DNA from: an uncultured Ectothiorhodospiraceae bacterium | GTDB taxonomy: Bacteria > Pseudomonadota > Gammaproteobacteria > XJ16 > Halofilaceae | Reading direction: 5' to 3' | Length of the DNA: 64,000 nt | Assembly (NCBI GenBank): GCA_913055615.1 | Contig: CAJXKK010000004.1 | Span: forward strand, 62,001 to 126,000 | Shown: in pieces, positions 1 to 64,000 of the stretch | Layout: every line of letters begins with the position of its first letter | Position numbering within the stretch: position 1 is the stretch's first letter | Notes under the pieces: generated by a model | The model's input: the letters and a program-made list of their open reading frames with translations, nothing else | Told to the model about the DNA's origin: nothing | Database searches by the model: none | Made by a program: the position numbers and the translations under genes

Positions 1-142
1 TCCTGCCGTGCTCATGGTACGCCGAAACGCCTGCAGTGGACGAATCGCCGGTCCTGATAGCTTCAACAAAACAGGATATTCGGCCATTGCCGAATTATCC
101 AGGGTATCGTGCTGCTAGTGGGCGCATGTAAGGCGTAGTGTT

Positions 143-171
143 TTGACAAAGACGGTGTGAACGTAAACAAT
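143..171 (+). promoter_or_regulatory. putative sigma70 promoter of the sdh operon
   Basis: A perfect -35 hexamer TTGACA (143-148) is followed after 17 bp by a 4/6 -10 match, AACAAT (166-171). It lies about 30 bp upstream of the chosen GTG start of the DUF1674 gene. This position argues against the longer reading frame that begins at 157, inside the promoter. Bases 1-142 hold no gene that I can support. Confidence 0.4.
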
Positions 172-201
172 ATCCACTCTACTCACCTGGGGGCGTGCGC
201 A

Positions 202-393
202 GTGACCGAATCCGATAACCGCAAACCCGCCGAAAGTGTTGTGCGCGAGTCGGGCGACGATTCGGATCGTCGAACGGCTGTGGAAGAGGAGTCCAATACC
301 GGACCGAAGACCGGGGAGAGCGGTGGTCCGAAGGGGCCGGAACCGACCCGGTACGGTGACTGGGAGCGCAACGGACGCTGTACGGATTTCTGA
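202..393 (+). CDS. DUF1674 protein, succinate dehydrogenase assembly factor 4 (SdhAF4)-like
   Basis: A 63-residue protein whose C-terminus ends in the DUF1674 hallmark [19 protein letters not shown]. The family corresponds to mitochondrial SDHAF4/Sdh8, which binds flavinylated SdhA and protects it before assembly. The N-terminal half is charged, low-complexity and probably disordered. I chose the GTG at 202 because GGGGG (189-193) gives a ribosome binding site 8 nt upstream and a likely promoter sits just before it; the frame is open back to a GTG at 157. It stands 68 bp before sdhC, which supports the assembly-factor role by context. Family assignment is firm; function is inferred from homology. 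Confidence 0.85.
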
Positions 394-461
394 AAAGTCG
401 CCCATGTGACCGCGTATCATGCCGACGGTGACCGGGGCTTTGTATTCGAGGGGGAGTTGAA

Positions 462-854
462 ATGGCCGGACGCGCAAAACCGCTGTCGCCACATCTGCAG
501 ATCTACCGCCTGCCGCTCAATGCCATCCTCTCCATCACGCACCGGATTACGGGCGTGATCCTCGCGCTCGGCGCTGTGGTCGTCGTGGCGATGCTGGTCG
601 CGGCCGCTTCCGGTTCCCAGGCCTTCGGCGCGATGTACGCGTTGGGGGCGAACTGGCTCGGGCAGATCGTCCTGTTCGGCTTCACCCTTGCACTGTACTA
701 CCACATGTCCGCCGGTGTGCGGCACCTGTTCTGGGATGCCGGCTACGGTTATGAACTCGAGACGGCACGCCGGTCCTCGCAGGCGATTATCGCGGTGGCG
801 GTTGTCCTTACGCTCGCGACCTGGGCAGTCGCGTATTCGGTTTCCGGAGGTTGA
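462..854 (+). CDS. sdhC: succinate dehydrogenase cytochrome b556 subunit
   Basis: A 130-residue integral membrane subunit anchoring complex II and carrying part of the haem b and ubiquinone site. The family opening RPLSPHLQIYR is nearly intact (KPLSPHLQIYRLPLNAILSI), followed by SITHRITG, the quinone-site Ser/Arg region. Three hydrophobic helices are visible (about residues 27-50, 60-85, 104-125). His in YYHMSAGVRHLFWD is the expected axial haem ligand. The stop is 4 bp from sdhD, so the two are translationally linked. Length is typical for the family. Confidence 0.96.
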   Translation: MAGRAKPLSPHLQIYRLPLNAILSITHRITGVILALGAVVVVAMLVAAASGSQAFGAMYALGANWLGQIVLFGFTLALYYHMSAGVRHLFWDAGYGYELETARRSSQAIIAVAVVLTLATWAVAYSVSGG

Positions 855-858
855 TGAC

Positions 859-1239
859 ATGGGTCTGCGCACACCGCTCTCCGCCGCGCGCGGGCTGGGT
901 TCAGCGAAGGAAGGCGTCGATCACTGGTGGAAGCAGCGCCTGACCGCGATCGCCCTGGTCCCGCTGCTGCTGTGGTTCGGTTTCTCCGTGGCCCTGCTGG
1001 GCACGGCCGACTACTACACGGTAGTGGGCTGGCTGGCGCATCCGGTCAACGCGGGCCTGATGATCCTCGTGCTGGCGGTCGGTATCTGGCACGGCGTACT
1101 CGGCCTGCAGGTCGTCATCGAGGATTACATCGCCACGGAATGGAAGAAGATCATGGTGCTCCTGCTGGTGCAGTTCGCCGCCGTGATCCTGGCCCTTGCC
1201 GGCATCCTCGCCGTGCTCCGAATCGCCCTGGGAGTCTGA
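859..1239 (+). CDS. sdhD: succinate dehydrogenase hydrophobic membrane anchor subunit
   Basis: A 126-residue membrane anchor pairing with SdhC. It opens [19 protein letters not shown], followed by a [12 protein letters not shown] segment typical of SdhD, and has three membrane helices. The [13 protein letters not shown] segment carries the expected haem-region histidine and the conserved Asp-Tyr quinone-site pair. The ATG at 859 has GGAGG at 846-850 as ribosome binding site; the open frame extends further upstream but would overlap sdhC heavily. sdhA starts 4 bp downstream. Confidence 0.95.
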
Positions 1240-1243
1240 CTGC

Positions 1244-3034
1244 ATGACCGCCGACTACACCATCGTCGATCACACCTACGATGTCGTCGTCGTGGGCGCC
1301 GGCGGCGCCGGCCTGCGCGCGACGCTCGGCATGGCCGAGAAAGGGCTCAGCACAGCCTGCGTCACCAAGGTTTTCCCGACCCGCAGCCATACCGTTGCGG
1401 CACAGGGCGGCATGTCCGCCGCGCTCGGCAACATGGGCGAGGACAGTTGGCAGTGGCACATGTACGACACCGTCAAGGGATCCGACTGGCTGGGTGACCA
1501 GGACGCGATCGAGTACATGTGCCGGGAGGCGGTGCCGGCCGTGATCGAGCTGGAGCATTCCGGCGTACCGTTCTCACGGACCGACGAAGGTACGATCTAT
1601 CAGCGGCCGTTCGGTGGCATGACCACCCATTTCGGCAAGGGCACCGCCCAGCGCACCTGCGCGGCCGCCGACCGCACCGGGCACGCGATCCTGCATACGC
1701 TCTATCAGGTCTCGCTGGCGGAGAAGGCGGAGTTCTTCATCGAGTACTTCGCGCTCGATCTGATCATGGAGGACGGCGAGTGCCGCGGCGTCGTCGCGTG
1801 GGAACTGGCGACCGGCACGCTGCACCGGTTCCGGGCCCAGCAGGTCGTGCTGGCGACCGGTGGCTACGGTCGCTCGTACTTCTCCTGCACGTCGGCCCAT
1901 ACCTGCACCGGTGACGGCAACGGCATGGTGCTGCGGGCCGGCCTGCCGCTGCAGGACATGGAATTCGTCCAGTTCCACCCGACCGGCATTTACGGCGCGG
2001 GCTGCCTGATCACCGAGGGTGTGCGCGGCGAGGGCGGCTATCTGACCAATTCCGAGGGTGAGCGTTTCATGGAGCGCTATGCGCCCAACGCGAAGGATCT
2101 CGCATCACGTGACGTCGTTAGTCGTGCGATGACGATCGAGATCCGCGAAGGCCGGGGTGTGGGCGCGAACAGCGACCATATCCACCTGAATCTCCAGCAC
2201 CTCGGTCCGGAGGTGATCAACGAGCGCCTGCCGGGCATCGCCGAATCGGCGCGCATCTTCGCCGGGGTCGATGTCACGAAGGAGCCGATCCCCGTGATCC
2301 CGACCGTGCACTACAACATGGGCGGGATCCAGACGAACTATCGGGGCGAGGTCGTGACGCTTACCGATGATGATCCCGACGCGGTTGTGCCCGGCCTGAT
2401 GGCGATCGGCGAGGCGGCCTGCGTCTCGGTGCACGGCGCTAACCGGCTCGGGTCCAACTCGCTGTTGGATATCGTCGTCTTCGGACGCGCCGCGGCGATC
2501 CGCGCCGCCGAACTGATCGAGCCGGGCGCCACACAGCGCCCGCTGCGGGAGGGTTCCAGCGACTGGATCATCGAGCGTTTCGATCGCCTGCGCCACGCCG
2601 ATGGCGGCACCTCCACCGCGGAGCTGCGCGACCGCATGCAGGCGACGATGCAGGCGAATGCCGCGGTGTTCCGCACCGAGGAACTGCTCGCCGAGGGCAG
2701 TGAGAAGATGAATGAGATCTATCGCGGATTCGCGGATGTGCGGGTGGCCGACCGCTCGCTGATCTGGAATACCGACCTGGTCGAGACGCTGGAACTGGAG
2801 AACCTGCTCGGCTGTGCCGTGACGACCGTGGATTCCGCGCTCAACCGCAAAGAGACTCGGGGTGGCCACGCCCGTGAAGACTATGCCGAGCGCGATGACG
2901 ACACCTGGATGAAGCACACGCTGTGCTGGATGGATCCTGAAAACGGCGGCACACGAATCGATTATCGACCGGTCCACATGTACACGCTGACCGACGAGGT
3001 GGAGACCATCCCGCCGAAGCAGCGCGTTTACTGA
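1244..3034 (+). CDS. sdhA: succinate dehydrogenase flavoprotein subunit
   Basis: A 596-residue catalytic subunit that oxidises succinate to fumarate. The dinucleotide-binding motif [12 protein letters not shown] lies near residue 15. The [11 protein letters not shown] segment contains the His that covalently binds FAD. Substrate-site HPTG and a [12 protein letters not shown] flavin motif are present, as is the R-x-H-x-Y C-terminal region. The ATG at 1244 was chosen because the upstream frame runs into sdhD. Maturation should involve SdhE (3929-4171) and probably the DUF1674 protein (202-393), both encoded in this operon. Confidence 0.98.
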
Positions 3035-3099
3035 ACGATCGGCAACCGGTCGGCTGGCGTATGGCCAGCGGCCGATCGACCACTCAAGGGGCATGCACG

Positions 3100-3882
3100 A
3101 TGGCGCAGTTCACGCTTCCCGCGAACAGCAAAATCGAGATGGGCAGGACGTTCCCGGCACCGGAAGGTGCGTCGCGCACGCGGAAATTCCGGATCTACCG
3201 ATGGGACCCGGATACGGACGACAACCCGCGCATCGACACATTCGAGATCGATCTCGATCGCACGGGGCCGATGGTGCTCGACGCCATCATCCACATCAAG
3301 AACGAGGTCGATCCGACACTCACCTTCCGGCGCTCCTGTCGCGAGGGGATCTGCGGCTCCTGCTCGATGAACGTGAACGGGCGTAATACGCTCGCCTGCA
3401 TCAGCGCGATCGAGGACTACAAGGGCGACGTCAACATCTATCCGCTGCCGCACATGGAGGTCCACAAGGATCTCGTGCCGGATATGACGCATTTCTATGC
3501 GCAGCACGCATCCGTCGAGCCGTGGATCAAGACGCAGTCACCGACGCCGCCGGATCGTGAACGGCTGCAGTCAAAGGAGGAGCGCGAGAAGCTCGACGGG
3601 CTGTACGAGTGCATCCTCTGCGCCTGCTGCTCTACGGCCTGCCCAAGCTACTGGTGGAATCCGGAGAAATACCTGGGGCCGGCCACGCTGCTGAACGCCT
3701 ATCGCTGGATCGCGGATTCCCGTGACGAGGCGACCGGTGAGCGCCTCGATGCCCTCAACGATCCGTTCAAGCTCTACCGCTGCCACACCATCATGAACTG
3801 CGCGGACTCGTGTCCGAAGGGGCTCAATCCGGCGAAGGCGATTGGTGAGGTGAAGAAGCTGCTGGTCGAGCGCCGCGGCTGA
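3100..3882 (+). CDS. sdhB: succinate dehydrogenase iron-sulfur subunit
   Basis: A 260-residue electron-transfer subunit. The N-terminal ferredoxin domain has the [2Fe-2S] cysteines in CREGICGSC and a distal Cys in NTLAC. The C-terminal domain has [12 protein letters not shown] and [14 protein letters not shown] for the [4Fe-4S] and [3Fe-4S] clusters. The ATG at 3100 follows AAGGGG with good spacing; an in-frame ATG at 3061 would add 13 unlike residues. The gap of 65 bp after sdhA contains nothing notable. Slightly longer than the ~235-residue E. coli protein, mainly at the N-terminus. Confidence 0.97.
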
Positions 3883-3928
3883 GGGCAGAGGGCCGGCGCG
3901 CATTCGGCGAGCATGGAGATGCCGCACG

Positions 3929-4171
3929 ATGAACGGGACGTCTCGTCTGCGCTGGCTTTGCCGGCGGGGTATGAAGGAGCTCGACGTGCTGCTTTCCCGC
4001 TTCCTCGATCGCGGCTATCCGGCGCTGGATGAGGCGGGGCAGCGCGGGTTTGCGCGCCTGCTCGAACGCCAGGATCCCGAGATCTACGCCCTGCTGACCG
4101 GCCGTGCTGACACGGACGATCCGGAGATCGATTGTGCCGTCCAGCGTATTCGAAGCGACGCTGGCCTTTGA
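3929..4171 (+). CDS. sdhE: FAD assembly factor SdhE
   Basis: An 80-residue member of the Sdh5/YgfY family, which promotes covalent flavinylation of SdhA. The signature RRGMKELD (the RGxxE surface needed for SdhA binding) is intact near residue 12, and the rest is the expected five-helix small protein ending with LLTGRADTDDPEI. It follows sdhB by 46 bp and overlaps the next gene (ygfX) by 38 bp, an arrangement also known from enterobacterial sdhE-ygfX. Confidence 0.93.
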   Translation: MNGTSRLRWLCRRGMKELDVLLSRFLDRGYPALDEAGQRGFARLLERQDPEIYALLTGRADTDDPEIDCAVQRIRSDAGL

Positions 4172-4565
4172 ACGCGGGCCCTCACGCGGGCTCGCGTTCG
4201 CGGTGGTGGGCGCCTGGCTCGCGGGCGGACTGGGCGTGATGCTCGCCCTGAATCATCCGATAGCCGTCGCGGCGGTGCCGCTCGCGGTCGTCGGGTGCCG
4301 GTGGGATCGCAAGCGTCTGGAGCCCGGACTGCAGCTGTGGTGGCAGGGGCGGGGCGATTGGCGGCTTGGTGATCCCGAGGGCCCGGCATGGGTGCTTGAC
4401 CGCTCCACCTGGTCCAGCCCCTGGTTGATCCTGCTCGTACTGCGTGGCCCCGACCGCACCCTCCGGATCCCACTCGCGCGCGACTCGGTCGATCGGACCG
4501 TCTGGCGACGCCTTCGCGCGCGACTGCGGATCAGCGGAGCGGCCGAGGATGGGGGCGAGCCATGA
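4134..4565 (+). CDS. ygfX: YgfX-family membrane protein
   Basis: About 143 residues. A short N-terminal segment (SSVFEATLAFERGPSR, the usual YgfX start region) is followed by two close hydrophobic helices (about residues 17-50) and a soluble tail with a WxxLILL-RGPDRTLRIPLARDSVD motif typical of YgfX/CptA. In E. coli this family has been described as the partner of SdhE and as an inhibitor of MreB/FtsZ polymerisation; that role is uncertain here. The GTG at 4134 is one choice; a GTG at 4104 would lengthen it by 10 residues. It ends overlapping the next ATG by 4 bp. Confidence 0.75.
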   Translation: MPSSVFEATLAFERGPSRGLAFAVVGAWLAGGLGVMLALNHPIAVAAVPLAVVGCRWDRKRLEPGLQLWWQGRGDWRLGDPEGPAWVLDRSTWSSPWLILLVLRGPDRTLRIPLARDSVDRTVWRRLRARLRISGAAEDGGEP

Positions 4566-5155
4566 ATGCGCGACTCGAGTGGGTCGGTGCACGGCGCTTG
4601 CGGTTTGGTCCCGGCTTGTTCCTCCTTGCGGCCTTGATCGGATTGGCCCCGTCCAGCGGGTGGGCCGACCAGGATGAGCCGGCGCTCGACGCGCTTTTCG
4701 ATCGCCTGAATACGCTCGACCACCGGGCCGAAGGCGAGCGCGTTACCAATCGGATATGGCGGCTGTGGCGGGAGATCGACGATCCGAAACTCGCTGCCGC
4801 CATGGAGCAGGGCATCGTCGCCCTGCGATCCGACCGGCATGGCGCCGCGGAGCGTCATTTCAGCGCGGTGATCGAGGCCGAACCGGGGTATGCCGAGGCC
4901 TGGAACAAGCGGGCGACGGTGCGTTATCTGCGCGAGCGCTACACGGCTGCCGCCGCCGACATCGGCCGCGCGCTCGCGCTGGAGCCGCGCCATTTCGGCG
5001 CCCTTGCCGGCCTCGGTCTGGTGTACATGGAGCTCGAGCAATACCGCGCGGCGATCGAGTCGTTCGAGCGGGCGCTGGAGCTCAACCCCTGGCTCGATGG
5101 CACGCGGCGTAATATAGCCATCGCGCGCGAGCGGCTGCGCGCGGACAATACCTGA
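4562..5155 (+). CDS. periplasmic TPR-repeat protein
   Basis: A 197-residue protein with a Sec signal peptide (hydrophobic residues 17-33, cleavage likely after SSGWA) and about three tetratricopeptide repeats between residues 78 and 185, with classic spacing such as GYAEAWNKRATVRYLRERY and FGALAGLGLVYMELEQYRAA. Likely a periplasmic protein-protein interaction module of unknown partner. It overlaps ygfX by 4 bp and is the last gene of the sdh operon, with a terminator 17 bp downstream. No specific function can be assigned. Confidence 0.8.
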   Translation: MNARLEWVGARRLRFGPGLFLLAALIGLAPSSGWADQDEPALDALFDRLNTLDHRAEGERVTNRIWRLWREIDDPKLAAAMEQGIVALRSDRHGAAERHFSAVIEAEPGYAEAWNKRATVRYLRERYTAAAADIGRALALEPRHFGALAGLGLVYMELEQYRAAIESFERALELNPWLDGTRRNIAIARERLRADNT

Positions 5156-5171
5156 CGGCGAAACGCAGACG

Positions 5172-5196
5172 CCGCTGGCCCCGACAGCGGATTTTT
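5172..5196 (+). terminator. Rho-independent terminator of the sdh operon
   Basis: A perfect 6-bp stem CCGCTG/CAGCGG (5172-5177 and 5185-5190) with a 7-nt loop is followed by ATTTTT (5191-5196). It lies 17 bp after the TPR gene stop codon. Confidence 0.7.
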
Positions 5197-5460
5197 GGGT
5201 ATACGCGTATCCGCGACTTGAATCCGCGCCCGATCTCCCCCACATCCATCAGAGGTCGGGAGATTCGGTTGCGCGCGTAGTTTATCCGTGCCCGGCCAGC
5301 TAGAATGAACACGGGGAGCCACCTTCGTCGCTGTGCCAGTGGCGGCGGCATTGTGTCCCCGATCGATTTATCGCAATCGCGCCCGGTCCGCTCGGCGGAC
5401 CTGCACGATACCTGGCCGATTGCCGGTAAACGCGTCACGCTTCCAGCGGAGAGTCGCTTC
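5197..5460 (+). promoter_or_regulatory. hfq leader region
   Basis: Non-coding stretch between the sdh terminator and hfq. It holds a -10-like TAGAAT (5301-5306) without a convincing -35, so the hfq promoter is only tentatively placed. An upstream extension of the hfq frame to 5305 exists but does not resemble Hfq. No other element is recognised. Confidence 0.3.
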
Positions 5461-5706
5461 ATGGCAAAAGGGCAGTCATTACAAGAACCCTTCCTCAATC
5501 AACTCCGGAAGGAACGGATCCCGGTTTCGATTTTTCTGGTGAACGGGATCAAATTGCAGGGCCAGGTCGAGTCATTCGACCAGTTCGTGGTGCTGCTCAA
5601 GAACTCGGTCAGCCAGCTCGTCTACAAGCACGCGATCTCGACGATCGTGCCCTCGCGTGCGGTGCGTCTGGACGCTGCCAGCGACGAAGGCGAGGCGGAG
5701 GGCTGA
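5461..5706 (+). CDS. hfq: RNA chaperone Hfq
   Basis: An 81-residue Sm-like RNA chaperone forming a hexamer that pairs small RNAs with mRNAs. Sm1 motif (residues 8-50: [22 protein letters not shown] and [13 protein letters not shown]) and Sm2 motif ([13 protein letters not shown], residues 56-68) are both intact, including the proximal-face YKHA. The acidic C-terminal tail DEGEAEG is short. Followed by hflX as in most gammaproteobacteria. Confidence 0.98.
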
Positions 5707-5749
5707 TCGGCCTTCGGGGAGGCTCCCGGCCGAAGGCTGACATCGCACG

Positions 5750-7063
5750 TTGTTTGAGCGACCCCGCAGCGAAACCGAACGGGCCATAGTGGTCCATATC
5801 GGTATTGGCCGGACGTGGTCCGAGGAGGCGGTACAGGAGTTCCGGGAACTGGCACTCGCCAGCGGTGCCAATGTCGTTGGCGAGATCGTCGGCAGCCGGA
5901 TGAAGCCGGATCCAAAATTCTTCGTCGGTACCGGCAAGGCCGAGGAAATCCGGGAGTATCTAGAGGCCCGTGAGGCGGACCTCGTGCTCGTGGATCATGC
6001 CCTGTCGCCGGGACAGGAGCGCAACCTGGAGGGTGCGCTCGGCTGTCGCGTGCTCGATCGTACGGGTCTGATCCTCGACATCTTTGCCCAGCGCGCGCGG
6101 TCGTTCGCCGGCAAGCTGCAGGTGGAGCTCGCTCAGCTGACCCACCTGTCGACGCGCCTCGTGCGCGGCTGGACCCATCTCGAGCGCCAGAAAGGCGGTA
6201 TCGGTCTGCGCGGTCCGGGCGAGACACAGCTGGAGATGGACCGCCGGCTGATCAACGGGCGGATCAAGCAGATCCGCAAGCGTCTGGAGCGGGTGCATCG
6301 TCAGCGCGAACAGGGTCGGCAGGCCCGCCAGGCAGCGGAATCGCCACAGATCGCGCTGGTCGGCTACACCAACGCCGGCAAGTCGACACTGTTCCGGCGC
6401 CTGGCCGAGCCCGATGCCCATGTCGCCGACAGCCTCTTCGCCACGCTCGATCCGACGTTGCGCAAACTGGCGCTGCCGTTCGGTCACCCCGCCGTGCTCG
6501 CCGACACGGTGGGATTCATCCGTGAACTGCCGCACGAACTCGTGGAGGCGTTTCGCTCGACACTCGAAGAGACCCGGGACGCGAGTCTGCTGCTGCATGT
6601 CGTCGATGCGGCCGATGAGACCCGTGAGCGCCGGGTTGCCGATGTGGAGCAGGTACTCGCGGAGATCGGCGCGGCGGACGTCCCGATTCTCGAGGTGTAC
6701 AACAAAATCGATCTGGCGCAGGGCAACGGTCCGGCGATCGAACGCGATGCCGCTGGCCAGCCCATCCGGGTGCGCGTGTCGGCGCATACTGGGGAGGGCG
6801 TCGAGCGGCTGCTCGAAGCGGTCGCGGAACGGCTCAGCGGCGAGCAGCTGCATGGATGGCTGCAGATTCAGCCCGACCAGGGGCGACTCCGCGCCCGCCT
6901 GTACGCCGAAGGGGCTATCGTGACGGAACGCCCGGAGCAGGACGGCTCCATCTGGCTGGAGGTCGCGATCGACCGTACGGACTGGGAGCGGATCGCCGCG
7001 GCCGAGTCGATCGCGACCGATCGACTGTTGTTTTCAACCGATCGAGTTGCGGGGGGCGGATGA
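5750..7063 (+). CDS. hflX: ribosome-rescue GTPase HflX
   Basis: A 437-residue Obg/HflX-family GTPase that binds the 50S subunit and splits stalled or heat-damaged ribosomes. N-terminal HflX domain (residues 1-190) includes GPGETQLEMDRR; the G domain starts near residue 200 with GYTNAGKST (G1), DTVGFI (G3) and NKID (G4). The start is TTG at 5750, giving MFERPRSETERAIVVHIG, the usual HflX N-terminus; no ATG or GTG lies nearby in frame. It sits 43 bp after hfq. Confidence 0.95.
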   Translation: MFERPRSETERAIVVHIGIGRTWSEEAVQEFRELALASGANVVGEIVGSRMKPDPKFFVGTGKAEEIREYLEAREADLVLVDHALSPGQERNLEGALGCRVLDRTGLILDIFAQRARSFAGKLQVELAQLTHLSTRLVRGWTHLERQKGGIGLRGPGETQLEMDRRLINGRIKQIRKRLERVHRQREQGRQARQAAESPQIALVGYTNAGKSTLFRRLAEPDAHVADSLFATLDPTLRKLALPFGHPAVLADTVGFIRELPHELVEAFRSTLEETRDASLLLHVVDAADETRERRVADVEQVLAEIGAADVPILEVYNKIDLAQGNGPAIERDAAGQPIRVRVSAHTGEGVERLLEAVAERLSGEQLHGWLQIQPDQGRLRARLYAEGAIVTERPEQDGSIWLEVAIDRTDWERIAAAESIATDRLLFSTDRVAGGG

Positions 7064-7196
7064 GGTCAATAGAATACCGGCGGTTGGGCTGGTCGTTATG
7101 TTCGGCCGTGCCGATTCCCGCACCTCGCGGATTCCCGCACTGGCGTGTTTCCCTTGCAATGATCGATCCACTCTCGCTTTACGGGAGCAGTAAATA

Positions 7197-8384
7197 ATGG
7201 CCTGGAATGAGCCCGGCGGTGGCGGTAACCGCGACCCATGGGGAAATCGCGGTAGTGGCGGTGACGGCGGTCCGCCGGATCTCGACGAAGCACTGCGCAA
7301 AGTCAAGAATCGCCTGAGCGGACTGTTTGGCGCCGGCAACAGCGGCGGCGGGTCCGGCAGCAGCGGTGGCGGCAGCGGTGTCCCGAATATCAATCCGAGA
7401 ATCGCGTGGGCGGTCCTCGGCCTCGTGATCGTCGGCTGGCTTGCGTCCGGCTTCTACATCATTCAGGCGGCGGAGCGCGGTATCGTAACCCGCTTCGGTG
7501 CCTTCGTGACCGAGGTCGGTCCTGGGCCGCACTGGCATTTGCCGTACCCCATCGAGTCCGTCGATACCGTCAATGTCGCCCAGAACCGCTCGCTGACGCT
7601 CCAGCAGCAGGGCATGCTGACGCGTGACGAGAACGTGGTCGTGGTCGATATGTCGGTGCAGTACGATGTCAAGAACGCGACCGGCTTCATTTTCGAGGTC
7701 CGTTCCCCGGAGGAGACGCTGCACCAGGTGATCGAGAGCGTAGTGCGAGAGGTCGTCGGCAAGAACCGCATGGACTTCATCATCACCGAGGGCCGCGGCG
7801 AGGTAGCCAACCGTGTGCACGAGCTGGCGCAGGGGATCGCCGACGAGTACGTGACCGGCCTCAATATTCAGGCGGTCAACCTGCGTAATGCGCAGCCGCC
7901 GGAACCCGTCCAGCCCGCCTTCGAGGATGCCATCACGGCGCGTGAGGATCAGCAGCGGTTTATCAACGAGGCGGATGCGGTGCGCAACCGAATCATTCCG
8001 GAGGCTCGCGGTCAGGCGGCGCAGACGGTCGAGGAGGCGCGCGCCTACCGGACCCGCGTGGTCGAGTCCGCGGAGGGCGATGTCTCGCGGTTCAGTGCGC
8101 TCCTGACCGAATACCAGCAGGCCCCCGAGGTTACGCGCAAACGCCTCTACATGGACACAATGGAGCGCGTTCTCGGCAGCACCGGCAAGGTGTTGGTTGA
8201 TCGTGAAGGAGAGGGCCGCAACATGATTTACCTGCCACTCGACCGCATGGCGAATCAGCCAGCGGGGCAGTCCAGCGGTGGTAACAGGGTCGGTCTGCCG
8301 TCGACGCCGATGAGTGGTGCCGCCGGGTCCGACGGTGATTCGTCACGGGGCAACCGGCCCGACCGGTCGCGGGAGTCGAACTGA
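7197..8384 (+). CDS. hflK: FtsH protease modulator HflK
   Basis: A 395-residue band-7/SPFH protein that with HflC forms a large periplasm-facing cage around FtsH. N-terminal cytoplasmic segment is Gly-rich (residues 1-65), then one membrane helix (about 66-86) and the SPFH domain with the ERGIVTRFGAF and PGPHWHLPYPIE motifs, followed by a charged coiled region and a Ser/Gly-rich tail. The last base of the stop codon is the first base of hflC's ATG, so the pair is translationally coupled. Confidence 0.95.
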   Translation: MAWNEPGGGGNRDPWGNRGSGGDGGPPDLDEALRKVKNRLSGLFGAGNSGGGSGSSGGGSGVPNINPRIAWAVLGLVIVGWLASGFYIIQAAERGIVTRFGAFVTEVGPGPHWHLPYPIESVDTVNVAQNRSLTLQQQGMLTRDENVVVVDMSVQYDVKNATGFIFEVRSPEETLHQVIESVVREVVGKNRMDFIITEGRGEVANRVHELAQGIADEYVTGLNIQAVNLRNAQPPEPVQPAFEDAITAREDQQRFINEADAVRNRIIPEARGQAAQTVEEARAYRTRVVESAEGDVSRFSALLTEYQQAPEVTRKRLYMDTMERVLGSTGKVLVDREGEGRNMIYLPLDRMANQPAGQSSGGNRVGLPSTPMSGAAGSDGDSSRGNRPDRSRESN

Positions 8385-9280
8385 TGAATCGCTTCTACGC
8401 ATTTGTCACCGCGCTCGCGATCCTGATCGTGGTGGTCGTCGCGTCGACCTTTACGGTTCGCGTGACCGAGCGGGCGATCAAGCTGGAACTGGGTGAGGTG
8501 GTCAACGCCGATTACGAGCCGGGCATCCACTTCAAGATCCCGTTCTATCAGCGGGTCTACAAATTCGACGATCGGATCCTGACCATGGATTCCTCGCCAG
8601 ACCGTTACCTGACCGCCGAGCAGAAGAACCTGATCGTCGATGCATTCGTGAAATGGGAGATCGTCGATACGGTGCAGTTCTTCAAGTCCACGGGTGGCGA
8701 TGAACAGCGGGCGCGCGGACGTCTGCAGCAGTTCGTCGAGAATCAGCTCAAGGACGAGTTCGGCAAGAGGGAAATCGTCGAAGTGGTCTCGGGCGAACGC
8801 AATGAGATCATGAATGCCGTGCGGAAGATCGTCGACGAGAAGTCGAAGGATCTCGGTATCAATGTCGTCGATGTGCGCATCAAGAAAGTGGAGCTGCCCC
8901 AGAGCGTCCTGGCTTCGGTCTATGACCGGATGACGAAGGAACGCGAGGCGGTGGCCCAGCGGTTCCGCGCCGAGGGGCGCGAGGAGGCGCAGCGGATCCG
9001 CGCCGAAGCGAACCGCGAGGTCGAGGAGATCGCCGCCGAGGCATATCGCGAGGCCCAGGGTATCCGTGGTGAAGGCGACGCGACCGCGGCCAATACCTAC
9101 GCCAAGGCCTATCGTGAAGACGCCGAGTTCTACTCGTTTTACCGCAGCCTCCTGGCGTACGAGGAATCGTTCAAGGGCGGGCGTGACTCGCTGGTGCTCG
9201 AACCCGATTCCGAGTTCTTCGACTACTTCGGCAACTCCAGTGGCCGCAGTGAAGAAGAGGACGGGGACGAGGACGAGTGA
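8384..9280 (+). CDS. hflC: FtsH protease modulator HflC
   Basis: A 298-residue partner of HflK. One N-terminal membrane helix (residues 4-24), then an SPFH domain with the PGIHFKIPF motif and a long Ala/Glu/Arg-rich coiled coil (about residues 180-245, RMTKEREAVAQRFRAEGREE). The C-terminal tail is strongly acidic. Overlaps hflK by one base. Spacing to the next gene includes a long hairpin (9301-9330). Confidence 0.95.
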   Translation: MNRFYAFVTALAILIVVVVASTFTVRVTERAIKLELGEVVNADYEPGIHFKIPFYQRVYKFDDRILTMDSSPDRYLTAEQKNLIVDAFVKWEIVDTVQFFKSTGGDEQRARGRLQQFVENQLKDEFGKREIVEVVSGERNEIMNAVRKIVDEKSKDLGINVVDVRIKKVELPQSVLASVYDRMTKEREAVAQRFRAEGREEAQRIRAEANREVEEIAAEAYREAQGIRGEGDATAANTYAKAYREDAEFYSFYRSLLAYEESFKGGRDSLVLEPDSEFFDYFGNSSGRSEEEDGDEDE

Positions 9281-9300
9281 CGCCGGTCGCTTCCATGCCG

Positions 9301-9330
9301 ATCGGGGCCGACCACACGGTCGACCCCGAT
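9301..9330 (+). terminator. intergenic hairpin between hflC and DUF2065
   Basis: A 13-bp stem with a single mismatch (left arm 9301-9313, right arm 9318-9330, loop ACAC). No T-tract follows, so it may be a Rho-assisted terminator, a transcript-stabilising structure or an attenuator rather than a classic terminator. Confidence 0.4.
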
Positions 9331-9342
9331 GGGGTCTGACGC

Positions 9343-9533
9343 ATGGAACTGGCGTGGGGTGATCTTGGCGTCGCGATCGCCCTTGTGCTCGTGATCGAGG
9401 GGGTGATGCCCTTCCTGGCGCCCTCGTCGCTGCGGCGCACGCTGGCGACGATGGCCGCTATGCCCGATCGTTCCCTGCGGATGGTGGGGGCGGTCAGCAT
9501 GATGATCGGTCTGGTTCTGCTGTATTTTATCCG

Positions 9534-9537
<4 letters not shown>
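9343..9537 (+). CDS. DUF2065 (YjeT-like) small membrane protein
   Basis: A 64-residue protein with two membrane helices (about residues 8-25 and 44-62). The central PxxxRRTLATMAAMPDRSLRMVG matches the DUF2065 family. Family function is unknown, but it is regularly found between hflC and hisZ or purA, as here. It overlaps hisZ by 4 bp. Confidence 0.85.
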
Positions 9538-12046
<2,509 letters not shown>

Positions 12047-12124
12047 GGACTGCGACGATTGCTGATTATCGCCGGAATACCGTCGACCGCACGTCTATAA
12101 CGGATAGGGATGCGACAGGAAAAA

Positions 12125-12211
12125 TGGTGCCGAGGAGAGGACTTGAACCTCCACGGGGTTTCCCCCACTAGCACCTGAAGCTAGCGCGTCTACCAATTCC
12201 GCCACCTCGGC
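12125..12211 (-). tRNA. tRNA-Leu (anticodon CAG)
   Basis: On the minus strand a 7-bp acceptor stem GCCGAGG/CCTCGGC encloses a D-arm with GGTAGACGC, an anticodon stem CTAGC/GCTAG with loop TTCAGGT (anticodon CAG), a long variable arm closed by GGGG/CCCC and the TpsiC loop GGTTCAAGTCC. The discriminator A and CCA are encoded (CCA at 12127-12125). It is convergent with purA and divergent from rnr; a tRNA-Leu at this place is common in gammaproteobacteria. Confidence 0.97.
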
Positions 12212-12312
12212 ATGGTGGTGGGCCCGCCGGGCCAACCCGGCGAGCGCGAAAATCTACAAGGCGTAACGCCGCCTGTCAACGACAACGATCAAACAACGGA
12301 GCGAGTCCATCC

Positions 12313-14688
12313 ATGGCGTCCCGCCAAAAGCGCAAAACCCCGAAGGACCCGAACGCGGAGCGTGAAGCCGCCCGCTACGCCCGCCCGATCGCGAGCCGCG
12401 ACGCCCTCCTGCGCCTGCTGCACGACGCGGCCGAGCCGATGTCTTATGACGAGGTCGCTGCAGCCCTCGAACTGACCCACGAGGACGACCTCGAGGCACT
12501 GCGGCGTCGCCTGAAGGCGATGGTGCGCGACGGCCAGCTGCTGCTGAACCGCCGCGAGGGCTACCTGCCGGTCGATTCGGAGAATCTCGTCCGCGGGCGG
12601 ATTATCGCGCACCCGGACGGCTTCGGGTTCCTGGTGCCGGACGAGGGCGGTGGCGATCTGTATATGAACCAGCGCGAAATGCGCGCGCTGATGCATGGGG
12701 ACCGGATCGTCGCCCGGCTCACCGGAGTCGACCGGCGCGGGCGGCGCGAGGGCGCGATCGCCGAGATTCTGGAGCGTGCCAACTCCACGGTTGTCGGGCG
12801 GCTGGTGGTCGAGAGTGGCGTCACCGTACTCGTGCCCGACAACAAGCGGATTGTCCAGGACGTCCTGATCCCGAATGACAAACTGGAAGGCGCGCGCGAC
12901 GGCCAGATCGCCGTCGCCGAGATCACCGACCAGCCGACCTACCGCCGGCAGCCGGTCGGGCGCATCACCAGCATCCTCGGCGATCGGATGGCGGCGGGCA
13001 TGGAGGTTGATGTCGCGATCAACTCGCACGGGATCCCGTGCGACTGGCCGGAGGCCGTCGAGCGCGAGACCGCGGCCATCGAAGACGAGGTCGCGGATGC
13101 CGACAAGAATAAGCGCAAAGACCTGCGGAAGCTGCCGCTGGTGACCATCGACGGGGCCGACTCGAAGGATTTCGACGACGCGGTCTACTGCGAATCGAAG
13201 TGGAATGGCTGGCGCCTGGTCGTCGCCATCGCGGATGTCGGTGCGTACGTCCGCGAGGGCACCGAGCTCGATGCCGAGGCGCAGCGCCGCGGCACCTCGG
13301 TGTACTTCCCGAACCGGGTCGTCCCGATGCTTCCGGAGAAGCTGTCCAATGGCCTGTGCTCGATCAATCCGGAAGTGGATCGGCTGTGCCTTGCGGCCGA
13401 TCTGCGCATCGGCAGGGACGGTACGGTCGAGCGCATCCGTTTCGTCGAGGGCGTCATGCGCAGCCACGCGAGGCTGACGTACGATGACGTCGCGAACATC
13501 CTGCTGCGCGGCGACGAGGACACGCGCAGGCGCTTCTCGAAAGTGGTTCCCCATCTAGAAAACCTGAAGGGGCTCTTCAACGTCCTGCTTCAGGCGCGCC
13601 GGCGGCGTGGTGCGATCGAGTTCGACTCGACCGAGACCGAGATCCAGTTCGATGACGATGGCCGCATCGACTCGATCGAGCCGGTGGAACGCAACGATGC
13701 CCATCGGATCATCGAGGAGTGCATGGTGACCGCGAACGTCGCCGCCGCCCGTTATCTGCGCAAGCACAAGATGCCCGCGCTCTATCGCGTGCATAACGGT
13801 CCCGAGGGCGACCAGGTCGATGAACTGCGGACCTTCCTCGCCGAGCGCGGTCTGCGCCTGGGCGGCGGCAGTGAGCCCAGTGCGAAGGATTTCTCGCGCG
13901 TACTGGAGGAGGCGGCCAACCGCCCGGATGCCTATCTGATCCAGACCGTCATGCTGCGCTCGATGCAGCGGGCGGTGTATCAGCCCGACTGCACCGGCCA
14001 TTTCGGTCTCGGCCTTGATGAATACGCGCATTTCACGTCCCCCATCCGCCGCTACCCGGACCTGCTCGTGCACCGCGCGATCAAGCATCGGCTCAACGGC
14101 GGCAAGCCGCGCAATTACAGCTACGAGCATGAGGACATGGTGCGCTTCGGTGACCACTGCTCGCTCACCGAGCGCCGCGCCGACGAAGCCACGCGTGATG
14201 TCGAGGCGGTGCTCAAGTGCCAGTACATGCAGGAGCATGTCGGTACCGAGTTCGACGGCCTGATCACCGGCGTTACCTCGTTCGGCGTCTTCGTGGTTCT
14301 GAACTCGATGTACGCCGAGGGGCTGGTGCACGTCACCTCGCTGCCGAAGGACTATTATCACTTCGATCCGGCCGGCCACAGCCTCACCGGCGAGCGCTCG
14401 GGCCGGGTGTATCGCCCCGGCGATCCGATGCGCGTGCGCGTCACGCGGGTCGACATCGACGAGCGCAAGATCGATTTCGATCCGGCCGGCGACGCGGACG
14501 GTGCCGGCACCGGCACGCGCAAACCGGCTCGGGAAGGCGGCCGGGGACGGTCGGACCGGAACAGTTCGTCGAAGAAAAAGGCGGCCAGCAAGAAGAAGGC
14601 GAGCAGCAAGAAGAAGAGCAGCGGCCGGCGCCGCTCCCGCAGAAAGTCGGCCGCCGCCGGCGGGGCCGAGGGCAAGGGCGGTGATTGA
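12313..14688 (+). CDS. rnr: ribonuclease R
   Basis: A 791-residue 3'-5' exoribonuclease that degrades structured RNA and takes part in trans-translation quality control. Order: N-terminal helix-turn-helix (residues 20-90), two cold-shock domains, RNB catalytic domain (from about residue 265; TIDGADSKDFDDAVY carries the metal-binding Asp residues, and FTSPIRRYPDLLVHR follows), S1 domain (about 625-710), and a Lys/Ser/Arg-rich tail (residues 735-791) that may contact RNA or ribosomes. The tail is long but of the usual kind. rlmB follows 27 bp later. Confidence 0.97.
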   Translation: MASRQKRKTPKDPNAEREAARYARPIASRDALLRLLHDAAEPMSYDEVAAALELTHEDDLEALRRRLKAMVRDGQLLLNRREGYLPVDSENLVRGRIIAHPDGFGFLVPDEGGGDLYMNQREMRALMHGDRIVARLTGVDRRGRREGAIAEILERANSTVVGRLVVESGVTVLVPDNKRIVQDVLIPNDKLEGARDGQIAVAEITDQPTYRRQPVGRITSILGDRMAAGMEVDVAINSHGIPCDWPEAVERETAAIEDEVADADKNKRKDLRKLPLVTIDGADSKDFDDAVYCESKWNGWRLVVAIADVGAYVREGTELDAEAQRRGTSVYFPNRVVPMLPEKLSNGLCSINPEVDRLCLAADLRIGRDGTVERIRFVEGVMRSHARLTYDDVANILLRGDEDTRRRFSKVVPHLENLKGLFNVLLQARRRRGAIEFDSTETEIQFDDDGRIDSIEPVERNDAHRIIEECMVTANVAAARYLRKHKMPALYRVHNGPEGDQVDELRTFLAERGLRLGGGSEPSAKDFSRVLEEAANRPDAYLIQTVMLRSMQRAVYQPDCTGHFGLGLDEYAHFTSPIRRYPDLLVHRAIKHRLNGGKPRNYSYEHEDMVRFGDHCSLTERRADEATRDVEAVLKCQYMQEHVGTEFDGLITGVTSFGVFVVLNSMYAEGLVHVTSLPKDYYHFDPAGHSLTGERSGRVYRPGDPMRVRVTRVDIDERKIDFDPAGDADGAGTGTRKPAREGGRGRSDRNSSSKKKAASKKKASSKKKSSGRRRSRRKSAAAGGAEGKGGD

Positions 14689-14715
14689 TGCCGCTGCGCC
14701 GCGCGTGGGGCTGGC

Positions 14716-15492
14716 ATGAGCGGCCGCGGGCGCTGGATCGGGGGTATCAATCCGGTCCACGCCGCGGTCAGCCAGGGCGCCGGCCGCGTGCGGCGCGTAT
14801 GGGTCGACCGCAAGCGCGATGACCGCCGCCTGCGCACGCTGGTCGAACAGGCCGAGGCGGCCGGTATCGCGGTCGAGCGGGTCACGGCAAAGGCGCTGGG
14901 CCGGCATCTCCCCGAGGTCCGCCACCAGGGCGTGGCCGCCGAGGTGGTGGATGGCGACACGCTGGACGAGTCGGCGCTGATCGCCCACCTCCAGGGGGTG
15001 AGTCACCACGCGTTGATCGTCGCCCTGGACGGTGTGCAGGACCCGCACAATCTCGGTGCCTGTATCCGTTCGGCGGAGGCGGCTGGGGCCGATGCGCTGA
15101 TTGTGCCGCGTGACGGTGCGGCGCGCCTGACACCGACCGTCGAACGCACGGCGGCCGGCGCGGCCCAGTGGCTGCCCGTGGCCGCGGTCAATAACCTCGC
15201 CCGCACCCTCGGCGATCTGCGCGAGCTGGGTCTGTGGGTCGTCGGGACCGCCGGCGACGCGCCGCAGACGCTTTGGAGCGCCGATCTGCGTGTACCGGTG
15301 GTCCTCGTACTCGGCAGCGAGGAGAAGGGCATGCGGCCCGGCGTGCGCCAGCGCTGCGATATGACGGTCCGTATCCCGCTGGTGGGCCGCACCGACAGCC
15401 TCAACGTATCCGTGGCCACGGGCGTGTGCCTGTTCGAGGCGTTGCGCCAGCGCGGAGCGGCGCAGGTGGATCAGTCGTCCGGCGGCGGGTGA
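14716..15492 (+). CDS. rlmB: 23S rRNA (guanosine-2'-O-)-methyltransferase RlmB
   Basis: A 258-residue SpoU/TrmH-family enzyme that methylates the ribose of G2251 in the 23S rRNA P-loop. Substrate-binding N-domain (residues 1-75, GINPVHAAV) then the SPOUT domain with ALDGVQDPHNLGACIRSAEA, LVLGSEEKGMRPGVRQRCD and IPLVGRTDSLNVSVATGVCLFEA, the three SpoU motifs. Its last 22 bp overlap the 3' end of the convergent carbonic anhydrase gene. Confidence 0.96.
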   Translation: MSGRGRWIGGINPVHAAVSQGAGRVRRVWVDRKRDDRRLRTLVEQAEAAGIAVERVTAKALGRHLPEVRHQGVAAEVVDGDTLDESALIAHLQGVSHHALIVALDGVQDPHNLGACIRSAEAAGADALIVPRDGAARLTPTVERTAAGAAQWLPVAAVNNLARTLGDLRELGLWVVGTAGDAPQTLWSADLRVPVVLVLGSEEKGMRPGVRQRCDMTVRIPLVGRTDSLNVSVATGVCLFEALRQRGAAQVDQSSGGG

Positions 15493-16091
15493 TCCGGGCC
15501 GGGGGGCTCGACGGTGCAATCGAGGTCGTGCAGGAGCCCATCCTTGAGCCGGTAGATCAGGCCATGGATCAGGGTCTGACGACCGGCCGCCCAGGCGCGC
15601 CGCATGATCGGCGTATCCGCGATCCGCAGCACACCGCTGCGTACGTTGAGTTCCGATAGCCGGTCGCGCCGAGTCTCTTCGTCCGGGATGGCATCGAGTT
15701 GCGGCGCGTGGCTGCGGGTGAGCCGGCGGATCGGTTCCAGCCAGTGGTCGGCCAGGCCGTGCAGTTCGTCCTCGGTGGCCGCCTTCACGCCGCCGCAGCC
15801 GTAATGCCCGCAGACAATGATCTTGTCGATGCCGAGCACGTCGACGGCGTACTCGAGCGCGCTCAGCATGCTCATGTCTGAGGAATGGACGACGTTGGCG
15901 ACGTTGCGATGGACGAAGACCTCACCCGGGTCCAGCCCCACGATGACGTTGGCCGGCACGCGGCTGTCGGCGCAGCCGATCCAGAAATATTCGGGGCGCT
16001 GCAGCGCCGCCAGTCGCGGGAAGTAGTCCGGTTCGTTGTGGCGGATCCCCTCCGACCACTCCCTGTTGAGGCTGAGCAGCTTGTCGACCAT
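15471..16091 (-). CDS. can: beta-carbonic anhydrase
   Basis: A 206-residue enzyme interconverting CO2 and bicarbonate. Zinc ligands are visible in CADSRVP (Cys, Asp-Arg dyad) and HYGCGG (His and Cys), as in E. coli Can. A plain cytoplasmic protein without signal peptide. It is the first gene of the inorganic-carbon island and shares the minus strand with the LysR regulator. Convergent overlap with rlmB by 22 bp suggests a recent, tight junction. Cytoplasmic carbonic anhydrase next to a DAB pump would equilibrate the accumulated bicarbonate. Confidence 0.96.
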   Translation of the reverse strand: MVDKLLSLNREWSEGIRHNEPDYFPRLAALQRPEYFWIGCADSRVPANVIVGLDPGEVFVHRNVANVVHSSDMSMLSALEYAVDVLGIDKIIVCGHYGCGGVKAATEDELHGLADHWLEPIRRLTRSHAPQLDAIPDEETRRDRLSELNVRSGVLRIADTPIMRRAWAAGRQTLIHGLIYRLKDGLLHDLDCTVEPPGPDHPPPDD

Positions 16092-16203
16092 GAGTGGCGT
16101 GACTCCCTCGTGAGCGGGCCCGGTCCCGGTCTTGGAGCGGGCGGTTAACGTCAGGAATCAGCATACAGCTGGTGTGTTGCCCCTGGCCATATCGCGGTGA
16201 CCG

Positions 16204-17121
16204 TTATGGTCCGCGTGCGTTACCGGCGGCATCCTGCAGCGGATCCGGATCGCCCGCCCCGAGAAGCTCCCGGACCAGCGGATTCGGGAAGCGCCGCGCC
16301 ACGGTTACGGCATAGAAGGTCTCCGTGAGGTCCGGCACGCGGGCGGCTTCCACGAGCATGCCCGATGCCAGTTCGTCCTTGATCACGATCGCCGGGACGA
16401 GCGCGAGACCGAGCCCCTCACGCGCCATCAGGCGGATCATCGCCATATCATCGATCTCCGCGGCGATCCGGGGGCGTATGCCGAGCCGATCGACCAGCGC
16501 ATCGAACGCGACCCGGAGGTTGTTCTCGGGCGTCGGCAGGATCACGGCATGCCCGCGCAGCAGGTCTGCGATCTCCATCCCCGTGTCCACGGTATCGGCG
16601 GTGCCGACCAGACTGAGGGGTTGTTCCGCGACCCGGTGGGTGACGAAGGGGGTGACAGCATCGGCCGGCGGCGCCTGGTTGACCAGCACGATGTCCAGCT
16701 GCAGCGATTCGAGTGCCTGCATCAGTTCGCCCGCGCCGCCCGAGCGGAGTATGACCTCCACGTCGGGTCGCCCGAGTACGGGGCGCAGGAAGCCGATCTG
16801 GAAGTTGCGCGACAGGGTGGCCAGGGCGCCGACGCGCAGCGCACGCCGGACGCCCTCGGACTGGGCGAGCGTAGCCACCAGTTCATCGCCGGCGGCGAAA
16901 ATGGCATCGGCATGATCAAGCGCGATCCGGCCCGCCTCTGTAAGGTGGAGGCGACGGCCACGGCGCTCGAACAGCGCGTGCCCGAGACGCTCCTCCAGCT
17001 TGCGTATCTGCACCGATAGGACCGACTGTGACAGGTGCAGGCGCTCGGCCGCGCGGCTCAGGCCGCCTGCATGGGCAACGGCCTGGAAATGGTGCAGGTG
17101 CCTGTAATTGATCTCGCGCAT
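16204..17121 (-). CDS. LysR-family regulator of the DAB operon
   Basis: A 305-residue LysR-type regulator: winged HTH at residues 1-65 (YRHLHHFQAVAHAGGLSRAA then LHLSQSVLSVQIRKLEERLG) and a periplasmic-binding-like effector domain (about 90-295). The ATG at 17121 gives the canonical LysR N-terminus; an upstream extension to 17196 would cross the divergent promoter. It is transcribed away from dabB, the usual geometry for a LysR regulator and its target. CbbR/CcmR-type regulators control CO2-response genes in autotrophs; the effector here is unknown. Confidence 0.9.
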   Translation of the reverse strand: MREINYRHLHHFQAVAHAGGLSRAAERLHLSQSVLSVQIRKLEERLGHALFERRGRRLHLTEAGRIALDHADAIFAAGDELVATLAQSEGVRRALRVGALATLSRNFQIGFLRPVLGRPDVEVILRSGGAGELMQALESLQLDIVLVNQAPPADAVTPFVTHRVAEQPLSLVGTADTVDTGMEIADLLRGHAVILPTPENNLRVAFDALVDRLGIRPRIAAEIDDMAMIRLMAREGLGLALVPAIVIKDELASGMLVEAARVPDLTETFYAVTVARRFPNPLVRELLGAGDPDPLQDAAGNARGP

Positions 17122-17128
17122 CGTTTCA

Positions 17129-17171
17129 TTATGCGTAACGATTTGTTGCAAACAATAAACTTTTTTATATG
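17129..17171 (+). promoter_or_regulatory. divergent LysR/dabB promoter with palindromic operators
   Basis: The AT-rich gap holds TTGTT-GCA-AACAA (17143-17155), a perfect inverted repeat, and TTATGCGTAA (17129-17138), a second short palindrome. A possible dabB promoter, TTGTTG (17143-17148), 17 bp, TATATG (17166-17171), overlaps the first palindrome. The arrangement fits LysR autoregulation and control of dabBA. Confidence 0.4.
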
Positions 17172-17219
17172 AACCGGTAACACTAGGATTGCGCACCTGA
17201 TTCTGCCGCGGGAGTCACT

Positions 17220-18806
17220 ATGGAGTCGGCTTTGCTCATGCTCGTCGCGCCGGCGGTTTTACTGTTGGCGGCGCGCGATGCGTTGCGCACACCGGGCCGT
17301 CGCCCGGGCGGTTGCCTGCGTCGCGCCGAGATCGCGGCCCTGGTCGCGCTCGCGGCCGCAGTCGGTGCCGTAGCGCTGCGGATCGCTCTTGGTCCCGTTA
17401 CGGCCGCTCTGCCCACGCCGCTGGGGCCGATCGCGCTGGTCCGCCTCGACTGGGTCAGCGTATCCATGCTGGCGCTGGTGGCCTTCGTCGGTTGGGTCGT
17501 GTTGCGCTACGCGCGTGTCTACCTGGATGGTGAGGACGGGCAGGGCGCTTTCACGGGCTGGCTCTGCTCAACGCTGGCGATGGTGCTGCTGCTGGTGCAG
17601 GCGGGCCACCTCGTCATTTTCGCCGCCGCCTGGATCGGCACGAGCCTGTGCCTGCATCACCTGCTCCTGTTCTATCCGAAACGCGCGGCGGCGGTACGCG
17701 GTGCGCGCAAGAAGTTCGTTGTCGCGCGCGCCGGCGACGCCGCCGTGCTGGTCGCATTCGGTCTGCTGTTCTGGTGGTTCGGCACGGGCGACATCGCGGC
17801 GCTGAACGCCGCGGCGGCCGCGGGTGCCGGCAGCGGGGTCATCGTCGTTGCCGCCGGCGGACTCGCCGTCGCGGCGCTGCTGAAGTCCGCGCAGTTCCCG
17901 ACTCATGGCTGGCTGACCGAGGTCATGGAAACGCCGACCCCGGTATCGGCGCTGTTGCACGCCGGCGTGGTGAACGCGGGGGGCTTCCTGCTGATCCGCT
18001 TCGCCGATGTCATGCTGCTCGCGCCGGGTATCCTGGCCGTGCTCGTGATGATCGGTGGATTCACCGCGTTGTTCGCCTGTCTGGTCATGCTGGCGCAGCC
18101 GGCGGTGAAGACCTCGCTGGCCTGGTCCACGATCGGCCAGATGGGCTTCATGATCCTGCAGTGCGGCCTGGCCCTGTTCCCGCTGGCGCTGCTGCACATC
18201 CTCGCCCACTCGCTGTACAAGGCGCACGCCTTCCTCGCCTCGGGCGGTGCCGTCGAGCGTGTCGCCGCTATCCATCGGCCGGGCCCGGTGGCGGTGCCGA
18301 GAGGCGCCGCGGTCGGCCGGGCCTTTCTCGCCGCGCTGGCGATCTACGCGGCGGTTGGCGTGGTCTTCGGGTTCGATGACAAGTCCCCGCAGGCCATCGT
18401 CCTCGGCGGCATCCTCGTGCTCGGCGTCGCCTATCTGCTCGCGCAGGGCCTGGCCGATGCCGCGCCGCGCGCTCTGACCCGGCGGACCGCGCTGTACTCG
18501 GTCGCAGCCGCGGTCGCCTATTTCGCGCTGCAGACCGGCGTGACCCATCTGACCGCTCCCACGCTGCCGCCGACACCGGCGCCGGGTCCGCTGGAGTGGT
18601 TCCTGCTGGTGTTGATCGTGGTCAGCTTCGGTGCCGTCGCCGTGGCACAGGCGATGTTCCCTCTCTGGTCACACCACCCGGCCGCGGCGGGCGTGCGGGT
18701 GCATCTGGCCAATGGGCTCTATGCCAACGCGGTCTTCGACCGCCTCCTCGGCGGCTGGTCCAGCCGCACGGCTTCCGGAACAGGGGAGGTCCACAGTGAT
18801 CGATAA
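17220..18806 (+). CDS. dabB: DAB inorganic carbon pump membrane subunit DabB
   Basis: A 528-residue NuoL/Mrp-like proton-conducting membrane protein with about 13-14 hydrophobic segments. The conserved Lys in [32 protein letters not shown] marks the antiporter-like fold. In characterised DAB systems this subunit couples an ion gradient to CO2 hydration by DabA. Its 3' end overlaps the dabA start by 11 bp. The only NuoL-like gene here, with no other nuo or mrp genes, which excludes complex I. Confidence 0.93.
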
Positions 18807-21207
18807 CGCGCAGCATCCCGCAACCGCCCCCCGGTCGGTCGTCGATGCGGTGGACTCCGCCGTGCGCAGGATCCCGCCGGCCTGGCCGTTGTCGGCTGCC
18901 GTGGCGGTCAATCCCTTCCTCGGCCAGACCGGCGAGCCGCTGTGGCAGGCGCAGGCGCGGCTGCGTCGCGTCGGCGGGAGCCGGGCGACGCCATCACGGG
19001 CGTGGTATCAGCAGCGCATCGCGAACGGCCGGATCACCGATGAGGATCTCGCAGCGGCGCTCGAGGCGGCACCGGTGTCGTCGCGCCCGGCCAATATCGA
19101 CACACTGAAGGCGGCGGCGTCCACGCCCGCCCCGCGGCCGGTCGCGGTCGCGACCGTCGCGGAACTCGCCCAGTCCGTATCAGGGATCGATTGGCCCGGC
19201 CTGATCGCCGAGCGCATCGGTGCCTGGGCGGCATCCTGGTTCGATGAGGGTCAGGCGCTGTGGGTGGCGCCCGCGCACCGGGGCGTTTACGACGCATGGC
19301 GCTGGGAGGCCACCCATGACCTTACGCCCGAGATCCAGGGGTTGCGCGGATTCGCGCGCCACGTGGCCGATGCGCCGGATACCCCGGATCGCGCGATCGC
19401 CCGGGCCGTTGATCGGCTCGGGCTGTCCGCGGCCGCGCTCGAAACGGCCTTTCACCGGCTGCTGATGACCCTGGGCGGCTGGTCGCAGTACGCGCGCTAT
19501 CGCCTCTGGCAGGCCGAGCTGCGCGGTGAGACCGACTCGACCGCGGCGGAACTGCTGGCGGTCCGGCTGGTGTGGGAGGAGGCGCTGTTCGAGCAGTACG
19601 GCGATGCGCTGCGCGCCGGCTGGGTCGAGAGTGTCGAGCGTCATGCGCGGCCAGTCGTCGCCGAGACCGACGATGTGATCGATGCCGTACTGCAGGACGC
19701 CGCGGAGCGCGCCGAACAGCGCTCGCTGGCGGCGGCGCTCGGTGGCGCGGTGGCTGCGGCGACCGATGAACGCCCGGCGCTGCAGGCGGCGTTCTGCATC
19801 GATGTCCGCTCCGAGGTGTTCCGCCGGGCACTGGAGTCGATCGACGGGCGGATCCGTACCCTCGGGTTCGCCGGTTTCTTCGGCGTGGCGACCGCGCACA
19901 GGCGCTTCGCCTCCGATGTCGAGGAGCCGCGACTGCCGGTTCTGCTCAACGCGACCGTGCACAGCTGTGCGACCCCTGACCATCAGCTCGATTCTGACCG
20001 GCGAGCGCGCATCCTGGCGCGGGCGAAAAGGGCCTGGGGGCGGTTCAAGTTGGCCGCTGTATCATCATTCGCGTTCGTTGAGGCGATGGGCCCGGTCTAC
20101 GCCGGCAAGCTGGTCCGCGACACGGTCGGCTTGCCGGGGCACCGCCACCGCCACGATCCACCACCGCGATTCGTGCCCGAACTCGGGGAACAGGCCCGGA
20201 TCGACGCGGCGGAGCGGGTGCTGCGGGCGATGTCGCTGACGCGCGGTTTCGCGCGGGTGGTCGTCATCGCGGGCCACGGCGCCGAGGTCGTCAACAATCC
20301 CCATGCGAGCGCATTGCAGTGCGGCGCCTGTGGCGGTTACTCCGGCGAGGTCAACGCGCGCCTGCTGGCGGGGCTGCTGAATGACCGGAGCGTGCGCGAA
20401 GGGGTCGCCGGGCGCGGCATCGAGATCCCGGAAGATACCGTCTTCCTGGCCGCCCTGCACGACACGACCACGGATACCGTCGAGCTCTTCGATGGCGATC
20501 TCGACACACAGGGACACGGGGATGACCTGGCTCGTGTGCGCCGCTGGCTCGCCGCCGCGGGTGCCGTCGCACGCAGCGAACGGATGCTGCGGCTGCCGCG
20601 CGGCGGCGCGGGCGGCGAGCCGCGGCGCCGGGCGCGGGACTGGTCCGAGATCCGGCCCGAATGGGGCCTGGCGGGGTGTAACGCCTTTATCGCGGCACCG
20701 CGCGCCCGCACGGCCGGCCGGCAGCTCGAGGGCAGGGCGTTCCTGCACGACTACGACTGGCGCCTGGATGAGGGCTACGGTGTACTTGAACTGATCCTGA
20801 CCGCGCCCGTGGTCGTAGCCAGCTGGATCAGCCTGCAGTACTACGGCTCGGCCGTGATCCCGGAGCACTTCGGCGGCGGCAACAAGCTGCTGCACAACGT
20901 CACCGGCGGCATCGGCGTCGTCGAGGGCAACGGCGGCCTGCTGCGCACCGGCCTGCCGTGGCAGTCGGTACACGACGGCGAGCGCCTGGTGCACGAACCG
21001 TTGCGCCTGACCGTCTGTGTCGAGGCACCGACCGAAGCGATCACCGACATCCTCGATCGTTACCCCGACGTGCGCGCGCTGTTCGACAACGGCTGGCTCC
21101 ACCTGTTCGCCCTCGACGACGCCGGCCACATGGCCAGCCGCTACGTCGGCAACCTGCAATGGCAGCCCCTGGAGGGCGAGCCGAGCGTCGCCAGCGCTTC
21201 GGGGTGA
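18796..21207 (+). CDS. dabA: DAB inorganic carbon pump catalytic subunit DabA (DUF2309)
   Basis: An 803-residue DUF2309 protein. Putative zinc site: Cys and Asp in [12 protein letters not shown], His in [14 protein letters not shown] and Cys in [11 protein letters not shown], matching the beta-carbonic-anhydrase-like ligands described for DabA. The GTG at 18796 follows GGGAGG (18784-18789); the longer open frame lies inside dabB. With DabB it should make a vectorial CO2-hydrating pump that accumulates bicarbonate. No carboxysome or Rubisco gene is in the window, so autotrophy cannot be proven from here. Confidence 0.94.
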
Positions 21208-21223
21208 TTCCGGGAAGGCGGGG

Positions 21224-21620
21224 ACCACGAATGAACACGGATGGACACGAATGCTGGTGCAGCGCATATCGGGTCTTGCGGGAGCTTCGCTGAGAGGCTG
21301 TGTCAGCCCGAACCGTGGAAAAGAACCACAGATGGACACAGATGCAAGCAGATTAAGGTCAAAGGCGGCCGGTCACAGACCGTGAACCCGCGATCCAGTC
21401 TGATCGCCATTTCTTTTGACCTTATCTGTGTTTATCTGCGTCCATCTGTGGTTCTCATACCCCGTTTCAGGACTGACGCGCTTTCAGCGAAGCTGCTGCA
21501 AGCTGTAGGCGCCCGGCGCCAGCATTCGTGTCCATTGCTCGGCGCGTCCATGCGCCTCGCCCCCTTCGGGGCTGGCGCGAAGATTTGCTTCCGGCGAATC
21601 TTTCGTGTTCATTCGTGGTT
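21224..21620. repeat. nested inverted-repeat element between dabA and rpsF
   Basis: Three pairs of inverted arms nest inside each other. Inner: 21323-21363 with 21415-21454, about 40 bp each and mostly identical, built around ACCACAGATGGACACAGAT. Middle: 21283-21306 with 21471-21494 (AGCTTCGCTGA core). Outer: 21224-21257 with 21519-21535 plus 21601-21620, built around ACCACGAATGAACACG; its right arm is split by about 65 bp (see the repeat at 21541-21600). No credible gene lies in the 558-bp gap 21208-21765. Such Watson-like imperfect palindromes with simple ACAGAT/GAATGAACA units recur in many environmental bacterial genomes; I know no established function. Confidence 0.85.
21541..21600 (+). 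repeat. dispersed palindromic repeat, copy 1 (inserted in outer arm)
   Basis: The 60-bp segment aligns with 58642-58699 with one 2-nt gap and roughly 80% identity: shared GGCGCGTCC-TGCGCC, CGCCC, GGCTGGCGCG, GCT-CCGGCG-ATC blocks. It sits exactly where the right outer arm of the nested inverted repeat is split, so it looks inserted. Confidence 0.7.
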
Positions 21621-21765
21621 CTCGGGCTCTTCCCCATTCGAGCCGATTGCGCGCACCCCGACGCGCGGTTACACTGCGCGGCTTGCCGCCGGGTCCAGCC
21701 CGGGGGTGTATCTCCTTGCTCCACCGGGCGTTTCCGGGGGGCTCGCAAACCGAAAGGAGGTTTCC

Positions 21766-22197
21766 TTGCGTCATTACGAAGTCGTGTTCCTGGTCCACCC
21801 TGACCAGAGCGAGCAGGTTCCGGCGATGGTCGAGCGATACCGCCAGATCATCGAGAATGACGGTGGCACGGTCCATCGTCAGGAAGACTGGGGCCGCCGC
21901 CAGCTCGCGTACTCCATCAGCCGCGTCCACAAGGCGCACTACGTGCTCATGAACGTCGAATGCGGGGCCGAAGCGCGCGACGAACTCGAGAGCGCGTTCC
22001 GTTTCAACGACGCCGTCCTGCGCCACATGGTCCTTGCCCGCGAAGAGGCGGTCACCGAGCCGTCGCCGCTCGCCCGCAAGGAAGAGAAGCGGGACGACAA
22101 GCGCGCCGCCCGCCAGGGCAAAGAGGAAGGCGAGGGCGAATCGTCCGCGAATGCCGACGCCTCCGAGGCGCCCGAGTCGACCGCGTCCGACGCCTGA
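21766..22197 (+). CDS. rpsF: 30S ribosomal protein bS6
   Basis: A 143-residue ribosomal protein binding bS18 on the 30S platform. Family opening [19 protein letters not shown] and the [21 protein letters not shown] motif are present. The start is TTG at 21766 with a strong AAAGGAGG 5 nt upstream; no ATG is available. The C-terminal 45 residues are a charged Lys/Glu/Ala tail longer than average. It opens the rpsF-rpsR-DUF2232-rplI operon and follows the DAB island. Confidence 0.96.
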
Positions 22198-22227
22198 CGT
22201 TCAACGGATTCCAGAGGAGTACGAGCA

Positions 22228-22455
22228 ATGGCACAGTTTTTCCGCCGCCGCAAATTCTGCCGATTCACCGCCGAAGGCGTTGTCGAGATCGATTACAAGG
22301 ATGTCGAGACGCTGAAGAATTACATCACCGAGACCGGCAAGATCGTGCCCAGCCGGATCACCGGGACGAAAGCCCGCTATCAGCGGCAGTTGTCCACGGC
22401 CGTCAAGCGCGCGCGCTACCTGGCCCTGCTGCCGTATACCGACGGCCACGTCTGA
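22228..22455 (+). CDS. rpsR: 30S ribosomal protein bS18
   Basis: A 75-residue ribosomal protein with the family start [14 protein letters not shown] and the core [33 protein letters not shown]-type region. Forms a heterodimer with bS6. Only one Cys near the N-terminus, so not the four-Cys zinc form. Spacing of 30 bp from rpsF and 49 bp to the next gene. Confidence 0.98.
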
Positions 22456-22504
22456 GTCGGCCGGCGCGGCCGCAGGTGGTTTGGGGCCGTAACGGGAACG
22501 CTGC

Positions 22505-23413
22505 GTGAAAGCCCTCGCCGAATTCGTCATGCGCGGGCCCGTGAATGCGGGCGCCGTAGCCGCCGCGACACTGCTGCTCGGCCTCGTCGTGGCGCCGTTC
22601 GCCTGGCTGAGCGCGGCGGTCATCGCACTGGTGGCGCTGCGCCTGGGTGGTTTCGCCACTCTGCGGGTCGCCGTTCCAGCGTTGCTCGGGGTGGCCCTCG
22701 CGGGGGCGCTGGTAACCGGGCAGGGCGTGGCGATCGGGGTCAGTGGCCTGATCGCCTGGCTGCCGGCGGCGATCCTCGCGCTGGTACTGCGTCAGCGGGT
22801 TCGGCTGGATGACACTCTGCTGGTCGCCTGTGCGATCGGCTGGGTGCTCGTGCTGGGGACGTACCTGTTCGTCGAAGATCCGACGGGGCTGTGGCGGGAT
22901 CTGCTGCACCGGATGATGCCGCCGGAGACAATGGCGGCGCGGTTCGAGCTGTCAGCCGAGGCGGTGCGGCAGATGATCGACACGATGGCCCCGCTCATGA
23001 CCGGTCTGGTCGCGATGTCGGCGGTCTTCAGCGCGATCACGAGCCTGTTGCTGGCGCGCTGGTGGCAGTCGCTGCTGTACAACCCCGGGGGGTTCGGCAG
23101 CGAGTTCCGCGCTCTGCGGCTGGGACGCACGGCTGCCGCGATCGTGCTGGCTGTTTCGGCGCTGGCGCTGTTCACCACGCCGGGATGGATCGACAGCCTG
23201 GCGCTGGTGGTTGCCTCGGTATACGTCTTTCAGGGGCTGGCCGTGGCACACGGTGTGGTCAAGGGCCTCGAGCTTGGGCCGGGATGGCTCGCGGCGCTGT
23301 ATATCGCGATGGTGGCGTTGATGCCGTATGTCGTGGTCGGGCTGATGATCGTGGGCGCGGCGGATGCATGGGCCGATTACCGTCGCCGGGTGCAGCCCGA
23401 CGGCAATGGATAA
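22505..23413 (+). CDS. DUF2232 membrane protein
   Basis: A 302-residue integral membrane protein with about eight hydrophobic segments. The family is placed between rpsR and rplI in many bacteria and is named DUF2232; its function is unknown, although remote similarity to ECF/energy-coupling S components has been proposed for parts of the family. Start is GTG at 22505. Its tail FGSEFRALRLGR-A followed by three helices ending in ALYIAMVALMPYVVVGLM is typical. Confidence 0.8.
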   Translation: MKALAEFVMRGPVNAGAVAAATLLLGLVVAPFAWLSAAVIALVALRLGGFATLRVAVPALLGVALAGALVTGQGVAIGVSGLIAWLPAAILALVLRQRVRLDDTLLVACAIGWVLVLGTYLFVEDPTGLWRDLLHRMMPPETMAARFELSAEAVRQMIDTMAPLMTGLVAMSAVFSAITSLLLARWWQSLLYNPGGFGSEFRALRLGRTAAAIVLAVSALALFTTPGWIDSLALVVASVYVFQGLAVAHGVVKGLELGPGWLAALYIAMVALMPYVVVGLMIVGAADAWADYRRRVQPDGNG

Positions 23414-23458
23414 GGAAACTGGGCGGGTGAGCGAAGGCGCCCGCGGGAGAAAGTAACG

Positions 23459-23908
23459 ATGCAGGTCATTCTGGTTGAGAACGTCGACAATCTGGGTCGC
23501 CTGGGCGATGTCGTCCAGGTCAAGTCCGGTTATGCGCGCAATTATCTACTGCCGCAGGGCATCGCGAAGATGGCCACCGCGGAGAACGTCAAGCAGATCG
23601 AAGCGCGCCGGGCCGAGTTCGAGCGTGCGGAGAAAGAGAAGCACGAGGCCGCCACGCGCCGTCAGCAGGAACTGGACGGTCGCACGGTCACGATCCGCGC
23701 GAAGGTCGGCACCGAAGGCAAGCTGTTCGGTTCCGTCAGCGCCGGCGATATCGCCGATGCCGTGACGGCTGATGGTGTCGAGCTGGAGAAACGCGAGGTC
23801 CGGATGCCCATCGGTCCGCTGCGCGAGACCGGCGAGTTCGAGATCGGCGTCCATCTCTACACCGATGTCGACGCCACCGTGAACGTCGTGGTCGAAGCCG
23901 AGGCCTGA
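23459..23908 (+). CDS. rplI: 50S ribosomal protein bL9
   Basis: A 149-residue two-domain ribosomal protein. N-domain MQVILVENVDNLGRLGDVV with the GYARNYLLPQGIA signature, a long connecting helix (residues 42-75) and the C-domain with GKLFGSVSAGDIADAV. Length is standard. A GC-rich hairpin at about 23926-23947 follows, without a T-run. Confidence 0.98.
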   Translation: MQVILVENVDNLGRLGDVVQVKSGYARNYLLPQGIAKMATAENVKQIEARRAEFERAEKEKHEAATRRQQELDGRTVTIRAKVGTEGKLFGSVSAGDIADAVTADGVELEKREVRMPIGPLRETGEFEIGVHLYTDVDATVNVVVEAEA

Positions 23909-24047
23909 GGGCGGCGGTAACGCGCTCCCCGGGCTCGGCCCCGGGGACGCGGCACCCGAAGCGGGGTGACGGAGGCCGCTCGGCGCGCGCCTTGCAGTCC
24001 GGCAGCGGGATGGCGCGTGGGGGCGCGGCCGGGCGGTCCGCCGGTTC

Positions 24048-24075
24048 TTGGCGGTCCGCCCGAGCGGGCTATAAT
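24048..24075 (+). promoter_or_regulatory. sigma70 promoter of dnaB
   Basis: TTGGCG (24048-24053), 16 bp, and a perfect TATAAT (24070-24075), 54 bp upstream of the dnaB ATG. Confidence 0.6.
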
Positions 24076-24129
24076 CGGTCGACGTTGGCACCGGCCGCAA
24101 CGGCGGGTGCACGGTTGCGGTGGTGTTGC

Positions 24130-26994
24130 ATGTCCGAAAGCTTCCCTTCACTCAGTGAGGAAGCGCGCGCCGTCACGGCGCGCGTGCCGCCGCATTCCAT
24201 CGAAGCGGAACAGGCCGTGCTCGGCGGGCTCATGCTCGCCAACGATGCCTGGGATCGTGTCGCCGACCGTGTCTCCGAAGAGGATTTTTACCGGCGCGAG
24301 CACCGGCTGCTGTTCCGTGCGCTCGGCGAGCTCGCGGACAACGACCAGCCGCGCGATGTGGTGACCGTCTCGGAATGGCTGTCCCAGCACGGCGAACTCG
24401 ACAACGTCGGCAATCTCGCCTATCTCGGCCAGCTCGCCGAAGAAACGCCCAGCGCCGCCAACATTACCGCGTATGCCGACATCGTCCGCGAGCGCTCGGT
24501 CGTGCGCCAGCTCATCGCCGTCGGCGAAGACATCGCCCGTGCGGCCTACGAGCCGCAAGGCCGTGACAGCAAGGCCCTGCTGGACCACGCCGAACAGCAG
24601 GTCTTTGCCATCGCCGATCAGGGCAGCCGCCGTCAGCGCGGCTTCCAGCCCATCAATCGCATCCTGACGGCGACCCTGGACCACCTCGATACCCTGCTGC
24701 AGTCGGACTCCCACATCACGGGGGTGGAGACGGGCTTCAGCGAATTCGACGATCTGACCTCGGGTATGCAGCGCTCGGATCTGGTGATTGTTGCCGGCCG
24801 TCCGTCGATGGGCAAGTGCCTCTCCCACGACAGCGAGATCGTCCTGGCCGACGGGCGGGTCGCTACCATCGAGGAGATTTACAGGCGCGGCGAGGCGCGG
24901 CTCGCGACTCTGGGCGCGAATATGCGGCTCGACTGGACAGAGCCGAGCCACTTCGTCGATGACGGCCACAAACCGGTCTTCGAGGTGACGACCCGACTTG
25001 GCCGTCGTGTCGAGACCACCTGGACGCACCCGTTCCTGACGATGGATGGCTGGAAGCCCCTGTCGGATATCCGGCCGGGCGATTCCATCGCCGTTCCCCG
25101 CCAGCTGCCCGTATTCGGCTCGAATGCGCTGCGCGAATGCGAGGTCAAGGTGCTCGCCTACCTGATCGGGGATGGCGGGCTGACCGGCGCGACCCCGGTC
25201 TTCACCGCGACGAATCCGCGGATCCGCGCGGATTTCGCCGCTGCCGTCGAGGCGTTCGGTGGCGTTCGCATCCGCCCGGTCCAGCCCTCCTGGCGGGCGC
25301 GTTCCTGGACGGTCGTGCGTGATGTCCGTGGCGTCGGCATGGCGCGGAGCGCGTTCGCGGAGAACCTGAACCAGGCGATCGCGGCGACGGGACGGTCCGC
25401 GCGTGTGCTCGCGGGCGGGATCGGTGTCGCGCCCGCTACGATGACGTATTGGCGCCAGGGCCGGAACGTGCCGGATGGTGAGACGCTGGCGCGTGCGGCC
25501 GAGGTGCTCGAGGTCGAACCGGAGGCGCTTTGTGCCAATGGCGGTGAAGAGGCCCGCCGATGTGGCGTCAATCCGCTTCGTAAATGGCTGGCGGAACTGG
25601 GGCTCTACGGGTGCGATGCCCACGGCAAGCACATCCCGACACCGGTGTTCTCGCTGCCGCGCGAACAGCTCGCGCTGTTTCTGAATCGCCTGTTCGCGAC
25701 CGACGGCTGGGCTGGGCTCTGGCACAGCGGCCAGGCACAGATCGGCTACGCCTCGACCAGCGAGCGGCTCGCGCGACAGGTGCAGCATCTGCTGCTGCGC
25801 TTCGGCGTGCTCGGCAAGCTCCGCCGCCGGTGGGTGCGTTACGGTGAGGCGCGTCGTCCCACTTGGCAGCTCGATATCTCGCATGCGGACTCCATGGTCG
25901 TCTTTGCGCGCGAGATCGGGATCCACGGCAAGGAAGAGGCGGTAGATGCGGTGCTCGAGGCGGTGTCCGCGAAGCGCCGACAGAGCAATACGGATCACGT
26001 GCCCGTGGAGGTGTGGTCGCTTATCGAACGCGAAAAAGGGGATCTGGGCTGGAGCGAACTCGCTCGACGCGCCGGGGTCGCCTCATCCAATCCCCATCCC
26101 CACCGCCGCGGCCTGAGTCGGCAGCAGCTGGCCCGTTATGCGATGGCCCTGCAGTCGCGGAAGCTGATGCAACTTGCCGACAGCGACCTGTATTGGGATC
26201 GGGTCGAGGACATCACGAATCTCGGCGAGAAGCAGGTCTATGACCTGACGATCCCGGACACCCACAATTTCGTCGGCAATGATATCTGCGTTCACAATAC
26301 GTCGTTCGCCATGAATATCGCCGAACACGTCGCGCTCACCAATGGCGAGCCGGTCGCGGTCTTCAGTATGGAGATGCCGGCCGAGCAGATCGCAACGCGC
26401 ATGATCTCCTCGCTCGGTCGGGTCGAACTGCAGAAACTGCGTTCGGGCCGTCTGGAAGAGGCCGATTGGCCGCGTATCAACTCGGCCGTGGCCCTGCTGT
26501 CGCAGCAGTCGAAGCTGTTCATCGACGACACGCCCGGACTGACCCCGTCCGAACTCCGGGCCCGCGCGCGTCGCCTGAAGCGGGAACACGGGCTGTCGAT
26601 GATCCTCGTCGACTATATCCAGCTCATGCAGCTCGCCTCGACGGGGGAGAACCGCGCCACGGAGATCTCCGAGATCTCGCGTTCGCTCAAGGGGCTGGCG
26701 AAGGAACTCAACGTCCCGGTGATCGTGCTGTCGCAGCTCAACCGGTCGCTGGAGCAGCGCACCGACAAGCGCCCGGTGATGTCGGATCTGCGTGAATCCG
26801 GGGCGATCGAGCAGGACGCGGACGTGATCGTCTTCATCTACCGCGATGAGGTCTACGACGAGGACAGCCCGCACAAGGGCACGGCGGAGATCCTGATCCG
26901 CAAACAGCGTAACGGTCCGACCGGGACCGTGCGCGTCACCTTCCTCGGTCACTACACGCGCTTTGAGAATTTCTCACCCGAAGTCTACGGCTGA
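24130..26994 (+). CDS. dnaB: replicative DNA helicase DnaB with in-frame intein
   Basis: The 954-residue precursor contains a 494-residue intein (residues 230-723), leaving a 460-residue helicase, the normal DnaB length. The N-extein has the DnaB N-terminal domain (PPHSIEAEQAVLGG, residues 20-130) and runs to the P-loop GRPSMGK. The C-extein resumes with TSFAMNIAEHVAL, so splicing is needed to rebuild Walker A. Downstream DDTPGLT, IQLM (Walker B region), QLNRSLEQR and the SDLRESGAIEQDADVI motif are intact. ATG at 24130 is chosen for the MSESFPSLS start behind a good promoter. alr follows, as in many proteobacteria. Confidence 0.96.
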   Translation: MSESFPSLSEEARAVTARVPPHSIEAEQAVLGGLMLANDAWDRVADRVSEEDFYRREHRLLFRALGELADNDQPRDVVTVSEWLSQHGELDNVGNLAYLGQLAEETPSAANITAYADIVRERSVVRQLIAVGEDIARAAYEPQGRDSKALLDHAEQQVFAIADQGSRRQRGFQPINRILTATLDHLDTLLQSDSHITGVETGFSEFDDLTSGMQRSDLVIVAGRPSMGKCLSHDSEIVLADGRVATIEEIYRRGEARLATLGANMRLDWTEPSHFVDDGHKPVFEVTTRLGRRVETTWTHPFLTMDGWKPLSDIRPGDSIAVPRQLPVFGSNALRECEVKVLAYLIGDGGLTGATPVFTATNPRIRADFAAAVEAFGGVRIRPVQPSWRARSWTVVRDVRGVGMARSAFAENLNQAIAATGRSARVLAGGIGVAPATMTYWRQGRNVPDGETLARAAEVLEVEPEALCANGGEEARRCGVNPLRKWLAELGLYGCDAHGKHIPTPVFSLPREQLALFLNRLFATDGWAGLWHSGQAQIGYASTSERLARQVQHLLLRFGVLGKLRRRWVRYGEARRPTWQLDISHADSMVVFAREIGIHGKEEAVDAVLEAVSAKRRQSNTDHVPVEVWSLIEREKGDLGWSELARRAGVASSNPHPHRRGLSRQQLARYAMALQSRKLMQLADSDLYWDRVEDITNLGEKQVYDLTIPDTHNFVGNDICVHNTSFAMNIAEHVALTNGEPVAVFSMEMPAEQIATRMISSLGRVELQKLRSGRLEEADWPRINSAVALLSQQSKLFIDDTPGLTPSELRARARRLKREHGLSMILVDYIQLMQLASTGENRATEISEISRSLKGLAKELNVPVIVLSQLNRSLEQRTDKRPVMSDLRESGAIEQDADVIVFIYRDEVYDEDSPHKGTAEILIRKQRNGPTGTVRVTFLGHYTRFENFSPEVYG
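24817..26298 (+). mobile_element. DnaB P-loop intein with LAGLIDADG homing endonuclease and HTH
   Basis: Begins with Cys1 (CLSHDSEIVLADGRVATIEE, block A). Block B is TTWTHPFLTMDGWKPLSDI, with the TxxH pair. Endonuclease motifs are LAYLIGDGGL (block C) and LNRLFATDGWAG (block E), each with its catalytic Asp. Between them, about 25351-25530, lies an XRE-like helix-turn-helix. A second HTH-like segment (GWSELARRAGV) is near 26047. Blocks F/G read QVYDLTIPDTHNFVGND and end in VHN, next to Thr+1. All splicing residues are present, so it should splice. Insertion lies directly after the Lys of the Walker A motif. Confidence 0.93.
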
Positions 26995-27047
26995 CCGCCC
27001 TGGCCGGCCATCACCGGCCACCCATCCGACCGGGAGTGCCGACCATC

Positions 27048-28130
27048 ATGCTCCGCACCACCATCGCCGATCTCGACCGCAGTGCCCTGCGCCATAATCT
27101 GGCGCGCGCACGCGCCGCCGCCCCGGGGACGTCGGTCTTCGCCACGCTCAAGGCGGGCGGGTACGGCCATGGCCTGACCTTCGCGGCCGAGGCCTTCGCG
27201 GATCACAGCGAGGGGTTCGGCGTGGCCTGCACCGGGGAGGGGGTTGCGCTGCGCGAGGCCGGTTATCACGAGCATCGGATCTGCGTGCTCAACGGCCCGG
27301 CTGATGCCGATGAACTCGCCGCCTGCGCCGCGCACGGGCTCGAACCGCTGATCCACCAGGCATGGCATCTGGATGCGCTCCGCCACCTCGAAGGGCAGGC
27401 CCGTTTGCGCGTATGGCTCAAGATCGATTCCGGCATGGGACGGGTCGGTGTACCGCCGGACACGGCCGCCGTCTGGCATGACTGGCTCCGCCGCTGCCGC
27501 GCGGTCGCTGGCCCCGTCGGCTTGATGACCCACATGTCGAGCGCGGACGACCGCGGCGACGATTATACGAACGCGCAGTGGGAAACCTTTACGGCCGCTT
27601 GCCGCGGGCTGGAGGGCGAGCGCAGCGCGGCGAACTCGGCCTGCGTGCTCGGCTGGCCGGGCACGCATGCGGACTGGGTCCGGCCCGGGATCATGCTCTA
27701 TGGCTGTTCCCCGTTTGTGGAGGGTGCGGAACCGGCGCTCGATCTGCGCCCGGCGATGACCCTGCGCACGCGGCTCATCGCCATCAATCGGCTGCAGGCC
27801 GGTGCGGCGATCGGCTACGGGCGCTCGTATCACTGCCCCGAGGACATGCCGGTCGGGGTCGCGGCGATCGGTTACGGTGACGGCTACCCGCGGCACGCGC
27901 CGAACGGTACGCCCGTGCTGGTCGGGGGGCAGCGGGTGCCGATGGTGGGGCGCGTGTCGATGGACAAGATCACGCTCGACCTGCGCTCGGCGCCGCATGC
28001 CACGGTGGGCGATGAGGTCGTCCTGTGGGGCGACGGGCTGCCGATCGAGGAGATCGCCGATGCCGCCGGCACCATCGGCTACGAGTTGATGTGCGGCGTG
28101 CATGGCCGGGTTGTCACGCGCTGCGTGTGA
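27048..28130 (+). CDS. alr: alanine racemase
   Basis: A 360-residue PLP enzyme converting L- to D-alanine for peptidoglycan. The PLP lysine is in FATLKAGGYGHG (the family usually has VVKANAYGHG, so Asn is replaced by Gly here). The opposing catalytic Tyr lies in AIGYGDGYPRHAP, with MDKITLDL and GYELMCG further on. ATG at 27048 chosen; a GTG at 27036 is also open. It follows dnaB by 53 bp, conserved synteny. Confidence 0.92.
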   Translation: MLRTTIADLDRSALRHNLARARAAAPGTSVFATLKAGGYGHGLTFAAEAFADHSEGFGVACTGEGVALREAGYHEHRICVLNGPADADELAACAAHGLEPLIHQAWHLDALRHLEGQARLRVWLKIDSGMGRVGVPPDTAAVWHDWLRRCRAVAGPVGLMTHMSSADDRGDDYTNAQWETFTAACRGLEGERSAANSACVLGWPGTHADWVRPGIMLYGCSPFVEGAEPALDLRPAMTLRTRLIAINRLQAGAAIGYGRSYHCPEDMPVGVAAIGYGDGYPRHAPNGTPVLVGGQRVPMVGRVSMDKITLDLRSAPHATVGDEVVLWGDGLPIEEIADAAGTIGYELMCGVHGRVVTRCV

Positions 28131-28209
28131 TCCGTCGTCGCCTTCCCCGTCTGCGGGGTGCGGTGTATATTCGGCCGACGATGCGCGACGCTGCCCCTGG
28201 AGGGGTTCG

Positions 28210-29307
28210 ATGACGGCGAACCGGGTGGCTTTGACCGCAATGCTCGCCCTGGCCGGGCTCCTCACGGGCTGTGCCGCGGGCGAGCAGGCGATGTATCGGG
28301 GCGGCGCCGGGCATGACGGCGTCTACGCCGAGACGCCCGGTCGGATCGAACCCGTGGAGCCGGCCTGGGAGCGGGCGACCGGTGCGCGTTCGTATTCCTC
28401 GCCCACCGTGACCGCCGAACGGGTCTACTTCGGCAACAGCGCCGGCACGCTCACGGCCATCGACCGCGCCAGCGGCGAGGTTACGTGGACACGGGAACTC
28501 GGCAGCCCGATCGAGGCCGCGCCCGCGCTCGCCGGGGATCGCGTCATCGTCGCGACCTGGGATGGTGCCGTACGGGCGTTGGAGGCGACCAGCGGGGAGA
28601 CGGTCTGGCGTTTCGGGACCGACGGCATGGCGTACTCGGCACCGACCGTGACCGCAGACCGCATCTACTTCGGCAGCGCCGACGGCCACGTCTACGCGCT
28701 GGAACGCGCCAGCGGCGAGCAGGTATGGCGCTTCGCCGCCGGCGATGGCGTGTATTCGTCGCCGGCCGTCGCCAACGGGCGGGTGTATTTCGCCAGCCTC
28801 GACGGCAACGTCTACGCGGTGTCGCAGTCCGCAGGCGAGGAGATCTGGCGATTCGCCACCGACAAACCGGTGTTCGCGAGCCCGGCGGTCGATGACCGGG
28901 TCGTCGCGATCGGCGGCTACGATCGGGCCATGCACCTGCTCGACGCCGGCAGCGGGACGGAGCTCTGGCGCTTCCGCACCGGCAACCGGATCTACGCATC
29001 GGCGGCACTGACGGCGGAGTCGGTAATCTTCGCGAGCACCGACGGCTACATCTATTCGGTCTCGCGTGACAACGGAATCAAGAACTGGGATTACCGCGCG
29101 GACGACAAGGTCTATTCCTCACCGGCGGTGGCGAATGACGCGGTGTATGCCGGGAGTCGGGCGGGGATCATGCACGCGGTGGACACCACCAGCGGCAGGC
29201 AGCGCTGGACCTTTGACGCGGGGGACCGGATTTACGCGACGCCGACGCCCGCAGGCGCCCAGGTATTTTTTGCGACCCTGGACGGGCGTGTCATCGCCCT
29301 GGAGTGA
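28210..29307 (+). CDS. PQQ-type beta-propeller lipoprotein
   Basis: A 365-residue predicted outer-membrane or periplasmic lipoprotein: signal peptide with lipobox LLTGC (lipid Cys at residue 21) followed by seven or eight approximately 40-residue PQQ-like blades built on VYSSPAVANGRVYFASLDG units. The fold resembles BamB, but the location (after alr) and highly regular repeats differ from BamB loci, so I do not call it bamB. Probably a protein-binding scaffold in the envelope. The ATG at 28210 follows GGAGGGG. Confidence 0.78.
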   Translation: MTANRVALTAMLALAGLLTGCAAGEQAMYRGGAGHDGVYAETPGRIEPVEPAWERATGARSYSSPTVTAERVYFGNSAGTLTAIDRASGEVTWTRELGSPIEAAPALAGDRVIVATWDGAVRALEATSGETVWRFGTDGMAYSAPTVTADRIYFGSADGHVYALERASGEQVWRFAAGDGVYSSPAVANGRVYFASLDGNVYAVSQSAGEEIWRFATDKPVFASPAVDDRVVAIGGYDRAMHLLDAGSGTELWRFRTGNRIYASAALTAESVIFASTDGYIYSVSRDNGIKNWDYRADDKVYSSPAVANDAVYAGSRAGIMHAVDTTSGRQRWTFDAGDRIYATPTPAGAQVFFATLDGRVIALE

Positions 29308-29332
29308 CGGCCTCCCCGGTGCCGCGACGCAC

Positions 29333-29346
29333 GTAGGCCGGCCTAC
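29333..29346. repeat. 14-bp perfect palindrome
   Basis: GTAGGCCGGCCTAC between the convergent propeller lipoprotein and fdxA genes. It resembles the core of the GTAGGTCGGGCTT repeat family seen at 36451 and 58702, and could act as a bidirectional terminator stem; no T-tract is present. Confidence 0.45.
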
Positions 29347-29393
29347 ATGGTATTCGTGGTTTTGGTCGCGCGGTGATACCGGGCGTCCGCCCG

Positions 29394-29717
29394 CTATTCT
29401 TCAAGATACTGCATCTTCCCCTCGACGCCTTCCCATTCCTTCGCGTCGTCCGGCGGCTCCTTCATGGCCGTGATCACCGGCCACTTCTGGGCGAGACGCT
29501 CGTTGATCTCCAGGAAATGCTCCTGATCGCCCGGGAGCTCATCCTCGGAGAAAATGGCGTCCACCGGGCACTCGGGCTCGCAGAGCGTACAGTCGATGCA
29601 CTCCTCGGGGTCGATCGCCAGGAAGTTGGGTCCCTCGTGGAAACAGTCGACCGGGCAAACCTCGACGCAATCGGTGTATTTGCAACGAATGCAGTTCTCG
29701 GTCACCACGTACGTCAT
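29394..29717 (-). CDS. fdxA: 7Fe ferredoxin FdxA
   Basis: A 107-residue ferredoxin with one [3Fe-4S] and one [4Fe-4S] cluster: [18 protein letters not shown] and [17 protein letters not shown]. The extra C-terminal extension ([16 protein letters not shown]) is typical of the proteobacterial FdxA/azotobacter-type family. Start ATG at 29717 behind GGAG; the longer frame has no similarity. Divergent from galU. The redox partner is not apparent from its neighbours. Confidence 0.95.
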
Positions 29718-29754
29718 GGGAGGGTCTCCGTGTATAAGGGGGTTGGCTGCGCCA

Positions 29755-29783
29755 TTTCGGCCAGCGCGGGATGCCGTTATTAT
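29755..29783 (+). promoter_or_regulatory. putative galU promoter
   Basis: TTTCGG (29755-29760), 17 bp, TATTAT (29778-29783), 56 bp upstream of the galU start in the divergent fdxA-galU gap. Confidence 0.4.
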
Positions 29784-29838
29784 GCGGGCTCGCGCGCGCA
29801 GGTTCCAGACACCCGACACCATCTCGCAGGATGCCGCC

Positions 29839-30723
29839 ATGCAAGCCATGAAGAAAGTCGTATTCCCGGTCGCCGGTATGGGGACCCGCTTCCTCCCGGC
29901 GACCAAGGCCAACCCCAAGGAGATGCTCCCGGTCGTCGATAAGCCGCTGATCCAGTACGCGGCCGAGGAGGCGGTGGCGGCCGGGGCCGAGGTCCTTGTG
30001 TTCGTGACCGGGCGCCAAAAGCGCTCGATTCCGGATCATTTCGATACGGCCTATGAACTGGAGATGGAGCTCGAGGCGAAGGGCAAGCATGAAATGCTGC
30101 GCATCGTGCGTGAGGTGTTGCCACCGGGGGTTGATTGCGTCTACCTGCGCCAGCCCCAGGCGCTGGGGCTGGGCCACGCCGTACAATGTGCGCGACCGGT
30201 GATCGGGGATGAACCCTTCGGCGTGATCCTCGCGGACGACCTGGTGCAGACACGCGGCGCGCCCGTGCTGTCCCAGATGCTGGAGGTCCACCGCGAGCAC
30301 GAAACGCCCGTGCTCGGCGTTGAGCGCGTCCCCGAAGACGAGACCCATCGTTATGGGGTGGTCTCCAGCGAAACGGTCGGCGAGGGTCTGTCCCGCGTCA
30401 ACGGCATTGTCGAGAAACCGAAGCCGGCCGAGGCGCCGTCCAACCTGGCGGTCATCGGCCGCTACATCCTGACGCCCGGCATCTTCGAGCACCTGTCGGC
30501 GATCGGCAAGGGCGCCGGCGGCGAAATCCAGCTCACCGACGCGATCGCGCGCCAGCTGGCAGAGGAGACCTTCCTCGCCTGGGAATTCGAGGGGCGACGG
30601 TTCGACTGCGGCGACAAGCTCGGCTATCTCGAAGCGACGGTGGAGTACGCCCTGCATCATCCGGAACTGCGTGACGCGTTCTCGGCCTATCTGAGCGATC
30701 TCGACGCGCGGCCGCGCGGATAG
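29839..30723 (+). CDS. galU: UTP-glucose-1-phosphate uridylyltransferase
   Basis: A 294-residue nucleotidyltransferase making UDP-glucose for polysaccharide and osmoprotectant sugar synthesis. The pyrophosphorylase signature [20 protein letters not shown] is intact at residues 10-29, with [13 protein letters not shown], the LADD metal site and VEKP substrate motif following. ATG at 29839 with GCAGG 8 nt upstream; the much longer open frame upstream crosses fdxA on the other strand. Confidence 0.96.
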
Positions 30724-30813
30724 ACACGCCGGCCCTGAATCGCTCGTACGTCCGTGCACGAAAAAGCGAAAACGGCCGCAACGACTGCTGGACGCGCAAC
30801 GGAGTCCGTAACG

Positions 30814-31299
30814 ATGACCGCCCAGACCCTGCGTCGAAGCGCCGCCCTGCTGGTCAGTCTGCTTGTGTGTTTCGCGGCGGCGGGCCTCGGTGGCCTGGCG
30901 ACTTCGACGTCGATTTCCGACTGGTACCCGACCCTGAACAAGCCGCCGTTCAATCCGCCGGCATGGCTGTTCGCGCCGGTATGGAATCTGCTGTTCGCGT
31001 TGATGGCGGTCGCCGCATGGCGCGTCTACGACCGGGTGCCTGCCGGGGTAATTCGGCGGGCGGCGCTGACTCTGTTCGGCGTACAGCTGCTCGCGAACAT
31101 CCTCTGGTCGGTCCTGTTCTTCGGGCTGCGCCAGCCGGGCGGGGCACTGGTCGAGATCCTCGCGCTGGAGGCGCTGATCGTCGCGACCACGATCGTATTC
31201 TGGCGGCTCGACCGGATCGCCGGCGCGCTGCTGGTCCCGTATACGCTCTGGGTGGCATTCGCGATCGCGCTCAACGGCGCGATCTGGTGGCTGAACTGA
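30814..31299 (+). CDS. tspO: TspO/MBR-family tryptophan-rich sensory protein
   Basis: A 161-residue five-helix membrane protein. The family motif WYPTLNKPPFNPPAWLFAPVW and the downstream QLLANILWSVLFF and ALNGAIWWLN segments are clear. Bacterial TspO binds or degrades porphyrins and, in Rhodobacter, moderates photopigment gene expression. ATG at 30814 has GGAG 9 nt upstream; a GTG at 30754 would add 20 residues. It is not linked to photosynthesis genes here. Confidence 0.9.
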   Translation: MTAQTLRRSAALLVSLLVCFAAAGLGGLATSTSISDWYPTLNKPPFNPPAWLFAPVWNLLFALMAVAAWRVYDRVPAGVIRRAALTLFGVQLLANILWSVLFFGLRQPGGALVEILALEALIVATTIVFWRLDRIAGALLVPYTLWVAFAIALNGAIWWLN

Positions 31300-31338
31300 G
31301 AGGCTGACGCCTCCCCAAAGTAATTGAAGGAGACGCGC

Positions 31339-31779
31339 ATGGAATATCTGCACACCATGGTGCGCATCAGCGACATCGACGCATCGCTCGATTTCTACTG
31401 CAATCAACTCGGCATGGTCGAGATGAGCCGAACTGACGTCGAGAAGGGGCGGTTCACGCTGATCTTCCTCGCCGCACCGGATGACGTCGAGCGTGCCCGC
31501 GAACATAAGGCGCCGATGATCGAGTTGACCTGGAACTGGGACCCGGAGCCGCTCGAGGGCGGCCGCAACTTCGGCCATCTCGCGTACCGGGTCGACGACA
31601 TCTACGCCCTGTGCCAGCAGCTGAGGGACGCGGGCGTGACGATCAATCGTCCGCCGCGGGATGGCCATATGGCCTTCGTCCGCTCGCCGGACGGGATCTC
31701 CATCGAACTGCTCCAGAAGGGCGCGGCCCTGGAACCGCGGGAGCCGTGGGCGTCGATGGAGAACACCGGCACCTGGTAA
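31339..31779 (+). CDS. VOC-superfamily protein, lactoylglutathione lyase-like
   Basis: A 146-residue single VOC domain with the glyoxalase I pattern: HTMVRISDIDASLDFYCNQLG at the start, IELTWNWD with a metal-ligand Glu, NFGHLAYRVDDIY with His, and SPDGISIELLQ with the final Glu, so all four metal ligands are likely. Consistent with GloA-type methylglyoxal detoxification, but the protein was not matched to a specific subfamily. RBS GAAGGAG lies 7 nt upstream of the ATG. Confidence 0.82.
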   Translation: MEYLHTMVRISDIDASLDFYCNQLGMVEMSRTDVEKGRFTLIFLAAPDDVERAREHKAPMIELTWNWDPEPLEGGRNFGHLAYRVDDIYALCQQLRDAGVTINRPPRDGHMAFVRSPDGISIELLQKGAALEPREPWASMENTGTW

Positions 31780-31829
31780 TCGCACGCCAGCCCCCGGTTC
31801 CGGGATCACGGCGGGACCGGGAGGTGCCC

Positions 31830-32288
31830 ATGGGCAAGCGCGATAACCCCGTCCGGCGCTCGCCGTCCGCGTGCGGCGTGTTTCTGGTCGGCATACTCGC
31901 GCTGGTCCACTCAGCGACGGTCGCCCCCGCCCGGGACAGAGATATCGCGCTGCAATGCCGCTTCGCCTCTGGCCTGGAGGCGATTTACCTCGTCAATCGG
32001 GCGGGGGCCAGGGTACGCCGTGCCGACCTGCTGCAGCCCAGGCATGGGCGGCTGCGCGGCACGAAGACGGAGTACCGGTTCGACTTCCGTGATTTCAGCG
32101 AGGCCTACCGGATCGAGGTCATCATCGACCGCAGCACGGGCAATACTCGGCGCGTGTTCGGCACGCGCGACCGCATGGGCCGCATGCCGGATATGGATAG
32201 AGGCGTTACCGGGCTGGTCCATGATGTCGGCCAGTGCCGTGAACAGGCCGGATCGCGAGGGGCTTTGCTCGGGGGGGAAACGCCATGA
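31830..32288 (+). CDS. secreted hypothetical protein
   Basis: A 152-residue protein with a basic n-region and a hydrophobic segment (about residues 16-35, GVFLVGILALVHSATVAPA) ending in a plausible signal-peptidase site. The mature part is Arg/Asp-rich without a motif that I recognise; Cys occurs once early (LQCRF) and once late (GQCRE), so a disulfide is possible. ATG at 31830 has GGGAGG upstream. Beyond it, 32289-32468 shows no supported gene. Confidence 0.5.
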   Translation: MGKRDNPVRRSPSACGVFLVGILALVHSATVAPARDRDIALQCRFASGLEAIYLVNRAGARVRRADLLQPRHGRLRGTKTEYRFDFRDFSEAYRIEVIIDRSTGNTRRVFGTRDRMGRMPDMDRGVTGLVHDVGQCREQAGSRGALLGGETP

Positions 32289-32468
32289 CCGGGAGGTATT
32301 GCGATTGTGACCCGCAGCACGGGGCGGCCACCCTCGCACCGCCGAGTACATCAGCGGCCTTCGATGGCTGTATTAGCCGCCCGCTGTTACTGCTCCGGTA
32401 CCCCGGGTCGGACCCGCGCTCGGCAGGCGCCGCCCCGGGCAAACCGGATGCCTCCTGGCATCCCGCTT

Positions 32469-33137
32469 TCAGGCGTCTTCCGCCGGTCGGCTGGTGGCCT
32501 CGGCGGCGACCTGACGGATCGCATCCGCGAGGCTGTCGGCCGGCTGGGCGCCGGAGATCAGGTAGCGTCCGTCGAGGACGAAACCCGGTACCGCGGTGAC
32601 CCCGGATTCCATGAATCGGCGCTCCGCGGCCCGTACCTCGTCGGCATAGCGACCGGAGTGGGCGACGGCCTCGGCGGCGTCACCGTCGAGCCCGACCTGT
32701 TCCGCCTTCTCCCGCAGAACCGCCGCATCGCAGGGGCGCTTCGCCTCACCGAAGTACGCGTCGAACAGCGCCAGTTGCAGCGCGGTTTCGCGGCCCTGTT
32801 CGGCGGCCCACGCGAGTACGCGGTGGGCGTCGAAGGTATTGTGCGCACGCCGCTCACGGGCGCCTTCAAAGTTCAGGCCCAGGTCGGTAGCCAGCGCCAT
32901 CATCTCGCCCTGGGTGCGCTCGATACTGGCGGCGTCCTGCCCGTATTTGCGGCACAGGTGCTCCAGGATCGGCTCGCCCTCGGGCGGCATGTCCGGGTTC
33001 AGTTCGAACGGCTGCCATACGAGTTCGACATCGATCTCGCCATCGAGCTGCTCCAGCGCCTGTTCCAGGCGCCGGTAACCGATCGCGCACCAGGGGCAGG
33101 CGACATCGGAAACCAGGTCGATCCGTACATTCTGCAT
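32469..33137 (-). CDS. DsbA-family oxidoreductase, FrnE-like
   Basis: A 222-residue thioredoxin-fold protein with an inserted helical domain. The active site CPWC (SDVACPWCAIGYRRLEQAL) is at residues 14-17, and the cis-Pro loop is GVTAVPGFVLDG. This matches the FrnE/polyketide DsbA-like family, cytoplasmic disulfide isomerase or reductase types linked to oxidative stress. No signal peptide. GAGGAGG ribosome binding site precedes the ATG at 33137. It lies 66 bp downstream of the AhpD-like gene in the same direction, so the two probably form one TetR-controlled stress operon. Confidence 0.85.
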   Translation of the reverse strand: MQNVRIDLVSDVACPWCAIGYRRLEQALEQLDGEIDVELVWQPFELNPDMPPEGEPILEHLCRKYGQDAASIERTQGEMMALATDLGLNFEGARERRAHNTFDAHRVLAWAAEQGRETALQLALFDAYFGEAKRPCDAAVLREKAEQVGLDGDAAEAVAHSGRYADEVRAAERRFMESGVTAVPGFVLDGRYLISGAQPADSLADAIRQVAAEATSRPAEDA

Positions 33138-33203
33138 AACACACCTCCTCATCGCCCGGGGCCGCGCGACGGCCGCCCCGGGCGGGGTGCCGGTGGGCCC
33201 TGT

Positions 33204-33764
33204 TCAGGCCGCTTCGCGCCGACGCCACTCGAATTGCTGGAACGGCTTGTCGATCGGCGTATCCGCGATGTGGTTGGTGTAATTGCTCATCACCTTCTGT
33301 GATACGCCGAGCACGACCTCGAGGAGGTTGCGCTTCGTGTAACCGGCATCAAGGAAACGCTGCACGGCGTCTTCGTCCACGTTGCCACGGTCGCGTACCA
33401 CGGAAAGGGTAAAGTCGCGCAGGGCTTCCAGCTTCGCGGTCGGCAACGGGGTCTCATTACGCAGCGCCTCGGTGACCTCGTCCGGGACATCGGTCATCTT
33501 CGCGATCGCCGTATGCGCCGGTACGCAGTAGTGGCAGGCGTGCTCGACATTGATCGTCTGCCATACGACCGTTTGCTCGGTCGCGTCGAAACTGGTCTCG
33601 GTGAAAAGCCGGTGCAGCTGCTGGTAGCCTTCAAGCAGCCCGGGCGCCTCCGCCATTACGGCGTGCAGACCCGGGATCATCCCGAGTGCCTGTTCCGAGT
33701 TTTCCAGCAGTGGGCGGCTTCCTTGCGGGGCGGTGTTTTTTTCATGCAGCGTGAATTCGGTCAT
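33204..33764 (-). CDS. carboxymuconolactone decarboxylase/AhpD-like protein
   Basis: A 186-residue all-helical protein of the CMD/AhpD superfamily. The redox motif HACHYCVPAHTAIAK gives the CxxC and nearby His typical of AhpD-type alkylhydroperoxidases. Starts at ATG 33764 behind GAGGAA; the longer open frame upstream crosses the operator region. Divergent from tetR across two matching operators, so it is likely de-repressed by an organic or electrophilic stress signal together with the FrnE-like gene. Confidence 0.85.
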   Translation of the reverse strand: MTEFTLHEKNTAPQGSRPLLENSEQALGMIPGLHAVMAEAPGLLEGYQQLHRLFTETSFDATEQTVVWQTINVEHACHYCVPAHTAIAKMTDVPDEVTEALRNETPLPTAKLEALRDFTLSVVRDRGNVDEDAVQRFLDAGYTKRNLLEVVLGVSQKVMSNYTNHIADTPIDKPFQQFEWRRREAA

Positions 33765-33874
33765 CCCGATTCCTCCGTCTGATCGTGGCGGTCGCCCGCG
33801 CGCTGATTCGCCAATCGCACGAGGCGGTGTATATCGGCGGTGGTTTGCACCGCGAGGACACACCCTACCTTTTT

Positions 33875-33913
33875 TTGAGTGATCACTCAAGTTATATTTG
33901 AGCGGACATTCAA
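33875..33913. promoter_or_regulatory. pair of TetR-type operators (TTGA-N8-TCAA)
   Basis: Site 1 (33875-33890) is a perfect 16-bp palindrome TTGAGTGATCACTCAA. Site 2 (33898-33913) is TTGAGCGGACATTCAA, the same half-sites. Start-to-start spacing is 23 bp, about two helix turns. They lie between the divergent tetR and AhpD-like genes. Confidence 0.7.
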
Positions 33914-33963
33914 TATTGACCGGGCCACGGACGTGGTCCCGCATGGGCCAGCAGGAGTCGAGT

Positions 33964-34557
33964 ATGCCGCGCACCGCCGTCCACAGCCGCGAGGAATCAC
34001 TCGAGAAGGCGTTGCACCTGTTCTGGCGCCAGGGTTTCGGCGCGACCTCGCTGAAAGACATCGAGCGCGTCCTTGATATGCGTCCGGGGAGTATCTATGC
34101 GACCTTCGGCAGCAAGGAAGACCTGTTCCGCGAGGCCCTGGATCGCTACGCGGCACGTGCCATCAGCGAACTCGAGCGCGTAATCGCCGCGAACGCATCG
34201 CCGCTCGGAGGTCTCGTGGATTACGTGCGCATGCTGGGGGGGCTGCGCGATCGCGACGAGACCTGTCAGGCCTGCATGCTGGTGAAAAGCCTGCTCGAGC
34301 TCGGCGATGGCGAGCAGGCGGCCAGCGGGCGCGTGGAGGAACTGCTGAGCGGGATGGAGCGTCGATTCACCGAACGCCTGGCCGAGGCCCAGTCGGAGGG
34401 CGAGATCGCGGCGGATCTCGATCCCGAGCGGCTCGGCCGGCGCCTGCAGGCCGATGTCGTCGGTTTACGCACCTGCGCGCAGCGCAAGGTCGACGACGAT
34501 GCCGTGCGCCTGCTCGCCGAGGATATAGCGTGCGATTGGGAGCGGCTGAGGAAGTAG
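33964..34557 (+). CDS. TetR-family regulator
   Basis: A 197-residue TetR/AcrR repressor. N-terminal HTH (residues 8-54) with FWRQGFGATSLKDIERVLDMRPGSIYATFGSKEDLF is the classical pattern; the C-terminal ligand domain contains CQACMLVKSLLEL, with two Cys that could sense thiol-reactive compounds. ATG at 33964 with AGGAG upstream. Divergent to the AhpD-like/FrnE-like pair, with two matching palindromes between them, so it most likely controls those genes and itself. Confidence 0.9.
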   Translation: MPRTAVHSREESLEKALHLFWRQGFGATSLKDIERVLDMRPGSIYATFGSKEDLFREALDRYAARAISELERVIAANASPLGGLVDYVRMLGGLRDRDETCQACMLVKSLLELGDGEQAASGRVEELLSGMERRFTERLAEAQSEGEIAADLDPERLGRRLQADVVGLRTCAQRKVDDDAVRLLAEDIACDWERLRK

Positions 34558-34637
34558 GCTTACAGGCCGCAGATGGCAGGCGCCAGATGGGGCGTCGACC
34601 GGGCCGGGAGGCGCCGCCTCATGGCCGGGTACCCGGG

Positions 34638-36359
34638 CTACTGCTGCAATGCGGTCGGGATGGTCTGGCGGGCGTAGGGCACGACCTCGCTGACCTCGCC
34701 GCGTTGGCGCCGGCGCTTCACGTCGCGCCAGTAGTCGGCGTCAAGGAGGTCGCCGTGGGTCTCCAGAAAGGCCTGACGCAGATGCGGTTCCAGTGACAGG
34801 AAACGGATGAATTCCTCGGGGAAGATATCGTTCGGCCCGACGAATTGCATCGTACCCGGATCCATCATGTAATCATCGCTCGGTTCCGGGATTTCGCGGA
34901 AGTTGCAGTCGGTGATCAGGGCGACCTCGTCGTAGTCGTAGAATACGACGCGGCCAGTATCCGTCACGCCGAAATTCTTGAGCAGCAGATCGCCGGCGAA
35001 GATGTTCGTCTCGGCGAGATCCTTGATGCACTGACCGTAGTCGCGCACGGCACGGCGCGCCTCGCCCGGTTCGACCTCGCGGATGTAGAGGTTCAGTGGC
35101 CGCACCCGCCGTTCCACGTACACGGATGAGAACACCAGCTGGTCGTCGGCCACGCGGACATTCTGGCCGCACTCCGCGAGCAGGTCATCGAACAGCGCGG
35201 CGGACATGCGCTCGCGCGGTAGCTCCAGGTTGCGGAAGTGCTGGGTATCGATCAGGCGCCCGGCGTGGTCGTGGCGCGACACGAGCCGATATTTGTCGGC
35301 GACCGCGCGGTGATCGGTGACTTTCGGGGCACCGAAGACATCGCGCACGACCTTGAAGACCAGGTTGTACGACGGCAGCGTAAACACGATCATCACCAAC
35401 CCTACATCACCGGCGGCATGTACGAATTCATCGCTCGTCTCGCGCAGATGCTGGCCGAAGACCCGGTAGCGTTCGGTTTTGCCCTGGCGCAGGCGGCCAA
35501 GGACCGTGTACAGCTCATCGATGGGTTTGCCCGGCAGGATCGAGTGCAGGAACTGCACGGCAGCGACGACGGAGGTGGGATCGGCGAAGTAGTATGATCG
35601 CGTGTAGCTGAACACGACGGAGATCTGTTCGGTCTGCATCAGTACGGCGTCGACGCGGACGCCGTCGTCCGCGTTGCGCAATGCCACCACGATCGGCAGC
35701 ACGCCCTGGTCGTGGCGCACGCGGCCCACGAGATAGGCCCGTGTGCCCTGGAAGAAGTGCGAATCGATGAATTCGAAGCGGCGTACCTGATCCGGGGTCA
35801 GTCCGTGCAGGGCGAGGTACGCGGTGATCTCGGCCGCCATGAGCCGGGCATCGCCGTCGCGGGCGGCGAAGGGCACGTCGACCTGGAAGTCATCGAGTAT
35901 CCGCCGGCAACTCGCCTCGAGATCGTCCCAGCAGGGGTAGCGCTGCATGGCGAGCGACTGCACGCCTTCCTCGGGCGGCGGCTGCGCGAACTCGACGGCG
36001 CGATCGACACCGACGGTCCCGAGCAGGCGGCGTGTGATCGAGTTGAAAAAGGTCTTCATGAAGCCGGCGTCCGGGACGCCCTCGACCCGATCGCCGAAAT
36101 AGCTGCGCAGCCCCTGCCAGACGTCGCGATCACCGACGTCCTCACCGAGGTGCTCCCGCAGTGCCTCCAGCGTGCGGCTGACCCACGCCTCGTAGAGCTC
36201 GACCCGCTCACTGACGTCACGCAGCTGCCCGGCCCAGTCGCGCTGTTCGAAGCGGCGGCGGGCCCGGTCGGTGATCTGCTGGAATTCGCGGTTGTAGGCC
36301 GTGAAGCCGTCGTGGATCAGGCGGGCCGAATCCGCTGCGGTGTGCTTGTCGATGGTCAT
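34638..36359 (-). CDS. aceK: isocitrate dehydrogenase kinase/phosphatase
   Basis: A 573-residue bifunctional enzyme that phosphorylates and dephosphorylates Icd to divert isocitrate into the glyoxylate bypass. Regulatory N-domain followed by the kinase-like core: LPSYNLVFKVVRDVFGAPK, an invariant Lys region, and VFYDYDEVALITDCNFREIP, the metal-binding Asp cluster. ATG at 36359 chosen; a TTG at 36374 would add five residues. Directly downstream of icd, which is uncommon compared with the enterobacterial aceBAK order; aceA/aceB are not in the window. Confidence 0.96.
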   Translation of the reverse strand: MTIDKHTAADSARLIHDGFTAYNREFQQITDRARRRFEQRDWAGQLRDVSERVELYEAWVSRTLEALREHLGEDVGDRDVWQGLRSYFGDRVEGVPDAGFMKTFFNSITRRLLGTVGVDRAVEFAQPPPEEGVQSLAMQRYPCWDDLEASCRRILDDFQVDVPFAARDGDARLMAAEITAYLALHGLTPDQVRRFEFIDSHFFQGTRAYLVGRVRHDQGVLPIVVALRNADDGVRVDAVLMQTEQISVVFSYTRSYYFADPTSVVAAVQFLHSILPGKPIDELYTVLGRLRQGKTERYRVFGQHLRETSDEFVHAAGDVGLVMIVFTLPSYNLVFKVVRDVFGAPKVTDHRAVADKYRLVSRHDHAGRLIDTQHFRNLELPRERMSAALFDDLLAECGQNVRVADDQLVFSSVYVERRVRPLNLYIREVEPGEARRAVRDYGQCIKDLAETNIFAGDLLLKNFGVTDTGRVVFYDYDEVALITDCNFREIPEPSDDYMMDPGTMQFVGPNDIFPEEFIRFLSLEPHLRQAFLETHGDLLDADYWRDVKRRRQRGEVSEVVPYARQTIPTALQQ

Positions 36360-36450
36360 GCCGGGCGAGCCCAAAGGTCGTTTAAGGGGTGCGGGAAAAG
36401 GGAACGCGGAAAAAGGATCGCGGCAAAACGGATAACCCCTCAGGGGACGT

Positions 36451-36567
36451 CTGATTATCGGGAGTCCTGTAGGTCGGGCTTATGCAAGCGCCTGATCTGT
36501 CGGGCTGTAAAAGCCGCTGTAAGCCCGACCTGCATCATTCTTCAATCGGCCGGCCGGTTGTAATCAG
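36451..36567. repeat. dispersed palindromic repeat bounded by CTGATTA/TAATCAG
   Basis: The left part (36451-36507) matches the reverse complement of 58702-58770, with near-identical CGGGAGTCCTGTAGGTCGGG and AAGCGCCTGATCTGTCGGGC blocks. Relative to the other copy it lacks about 13 nt forming the right half of a hairpin. The right part returns as an inverted copy (GTAAGCCCGACCTGCA, then TAATCAG), making a REP-like element between icd and aceK. Confidence 0.8.
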
Positions 36568-36607
36568 AGTTTCCCTGCCGGGCGCTGGCGTGGTGCCGGC
36601 GCCTGCA

Positions 36608-36629
36608 GGCGGTACGTCCATGTACCGCC
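36608..36629 (-). terminator. hairpin 3' of icd
   Basis: Perfect 8-bp stem GGCGGTAC/GTACCGCC with 6-nt loop, 14 bp after the icd stop codon. No T-tract; could stabilise or attenuate the icd-aceK transcript. Confidence 0.45.
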
Positions 36630-36643
36630 ATCCGCGGCAGCGG

Positions 36644-37942
<1,299 letters not shown>

Positions 37943-38060
37943 GGTCTCTCCAAACTGCGTACTGGCGCGATAATCCGGCGCATAGTGTTCCACAAACACC
38001 GCGCGCGCGATAGGCGACCGGGTACCGCGGGAGGTGGCGGGACGTTGGGCGATGCTGGCG

Positions 38061-39389
38061 TCAGGCTTCCGCTTTGGCGTTCTTGCGATCCCACTCGGCA
38101 CCCCCGAGCGCGTCGAGCGGGATGCGGAGAATGCGCCGCCCCCTCGCATCGGGCTCGGGCAGGCGGCCACCGCGTATGTTGACCTGCAGCGCATGCAGGA
38201 TCAGTTTGGGCATCGGCAGCGTCCGGTCGCGGCCGTCCCGAAGATTCACGTAGGAGGCCTCGTCCATCTCTCCGGCGAGATGGGGATTGGATGCCTTTTG
38301 CTCGCGAACCGAGGATTCCCAACGCGGAGCGCGCCCGTTCGGCATATAGTCGTGACCGACGAACAGGCGCGTGTCGTCGGGCAGTGCAAGGATCGCCTGC
38401 ATAGAGCGCCAGAGCTGCGTCGCGCTGCCGCCCGGGAAGTCGGCCCGAGCGGTCCCGAAATCCGGCATGAAGATCGTGTCGTGGACGAAGGCGGCATCGC
38501 CGATGACGTAGGTGATGGACGCGAGCGTGTGTCCAGGCGAGAACATCACGCTGGCTTCCAGGTCTCCGATCCGGAAGCGGTCGCCGTCGGCGAAGAGTCG
38601 GTCCCATTGCGAGCCATCGCCGGCTATCTCGTCGCCGAATCCGTAGAGATCCTTCCACAGTGCCTGGACGTCGACCACATGCTCGCCGATCGCCGTGGGT
38701 GCACCGGTCTGCTCGCGCAGGTAGGCGGCGGCCGAGAAGTGGTCGGCATGCGGATGGGTATCCAGGATCCAGTCGACCTGCAGGCCCTGGTCGCGGATAT
38801 GCGCCAGGATCGCGTCCGCCGAGTGCGTCGCCGTGGCCCCCGATTTCTCATCGTAATCGAGCACCGGATCGATGATGGCGCAGCGACCCGTGGCCGGATC
38901 GCTCACCACGTACTGGACGCTGAACGTGCTCGCATCGAAGAAGCCATCGACGTTCGGGGCCGCCGCGGGCGCGCGGGGCCGTTCAAGCCACTCGTCGAGG
39001 GCGGCGGTGCCGAAGCCGTGCTCGCGCGCGAGCGCCGTGGCCTCCCCGGAGGTCATCGCACCCGAGCGGATCTGCGTGACCAGCCAGAGCATCAGCGAGC
39101 GCTGGCCGGTCCGACAGTGCGCCAGGACCGGACCAGTCGCGTCGTCGATGGCGCTGGGGAAGGCATCGATCGCGCCCGGGTCGAGTCGATTTCCCGGGGT
39201 CGGGATGTGATGGTAGGTCGCGCCCAGGGCGGCGGCCCGCCGCGCGCAGGCGGCGGCGGTGGGCTGGTCCGGTTTCTCTCCATCCGGGCGGTTGTTGACG
39301 ATGGTCGTGTAGCCTGCCGCCACGGCCGCTTCGATGGCCTCCGGTGTCAGCTGCTCCTCGACGCTGAATGTGGGCGTGATTTGTTTCAT
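38061..39389 (-). CDS. bifunctional DUF442 sulfurtransferase/persulfide dioxygenase-like protein (Blh-type)
   Basis: A 442-residue fusion. Residues 1-135 form a DUF442 (TIGR01244) phosphatase-like domain with the catalytic loop AHCRTGQRS. Residues 155-442 are a metallo-beta-lactamase domain with [11 protein letters not shown], the SPGHT histidine, [11 protein letters not shown] and GHDYMP metal ligands, an ETHE1-type persulfide dioxygenase. In Blh systems this pair handles persulfide and converts it to sulfite under H2S stress. Downstream of sulP (63 bp) on the same strand. ATG at 39389. The C-terminal domain is paralogous to 42726-43616. Confidence 0.88.
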
Positions 39390-39451
39390 GGCGGAAATCT
39401 CCCGGTTTGGCGGACGCATGGTCGGCGTCGATTGATTCCAGTGGCGATTGT

Positions 39452-41182
39452 TTATCCGGCCTCGAGGTGCCGGACCGCGCGCTCCAGCGACAGGTGCACC
39501 CGCTCGGCGAACAATGGTTCCAGCGCCGTCACGCGCGACAGGCGATCGGCGACCGGCCCCTTGACCTCCGTGAGGTGGAGTTCGATGCCGCGCAGTCGCA
39601 GCTCCGTGTCCAGGTTCTCCAGCAGTGACAGGCCGGAACTGTCGACGTAGCTGACCGAGGTCATCGCGAGTACGAGGTATCGCGGGTCGTCCGATTGCTC
39701 CAGGGCATCCAGCAGGAACCGACGTATGGCGTCCGTGTTGGCGAAGTAGATGTTCTCGTCGACACGCACGATGACGGTGCCGGGATGGCGTTCAACGTCG
39801 TGGCGCAGGATATTGCGATAGTGCTCGGTACCGGGCACGCGCCCGACGACGGCCATGTGCGGGCGGCTCGTGCGCCAGACGTAGATCAGCAGTGAGAGGG
39901 TGATTCCGGCGACCAGCCCGGGTTCGATGCCGAACAGGAGTACGGTCACGAACGTCACCGCCAGGGTGATCCCGTCGCCCCGGTCGAAGCGCATGATCGA
40001 CACGGCCTCGCGGAGATTGATCAACTGCGCGACCGCCACGACGATGATCGCGGCGAGCACCGCGCGCGGCAGCGTTTCGAACCAGTCCGTGAACCACACC
40101 GCGACGATGGCGACGAGTGCCGCCGTGATGATCGCCGCGACCTGAGTCCGGGCGCCGGCCTCGAAATTGACCACCGAACGGGAGAAACCGCCCGCGACGG
40201 GCATCGTCCCGGCCAGCGCGGAGCCCGCGTTGGCCAGACCCAGCGCGACCAGTTCACGCGTCGGGTCGACCCGCTCGCGCCGACGCGCGGCCAGCACCCG
40301 CGCCACGGTCATGCTCTCGACATAGCCGATCAGCGCAATCAGGGCCGCGGACGGTAGCAGCGTGATCCAGCCGGTGGCCTCGAACAGCCCGGCGCCGGGC
40401 GTGGGCATGCCGCCTGGTATCGTCCCGACCACCGCGACCGGTGGTTCGCCGCTGCCCGCGATCAGCGCCATGACGACGGTGGCGGCGACCACGATCAGCA
40501 GTGGTGCGGTGCGGGTGAGCAGCTGCGCGGTGTCGTGGGTCATGCCCATGGCCTCGAGCCCGCGCCGTGTCGGCGTGCGGGCGAGGAGCAGGGCGAGGAT
40601 CGCGGCGGCGGCGGTCGCGGCCGTGGCCGGATCAATGGCACTCGCCCGTGCGATCAGCGCCTCGAGCATGACGGGCGCCGTGCCGCGCGTGATCTCGATC
40701 CCCAGCAGTGCACCGCCCTGACTGATCAGGATGAGGAGCGCCGCCGCGCTGGTGAAACCGGAAAGCACCGGGTGGCTGACGAACGCGATCAGGCGGCCCA
40801 GACCGAGCAGGCCGGCGATGAGCAGCAGCAGACCCACCTCGGCCGAGAGTACGATCGCGCCCTCGATCCACTCCCCCTCGGTTGCGGCATAGCCCGCCAG
40901 CGCGTCGGCCACCATCAGTGCCGCGACGGCGACCGGGCCGACCGCGAGGGTTCGGCTCGTGCCGAACAGGGCATAGACCACGGGTGGAACGATCGCGGCA
41001 TAAAGCCCGTACTGGGCCGGAAGCCCGGCGAGCAGTGCGTATGCCATCGCCTGGGGGACGAGGAGAATCGCGGTGATGACGCCCGCAGTGCCGTCCGCGA
41101 GCGCCTGCCGCCGGTCGTAGCCCGATAGCATGTCGAGCAGTCCCGGGCGTAGCGGGTGCGCGCTTTTCGGCGATCTCTTCAT
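39452..41182 (-). CDS. SulP-family anion transporter with STAS domain
   Basis: A 576-residue SulP protein with the transmembrane core (from about residue 25, IPQAMAYALLAGLPAQYGLYA-type signature: VPQAMAYALLAGLPAQYGLY) with 10-14 helices and a C-terminal STAS domain (about residues 455-570; SVSYVDSSGLSLLENLD). Substrates for the family include sulfate, bicarbonate and other anions. The link with persulfide dioxygenase genes suggests sulfite or sulfate export, but bicarbonate import cannot be excluded given the DAB genes in this genome. ATG at 41182; a longer frame to 41272 crosses the palindromic promoter region. Confidence 0.88.
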   Translation of the reverse strand: MKRSPKSAHPLRPGLLDMLSGYDRRQALADGTAGVITAILLVPQAMAYALLAGLPAQYGLYAAIVPPVVYALFGTSRTLAVGPVAVAALMVADALAGYAATEGEWIEGAIVLSAEVGLLLLIAGLLGLGRLIAFVSHPVLSGFTSAAALLILISQGGALLGIEITRGTAPVMLEALIARASAIDPATAATAAAAILALLLARTPTRRGLEAMGMTHDTAQLLTRTAPLLIVVAATVVMALIAGSGEPPVAVVGTIPGGMPTPGAGLFEATGWITLLPSAALIALIGYVESMTVARVLAARRRERVDPTRELVALGLANAGSALAGTMPVAGGFSRSVVNFEAGARTQVAAIITAALVAIVAVWFTDWFETLPRAVLAAIIVVAVAQLINLREAVSIMRFDRGDGITLAVTFVTVLLFGIEPGLVAGITLSLLIYVWRTSRPHMAVVGRVPGTEHYRNILRHDVERHPGTVIVRVDENIYFANTDAIRRFLLDALEQSDDPRYLVLAMTSVSYVDSSGLSLLENLDTELRLRGIELHLTEVKGPVADRLSRVTALEPLFAERVHLSLERAVRHLEAG

Positions 41183-41243
41183 CGACCTGTGTATCCCATT
41201 CACGTGTGGCGGACGGTGCGGCGCAGGGGCCGTCACGTCGGAT

Positions 41244-41260
41244 TTTTGTATATTACAAAA
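41244..41260. promoter_or_regulatory. 17-bp palindrome in the sulP/sqr divergent promoter
   Basis: TTTTGTATATTACAAAA is a perfect inverted repeat (7-bp arms, 3-nt centre) in an AT-rich island that also contains a TATACT -10-like element near 41291. It is placed for control of both the sulP operon and the remnant sqr gene. The regulator is not encoded nearby. Confidence 0.55.
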
Positions 41261-41326
41261 TGATCTAGTCATATAGCAATAAGTTATTTATACTCTGGGC
41301 ATCGCCAACGTCGCGGGAAGAAAGTC

Positions 41327-41826
41327 ATGGGATCTGGACCGAGTGGCCGGACAGGTGAGGTCCTCGTGGTCGGCGCAGGCGCCGGCGCCGGCGGTACGGC
41401 AGTGGCTGGCCGGTTGCTGCGAAAGCGCTCCGAAACCGGGGTCGTGATCGTCGAACCCAACACCGAGCAGCACTACCAGCCCGGCTGGACCCTGGTGGGA
41501 CATCCGCGGCGGTCCGCCAGCAGTTTCCGGCAGTGATCGATGGCCTGCTGGCGACGATGGGTGTCGCGTCTGCTGGGCGGGAGTACGACGGCTGCGGCTC
41601 CTGTCCCCTGACCGTCGCCCGCGGTCGCGTGATATTGGCCGAGTTCCGCTATGACGGAGAGGTCGTATCGACGCTGCCGCTCAATCCAACCGTGAGCCGG
41701 GCGATCTACTGGCAGGTCAAGCGGCGGTTCCTGCCGTGGCTCTACTGGCACGAACCGCTCACGGGGCGGGACTTGCGATTGCCGAGTCCCGAACCGCGCG
41801 CGCGACTGGCGTCGGCCGACGCCTGA
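41327..41826 (+). pseudogene. internally deleted sulfide:quinone oxidoreductase (sqr)
   Basis: Bases 41327-41505 encode the N-terminus of an SQR: VLVVGAGAGAGGTAVAGRLL, VIVEPN and HYQPGWTLVG, the FAD-binding and quinone-site hallmarks. After LVG the reading frame shifts and the sequence continues as an SQR C-terminus in another frame (VRQQFPAVIDGLLATM, then YDGCGSCPLTVARGRVILAE, and WQVKRRFLPWLYWH). The middle of the protein, about 270 residues with the catalytic cysteines and NAD/FAD domains, is missing. The junction is near 41505-41515. Not functional as SQR. Confidence 0.82.
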
Positions 41827-41895
41827 TTGCGTTTGCCGCACGACATCAGCGGCTTTCTTACTTTCGAGGTGCAAAACCCACTGGAGGCAAGAAGT

Positions 41896-42534
41896 ATGAG
41901 TCTGAAAATCGGCGATATCGCGCCCGACTTCACGCAGGAATCAACGGCCGGGGAGATCCGCTTTCATGAATGGGCGGGTGATGACTGGGTCGTACTGTTC
42001 TCGCACCCGGCGGATTTCACCCCGGTGTGCACGACGGAGCTCGGTTCTACCGCCAAGCTCCAGGCGGATTTCGACCAGCGCGGGGTCAAACTCGTGGTCG
42101 TATCCGTGGATCCCGTAGAGGATCATCGTACATGGATCAATGACATCAACGAGACCCAGCAAACCAGCGTCACCTTCCCGATCCTCGCCGATGCGGATAA
42201 CAAGGTCTCTTCGCTGTATGACATGATTCACCCGAACGAGGATGAGACTTCGACGGTGCGCTCGGTATTCATCATCGACCCGGAGAAGAAGATCCGCGCG
42301 ATGATCACCTACCCGAAGAGTGTGGGACGCAACTTCGATGAAGTGCTGCGCGTGATCGACGCGATGCAGCTCACCGACCGGCGTAGCGTGGTATGCCCGG
42401 CCAACTGGCAGCCGGGGGACGACGTCATCGTCGCCCCGTCCGTCAGTGATCCGGACGTGCTCCAGGAGAAGTTCCCGCGCGGCTATACCGAACTGCGGCC
42501 TTACCTGCGCATGACGCCGGACCCTGAGCACTGA
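41896..42534 (+). CDS. 1-Cys peroxiredoxin (Prx6-type)
   Basis: A 212-residue peroxiredoxin. Peroxidatic Cys in PADFTPVCTTELG (residue 46) with the PxxxT/S..C motif and the C-terminal extension (from about residue 145, with VVCPANWQPGDDVIV) typical of Prx6/AhpC-like 1-Cys enzymes. Reduces peroxides and peroxynitrite. It follows the sqr remnant by 69 bp and is followed by a terminator at 42590, suggesting it was co-transcribed with sqr. Confidence 0.9.
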   Translation: MSLKIGDIAPDFTQESTAGEIRFHEWAGDDWVVLFSHPADFTPVCTTELGSTAKLQADFDQRGVKLVVVSVDPVEDHRTWINDINETQQTSVTFPILADADNKVSSLYDMIHPNEDETSTVRSVFIIDPEKKIRAMITYPKSVGRNFDEVLRVIDAMQLTDRRSVVCPANWQPGDDVIVAPSVSDPDVLQEKFPRGYTELRPYLRMTPDPEH

Positions 42535-42589
42535 ATCGAGAGATCTGCGCTCTCGCGTCGCTGTAAGCGGGATATCCCCCCCGCGGCTT

Positions 42590-42619
42590 GGGCCGGCACG
42601 TTCGTGTCGGCCCCGTTTT
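42590..42619 (+). terminator. Rho-independent terminator after the peroxiredoxin gene
   Basis: 10-bp stem (42590-42599 with 42604-42613, one G-T wobble) with a GTTC loop, followed by CGTTTT (42614-42619). It separates the peroxiredoxin gene from the next MBL gene. Confidence 0.7.
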
Positions 42620-42725
42620 GAATTACCCGCATGAGTCGCCAGACCGCTGCGTCGGCGAGATTCATGTGGCGGCCGCAGAGCGGCGCCACGTGGAAACCGA
42701 AAACCCGTAAGGAGGTACTGCAGTC

Positions 42726-43616
42726 ATGGCCTATGGGCACCCTCAAGTCACCGGCTTCTTCGACCATCGCACGTTCAGCGTCCAGTACGTCGTCGCCGAT
42801 CCGGCGACCCGCCGCTGCGCGATCATCGATCCGGTACTGGATTTCGACCCCAAGGCGGGCGTGACGGCGACCGAAAATGCCGATCGCCTGCTCGCGCACG
42901 TGCGCGACCAGGGGCTGGAGGTTGAGTGGATCCTCGACACGCATCCACACGCCGATCACTTCTCGGCCGCCCACTATCTGCAACAGCAGACGGGCGCACA
43001 GACCGCGATCGGTGAACGCGTGATGGAGGTCCAGAAACTCTGGAAGCGCCTGTATGACTTCGATGACACCCAACTGCGTGTCGGTGGCGATTACTGGGAC
43101 CGTCTCTTCGCTGATGGCGATACATTCCGTGTGGGTGAGATCGATGCCCAGGTGATGCTATCCACCGGACACACGCTTGCGTCCGTGACCTATGTAATCG
43201 GGGACGCCGCCTTCGTCCACGACACACTGTTCATGCCCGACTTCGGCACGGCCCGTGCCGACTTCCCCGGTGGGGATGCCGGCGAGCTCTGGCGCTCGAT
43301 GCAGGCGATCCTTGCACTGCCGGACGAGACGCGCGTGTTCGTCGGTCACGATTACATGCCGGGCGGCCGCGATCCCGCGTGGGAGAGTACGGTCGGTGAG
43401 CAGAAGCAGCGTAATCCACACATCTGCGGTGTGACCAACGAGGCGGATTTTGTCCGCATGCGTGAAGAGCGCGACGCGCAGCTGCCAATGCCTGCGTTGA
43501 TCCTGTTCAGTCTGCAGATCAACACGCGCGGTGGTCGCCTGCCGGAGCCGCATGAAAACGGTCTCAGCTACCTGCGAGTGCCGGTGAATGCACTCGATCC
43601 GAAACCCTGGGGCTGA
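42726..43616 (+). CDS. persulfide dioxygenase-like metallo-beta-lactamase
   Basis: A 296-residue stand-alone MBL-fold protein. The metal-binding pattern [25 protein letters not shown] and GHDYMPGG matches the ETHE1/persulfide dioxygenase subfamily and is highly similar to the C-terminal half of 38061-39389, so the two arose by duplication (one copy fused to DUF442). Strong AAGGAGG before ATG 42726. Its own promoter is likely, being behind a terminator. Confidence 0.87.
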   Translation: MAYGHPQVTGFFDHRTFSVQYVVADPATRRCAIIDPVLDFDPKAGVTATENADRLLAHVRDQGLEVEWILDTHPHADHFSAAHYLQQQTGAQTAIGERVMEVQKLWKRLYDFDDTQLRVGGDYWDRLFADGDTFRVGEIDAQVMLSTGHTLASVTYVIGDAAFVHDTLFMPDFGTARADFPGGDAGELWRSMQAILALPDETRVFVGHDYMPGGRDPAWESTVGEQKQRNPHICGVTNEADFVRMREERDAQLPMPALILFSLQINTRGGRLPEPHENGLSYLRVPVNALDPKPWG

Positions 43617-43736
43617 TTGGCGGAAGCCTTGGTGCGTGCTTCGTGGCAGGGCCGATGCAATCGGCTGCCGTGCATCAAGCTCTCGGCGTTCTTCCGGGTA
43701 AGCCCGCGTAACCGGGACCAGCGACAGGCGGTCCGC

Positions 43737-45413
43737 TCATGCGGTCGCTGGCAGAGTGTTCAGTTCGACGATCCGATCCACGGTCGGCAGGGCAGTAGTA
43801 TCGTGGGCCAGCAGCAGCGTGGTCCGTCCGCGTAGCCAAGGTTTCAGACGAGCTGCGACCGTTGCGGCGGTCGCAGCGTCCAGCCCTGCCAGCGGTTCAT
43901 CGAGCACGATCACCGGCGCCCCGCGCAACACGATACGGGCGAGCGCCAGGCGTCGGGCCTGGCCGCCGGAGAGACGGACACCGCTCTCGCCGACCCAGGT
44001 GTCGAGCCCCTGGTCAAGGTCCTCGACGAAGTCGGCGAGCGCGACGACCTCGAGCGCGTACCAAAGGGCACGGTCATCCGCGTCAGGACGCGCCAGCATG
44101 AGGTTGCCGGTGATCGTATCGGAGAAGATCTCACTGCGCTGGGTCAAGTAACTGATCCGCTCATGGATATCCGTCAGCGCCAACCCGGGCAGGGGCACCC
44201 CGCCGAGCCGGACCTCACCGCGTAGCGGATCCAGCAGGCGAACGGCCAGATCGGCGAGCGTCGATTTGCCGCAGCCCGAAGGGCCGATCACCGCGACATG
44301 CTCCTCGTCGGCGAGGTGCAGGGAAAAATCTCGCAGTATCGGCTCGGGCGCTTCGCTGCGGCCGGCGTCGACGTGATCGAACGCAAGCTCGCCGGTGTCC
44401 GGCGGCACAGCCGGCGCGCGCGGCTCGCAGATCGTCGGCTCGACCGCGCTCTGGCTGTTCAGGCGCCGGGCGGCGGCGCGCGCACGGCCGAGCTGGAGCA
44501 GGCCGCCGGGGACCGGGGCGAGGCCTTCGAGCAGCGCCAGCACGGCAAGCGGCATCAGGACCGCCAGCGGGCCGCTGACCGCGTCGGCCGTATACAGCCA
44601 GACACCGACGAACAGCGCGAGCACCATCGCGAGATGGATCACCAGCCCCATGCCGGCCTCGCCCAGGGCCGCGAGACGAGCAGCGCGCTGCTGCAGCGCG
44701 ACCAGCGCGCGATCGCTGCGATCGATTGCCGCCTGCTGGCGATCCACGACGCCGAATGTCCGCAGTTCGGCCAGACCGCGTACCAGGTCTACAATCTCGG
44801 TCCGTGCCGACTCGGTGCGTTGCGCCACGCTCTCACCGATGGCACTGCCCGGCCAGGCCACCGCCGCAGTCAGCAGACCAGTGCCGAGAAGCAATACCGT
44901 TCCAACCACGATCCCGGCCAGCGGATCGATCAGCCCGAGCATGACCGCAACACCCAACACCGCGAGCACGGCCGCCACCGGCGGCGCCAGGCAACGCAGG
45001 TAGAGACTGTCGAGCGCGTCGATGTCTGCGGTCAGGCGGTTCAGCACCAAAGCGTTGCGGAAGCGCGCCAGCGCCGCCGGGTCGAGGGCCGTCAACCGGG
45101 CAAAGACGCGCTGGCGCAGGTCGGCCAGCAGGCGCAGGACGGTATCGTGATTCTGCACCCGCTCGACGTACCGGGCCGCGGTACGGGTGAGCGCAAAGAA
45201 ACGGATGCCGGCGCCGGGCACATAGATCTCCAGTTGTGCCTGCATTCCCGCGGCCAGCGCCAGCGCCGTGACGCCGGTCGCGGTGATGAACCAGCCCGAG
45301 AGCGCGAGCAGGCCGACACCGGCGGCGATGGTCGCGAATACGAGTATGCTCCCGAGCAGCATGCGGCCGCGGTACGTCGCGAGCATGCGCAGATACGGGC
45401 GCAGTTCGTTCAC
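43737..45413 (-). CDS. cydC: thiol reductant ABC exporter subunit CydC
   Basis: A 558-residue ABC half-transporter fused to its ATPase. Membrane domain about residues 10-310, then Walker A GPSGCGKST, signature LSGGQARRLALAR and Walker B VIVLDEPLAGLD. With CydD it exports glutathione and cysteine (and binds haem) to maintain the periplasmic redox state needed for bd oxidase assembly. Overlaps cydD by 4 bp. Confidence 0.94.
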   Translation of the reverse strand: MNELRPYLRMLATYRGRMLLGSILVFATIAAGVGLLALSGWFITATGVTALALAAGMQAQLEIYVPGAGIRFFALTRTAARYVERVQNHDTVLRLLADLRQRVFARLTALDPAALARFRNALVLNRLTADIDALDSLYLRCLAPPVAAVLAVLGVAVMLGLIDPLAGIVVGTVLLLGTGLLTAAVAWPGSAIGESVAQRTESARTEIVDLVRGLAELRTFGVVDRQQAAIDRSDRALVALQQRAARLAALGEAGMGLVIHLAMVLALFVGVWLYTADAVSGPLAVLMPLAVLALLEGLAPVPGGLLQLGRARAAARRLNSQSAVEPTICEPRAPAVPPDTGELAFDHVDAGRSEAPEPILRDFSLHLADEEHVAVIGPSGCGKSTLADLAVRLLDPLRGEVRLGGVPLPGLALTDIHERISYLTQRSEIFSDTITGNLMLARPDADDRALWYALEVVALADFVEDLDQGLDTWVGESGVRLSGGQARRLALARIVLRGAPVIVLDEPLAGLDAATAATVAARLKPWLRGRTTLLLAHDTTALPTVDRIVELNTLPATA

Positions 45414-47092
45414 GGCGTCACCTCGCGCAACAGGCCGTCCTCGACGGCGGCCACCCGATCGACGAGCCCGCGGACCGCAGCGTGATGGCTGGCGACGACC
45501 AGGGTGCGGCCCTCGGCGGCAAGGCGTTCCAGCGCCGCCAGAACCCGCTGCTCGCTCACGGCGTCGAGACTGGCGGTCGGCTCATCCAGCAGCAGCAGTG
45601 GCGTTGCGGCCAGGAAAGCGCGGGCGATGGCGATGCGTTGCCCCTGTCCGCCCGACAGTCCGAGCCCGCCCTCACCGATCGGCGTGTCCAGCCCGGCGGC
45701 CAGGTCGTCGGCAAACGCCGTGACGCCCGCCTGCTCGGCCGCCGCACGGATCTCGGCCCGAGTTGCTGCAGGTCGCGCCAGCGCGATGTTCGCGGCGATC
45801 GAGCCGGTCATCAGAAAGGGCCGCTGACCAACCCAGGCGACCGGACCGATGCGCCCGGCGGGCACGCCGCCGATACGGATCGTGCCCCGATCCGGTTCCG
45901 CAAAACCGGCGAGCAGTTGCAGCAGGGTCGATTTGCCCGAGCCGGACGCACCGATCAGCGCAACCCGTTCCCCCGCGGCGATGTCCAGGCACGCGCCGCG
46001 GAATACCGGGGCGCGGTCCGGATACCCGAAGTGAAGATCGGCGATCGAGATCGCCACGGCCCGGCCGTCGCACGCGACCGTGGTGGTAACGCCGTCCGGA
46101 CCGGAACGTTCCAGCAGGCCGCGCAGACCGTCCGCCGCTCCGAGGGCCGCGGCGCGATCGTGATAGCTCTGGGCGAGGGTGCGCAGGGGCTGAAAGAAAT
46201 CGGGCGCCAGCAGCAGCAGAAAGAGCCCCGAGAAGAGGGTCAGTTCGGGTGCGTTGCCGAACTCGATGTAGCCGAGCAGCCCGAACCCGATGTAGATCGC
46301 GATACTGGCGATCGCCACGGAGGCGAAGAACTCCAGCACGGCCGACGACAGGAAGGCCACGCGCAGGGTGCGCATGTTGCGCCGGCGGTACTCGTCCGCC
46401 ATCGCCCCCACTTCCGCGACGGCGTGCGGGGCACGGCCGAACAGTCGCAGCGTGGAAAGGCCGCGCACACGATCGAGGAAATGACCGGCCAGGCGGTTCA
46501 CCGTCTCGAACTGCTCGCGATTGAGGTATTCCGCGCCCATGCCGACGAGTGCCATGAAAAGCGGAATCAGGGGGGCGGCCAGGATCAGCAGCAGGGCCAC
46601 GATCCAGTCCTGGGTGAGCGCGACCACGGCGATCGCTAGCGGCACGCCAACGGCCACTACCCGCTGGGGGCGATACCGCGCGAAATACCCGTCGATCGCG
46701 TCGACCTGTTCCATCGTCTTTTGCGCGAGGTCGCCGCTATGCTCGCCGGCGAGGCGGACGGGGCCCAGCGCCGCGATACGTTCCAGTACCGCCGTGCGCA
46801 GATGGCGCCGGATGCGTGCGGCCGCGGCGATCCCGGCGACCTGCTGGCCCCAGTGGCTGGCGGCCCGGAGTACGACGACACCGGACAGGGCGAAGAACAG
46901 CGGCACGACATCGCCGAGTGTCTGGTCGGCGACGATCACCCGGTGGACGATCAGTGCGATGAGGCCGGCCTGGACCACGACTAGACCACCGGTGACCAGA
47001 CCGGCCGTGGCGGCCAAAGTGAGCAGCCCGCTGTGCGGCCGGGCCAGCCCGTCCAGCCAGCGCGCGTGACCGCGCATACCGTGGTCGCTCAT
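45410..47092 (-). CDS. cydD: thiol reductant ABC exporter subunit CydD
   Basis: A 560-residue ABC half-transporter with Walker A GASGSGKST, signature LSGGQGQRIAIARA and Walker B LLLLDEPTASLD. Partner of CydC. It lies 277 bp downstream of cydB. I found no cydX-like frame in that gap; the gap has a CCGCGGATATC tandem repeat (47311-47332). Confidence 0.94.
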   Translation of the reverse strand: MSDHGMRGHARWLDGLARPHSGLLTLAATAGLVTGGLVVVQAGLIALIVHRVIVADQTLGDVVPLFFALSGVVVLRAASHWGQQVAGIAAAARIRRHLRTAVLERIAALGPVRLAGEHSGDLAQKTMEQVDAIDGYFARYRPQRVVAVGVPLAIAVVALTQDWIVALLLILAAPLIPLFMALVGMGAEYLNREQFETVNRLAGHFLDRVRGLSTLRLFGRAPHAVAEVGAMADEYRRRNMRTLRVAFLSSAVLEFFASVAIASIAIYIGFGLLGYIEFGNAPELTLFSGLFLLLLAPDFFQPLRTLAQSYHDRAAALGAADGLRGLLERSGPDGVTTTVACDGRAVAISIADLHFGYPDRAPVFRGACLDIAAGERVALIGASGSGKSTLLQLLAGFAEPDRGTIRIGGVPAGRIGPVAWVGQRPFLMTGSIAANIALARPAATRAEIRAAAEQAGVTAFADDLAAGLDTPIGEGGLGLSGGQGQRIAIARAFLAATPLLLLDEPTASLDAVSEQRVLAALERLAAEGRTLVVASHHAAVRGLVDRVAAVEDGLLREVTP

Positions 47093-47310
47093 ACCGCTCC
47101 CGGTCAGCCGAGGATCATGCGTTACGCGTAGAGTCCGACGTAACGGTTGGGATGCCGGTTACTCGGGGCGGCGCCGGGGCCGCGCGATTTTCTGGCGACT
47201 GCCCGCGCTGGTCTTTTCGCCTGCGCGGCCTGGTCCGGAAAAGCCCCGATCAACGGCAGACCTGCAGATGCTCCGATGATGCGTGCCTGGACTCCAAGCT
47301 GCGGTTCACC

Positions 47311-47332
47311 CCGCGGATATCCCGCGGATATC
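47311..47332. repeat. two tandem CCGCGGATATC units
   Basis: An exact 11-bp direct repeat (47311-47321, 47322-47332) in the 277-bp gap between cydB and cydD. The remainder of the gap has no gene or terminator that I can support. Confidence 0.75.
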
Positions 47333-47369
47333 CCGACCGATCAGGGCTCCCCTGGTGGCACCCGGACTT

Positions 47370-48371
47370 CTAGTGATACCCCGAATCATGTGTCACCTTG
47401 CCCCGGAAGACCCAGTAGGTCCACGCGGTGTAGGCCAGGATGACCGGCGTCACGAACAGTACTCCGACCAGCAGGAACAGCTGCGAGCCCGGATCGGAGG
47501 CCGCGTCCCACAGGGTGTGATCGGGCGGCACGATGTAGGGCAGTTTGCTCGCCAGCAGGCCGAGGTAGGCGCAGACGAAGATCCCCATCGTGCTCACGAA
47601 CGGGATGATCTCCTCGCGCTTGTGGAGCGCACGGTACTGGATCCATGCCAGCAGCACCGCCGCTGCGGGCAGGACCCAAAGCACATGCAGCTGACCGAAC
47701 CAGCGCTCGGCGACGAACTCGTCCACCAGCGGCGTCCAGATGCTGATGATCAGGAATACCGCCATGACCGTGGCCAGCAGCTTCGGTGTGAGCCGATACG
47801 CCCACTCCTGGGTCTCGCCCTCGGTCTTCATGATCGTCCAGGTCGCACCCAGCAGCGCATAACCGGCTACGAGGCCGATCCCGGTGACGACGGTGAACGG
47901 CGTGAGCCAGTCCAGCGCGCCGCCGACGTAGACGAAGCCCTCGGTCTCGAAACCCTGGATGTAAGTGCCGACGACGGCACCCTGGGCGAACGACGCGACC
48001 AGCGAGCCGCCGAAGAACGACCAGTTCCAGAGGTAGCGTGACTTGTTCGCCTTGAAGCGGAACTCGAAGGCGATGCCGCGGAAGATGAGCCCGGCCAGCA
48101 TGAGAAACACCCCGATATACAAGGCCGGCAGGAAGACCGAGTAAACCAGCGGGAAGGCGGCGAGGAGGCCGGCGCCCCCCAGGATCAGCCAGGTCTCGTT
48201 GCCGTCCCACACCGGCGCCACCGAGTTCATCATCATGTCCCGGGAGGTCTCGGTCGGCGCGAACGGGAACAGGATGCCGACGCCGAGATCGAACCCGTCC
48301 ATCAGGATGTACATGATGACGCCGAAGCCGATAATGCCCGCCCAGATCAGGGTCAGATCGATCAGTTCCAT
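47370..48371 (-). CDS. cydB: cytochrome bd/CIO-type ubiquinol oxidase subunit II
   Basis: A 333-residue membrane protein, about nine helices. Opens ELIDLTLIWAGIIGFGVIMYILMDGFDLGVG and contains GNETWLILGGAGLLAAFPLVY, the usual CydB signatures. Shorter than E. coli CydB (379), closer to CioB-type subunits. Starts 6 bp after cydA ends. Part of a quinol oxidase with high oxygen affinity or cyanide insensitivity. Confidence 0.94.
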   Translation of the reverse strand: MELIDLTLIWAGIIGFGVIMYILMDGFDLGVGILFPFAPTETSRDMMMNSVAPVWDGNETWLILGGAGLLAAFPLVYSVFLPALYIGVFLMLAGLIFRGIAFEFRFKANKSRYLWNWSFFGGSLVASFAQGAVVGTYIQGFETEGFVYVGGALDWLTPFTVVTGIGLVAGYALLGATWTIMKTEGETQEWAYRLTPKLLATVMAVFLIISIWTPLVDEFVAERWFGQLHVLWVLPAAAVLLAWIQYRALHKREEIIPFVSTMGIFVCAYLGLLASKLPYIVPPDHTLWDAASDPGSQLFLLVGVLFVTPVILAYTAWTYWVFRGKVTHDSGYH

Positions 48372-48377
48372 CGTCTC

Positions 48378-49796
48378 TTACCTCGCCGTTGCCGGAGCGC
48401 CGTCGCCGCCTTCGAGTGGCACGTCGGCGGCGGAGAACGGCCGCTTGGCGCGATGCTGTTCCGGATGCTCGTCCTGGGCCTCCACCTCTTCAATACCGGT
48501 GCGCACGATCCGCAGCAGGTAGTAGAGACCGGCGGCGAACACGACACTGTAGACCACGATGAAGCCGATCAGTGTGAACAGCGCCATACCGCCGGTCAGT
48601 GATGGCGTCAGCCCCTCGGCATGGGTCATCTGCCCGTAGACCAGCCATGGTGCGCGGCCGATCTCGGTCACGAACCAGCCCGCCAACACGGCGATGAACG
48701 GCGCCGGGATCATCGCGACCAGCACGCGCTTGAACAGCGGCTGGTCATAGAGCCGCCCGCGAAAGCGCAGCCATGCGCCCCAGAAACCGACGGCGATCAT
48801 CAGCACGCCGATACCGACCATCACGCGGAACGACCAGAACGTGGGTCCGACCGGGGGCCGCTCGTCCGCCGGGACGTCCTTGAGCCCGGGCACGACACCA
48901 TCGACATCATGCTTAAGGATCAGGCTGCCGAGCTTCGGGATCCCGATCTCCAGGTGATTGGTCTCGCTGGCCGAGTCGGGGATCGCGAACAGGATCAGCG
49001 GCGCCCCGGCCTTCGACTCCCAGTGCCCCTCCATCGCCGCCAGCTTGGTCGGCTGTTCCTTCAGCGTATTCAGACCGTGCAGGTCACCGATGAACATCTG
49101 CAGCGGCGCGACGAACAGGATCAGCCACAGGCACATCGACAGCGCGCGTCTGTTGAGCGCGGTCTCGCGGCCCTTCAGCAGGTACCACGCGCTGACCCCG
49201 GCGACCACGAAGCTGCCGGTGAGGAACGACGCCACGACCATGTGGGAGAAGCGGTACGGGAACGAACTGTTGAAGATCGCTTCGCTCCAGGAGGTCATCT
49301 GGAACAGCCCGTTCTGCAGTTCGACGCCGGCCGGGGTCTGCATCCACGAATTCGCGGCCAGGATCCAGAACGAGGAGATGAAGGTCCCGACCGCGACCAT
49401 GATGGCGGCGAACAGGTGCACGCCCTGCGGGACCTTGTCCCGGCCGAAAAGCAGGACGCCGAGGAAGGTTGCCTCGAGGAAGAACGCCGTCACCACCTCG
49501 TAGCTCAGCACCGGCCCGAGGAAGTTCGCCGTAGCATACGAGAAATTGCTCCAGTTCGTGCCGAACTGGAACGCCATGACGATCCCGGAGACCACGCCCA
49601 TGCCGAAGACCACGGCAAAGACCTTGGTCCAGAATTTCGACAGCCGCTCCCAGGCCGGGTCGCGCGTGCGGAAAAGCAGCCCCTCCAGCACCGCGATGTA
49701 GGCTGCGAGCCCGATCGTGAATACCGGGAAGATGGCGTGGAATGAGACTACAAACGCAAACTGGATTCGCGAAAGCAGCAGTGGATCGAGTTCCAT
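48378..49796 (-). CDS. cydA: cytochrome bd/CIO-type ubiquinol oxidase subunit I
   Basis: A 472-residue haem-containing subunit. SRIQFAFVVSFHAIFPVFTIG carries the haem d/b595 axial His, ending in ENTHLEIGIP and GWFVTEIGRAPWLVYGQM; the Q loop is short, as in CIO-type enzymes (E. coli has a longer loop and GRQPW). The Arg-Ala here instead of Arg-Gln is unusual. Forms the first gene of cydAB, with an FNR-type site 126 bp upstream. CydDC is encoded nearby, which supports bd biogenesis. Confidence 0.93.
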   Translation of the reverse strand: MELDPLLLSRIQFAFVVSFHAIFPVFTIGLAAYIAVLEGLLFRTRDPAWERLSKFWTKVFAVVFGMGVVSGIVMAFQFGTNWSNFSYATANFLGPVLSYEVVTAFFLEATFLGVLLFGRDKVPQGVHLFAAIMVAVGTFISSFWILAANSWMQTPAGVELQNGLFQMTSWSEAIFNSSFPYRFSHMVVASFLTGSFVVAGVSAWYLLKGRETALNRRALSMCLWLILFVAPLQMFIGDLHGLNTLKEQPTKLAAMEGHWESKAGAPLILFAIPDSASETNHLEIGIPKLGSLILKHDVDGVVPGLKDVPADERPPVGPTFWSFRVMVGIGVLMIAVGFWGAWLRFRGRLYDQPLFKRVLVAMIPAPFIAVLAGWFVTEIGRAPWLVYGQMTHAEGLTPSLTGGMALFTLIGFIVVYSVVFAAGLYYLLRIVRTGIEEVEAQDEHPEQHRAKRPFSAADVPLEGGDGAPATAR

Positions 49797-49921
49797 CGGG
49801 TTACCTCAACAAAATGCGGCGGTCAGCGGTAAAGATGCGCTCGGCCCCGGTCGGATGGAGATGCCTCAAGGCCCGGAAGCGCCTGACGGGGCCTATTATC
49901 GAGCATCACACTGTCCATGTA

Positions 49922-49935
49922 TTGATCGTGATCAG
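49922..49935. promoter_or_regulatory. FNR/Crp-type binding site upstream of cydA
   Basis: TTGATCGTGATCAG matches TTGAT-N4-ATCAA at 9 of 10 conserved bases. It is about 126 bp upstream of the cydA start, between cydA and the DUF2892 gene, so it could control cydABDC. The remainder of the gap 49797-50149 holds nothing that I recognise. Confidence 0.6.
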
Positions 49936-50149
49936 GTCGGACCGGACTCGAGTGTGCACTGTCGCCCGACAATTCGTGCGTCGGGGCCGAATGGATCCGC
50001 CTCCTCACGGACTGGCCCGGATGTCCGACGCCTACGCAGGGGAACCGTGCCTCGACCGCCGCGTTGACCTTGCGGACGCGGGAGAATCGGATCCTACTAC
50101 CGCCCCCGCAATACCCGATAACTGGCCCGGTGATTCCGGGTGCATCTAC

Positions 50150-50338
50150 TCAGGAGGCGCTGCAGGTACGGATGCCGAGTACACGGTACAGCGGGCACCA
50201 CCCGATCAACGCGGTTGCCAGTGGCACAAGGCCAATCCAGCCCCACGGAGACTCTGGGCCCGTAATGGCAAGTGCGATCAGGCCGATACCGATCACCACC
50301 CGAACGCCGCGGTCCAGTCCACCCATATTTCGAGACAT
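50150..50338 (-). CDS. DUF2892 small membrane protein
   Basis: A 62-residue protein: MSRNMGGLDRGVRVVIGIG, a helix (about residues 12-30), PWGWIGLVPLATALIGWCPLY and a C-terminal GIRTC. This is the DUF2892 (YgaP-C-terminal-like) pattern with two Cys. It lies between the Crp/Fnr regulator and cydA. Family function is unknown; members are often linked to rhodaneses or sulfur metabolism. Confidence 0.85.
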   Translation of the reverse strand: MSRNMGGLDRGVRVVIGIGLIALAITGPESPWGWIGLVPLATALIGWCPLYRVLGIRTCSAS

Positions 50339-50396
50339 CGCTTCCTCCTCAATCGTGTTGAACTGATGGAAGGATGTGTCAAATCCGCGCGTGTGT

Positions 50397-50413
50397 CCGT
50401 GACAAAGTCACGG
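50397..50413. repeat. inverted repeat between regulator and DUF2892
   Basis: CCGTGAC-AAA-GTCACGG, 7-bp arms, just after the regulator stop. Could be a terminator stem or an operator for the DUF2892 gene. Confidence 0.4.
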
Positions 50414-50416
50414 AAG

Positions 50417-51085
50417 TCACCGACCACCGCAGACGGTGAGCGCGGCGCTATCAAGCAGGCGGATCTGTCCTCGCGCAGCGTGGATCCAGCCACGCGCGAC
50501 GAATCGTGTGAGCCCGCGCGAGATCACCTCGCGGGCGCTTCCGAGTTCGGCGGCCAGCTCCTGGTGGGTCAATCGAATCTCACCGGCCTCGTCGGCAAGG
50601 TCGAGGAGCGTCAGGGCGAGGCGCTGTTCGAGTGGAGTCAGCGCCACGGACTCGATGCGCTGCACCAGCTGGGCCAGGCGCCCCCCGAGTCCGGAGAAAA
50701 CGAATCTGCGGAAATCACTGGAAGTTGCCAGCGCCTCCTCGAACAGCCGCTGCGACAGCATCAAGGCGGAGGCATCCGCCTCGACGATGCCGGTGGCGGG
50801 GTAGTGATCATGGGACAGCAGGCAACTGGTGGTCAGGAAACAGCCCTGGCCAGGGCGGACGCGGTAGAGCACGATCTCGCGCCCTTGCTCGTTGATGATC
50901 TCGACCCGGATCTGGCCGGCCACCAGCATGAGGTAGTCCGAGCAGGGGCTGCCTGGCTCGAACAGGACCGTGTCACGCTCCAGTCGGGCGAAACTCGCCT
51001 GTTGCAGGGTTTGCCCGACGACCGGATCACCGCTCGAGGCGAGCTCGGGGAACTGCGACTGCCATAGTGAAGTAATATCGGACAT
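50417..51085 (-). CDS. Crp/Fnr-family transcriptional regulator
   Basis: A 222-residue protein with a cyclic-nucleotide-binding-like sensor domain (residues 25-140) and a C-terminal winged HTH (LTHQELAAELGSAREVISRGLTRF). No N-terminal FNR Cys cluster is seen, so it is not a classical oxygen-sensing FNR. The recognition helix E-x-x-SR is of the type that reads TTGAT half-sites, matching the box near cydA. Cys residues at about 48, 81 and 88 lie in the sensor domain. A role in controlling cydABDC or the downstream molybdoenzyme locus is inferred. Confidence 0.85.
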   Translation of the reverse strand: MSDITSLWQSQFPELASSGDPVVGQTLQQASFARLERDTVLFEPGSPCSDYLMLVAGQIRVEIINEQGREIVLYRVRPGQGCFLTTSCLLSHDHYPATGIVEADASALMLSQRLFEEALATSSDFRRFVFSGLGGRLAQLVQRIESVALTPLEQRLALTLLDLADEAGEIRLTHQELAAELGSAREVISRGLTRFVARGWIHAARGQIRLLDSAALTVCGGR

Positions 51086-51192
51086 GGTAAAGACACCGCG
51101 TCTGGCCGTTCCGTAACGGGAGAGTCGAAGGGCAAATTAGCAGGATCCGGGCAGTGGGACTATCACACCAGGGTCGGGCATTGCCCTTCGAG

Positions 51193-51211
51193 TACACGCG
51201 GCCTGCGTGTA
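51193..51211. promoter_or_regulatory. inverted repeat upstream of the xdhC operon
   Basis: TACACGC-GGCCT-GCGTGTA, 7-bp perfect arms in the 240-bp gap between the Crp/Fnr gene and the xdhC-like gene. A candidate operator; no promoter hexamers were convincing. Confidence 0.3.
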
Positions 51212-51325
51212 GCAGGTGTCATGATTGGCCGTAACCTTATGCGGCCCCGGCAACCCGCGATTGCACCGGCTCGGCGTAAGGCAGATGATAGTCATTGATC
51301 AGCCCCGCTTTGCGTGAGGTATTCC

Positions 51326-51667
51326 ATGGCGAAGACGAACACCGCCGGACCCGGTCCGGATAACGTGCTGGAGCAGGCCTCCGCCTGGCGTGAGGCGGGC
51401 CAGGATGTCGCGCTGGCGACGGTCGTCTCCACCTGGGGGTCTGCGCCGCGCCGGCCCGGCGCGCAGCTGGCGGTTACGGCCGCGGGCGACATGGCCGGCT
51501 CGGTCAGCGGTGGCTGTATCGAGGGCGCGGTGATCGCCGAGGCGCGCGAGGTCATGGAGGAGGGTGAGCCGAAACTGCTCGAGTTCGGCGTGACCAACGA
51601 CCAGGCCTGGGAGGTCGGCCTCGCCTGTGGCGGCCGGATCGAGGTGTTCGTGGAGCGCTTCGACTGA
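51326..51667 (+). CDS. XdhC/CoxI N-terminal domain protein
   Basis: A 113-residue protein matching the N-terminal half of XdhC/CoxI. The core LATVVSTWGSAPRRPGAQLAV followed by GSVSGGCIEGAVIAEARE is the conserved pattern with Cys in the GGC motif. XdhC-family proteins bind Mo cofactor and bring it to the apo-enzyme after sulfuration. Here the family is split: the C-terminal Rossmann half is encoded by the next gene, which overlaps by 1 bp. ATG at 51326 chosen; a GTG at 51314 is possible. Confidence 0.85.
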   Translation: MAKTNTAGPGPDNVLEQASAWREAGQDVALATVVSTWGSAPRRPGAQLAVTAAGDMAGSVSGGCIEGAVIAEAREVMEEGEPKLLEFGVTNDQAWEVGLACGGRIEVFVERFD

Positions 51668-52344
51668 TGGAGCGCGCGACCCGTGAACAGCTCCTCGCCG
51701 ACCGCGCGGCCGGTCGGCCCGTCGTGCTCGCCACGGCGCTCGACAATGGCGAGCAACGGCTGCTCCATCGCGACGAAGGGGCGGCGCCTTTCGCCGAGGC
51801 CGCGGCGGCGACGCTGCGTTTCGATCGCGCGGAGACGCGCGAGATCGACGGCCGGCGCTGGCTGTTCAACCCGTGGAATCCGCCGCTGCGGCTCTACATC
51901 GTTGGCGCCGTGCACATTGCGCAGTCGCTGGCGCCGCTCGCGGCGCACACCGAGTTCAACGTGACCGTCATCGATCCCCGGCGGACCTTCGCCACCGCTG
52001 CGCGCTTCCCCGGTGTCGCTCTGGATACGGCCTGGCCGGACGAGGCGCTGGCCACGTACACGCTGGACAGCCGCAGCGCGGTAGTGACCCTGACCCACGA
52101 TCCCAAATTGGACGACCCGGCGCTGGCGGCCGCGCTCGAAAGCGAGGCGTTCTATATCGGTGCACTCGGCAGTCGCCGTACGCATGCCGGGCGCCGCGAA
52201 CGCCTGGCCGGGCAGGGCTTTGGCGAGGACCGGATCAACCGGATACATGCCCCGGTCGGGTTCTCGATCGGCGCGCGCGGACCGGCGGAGATCGCCATCT
52301 CCATCCTTGCCGAGGCGATCTCCGTGCTGCGTACCGGGCAGTAA
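51667..52344 (+). CDS. XdhC/CoxI Rossmann domain protein
   Basis: A 225-residue protein. After an 80-residue variable region it has LYIVGAVHIAQSLAPLA (the usual dinucleotide loop is GAGHVAQ; here Gly-Ala-Val-His), VTVIDPRRTFATAARFP and YIGALGSRRTHAGRRERL, then RIHAPVGFSIGARGPAEIAISI. Together with the preceding gene it makes a complete XdhC. The altered loop (Gly to Val) is a mild departure from the family. Likely acts in Mo-cofactor insertion for CoxL. Confidence 0.85.
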   Translation: MERATREQLLADRAAGRPVVLATALDNGEQRLLHRDEGAAPFAEAAAATLRFDRAETREIDGRRWLFNPWNPPLRLYIVGAVHIAQSLAPLAAHTEFNVTVIDPRRTFATAARFPGVALDTAWPDEALATYTLDSRSAVVTLTHDPKLDDPALAAALESEAFYIGALGSRRTHAGRRERLAGQGFGEDRINRIHAPVGFSIGARGPAEIAISILAEAISVLRTGQ

Positions 52345-52367
52345 ACGCCACCGCGGGGAGCGCCATC

Positions 52368-53594
52368 ATGAGCTTCGATCCGCATGCCGCGCGTGCCGAC
52401 TTCCCGCTGCTTCGGCGCGACCACGAACCGGCGCTGCACTACCTGGACAACGCGGCCACCGCACAGGTCGCGGCCCCCGTGCTCGAAGCGATCCACGCCC
52501 ACGAGACCACGAGCCGGGCCAATGTCCTGCGCGGCGTCCACCGCCTGGCGGAGGCGGCGACCGAGGCCTATGGCACCGCCCGGGAGACGGTCGCCTGCCA
52601 CCTCAACGCCGTTGATCCCGACGAGATCGTATTCACCAGCGGCTGTACGGCCGCGCTCAACCTGGTCGCGCACGCCTTCGGCGCGACGCTGGCGCCGGGT
52701 GATGAGGTGGTCATCTCGGAACTGGAGCATCACTCCAACATCGTGCCGTGGCAGATGCTGCGCGATCGCACGGGAATCGGGCTCCGGGTGATCCCGGTAA
52801 CAGAGGAGGGTCGGCTGGATCTGACCCTCCTCCCCGATATCGTCGGACCCCGTACAAGGCTGATCGCGGTAACCCACGCATCCAACGTCACCGGGGCGTT
52901 GACCGAGGTCGGCCCCATCGTCGACGCGGCCCGCGCCGTCGGCGCCCGCGTGCTGCTCGACGGTGCCCAACAGGTTCCCCACGCACGAGTGGACGTGCAG
53001 GCGCTCGGCGTCGATTTCTACTGTTTCTCCGGCCACAAGGTCTTTGGCCCCAACGGCATCGGCGTCCTCTGGGCCAGGCGCGAGCTGCTCGCCGACCTGC
53101 CGCCGTTCCTCGGCGGTGGCGAGATGATCCGCCGCGTCAGGCTGTCGGAGACGACCTGGGCACCGCCGCCGCAGCGGTTCGAAGCGGGCACGCCGCCCAT
53201 CGCCCAGGCCGTCGGCCTGGGCGCGGCGCTGCGCTGGCTCGGGCGACACGATATCGATGCCGTCGGCCGTCACCTCGAGGCACTGACGCAACGACTGGTC
53301 GAGGGCCTGCACACGCTCGGCACGGAGCGGGTCCGCGTTCTCGGTCCCGGGTCCGGGCACCCGCGGGGACCGCTGGTCGCCTTCGATGTTCCGGGGGCGC
53401 ATCCGCACGATATCGCGCAACTGCTCGACGGCCATGGCGTTGCCGTGCGTGGCGGGCACCATTGCGCCCAGCCGCTGATGGACGCCTACGATCTGGCCGG
53501 TACGACGCGCGCCAGTCTCGCGCTTTATAATGACGCGGCCGATGTCGACGCCTGCCTGGAAGCGCTGGAGACCGCCTTGCGGAAACTGCTATGA
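52368..53594 (+). CDS. SufS-type cysteine desulfurase
   Basis: A 408-residue class II cysteine desulfurase. PLP Lys is in DFYCFSGHKVFGPNGIG; active Cys in AVRGGHHCAQPLMD, the SufS-type loop. Also LDNAATAQV at the N-terminus and HHSNIVPWQ for PLP. It supplies persulfide sulfur. The location between xdhC and coxG, with a SufU-like partner next door and no sufBCD, suggests a dedicated role in the maturation of the CoxSLM enzyme (Mo=S group or Fe-S clusters); in Rhodobacter XdhC works with a NifS-like desulfurase. ATG at 52368. Overlaps the next gene by 4 bp. Confidence 0.92.
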   Translation: MSFDPHAARADFPLLRRDHEPALHYLDNAATAQVAAPVLEAIHAHETTSRANVLRGVHRLAEAATEAYGTARETVACHLNAVDPDEIVFTSGCTAALNLVAHAFGATLAPGDEVVISELEHHSNIVPWQMLRDRTGIGLRVIPVTEEGRLDLTLLPDIVGPRTRLIAVTHASNVTGALTEVGPIVDAARAVGARVLLDGAQQVPHARVDVQALGVDFYCFSGHKVFGPNGIGVLWARRELLADLPPFLGGGEMIRRVRLSETTWAPPPQRFEAGTPPIAQAVGLGAALRWLGRHDIDAVGRHLEALTQRLVEGLHTLGTERVRVLGPGSGHPRGPLVAFDVPGAHPHDIAQLLDGHGVAVRGGHHCAQPLMDAYDLAGTTRASLALYNDAADVDACLEALETALRKLL

Positions 53595-54040
53595 GCACGG
53601 ACCTGTATCAGGAGGGCTTACTCGCTCTCGCCGGCGCGGCCGAGGGCGAGGGGCGGCTCGACGACCCGGATGTCACTCTGACACTGGATAACCCGCTGTG
53701 CGGCGACCGGGTAACGCTCGATCTGCATTGCGATCAGGCGGGGCGGATCGCGGCCCTGGGCCACCATGTCCGTGGCTGCGTACTCTGCCGGGCGGCCGCG
53801 AACCTGCTGGGTCAACAGGCGATCGGCCAGGATGCCGCTTCGCTGGACACGCTGCAGCGCGCCATCAAGGGCGCTCTGCGCGGGCGGCATGCCTGGCCGA
53901 CGGACGAGCGCTGGCAGGACCTGACGCTGTTCGAACCGGCGGCGGCGCACAAGAGCCGCCACGAGTGTGTCCTTTTGCCGTTCGAGGCCGTGGTGGAGGC
54001 GTTGCGTCAGCACGGCGAGGGCGGCGCCACGGGTACGTAA
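53591..54040 (+). CDS. SufU/IscU-like scaffold
   Basis: A 149-residue NifU-N-like protein. NPLCGDRVTLDL (first Cys and Asp), HVRGCVLCRAAANL (second Cys) and SRHECVLLPFEAV (third Cys) match the three-Cys/Asp active site of SufU/IscU. Following SufS with a 4-bp overlap, as in SufS-SufU pairs. In Firmicutes SufU serves as sulfur-transfer protein or scaffold. The SufSU pair here is next to molybdenum-enzyme genes rather than sufBCD. Confidence 0.85.
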   Translation: MSTDLYQEGLLALAGAAEGEGRLDDPDVTLTLDNPLCGDRVTLDLHCDQAGRIAALGHHVRGCVLCRAAANLLGQQAIGQDAASLDTLQRAIKGALRGRHAWPTDERWQDLTLFEPAAAHKSRHECVLLPFEAVVEALRQHGEGGATGT

Positions 54041-54127
54041 ACCGCGGCGTCTGATAATTTGTCGGTCACGATTTGTCCGGGGTGGCCACGATCGCCCCGG
54101 TCTGGACAACGAACAGGCGGACTCGCT

Positions 54128-54712
54128 ATGGAACTGCAACAGGAACGCCAGCTACCCCTGCCGCGGGACACCGTATGGGATGCGCTCAACGATCCAGAGG
54201 TCCTCAAGGCCTGTATCCCGGGCTGCGAGTCGTTCGACCGGGTCGACGACAACGCCTATGAGGCCGCGGTCAAGGCAAAAGTCGGCCCGGTCAATGCGCG
54301 CTTCAAGGGCAAGGTGACGCTCACCGACCTGAATCCGCCGGCATCCTACTCGATGAGTTTCCAGGGGCAGGGCGGCCAGGCCGGCTTCGTCAAGGGATCC
54401 GCCGACGTTACGCTGACGGATACCGAAGGCGGTTGTACGGTCGGCTCCACCGCCAAGGCGCAGCTCGGCGGCAAGCTGGCCCAGCTCGGCAGCCGCTTGA
54501 TCGACGGCGCCGCGCGCAAGACGGCCAACGAATTCTTCGACAACTTCGTCGAGTACATGGGCGGCAGCGGCGAGCCCGGGGAAACGGCGGGCGAGACGGC
54601 TGCGGCAACGGTCGACAGTGCCGCCACCGCGCCCGCGCGCAGCCAGGCCTGGGTCTGGGCGGCGGTGGGCGCCGGGGTCGTGGGGGTCATCCTTGCCTTC
54701 GCCCTGTTGTGA
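54128..54712 (+). CDS. coxG: CO dehydrogenase-type membrane-anchor protein CoxG
   Basis: A 194-residue SRPBCC-fold protein: MELQQERQLPLPRDTVWDALND and LKACIPGCESF are the CoxG pattern. The C-terminus has a Gly/Ala-rich linker and a membrane helix (about residues 175-193, WVWAAVGAGVVGVILAFALL). CoxG binds menaquinone-like quinones in mycobacteria and attaches CO dehydrogenase to the membrane. ATG at 54128. Confidence 0.9.
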   Translation: MELQQERQLPLPRDTVWDALNDPEVLKACIPGCESFDRVDDNAYEAAVKAKVGPVNARFKGKVTLTDLNPPASYSMSFQGQGGQAGFVKGSADVTLTDTEGGCTVGSTAKAQLGGKLAQLGSRLIDGAARKTANEFFDNFVEYMGGSGEPGETAGETAAATVDSAATAPARSQAWVWAAVGAGVVGVILAFALL

Positions 54713-54916
54713 ATTCAGCCAACGGAGCACGGCGCGCCCGGCGGAACCATCTCGGCCGCACCGACCCCGGGGGTACCCCGGTGGCCAGGACTCGATTGCA
54801 AACTGCTTGATCGTCGGCGGGTTTCGCTTACACTCGGTGGCGGCAGGCCCATTCCTGAGGCAGGCGCACAACGCGGCCGGAAGGGGTATCAGGGACACAA
54901 CAAGAGGGTGCTGGTT

Positions 54917-55396
54917 ATGAACGTGTCGATGACCGTCAATGGCCGCTCGGTAACCGCCGATGTCGATCCTCCCACCCTGCTCACCGAATTTCTCCGCGAC
55001 CATCTCGGCCTGACCGGCACCCATGTTGGCTGCGACACGGGGCAGTGCGGCTCGTGCACCATCCACCTCGATGGCCGCGCCGTGAAGGCCTGTTCCGTAC
55101 TCGCTGCACAGGCCGAGGGCGCCCGGGTGGTCACCATCGAGGGCCTGGCTGACGGCAACGGTGATCTCCACCCGATGCAGGCGGCCTTCCGCGAGGAACA
55201 CGGTCTGCAGTGCGGCTTCTGCACGCCGGGCATGGTGATGGCGGCGGTCGACCTGGTGAATACGTATCCGAACGCCTCCGACACGACCATTCGGGAGAAT
55301 CTCGAAGGCAATATCTGTCGCTGCACCGGTTACGAAAATATCGTCCGCGCGCTCAAGTCCGGCGCGGCGGGCATGGGGGACCAGGGCAATGGGTGA
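54917..55396 (+). CDS. coxS: xanthine dehydrogenase-family [2Fe-2S] subunit (CoxS-like)
   Basis: A 159-residue subunit with two [2Fe-2S] clusters: plant-type [15 protein letters not shown] with its Cys partner, and the distal [14 protein letters not shown] with [10 protein letters not shown]. Starts with [12 protein letters not shown]; a GTG at 54908 would add three residues. Overlaps coxL by 8 bp. Electron relay from the Mo site to FAD. The order S-L-M differs from form I CO dehydrogenase (M-S-L) and agrees with form II. Confidence 0.94.
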
Positions 55397-57776
55397 ACCG
55401 ACAACAAAGATCGGCGGATCGACCAGGCGCTCCGAGGATAAACGCTTCCTCACCGGCCAGGGCCGCTATACCGACGACATCAACATGGCCGGCCAGACGT
55501 ACGCCTGCTTTGTCCGCTCCCCGCACGCCCACGCCCGTATCAACTCGATCGATACCAGCATGGCGCGCGACGCCGACGGCGTGCTCGCCGTGTTCACGGG
55601 CGAGGACCTGGCCAACGATGGCATCGGTGGGCTGCCCTGCGGCTGGCAGATCCACGATGTCAGCGGCGAGCCGATGGCGGAGCCGCCGCATCCGCTGCTG
55701 GCGCAGGGCAAAGCGCGCTATGTCGGCGACCACGTCGCCGTCGTAATCGCCGAGACGAAGCAGCAGGCGCGGGACGCAGCCGAACTGGTGGACGTCGACT
55801 ACGACATGCTCGATGCGGTGATCTCGCCAGCCAAAGCACTGGAGTCCGGTCAGCCGCTGGTCCACGACGAGGTCCCCGACAACCGCTGTTACACCTGGGA
55901 GCTCGGCGACAGCGGTGCGGCCGATGAGGCATTCGAGCGGGCCCATCACGTCACCAGCCTCGATCTGGTCAACAACCGGCTGATCCCGAACGCGCTGGAG
56001 CCGCGCGCGGCGGTGGCTTCCTACTCGCCGGGCGAGGATCACTACACGCTGTACACGACGTCGCAGAACCCGCACCTCGCACGGCTGCTGCTGTCCGCGT
56101 TCGTGCTCAACCTCCCCGAGCACAAGGTCCGTGTCGTATCGCCGGACGTCGGCGGCGGGTTCGGTTCGAAAATCTACCCGTACGCGGAAGAGGCGACGCT
56201 GACCTGGGCGTCGAAGAAGATCGGGCGGCCGATCAAGTGGACCGCCGAACGCGTCGAGTCCTTCCTCAGCGACGCCCACGGCCGCGACCACGTGACCCGC
56301 GCCGAGATGGCGCTCGATACCGACGGCCGGTTCATCGGCATGCGCGTCGACACCAAGGCCAATCTGGGCGCCTATCTGTCCACCTTTGCCTCGGCCGTGC
56401 CGACCATCCTCTACGCCACGCTGCTCGCCGGGCAGTACACCACGCCGGCGATCCACGCGCGGGTGACCGCCGTATTTACCCATACCGCCCCGGTCGATGC
56501 CTACCGCGGTGCGGGCCGACCCGAGGCGACGTATGTCGTTGAGCGCCTGGTGAGCCAGGCCGCCCGTGATATGGGGCTGTCGCAGGCAGAGATCCGCCGG
56601 CGCAACTTCATCCCGACCGATGCCTTCCCGTACCAGACGCCGGTGGCGCTGAATTACGACGTGGGCGACTACGACGCCACCCTGACGCGGGCCGAGGAGC
56701 TGGCCGACGTCGCCGGCTTCGAGGGCCGCCGTGAAGAGGCGCAGAAGCGCGGCAAATATCGCGGCATCGGCTACTCGACCTACATCGAGGCCTGCGGCCT
56801 GGCGCCGTCGAATATCGCGGGGGCGCTGGGCGCGCGCGCCGGGCTCTACGAGGCCGGCGAGGTCCGGCTGCACCCGACCGGCAAGGTAACCGTGTTCACC
56901 GGCTCCCACAGCCATGGCCAGGGTCACGAGACCACGTTCGCCCAGATCGTCTCGGATCGCCTGGGCATCCCGTTCGATGACGTCGATGTGGTCCACGGTG
57001 ATACCGACCGCAGCGCCTTCGGCATGGGCACCTACGGCTCGCGATCGCTGGCCGTCGGCGGCTCCGCCATTGTCAAGGCGATGGACAAGATCATCGACAA
57101 GAGCCGCAGGATCGCCGCCCACATGCTGGAGGCGGCCGAGGCCGACATCGAGTACGACGACGGCACCTTCCGCGTCGCCGGCACCGACAAGAGCCTGTCG
57201 ATGGCGGAGGTCGCGTTCTCCGCCTACGTGCCGCACAACTATCCGCTGGAGCAGCTCGAGCCGGGCCTCGACGAGAGCGCCTTCTACGACCCGACCAACT
57301 TCACCTATCCGGCCGGCAGCCACATCTGTGAGGTCGAGGTGGACCCCGATACTGGCCGGGTCGAGATCGTCAACTTCACTGCGGTCGACGACTTCGGCAA
57401 CGTCATTAATCCGATGATCGTCGAGGGACAGGTCCATGGCGGGCTGGCCCAGGGCATCGGCCAGGCCCTGCTCGAGGGTGCGGTCTACGATGCGGAGAGC
57501 GGCCAGCTCATCACCGGCACCTATATGGACTACACCATGCCGCGCGCCGATGACCTGCCGAGCTTCCGGGTCGATACCTGCAACACCCCCTGCACGCACA
57601 ACCCGCTCGGGGTGAAGGGCTGTGGCGAGGCCGGTGCCATCGGTTCGCCGCCGGCGGTCATCGACGCCATTATCGATGCGCTGCGCCCGCTCGGCGTAAC
57701 CGATCTGGAGATGCCGGCGACCCCGCTCCGGGTGTGGCAGGCGATCCAGGACGCCCAGGGCCGGCAGGTGGCCTGA
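55389..57776 (+). CDS. molybdopterin-binding large subunit, CoxL form II-type
   Basis: A 795-residue Mo-enzyme subunit. N-terminal domain [19 protein letters not shown], Mo-cofactor motif [14 protein letters not shown] and the active-site loop [13 protein letters not shown]. The catalytic Glu is in [16 protein letters not shown]. The loop AYRGAGR is the form II (putative CO dehydrogenase-like/BMS) signature; form I CoxL has AYxCSFR with a Cys that binds Cu. So this is unlikely to be a Cu-Mo CO dehydrogenase and the substrate is open (purines, aldehydes, nicotinate-like heterocycles or slow CO). Confidence 0.92.
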
Positions 57777-57790
57777 GGAGGGAACGACCC

Positions 57791-58585
57791 ATGTATGCAT
57801 TCGGTTACCACCGCCCGACGACCATCGACGAGGCCGTCACGCTGCTGGGCCAGTCCGAGGATGCCAGCGCCATCGCCGGCGGCCAGACGCTGCTGCAGAG
57901 CCTCAAGCAGCGCCTCGCCCAGCCCGGCGAACTGGTCGATCTGGGCGCCATCAAGGAGCTTTCGGGCATCGCCGTCGATGGCAGGACGGTCGTGATCGGC
58001 GCGCTCACGAAGCACAACGAGGTGGCCCTGTCATCCGAGGTGCGGAAAGCTGTCCCGGCGCTGGCCGACCTGGCCGGCGCCATCGGCGATCACCAGGTGC
58101 GCAATGTCGGCACCATTGGTGGATCGGTCGCCAACAGCGATCCGGCCGCCGACTATCCTGCGGCCGTGCTCGGCCTCGGCGCGACGGTCGAGACCAACCA
58201 GCGCCGGATCGCCGCGGACGACTTCTTCATCGATCTGTTCGAGACGGCGCTGGAGCCGGGGGAGCTGATCAAGGCGATCCACTTCCCGGTGCCGAAGCGG
58301 GCGGCCTACGTGAAGTTCGCGCAGCCGGCATCGCGCTACGCGCTGGCCGGCGTGATGGTGGCCGAGACCGGCGACGGTGTACGTCTCGCCGTCACCGGCG
58401 CCGGGGCCTGCGCCTTCCGGGTGCCGGCGATGGAGCAGGCGCTGGCCGGTGACTTCTCCGCCGACGCGATCAAGGGCGTGCAGGTGGACGCGGACGAACT
58501 CAACGACGACATCCACGGCACGCCCGCATACCGCGCGCACCTGGTGAACGTCCTGGCCCGGCGCGCCGTCGAAGCGGCGAGGTAG
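57791..58585 (+). CDS. coxM: FAD-binding subunit (CoxM-like)
   Basis: A 264-residue FAD subunit. The AIAGGQTLLQSLKQRLAQP and TIGGSVANSDPAADYPA motifs are the two FAD-contacting glycine-rich sequences of CoxM. Starts 14 bp after coxL. A 314-bp gap with two dispersed repeats separates it from coxD, so the downstream genes may have their own promoter. Confidence 0.94.
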   Translation: MYAFGYHRPTTIDEAVTLLGQSEDASAIAGGQTLLQSLKQRLAQPGELVDLGAIKELSGIAVDGRTVVIGALTKHNEVALSSEVRKAVPALADLAGAIGDHQVRNVGTIGGSVANSDPAADYPAAVLGLGATVETNQRRIAADDFFIDLFETALEPGELIKAIHFPVPKRAAYVKFAQPASRYALAGVMVAETGDGVRLAVTGAGACAFRVPAMEQALAGDFSADAIKGVQVDADELNDDIHGTPAYRAHLVNVLARRAVEAAR

Positions 58586-58641
58586 CCGCGCGATAAAGAC
58601 CGGGGAGCGAGTTGAAGAGCGGCGTATGTCGAGCTTTGCGT

Positions 58642-58699
58642 GGCGCGTCCGTGCGCCACGCCCTCCGGGCTGGCGCGCCAATCCGCTCCCGGCGGATCG
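58642..58699 (+). repeat. dispersed palindromic repeat, copy 2
   Basis: Aligns with the segment inserted at 21541-21600 (about 80% identity, one 2-nt gap). Internal arms GGCGCGTCC-GTGCGCC form a hairpin. It abuts the other repeat at 58702. Confidence 0.7.
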
Positions 58700-58701
58700 G
58701 T

Positions 58702-58770
58702 CAGCCCGACAGATCAGGCGCTTACGAGTGTCGGGCCGCAAGCCCGACCTACAGGACTCCCGCTAATCAG
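58702..58770 (-). repeat. dispersed palindromic repeat related to 36451-36567
   Basis: On the minus strand this reads CTGATTAGCGGGAGTCCTGT, then GTCGGGCTTGCGGCCCGAC as a near-perfect hairpin, then AAGCGCCTGATCTGTCGGGC. It matches the copy at 36451-36507 in inverted orientation but keeps the full hairpin. The rest of the coxM-coxD gap (58771-58899) has a GCGTGCTCTGCGCCTCTGCG segment that resembles another simple repeat family. Confidence 0.85.
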
Positions 58771-58899
58771 AGGTTCTCTTGCGTGCTCTGCGCCTCTGCG
58801 AGAAATGCTTTCTTTCTTTCGTGTCTGGCATACGCTTACGCAGGATCGCCGTTCGCCACGCGTTCATCCAATCCGCCACCCTGCTGAAACGGCCATGCC

Positions 58900-59830
<931 letters not shown>

Positions 59831-59838
<8 letters not shown>

Positions 59839-61039
59839 GGACTATACCGGCGAGGGCGGTGGCCGGCTGGCGGAGAACGTCATGCACTTCGCCCGGGTGC
59901 TGCGCACCGCCGGGCTGCCGATCGGCCCGGACAAGGTGGTCGATGCCCTGCGCGCCCTCGAGGTCGCTGGCGTGCGTCGGCGCGACGACTTCTACTGGAC
60001 GCTGCACGCCGTCTTCGTTGACCGGCGCGACCAGCGACACCTGTTCGATCAGGCCTTCCAGGTCTTCTGGCGCGATCCCCAGCTGCTCGATCGCATGCTG
60101 CAACTCCTCCTGCCCCAGGCGCCCGGCAGTAACGCACCCGAGCCGAACCCGCCGCCCGCGCGCCTGTCCGAGGCGCTCGCCGCCGGTCAGGAGCCGCCGC
60201 CCGCGGAAGAGGGCGAGGAGGACGAGACGGAGGTCGAGGCGAGCCTGACCTGGTCGGCCGAGGAGCGGCTGCAGACCGTGGACTTCGAGTCGATGACGGC
60301 GGCGGAGCAGGCCGATGCCCGGCGCGCCATCGCGCGCCTGAAGATGCCGGTCAAGCCGCTGGCCACACGGCGAACACGGGACGATCCCCGCGGTCGCCAG
60401 CCCGACATGCGGGCCACGATGCGCCAGTCGCTGCGCCAGGGCGGGGCGACGATCGATCTGCGCCACCGGGCGCGCGTACAGCGCACGCCGCCGCTGGTCG
60501 TGCTCTGCGACATCTCGGGGTCGATGGCCCAGTATTCGCGGATGTTCCTCCATTTCCTGCACGCCGTGACCAACGATCGCGATCGTGCCCATGTGTTCGT
60601 GTTCGGTACGCGGCTGACGAATATCACCCGCCACCTGCGTGTCCGCGATGTCGACGAGGCCCTGGAGCGCACCGGGCGTGTGGTGACCGACTGGGCGGGC
60701 GGCACACGCATCGGCGCCTGCCTGCACGAGTTCAACTTCCGCTGGGCGCGGCGGCTGCTTGGCCAGGGCGCCACGGTGCTGCTGGTCACCGATGGCCTGG
60801 ACCGCGAGGCGGGCGAGGGCGTCGCCGATGAGATGGCCCGCCTGCAGCGCTCGGCCCGGCGGCTGATCTGGCTCAACCCACTGCTGCGCTGGTCGGGCTT
60901 CGAGGCGAAGGCCGGTGGCGCGCGCGCCATGCTGCCGTGGGTCGATGAGTTCCGCCCCGTGCACAACATCCGCAGCCTGGTGGCGCTGGCCGATGCCCTG
61001 AGCGGGCACGCGCACGCGCCGATACGGCGGACCGCATGA
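59831..61039 (+). CDS. coxE: von Willebrand A-domain protein CoxE
   Basis: A 402-residue VWA protein with a MIDAS motif DISGSMAQYSR (about residue 225), TDGLD and a conserved GGTRIGACLHEFN segment. N-terminal half (residues 1-150) is helical with a Glu-rich linker. Partner of CoxD in maturation of Mo-hydroxylases. The 4-bp ATGA overlap with the next gene couples translation. Confidence 0.93.
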
Positions 61040-61614
61040 TCACCGGGGTGCTGTTGGCGGCAGGCCGGGGCGAGCGCTTCGGCGGGGACAAACTGAACGC
61101 GCGACTCCCTGACGGTCGCACGGTCGCGGTGGCGGCCGCCGAGACGATGGTCGCATCCCTGCCGCGTGTGCTGGCGGTGACGCGACCAGGTGATGAATCA
61201 CTTGTCATCACTCTGGAAGCCGCCGGTTGCCATGTCGTCGTCTGCGATCGCGCGGACGAAGGGATGGGCGCGAGTCTGGCCTGCGGAGTAGCCGCCAGCC
61301 GTGCCGCCACCGGCTGGGTGATCGCGCTGGCCGATATGCCCGCGATCCGGACCGCGACCGTCGCGGCGATCGCGGCAACCCTGGCCGACGGCGCCCACCT
61401 GGCCGCACCGACGTACCACGGCAGGCGCGGCCACCCGGTCGGTTTCGCGGGCCGGCTCGGTCCCGAGCTGGCCGCACTCGGCGGTGATGAGGGCGCACGG
61501 CGCATCCTGGCCGGCCACCAGACCGAGCTGGAATGCGTCGCGGTCGAGGACACCGGCATACTGTATGACATCGATACGCCCGGCGACCTCGCGCGCTCGG
61601 CGGATGATGCGTAG
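61036..61614 (+). CDS. molybdenum cofactor cytidylyltransferase, MocA-like
   Basis: A 192-residue nucleotidyltransferase of the MobA/MocA family. Nucleotide motif LLAAGRGERFGGDKL, the metal-binding LADMP and the GRRGHPVGF substrate motif are present. MocA turns molybdopterin into its cytosine dinucleotide, the cofactor of CoxL-type and XDH-type enzymes with MCD. A dedicated gene at this locus shows the enzyme uses MCD. Confidence 0.85.
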   Translation: MITGVLLAAGRGERFGGDKLNARLPDGRTVAVAAAETMVASLPRVLAVTRPGDESLVITLEAAGCHVVVCDRADEGMGASLACGVAASRAATGWVIALADMPAIRTATVAAIAATLADGAHLAAPTYHGRRGHPVGFAGRLGPELAALGGDEGARRILAGHQTELECVAVEDTGILYDIDTPGDLARSADDA

Positions 61615-61717
61615 CGGTATGCGTGGTGGCGACGGCTGGAACGTGATCATGGGATTGGACTTCCGCGAGAAACACGCAGCGGGTGCGAGCAGCCCGCTTC
61701 CCGGTGGGATCCCTCCT

Positions 61718-62509
61718 GTGTCCGGCCTGGCTGTCCGGCGATCACGGCGATGCCCGGCCCTGCTGGCCGTAGTGCTGCTCGCCGTCGCCTGTACCCGCGC
61801 CGGCGACGCGCGGGCCGGGGAGGCGCTGGTCGCGGTGGCGACCAACTTCGCCGAAGTGATGCCGCCGCTGGTGGAAGCCTTTGAAGGCAGAAGCGGTCAC
61901 GAGCTGCGCTATACGACGGGTTCCACCGGCCAGCTCTATGCGCAGATCAGCAAGCGTGCGCCGTTCGACGCTTTCCTCGCCGCGGACACCGAACGCCCGG
62001 AGCGGCTGGTCGCCGAGGAGCGGGCGGTCGCGACCAGCCGCTTTACCTATGCACGTGGGCGGCTCGTGCTGTGGAGCCGCGACGCGAACCGCATCGAGGC
62101 CGATGGGGCCGGCACGCTGCGGGATGCGCCGCCGCGCAAACTGGCGATGGCCAATCCGCGACTCGCCCCCTATGGCGCCGCCGCCCGCGAGACCCTGGAA
62201 CGTCTTGGTCTGTGGGACGAATTCAAGCCGCGGATCGCCATGGCACAGAACGTGGGCCAGGCCTACGCCATGGTCCACATGGGCGCCGCGGAAATGGGTT
62301 TTGTCGCGCGCTCGGCCTTGCCGGCGAAAGACGGGGATGCGCCCGGAAGCCACTGGCCCGTGCCGGCGGCGCTCCATGATCCCATCCGCCAGGATGCCGT
62401 GCTGCTCGCCCGATCCGAGGACAATGCGGCCGCGCGCGCCTTTCTCGACTTCCTCGCCGGTCCGCAGGGCCGCAGGATCATCGCGGACCACGGTTATGAG
62501 ATGGAGTAG
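61718..62509 (+). CDS. modA: molybdate-binding protein ModA
   Basis: A 263-residue periplasmic substrate-binding protein with an N-terminal signal (SGLAVRRSRRCPALLAVVLLAVACTRAG; a possible but imperfect lipobox) followed by ALVAVATNFAEVMPPLVEAF and the TGSTGQLYAQI and DAFLAADTERP anion-site segments. GTG at 61718 gives a sensible signal peptide; an ATG at 61649 would add 23 residues. The stop is 3 bp before modB's TTG. Supplies Mo to this locus's own cofactor pathway; tungstate or other oxyanions are also possible. Confidence 0.85.
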   Translation: MSGLAVRRSRRCPALLAVVLLAVACTRAGDARAGEALVAVATNFAEVMPPLVEAFEGRSGHELRYTTGSTGQLYAQISKRAPFDAFLAADTERPERLVAEERAVATSRFTYARGRLVLWSRDANRIEADGAGTLRDAPPRKLAMANPRLAPYGAAARETLERLGLWDEFKPRIAMAQNVGQAYAMVHMGAAEMGFVARSALPAKDGDAPGSHWPVPAALHDPIRQDAVLLARSEDNAAARAFLDFLAGPQGRRIIADHGYEME

Positions 62510-62512
62510 CGC

Positions 62513-63190
62513 TTGAGCCTGCCCGAACTCGGCCCGCTCTGGCTGTCGCTGCAGCTCGCCGGCGTAAGTACGCTGATCCTGCTGCTCGCGGGTACGCCAC
62601 TCGCCTGGTGGCTGGCGCACACCGGCTCGCGTGCCCGAGCGCCGATCGAGGCGATCACGGCGCTGCCACTGGTACTGCCGCCCACCGTGCTCGGCTTCTA
62701 CCTGCTGCTCCTGCTCAGTCCCGACTCGTTTCTCGGTGGCCTGTGGTTCAGCGCGACCGATTCGGCGCTCACCTTCTCCTTCAGCGGCCTGGTCGTCGCC
62801 TCGGTCGTCTACTCGCTGCCCTTCACCGTGCAGCCGCTGCAGGGCGCCTTCGAGGCGCTCGGCCGCGGGCCCATGGAGGCCGCCGCCAGCCTGCGCGCGG
62901 GTCCGCTCGACGCCTTCTTCACCGTGGCCACGCCACTGGCCCTGCGCGGCTATATCACCGCGGCCGTGCTGACCTTCGCCCACACCGTCGGCGAGTTCGG
63001 CGTGGTGCTCATGGTCGGCGGCAACATCCCCGGCGAGACCCGGGTGATATCGATCGCCATCTACGAGCATGTCGAGACCATCGACTATGCGGCGGCGCAC
63101 AGCCTGTCGATCATCCTGCTGGTGTTCTCGTTCGTCGTCCTGCTCGGCGTCTATACCTCGAACCGCCGCTTCCCGGTCCGGGTGGGCTGA
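62513..63190 (+). CDS. modB: molybdate ABC transporter permease ModB
   Basis: A 225-residue inner-membrane permease with five hydrophobic segments, the LPPTVLGFYLLLLLS motif, and the permease-ATPase coupling loop EALGRGPMEAAASLRAGPLDAF. Starts at TTG 62513, with GGAG about 8 nt upstream and no ATG in frame. One base separates its stop from modC. Confidence 0.93.
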   Translation: MSLPELGPLWLSLQLAGVSTLILLLAGTPLAWWLAHTGSRARAPIEAITALPLVLPPTVLGFYLLLLLSPDSFLGGLWFSATDSALTFSFSGLVVASVVYSLPFTVQPLQGAFEALGRGPMEAAASLRAGPLDAFFTVATPLALRGYITAAVLTFAHTVGEFGVVLMVGGNIPGETRVISIAIYEHVETIDYAAAHSLSIILLVFSFVVLLGVYTSNRRFPVRVG

Positions 63191-63191
63191 T

Positions 63192-64000
63192 ATGACCCGC
63201 CTCGCCGTCAACATCCGTCGTGATTTCCCGGATTTCCGCCTGGCGATCGCCCACGACTTCGAGTTGCGTGGCATCACCGCACTGTTCGGCCCAAGCGGGG
63301 GTGGCAAGACGACGCTGCTGCGATCGATCGCCGGCCATGAGCGCCGTGCCGCCGGGCGTATCGCCCACAACGGCGAGATCTGGCAGGAAGGCGGGCACTG
63401 GATACCGCCCCATCGCCGCGGTGTCGGCTATGTCGCCCAGAATCCGCAGTTGTTTCCCCATCTCAGTGTCGCCGGCAACCTGCGGTACGCCGCGCGTCGC
63501 GCGCCGGCCGACGCCGACGGCACCGGCTTCGACGAAGTGCTCGAGCGCCTCGACCTGCAGTCGCTGCTCGCGCGCCGCCCGGACGTACTCTCCGGCGGCG
63601 AACGCCAGCGCGTCGCCCTGGGCCGCGCGCTGCTGACCCGTCCGCGGCTGCTGCTCATGGACGAACCCCTGGCCGGCCTCGATATCCAGCGCAAGACGCG
63701 CCTGCTGCCCTACATCGCGCGCCTGCCCGCCGCGTTCGGCATTCCGATCATCTATGTCACGCACGCGGTCGATGAAGTGATCCGCCTCGGCGACCGCATG
63801 GTGGTCCTCAGGGAGGGCGGCGTGTTCGCGGCCGGCGGGGTGACCGAATTACTGGAGCGGCTCGACCTCGCCGAGGCGACGGGGCGGTTCGAGGCGGGCA
63901 CCGTGCTGAGCGGCGAGATAGTCGGCCACGATGAGACCTTCAAAACGAGCCGGGTAAGCGTGGGCGAACAGGTGCTCGACATGCCCCGGGCACCGATGGC
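63192..64000 (+). CDS. modC: molybdate ABC transporter ATPase ModC (partial)
   Basis: Runs off the end of the window; 269 codons are visible. Walker A GPSGGGKTTLL, Q-loop in AQNPQLFPHL, signature LSGGERQRVALGRA and Walker B LLLMDEPLAGLD are present, followed by an H-loop (VTHAVDEV). The ModC-specific C-terminal Mop domain is expected downstream and is not visible. ATG at 63192, one base after modB. The C-terminus is cut off. Confidence 0.95.
   Translation, partial: MTRLAVNIRRDFPDFRLAIAHDFELRGITALFGPSGGGKTTLLRSIAGHERRAAGRIAHNGEIWQEGGHWIPPHRRGVGYVAQNPQLFPHLSVAGNLRYAARRAPADADGTGFDEVLERLDLQSLLARRPDVLSGGERQRVALGRALLTRPRLLLMDEPLAGLDIQRKTRLLPYIARLPAAFGIPIIYVTHAVDEVIRLGDRMVVLREGGVFAAGGVTELLERLDLAEATGRFEAGTVLSGEIVGHDETFKTSRVSVGEQVLDMPRAPM

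Follow-up and report, generated by a model that had tools for sequence, protein, structure and literature searches.

Dispersed extragenic palindromes with an enzyme of their own are known from the REP/REPIN-RAYT systems, with their GTAG repeats and TIRtrons, in which the palindromes lie near gene 3' ends and a low-copy enzyme gene is bracketed by the repeat (PMC3733652, PMC8049555). A REP is defined as a short palindrome tagged with GTAG or CGTC (PMC3733652). In the intervening sequence (IVS) of Coxiella, heptamer tandem repeats are found beside an ORF (PMC4990558). Here we describe a nested inverted-repeat element spanning positions 21224-21619 of the window, the 64,000-nucleotide stretch of contig C4 of a 3.0-Mb draft genome that was analyzed. 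Short inverted repeats of the CACAGAG/CACAGATG/CGCAAAG type are common in environmental genomes, and neither a family nor an enzyme for them was found in the literature searched.

The element (21224..21619) is a non-coding composite, as the sequence-only reading had held, and its layout is common to about 30 copies in the genome. From outside to inside it consists of an outer arm, a variable stretch V, a middle arm, a second variable stretch S, an inner arm and a loop, followed by the mirror image, and the arms are built of typed 10-bp units, CACGAATG outside and CACAGATG inside. On the left side the outer arm (21224..21253, + strand) is made of the three 10-bp units ACCACGAATG AACACGGATG GACACGAATG and is followed by V (21254..21279, 26 nt), the middle arm GGGAGCTTCGCTGA (21280..21293, +), S (21294..21322, 29 nt) and the inner arm GAACCACAGATGGACACAGATG..., also given as GAACCACAGATGG... 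(21323..21365, +), which carries a subterminal AAGGTCAAAGG. This motif (AAGGTCAAA) also adjoins the arm of the GxxExxY element of the sister species (L082). The right side comprises the inner arm (21412..21454, - strand), the middle arm TCAGCGAAGCT (21484..21494, -), a variable stretch V' (21495..21522) complementary in part to the left V, and an outer arm whose inner part CATTCGTGTCCATT (21523..21536, -) and terminal part CGTGTTCATTCGTGGT (21604..21619, -) are interrupted by a small-hairpin module of about 67 bp (21537..21603). Elsewhere in the genome this module occurs in either arm, or solo as matches to positions 305-402 of the query alone. Upstream of the element lies a DUF2309/dabA-like ORF (+ strand, stop at 21207) and downstream rpsF (+ strand, start near 21767); these neighbours are co-directional, so that the earlier placement of the element between a convergent island and the ribosomal operon has to be corrected. 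Further downstream, a DnaB-like helicase ORF after rplI (window 23992-26994) appears, as read from its translation only, to contain an intein at the P-loop (GRPSMGK/CLS ... HN/TSFA).

All three nested arm pairs of the sequence-only reading were recovered, with complementarities of 72-90%: 90% for the outer arms (21219-21239/21604-21624), 88% for a second outer stretch (21241-21265/21511-21535), 86% for the middle arms (21275-21296/21481-21502) and 72% for the inner arms (21311-21364/21413-21466). The large potential cruciform of about 400 bp that it had proposed was likewise borne out, since the nested pairs fold as one hairpin. As DNA the 400 nt form a single continuous hairpin of -132 kcal/mol (z -15.4), as RNA a single hairpin of -245 kcal/mol (z -19.6), and in neither case was any shuffled sequence equally stable. 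The arm motif, with up to 3 mismatches, was found 5 times in the window, always within the element, against 0.08 expected from shuffling. The 20-mer ACCACRRATGRACACRRATG has 91 matches in this genome and 117 in the sister species versus 0 for the reversed control pattern, which indicates a family and not chance.

Searching the genome with the element as DNA query returned more than 150 matching pieces, and mapping of the arm motifs resolved about 30 composites with a recurring layout; the sister species has even more arm copies. Arms elsewhere in the genome are mostly paired and do not stand only at random, unpaired positions. The inverted arms are tandem 8-10-bp units of ACRC type, identical in type on either side of an element, and CGAATG is the commonest outer type in this genome. 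In two copies (contigs C74 and C32) the nesting is reversed, with CAGATG outside and CGAATG inside, and the copy on C37 has CACAAAATG arms as an additional third shell, innermost of all. Neighbouring genes, called roughly from ORFs, are convergent around 14 copies, co-directional around 13 and divergent around 1, and at least one gene 3' end adjoins 27 of the 28 copies. Among 61 half-elements, V measures 24-28 nt and S mostly 29-33 nt (29-36 nt overall), and both are mostly unrelated in sequence among copies (median identity 42% and 39%). As V and S rarely match those of other copies of the family, there is little support for exchange between the copies sampled, and V and S may equally well have changed rapidly inside single copies. 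In the inner loop of the copy at C45:9917-10451 (G000) we observed an extra stretch, GTAGGTCGGG...CCCGACA, that resembles an inserted REPIN; similar repeats flank Y1_Tnp genes.

For 15 non-coding elements the joined flanks served as queries against the sister species. Every one of the 15 sites could be located (for two of them through a single adjoining flank), and each holds an element there. The interiors are 60% identical to the orthologue, 58% to non-orthologues and 53% to shuffled sequences, a small excess for orthologues (permutation p = 0.02), and at 5 of the 15 sister-species sites the inner shell type CAGATG is replaced by CATAACCAAAAAATG. Element sites persist between species while their contents turn over. 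Homologous GxxExxY genes (60% amino acid and 69% nucleotide identity) occupy the parE site in both sister species, between flanks that are 91-93% identical; the arms are of CAGATG type in this genome and of CGAATG type in the sister species, both sides having changed together. In a third species an exact pattern search returned 0 CGAATG or CAGATG arms, and with at most 1 mismatch 23 matches to CCACGAAANNCACGAAA were found, against 0 and 1 in the two sister species; its CACGAAA arms occur at the GxxExxY gene and in dispersed, unnested non-coding copies. Arms are thus typed, both arms of an element share their type and the types differ by species. At the site of the window element itself, a pyrC-like gene separates the corresponding flanks in the sister species, and the neighbourhood differs in the third species. 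The element at C3:41102 (G000) shows a distinct picture: its left flank matches another sister-species contig at 99% identity, the match ending at the element boundary, and its right flank lies in the sister species beside an element elsewhere (L180 on G001 C1; L189 on G001 C14). From these alignments it seems that a rearrangement or another mobile element broke at the element edge.

The arms also enclose a gene. A CAGATG arm pair at C6:15747-16211 surrounds exactly one complete gene, which encodes a GxxExxY protein (TIGR04256, E=4e-35; PF13366, E=4e-33). GxxExxY is found in CAGATG arms in this genome and never in CGAATG arms; the inner type of the window element brackets GxxExxY in this genome and its outer type does so in the sister species. 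Inverted arms of short tandem units were present at five GxxExxY loci of three genomes of the order, and at a sixth locus, on a cut contig, an arm was seen on the left side; the types at these loci are CAGATG, CGAATG, CACGAAA and CGCCAAG. In a phylum sample, 47 of the 249 genomes carry GxxExxY above the cut-off. Out of 81 loci, of which 35 came from searching the order and the phylum and 46 from genomes of GTDB (the sets overlap slightly, L210 being the GTDB record of L126 and L211 apparently very close to L132), 72 lie inside inverted arms scoring above the 95% point of a null of random intervals, where 4 were expected, and 65 above its 99% point; 9 had no detectable arms. The sampled GTDB loci come from Proteobacteria, Planctomycetota, Bacteroidota, Chloroflexota, Acidobacteria, Elusimicrobia, Spirochaetia, Ignavibacteria and others. 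The sequence-only reading had noted that such repeats recur in environmental genomes without known role: the recurrence stands, and as to their role there is now a lead, since GxxExxY nuclease genes of many phyla are bracketed by arms of this style.

Arm copy number tracks the presence of GxxExxY in the one family with enough genomes. In this family, which has the most GxxExxY genomes and which the data point to as relatives of Mariprofundus, the median arm count for one pattern is 15 with the gene and 0 without it (p=6e-7, uncorrected for phylogeny or MAG incompleteness); of its 24 genomes with no gene detected, some of them incomplete drafts, 7 have at least 4 arm matches. GxxExxY was absent from 50,697 phage records; among 72,556 plasmid records it was present in 8, every one of them classed as non-mobilizable, and we rejected spread by phages or plasmids on these counts. 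GxxExxY elements were observed to recur in the same operon gaps, chiefly in the trp operon, with further cases in suf-like and ileS-like surroundings (L126-L155, L061, L081, L083), which suggests preferred sites. A literature search on GxxExxY (TIGR04256, PDDEXK_3) and on the arm sequences returned no relevant description.

In the GxxExxY protein, D62, E72 and K74 are invariant (D-x9-ExK) and Q86 and Y90 nearly so, a pattern that matches the RecB/Cas4 signature. A PDB sequence search with the protein gave no match. Its AlphaFold2 model (pLDDT 95.6) has as top match among solved structures SSO0001 (4ic1), a Cas4 protein, with weak significance (E 0.013, TM 0.58), followed by alkaline and lambda-type exonucleases, also of weak significance. 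GxxExxY is predicted to be a minimal PD-(D/E)XK DNA nuclease with a Cas4/RecB-like fold. Its dN/dS of 0.05-0.28 in five pairs indicates purifying selection.

The arms were also compared within elements. In several elements V forms a perfect or near-perfect palindrome, and in many others the prefix alone is shared. The mean complementarity score of V with its own partner is 11.7 versus 6.3 for permuted partners, with none of 10,000 permutations as high; the left and right S stretches are, family-wide, devoid of complementarity to each other. For one trp site in the phylum sample, similarity is 0.70 between the left and the right arm of the same element, a figure favoured by the choice of own-pair arms as best matches, and 0.49 (left-left) and 0.48 (right-right) between orthologues. 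When the mismatches between arms are read on the sense strand, G-U is not enriched relative to A-C, with counts of 100 v 97 overall and 32 v 42 among the co-directional copies, in a comparison without positive control. This is suggestive evidence against pairing at the RNA level and is what would be expected if identity is kept on DNA.

We propose, with about even confidence, that the window element is a non-coding relative of the GxxExxY elements and that it is homogenized in place by DNA copying, which would probably be driven by the nuclease. The class to which it would belong is widespread and made up of small chromosomal elements; in their coding form, GxxExxY sits between inverted arms built of 8-10-bp tandem units. 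The nuclease may recognize or process the arms, either as duplex or as extruded cruciform, and repair would then use the opposite arm as template or, by way of the short homologous arms, another dispersed copy; nesting could arise when one arm type is inserted or copied into the loop of another. Such copying would keep the arms identical, replace the interiors in place and copy one element into another, and the gene would spread within its own arms like a homing gene. Several points count against a nuclease-driven process: CGAATG, the commonest outer arm type here, has no GxxExxY in this genome, arm matches occur in some genomes with no gene detected, 9 of the 81 gene loci show no arms, variable stretches seldom match between copies, and the fold match is weak.

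Other explanations were weighed against nuclease-driven copying. The elements could be miniature transposons of a classical transposase not yet identified, with GxxExxY as a frequent cargo that takes no part in movement. They are indeed small, repeated and intergenic, have terminal inverted repeats, and share their arms between coding and non-coding forms; however, recent jumping is not seen, all 15 compared sites being occupied in both species, no target-site duplication was seen by eye in flanks that included no clean empty site for comparison, homologous elements at the same site differ in their arms, unlike the fixed ends of a transposase, and bracketing of this nuclease extends over many phyla. 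We consider this reading unlikely. Slightly less likely still is an element acting at the RNA level, a 3'-UTR hairpin that ends or stabilizes transcripts or is cut from them, as RNase III does on intervening sequences. The very stable RNA fold, the gene 3' ends adjoining nearly all copies and the location of GxxExxY elements between operon genes would fit it, but the balance of G-U and A-C mismatches, the presence by eye of ordinary terminator-like hairpins in the flank of several copies and the absence of any Rfam match to the elements at E<=1 argue against it.

REP/REPIN repeats moved by RAYT transposases would also be extragenic palindromes close to gene 3' ends, and RAYT-type (Y1_Tnp) genes are present in these genomes. 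None of the 11 Y1_Tnp loci of three genomes is, however, bracketed by these arms (two loci contain a single stray arm-like match each), and several have their own GTAG-type repeats; RAYT as the mover was disfavoured on this ground and we hold this explanation to be very improbable. As for chance or assembly chimerism, long palindromes are prone to mis-assembly, but an independent assembly has the same architecture at all 15 orthologous sites, and this, together with the 20-mer counts against the reversed control, leaves it practically no weight.

More tentatively, and with some doubt, GxxExxY nucleases and arm-typed hairpins may form a previously unrecognized class of chromosomal elements present in many phyla, in which a minimal Cas4/RecB-like nuclease would drive copying within and between dispersed palindromes at fixed addresses, the arms staying identical while stretches of near-fixed length change fast; alongside it, a parallel class built of 7-bp units would encode the S23/IVP four-helix protein. 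In other genomes, loci of PF05635 (S23/IVP; L156-L179) were observed to have inverted arms of tandem units of about 7 bp (for example GCAGTAG, GTGAGTA and GCGAATG), 20 of the 24 above the 95% null, and these S23/IVP arms are analogous to the GxxExxY arms. The association offers a candidate enzyme for this class of repeats and a candidate substrate for GxxExxY, a protein of unknown function, and would represent a naturally occurring case of in-place DNA replacement at fixed addresses.

Compared with known systems, the elements resemble MITEs in being short non-coding repeats whose inverted ends resemble a coding relative. They differ in that no transposase is tied to the ends (Y1_Tnp being the one searched), that no target duplication was seen by eye, and that sites are common to species while contents differ. 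Like homing endonuclease genes, they include a small nuclease gene inside the sequence whose spread it might bring about, possibly with in-place replacement by repair; unlike these, they have many dispersed sites, inverted typed arms and non-coding copies. With the 23S rRNA IVS (S23/IVP) they share a small ORF within an inverted repeat and short tandem repeats beside the ORF, but the window element lies in the gap between the DUF2309 ORF and rpsF and not in a 23S rRNA gene, the protein is different (a PF05635 search of this genome gave no match) and there is no sign of RNA pairing. We file the element under 'extragenic palindrome with a dedicated enzyme', no description of the GxxExxY-arm class having been found in the literature searched. 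Its likeness to REPIN/RAYT lies in the combination of dispersed palindromes with an enzyme gene of low copy number that the repeat flanks on both sides. In place of a GTAG-tagged palindrome of 20-40 bp, however, it has arms of tandem 8-10-bp units of several types (ACCACGAATG/ACCACAGATG), and the bracketed gene encodes a putative PD-(D/E)XK nuclease instead of an HUH transposase.
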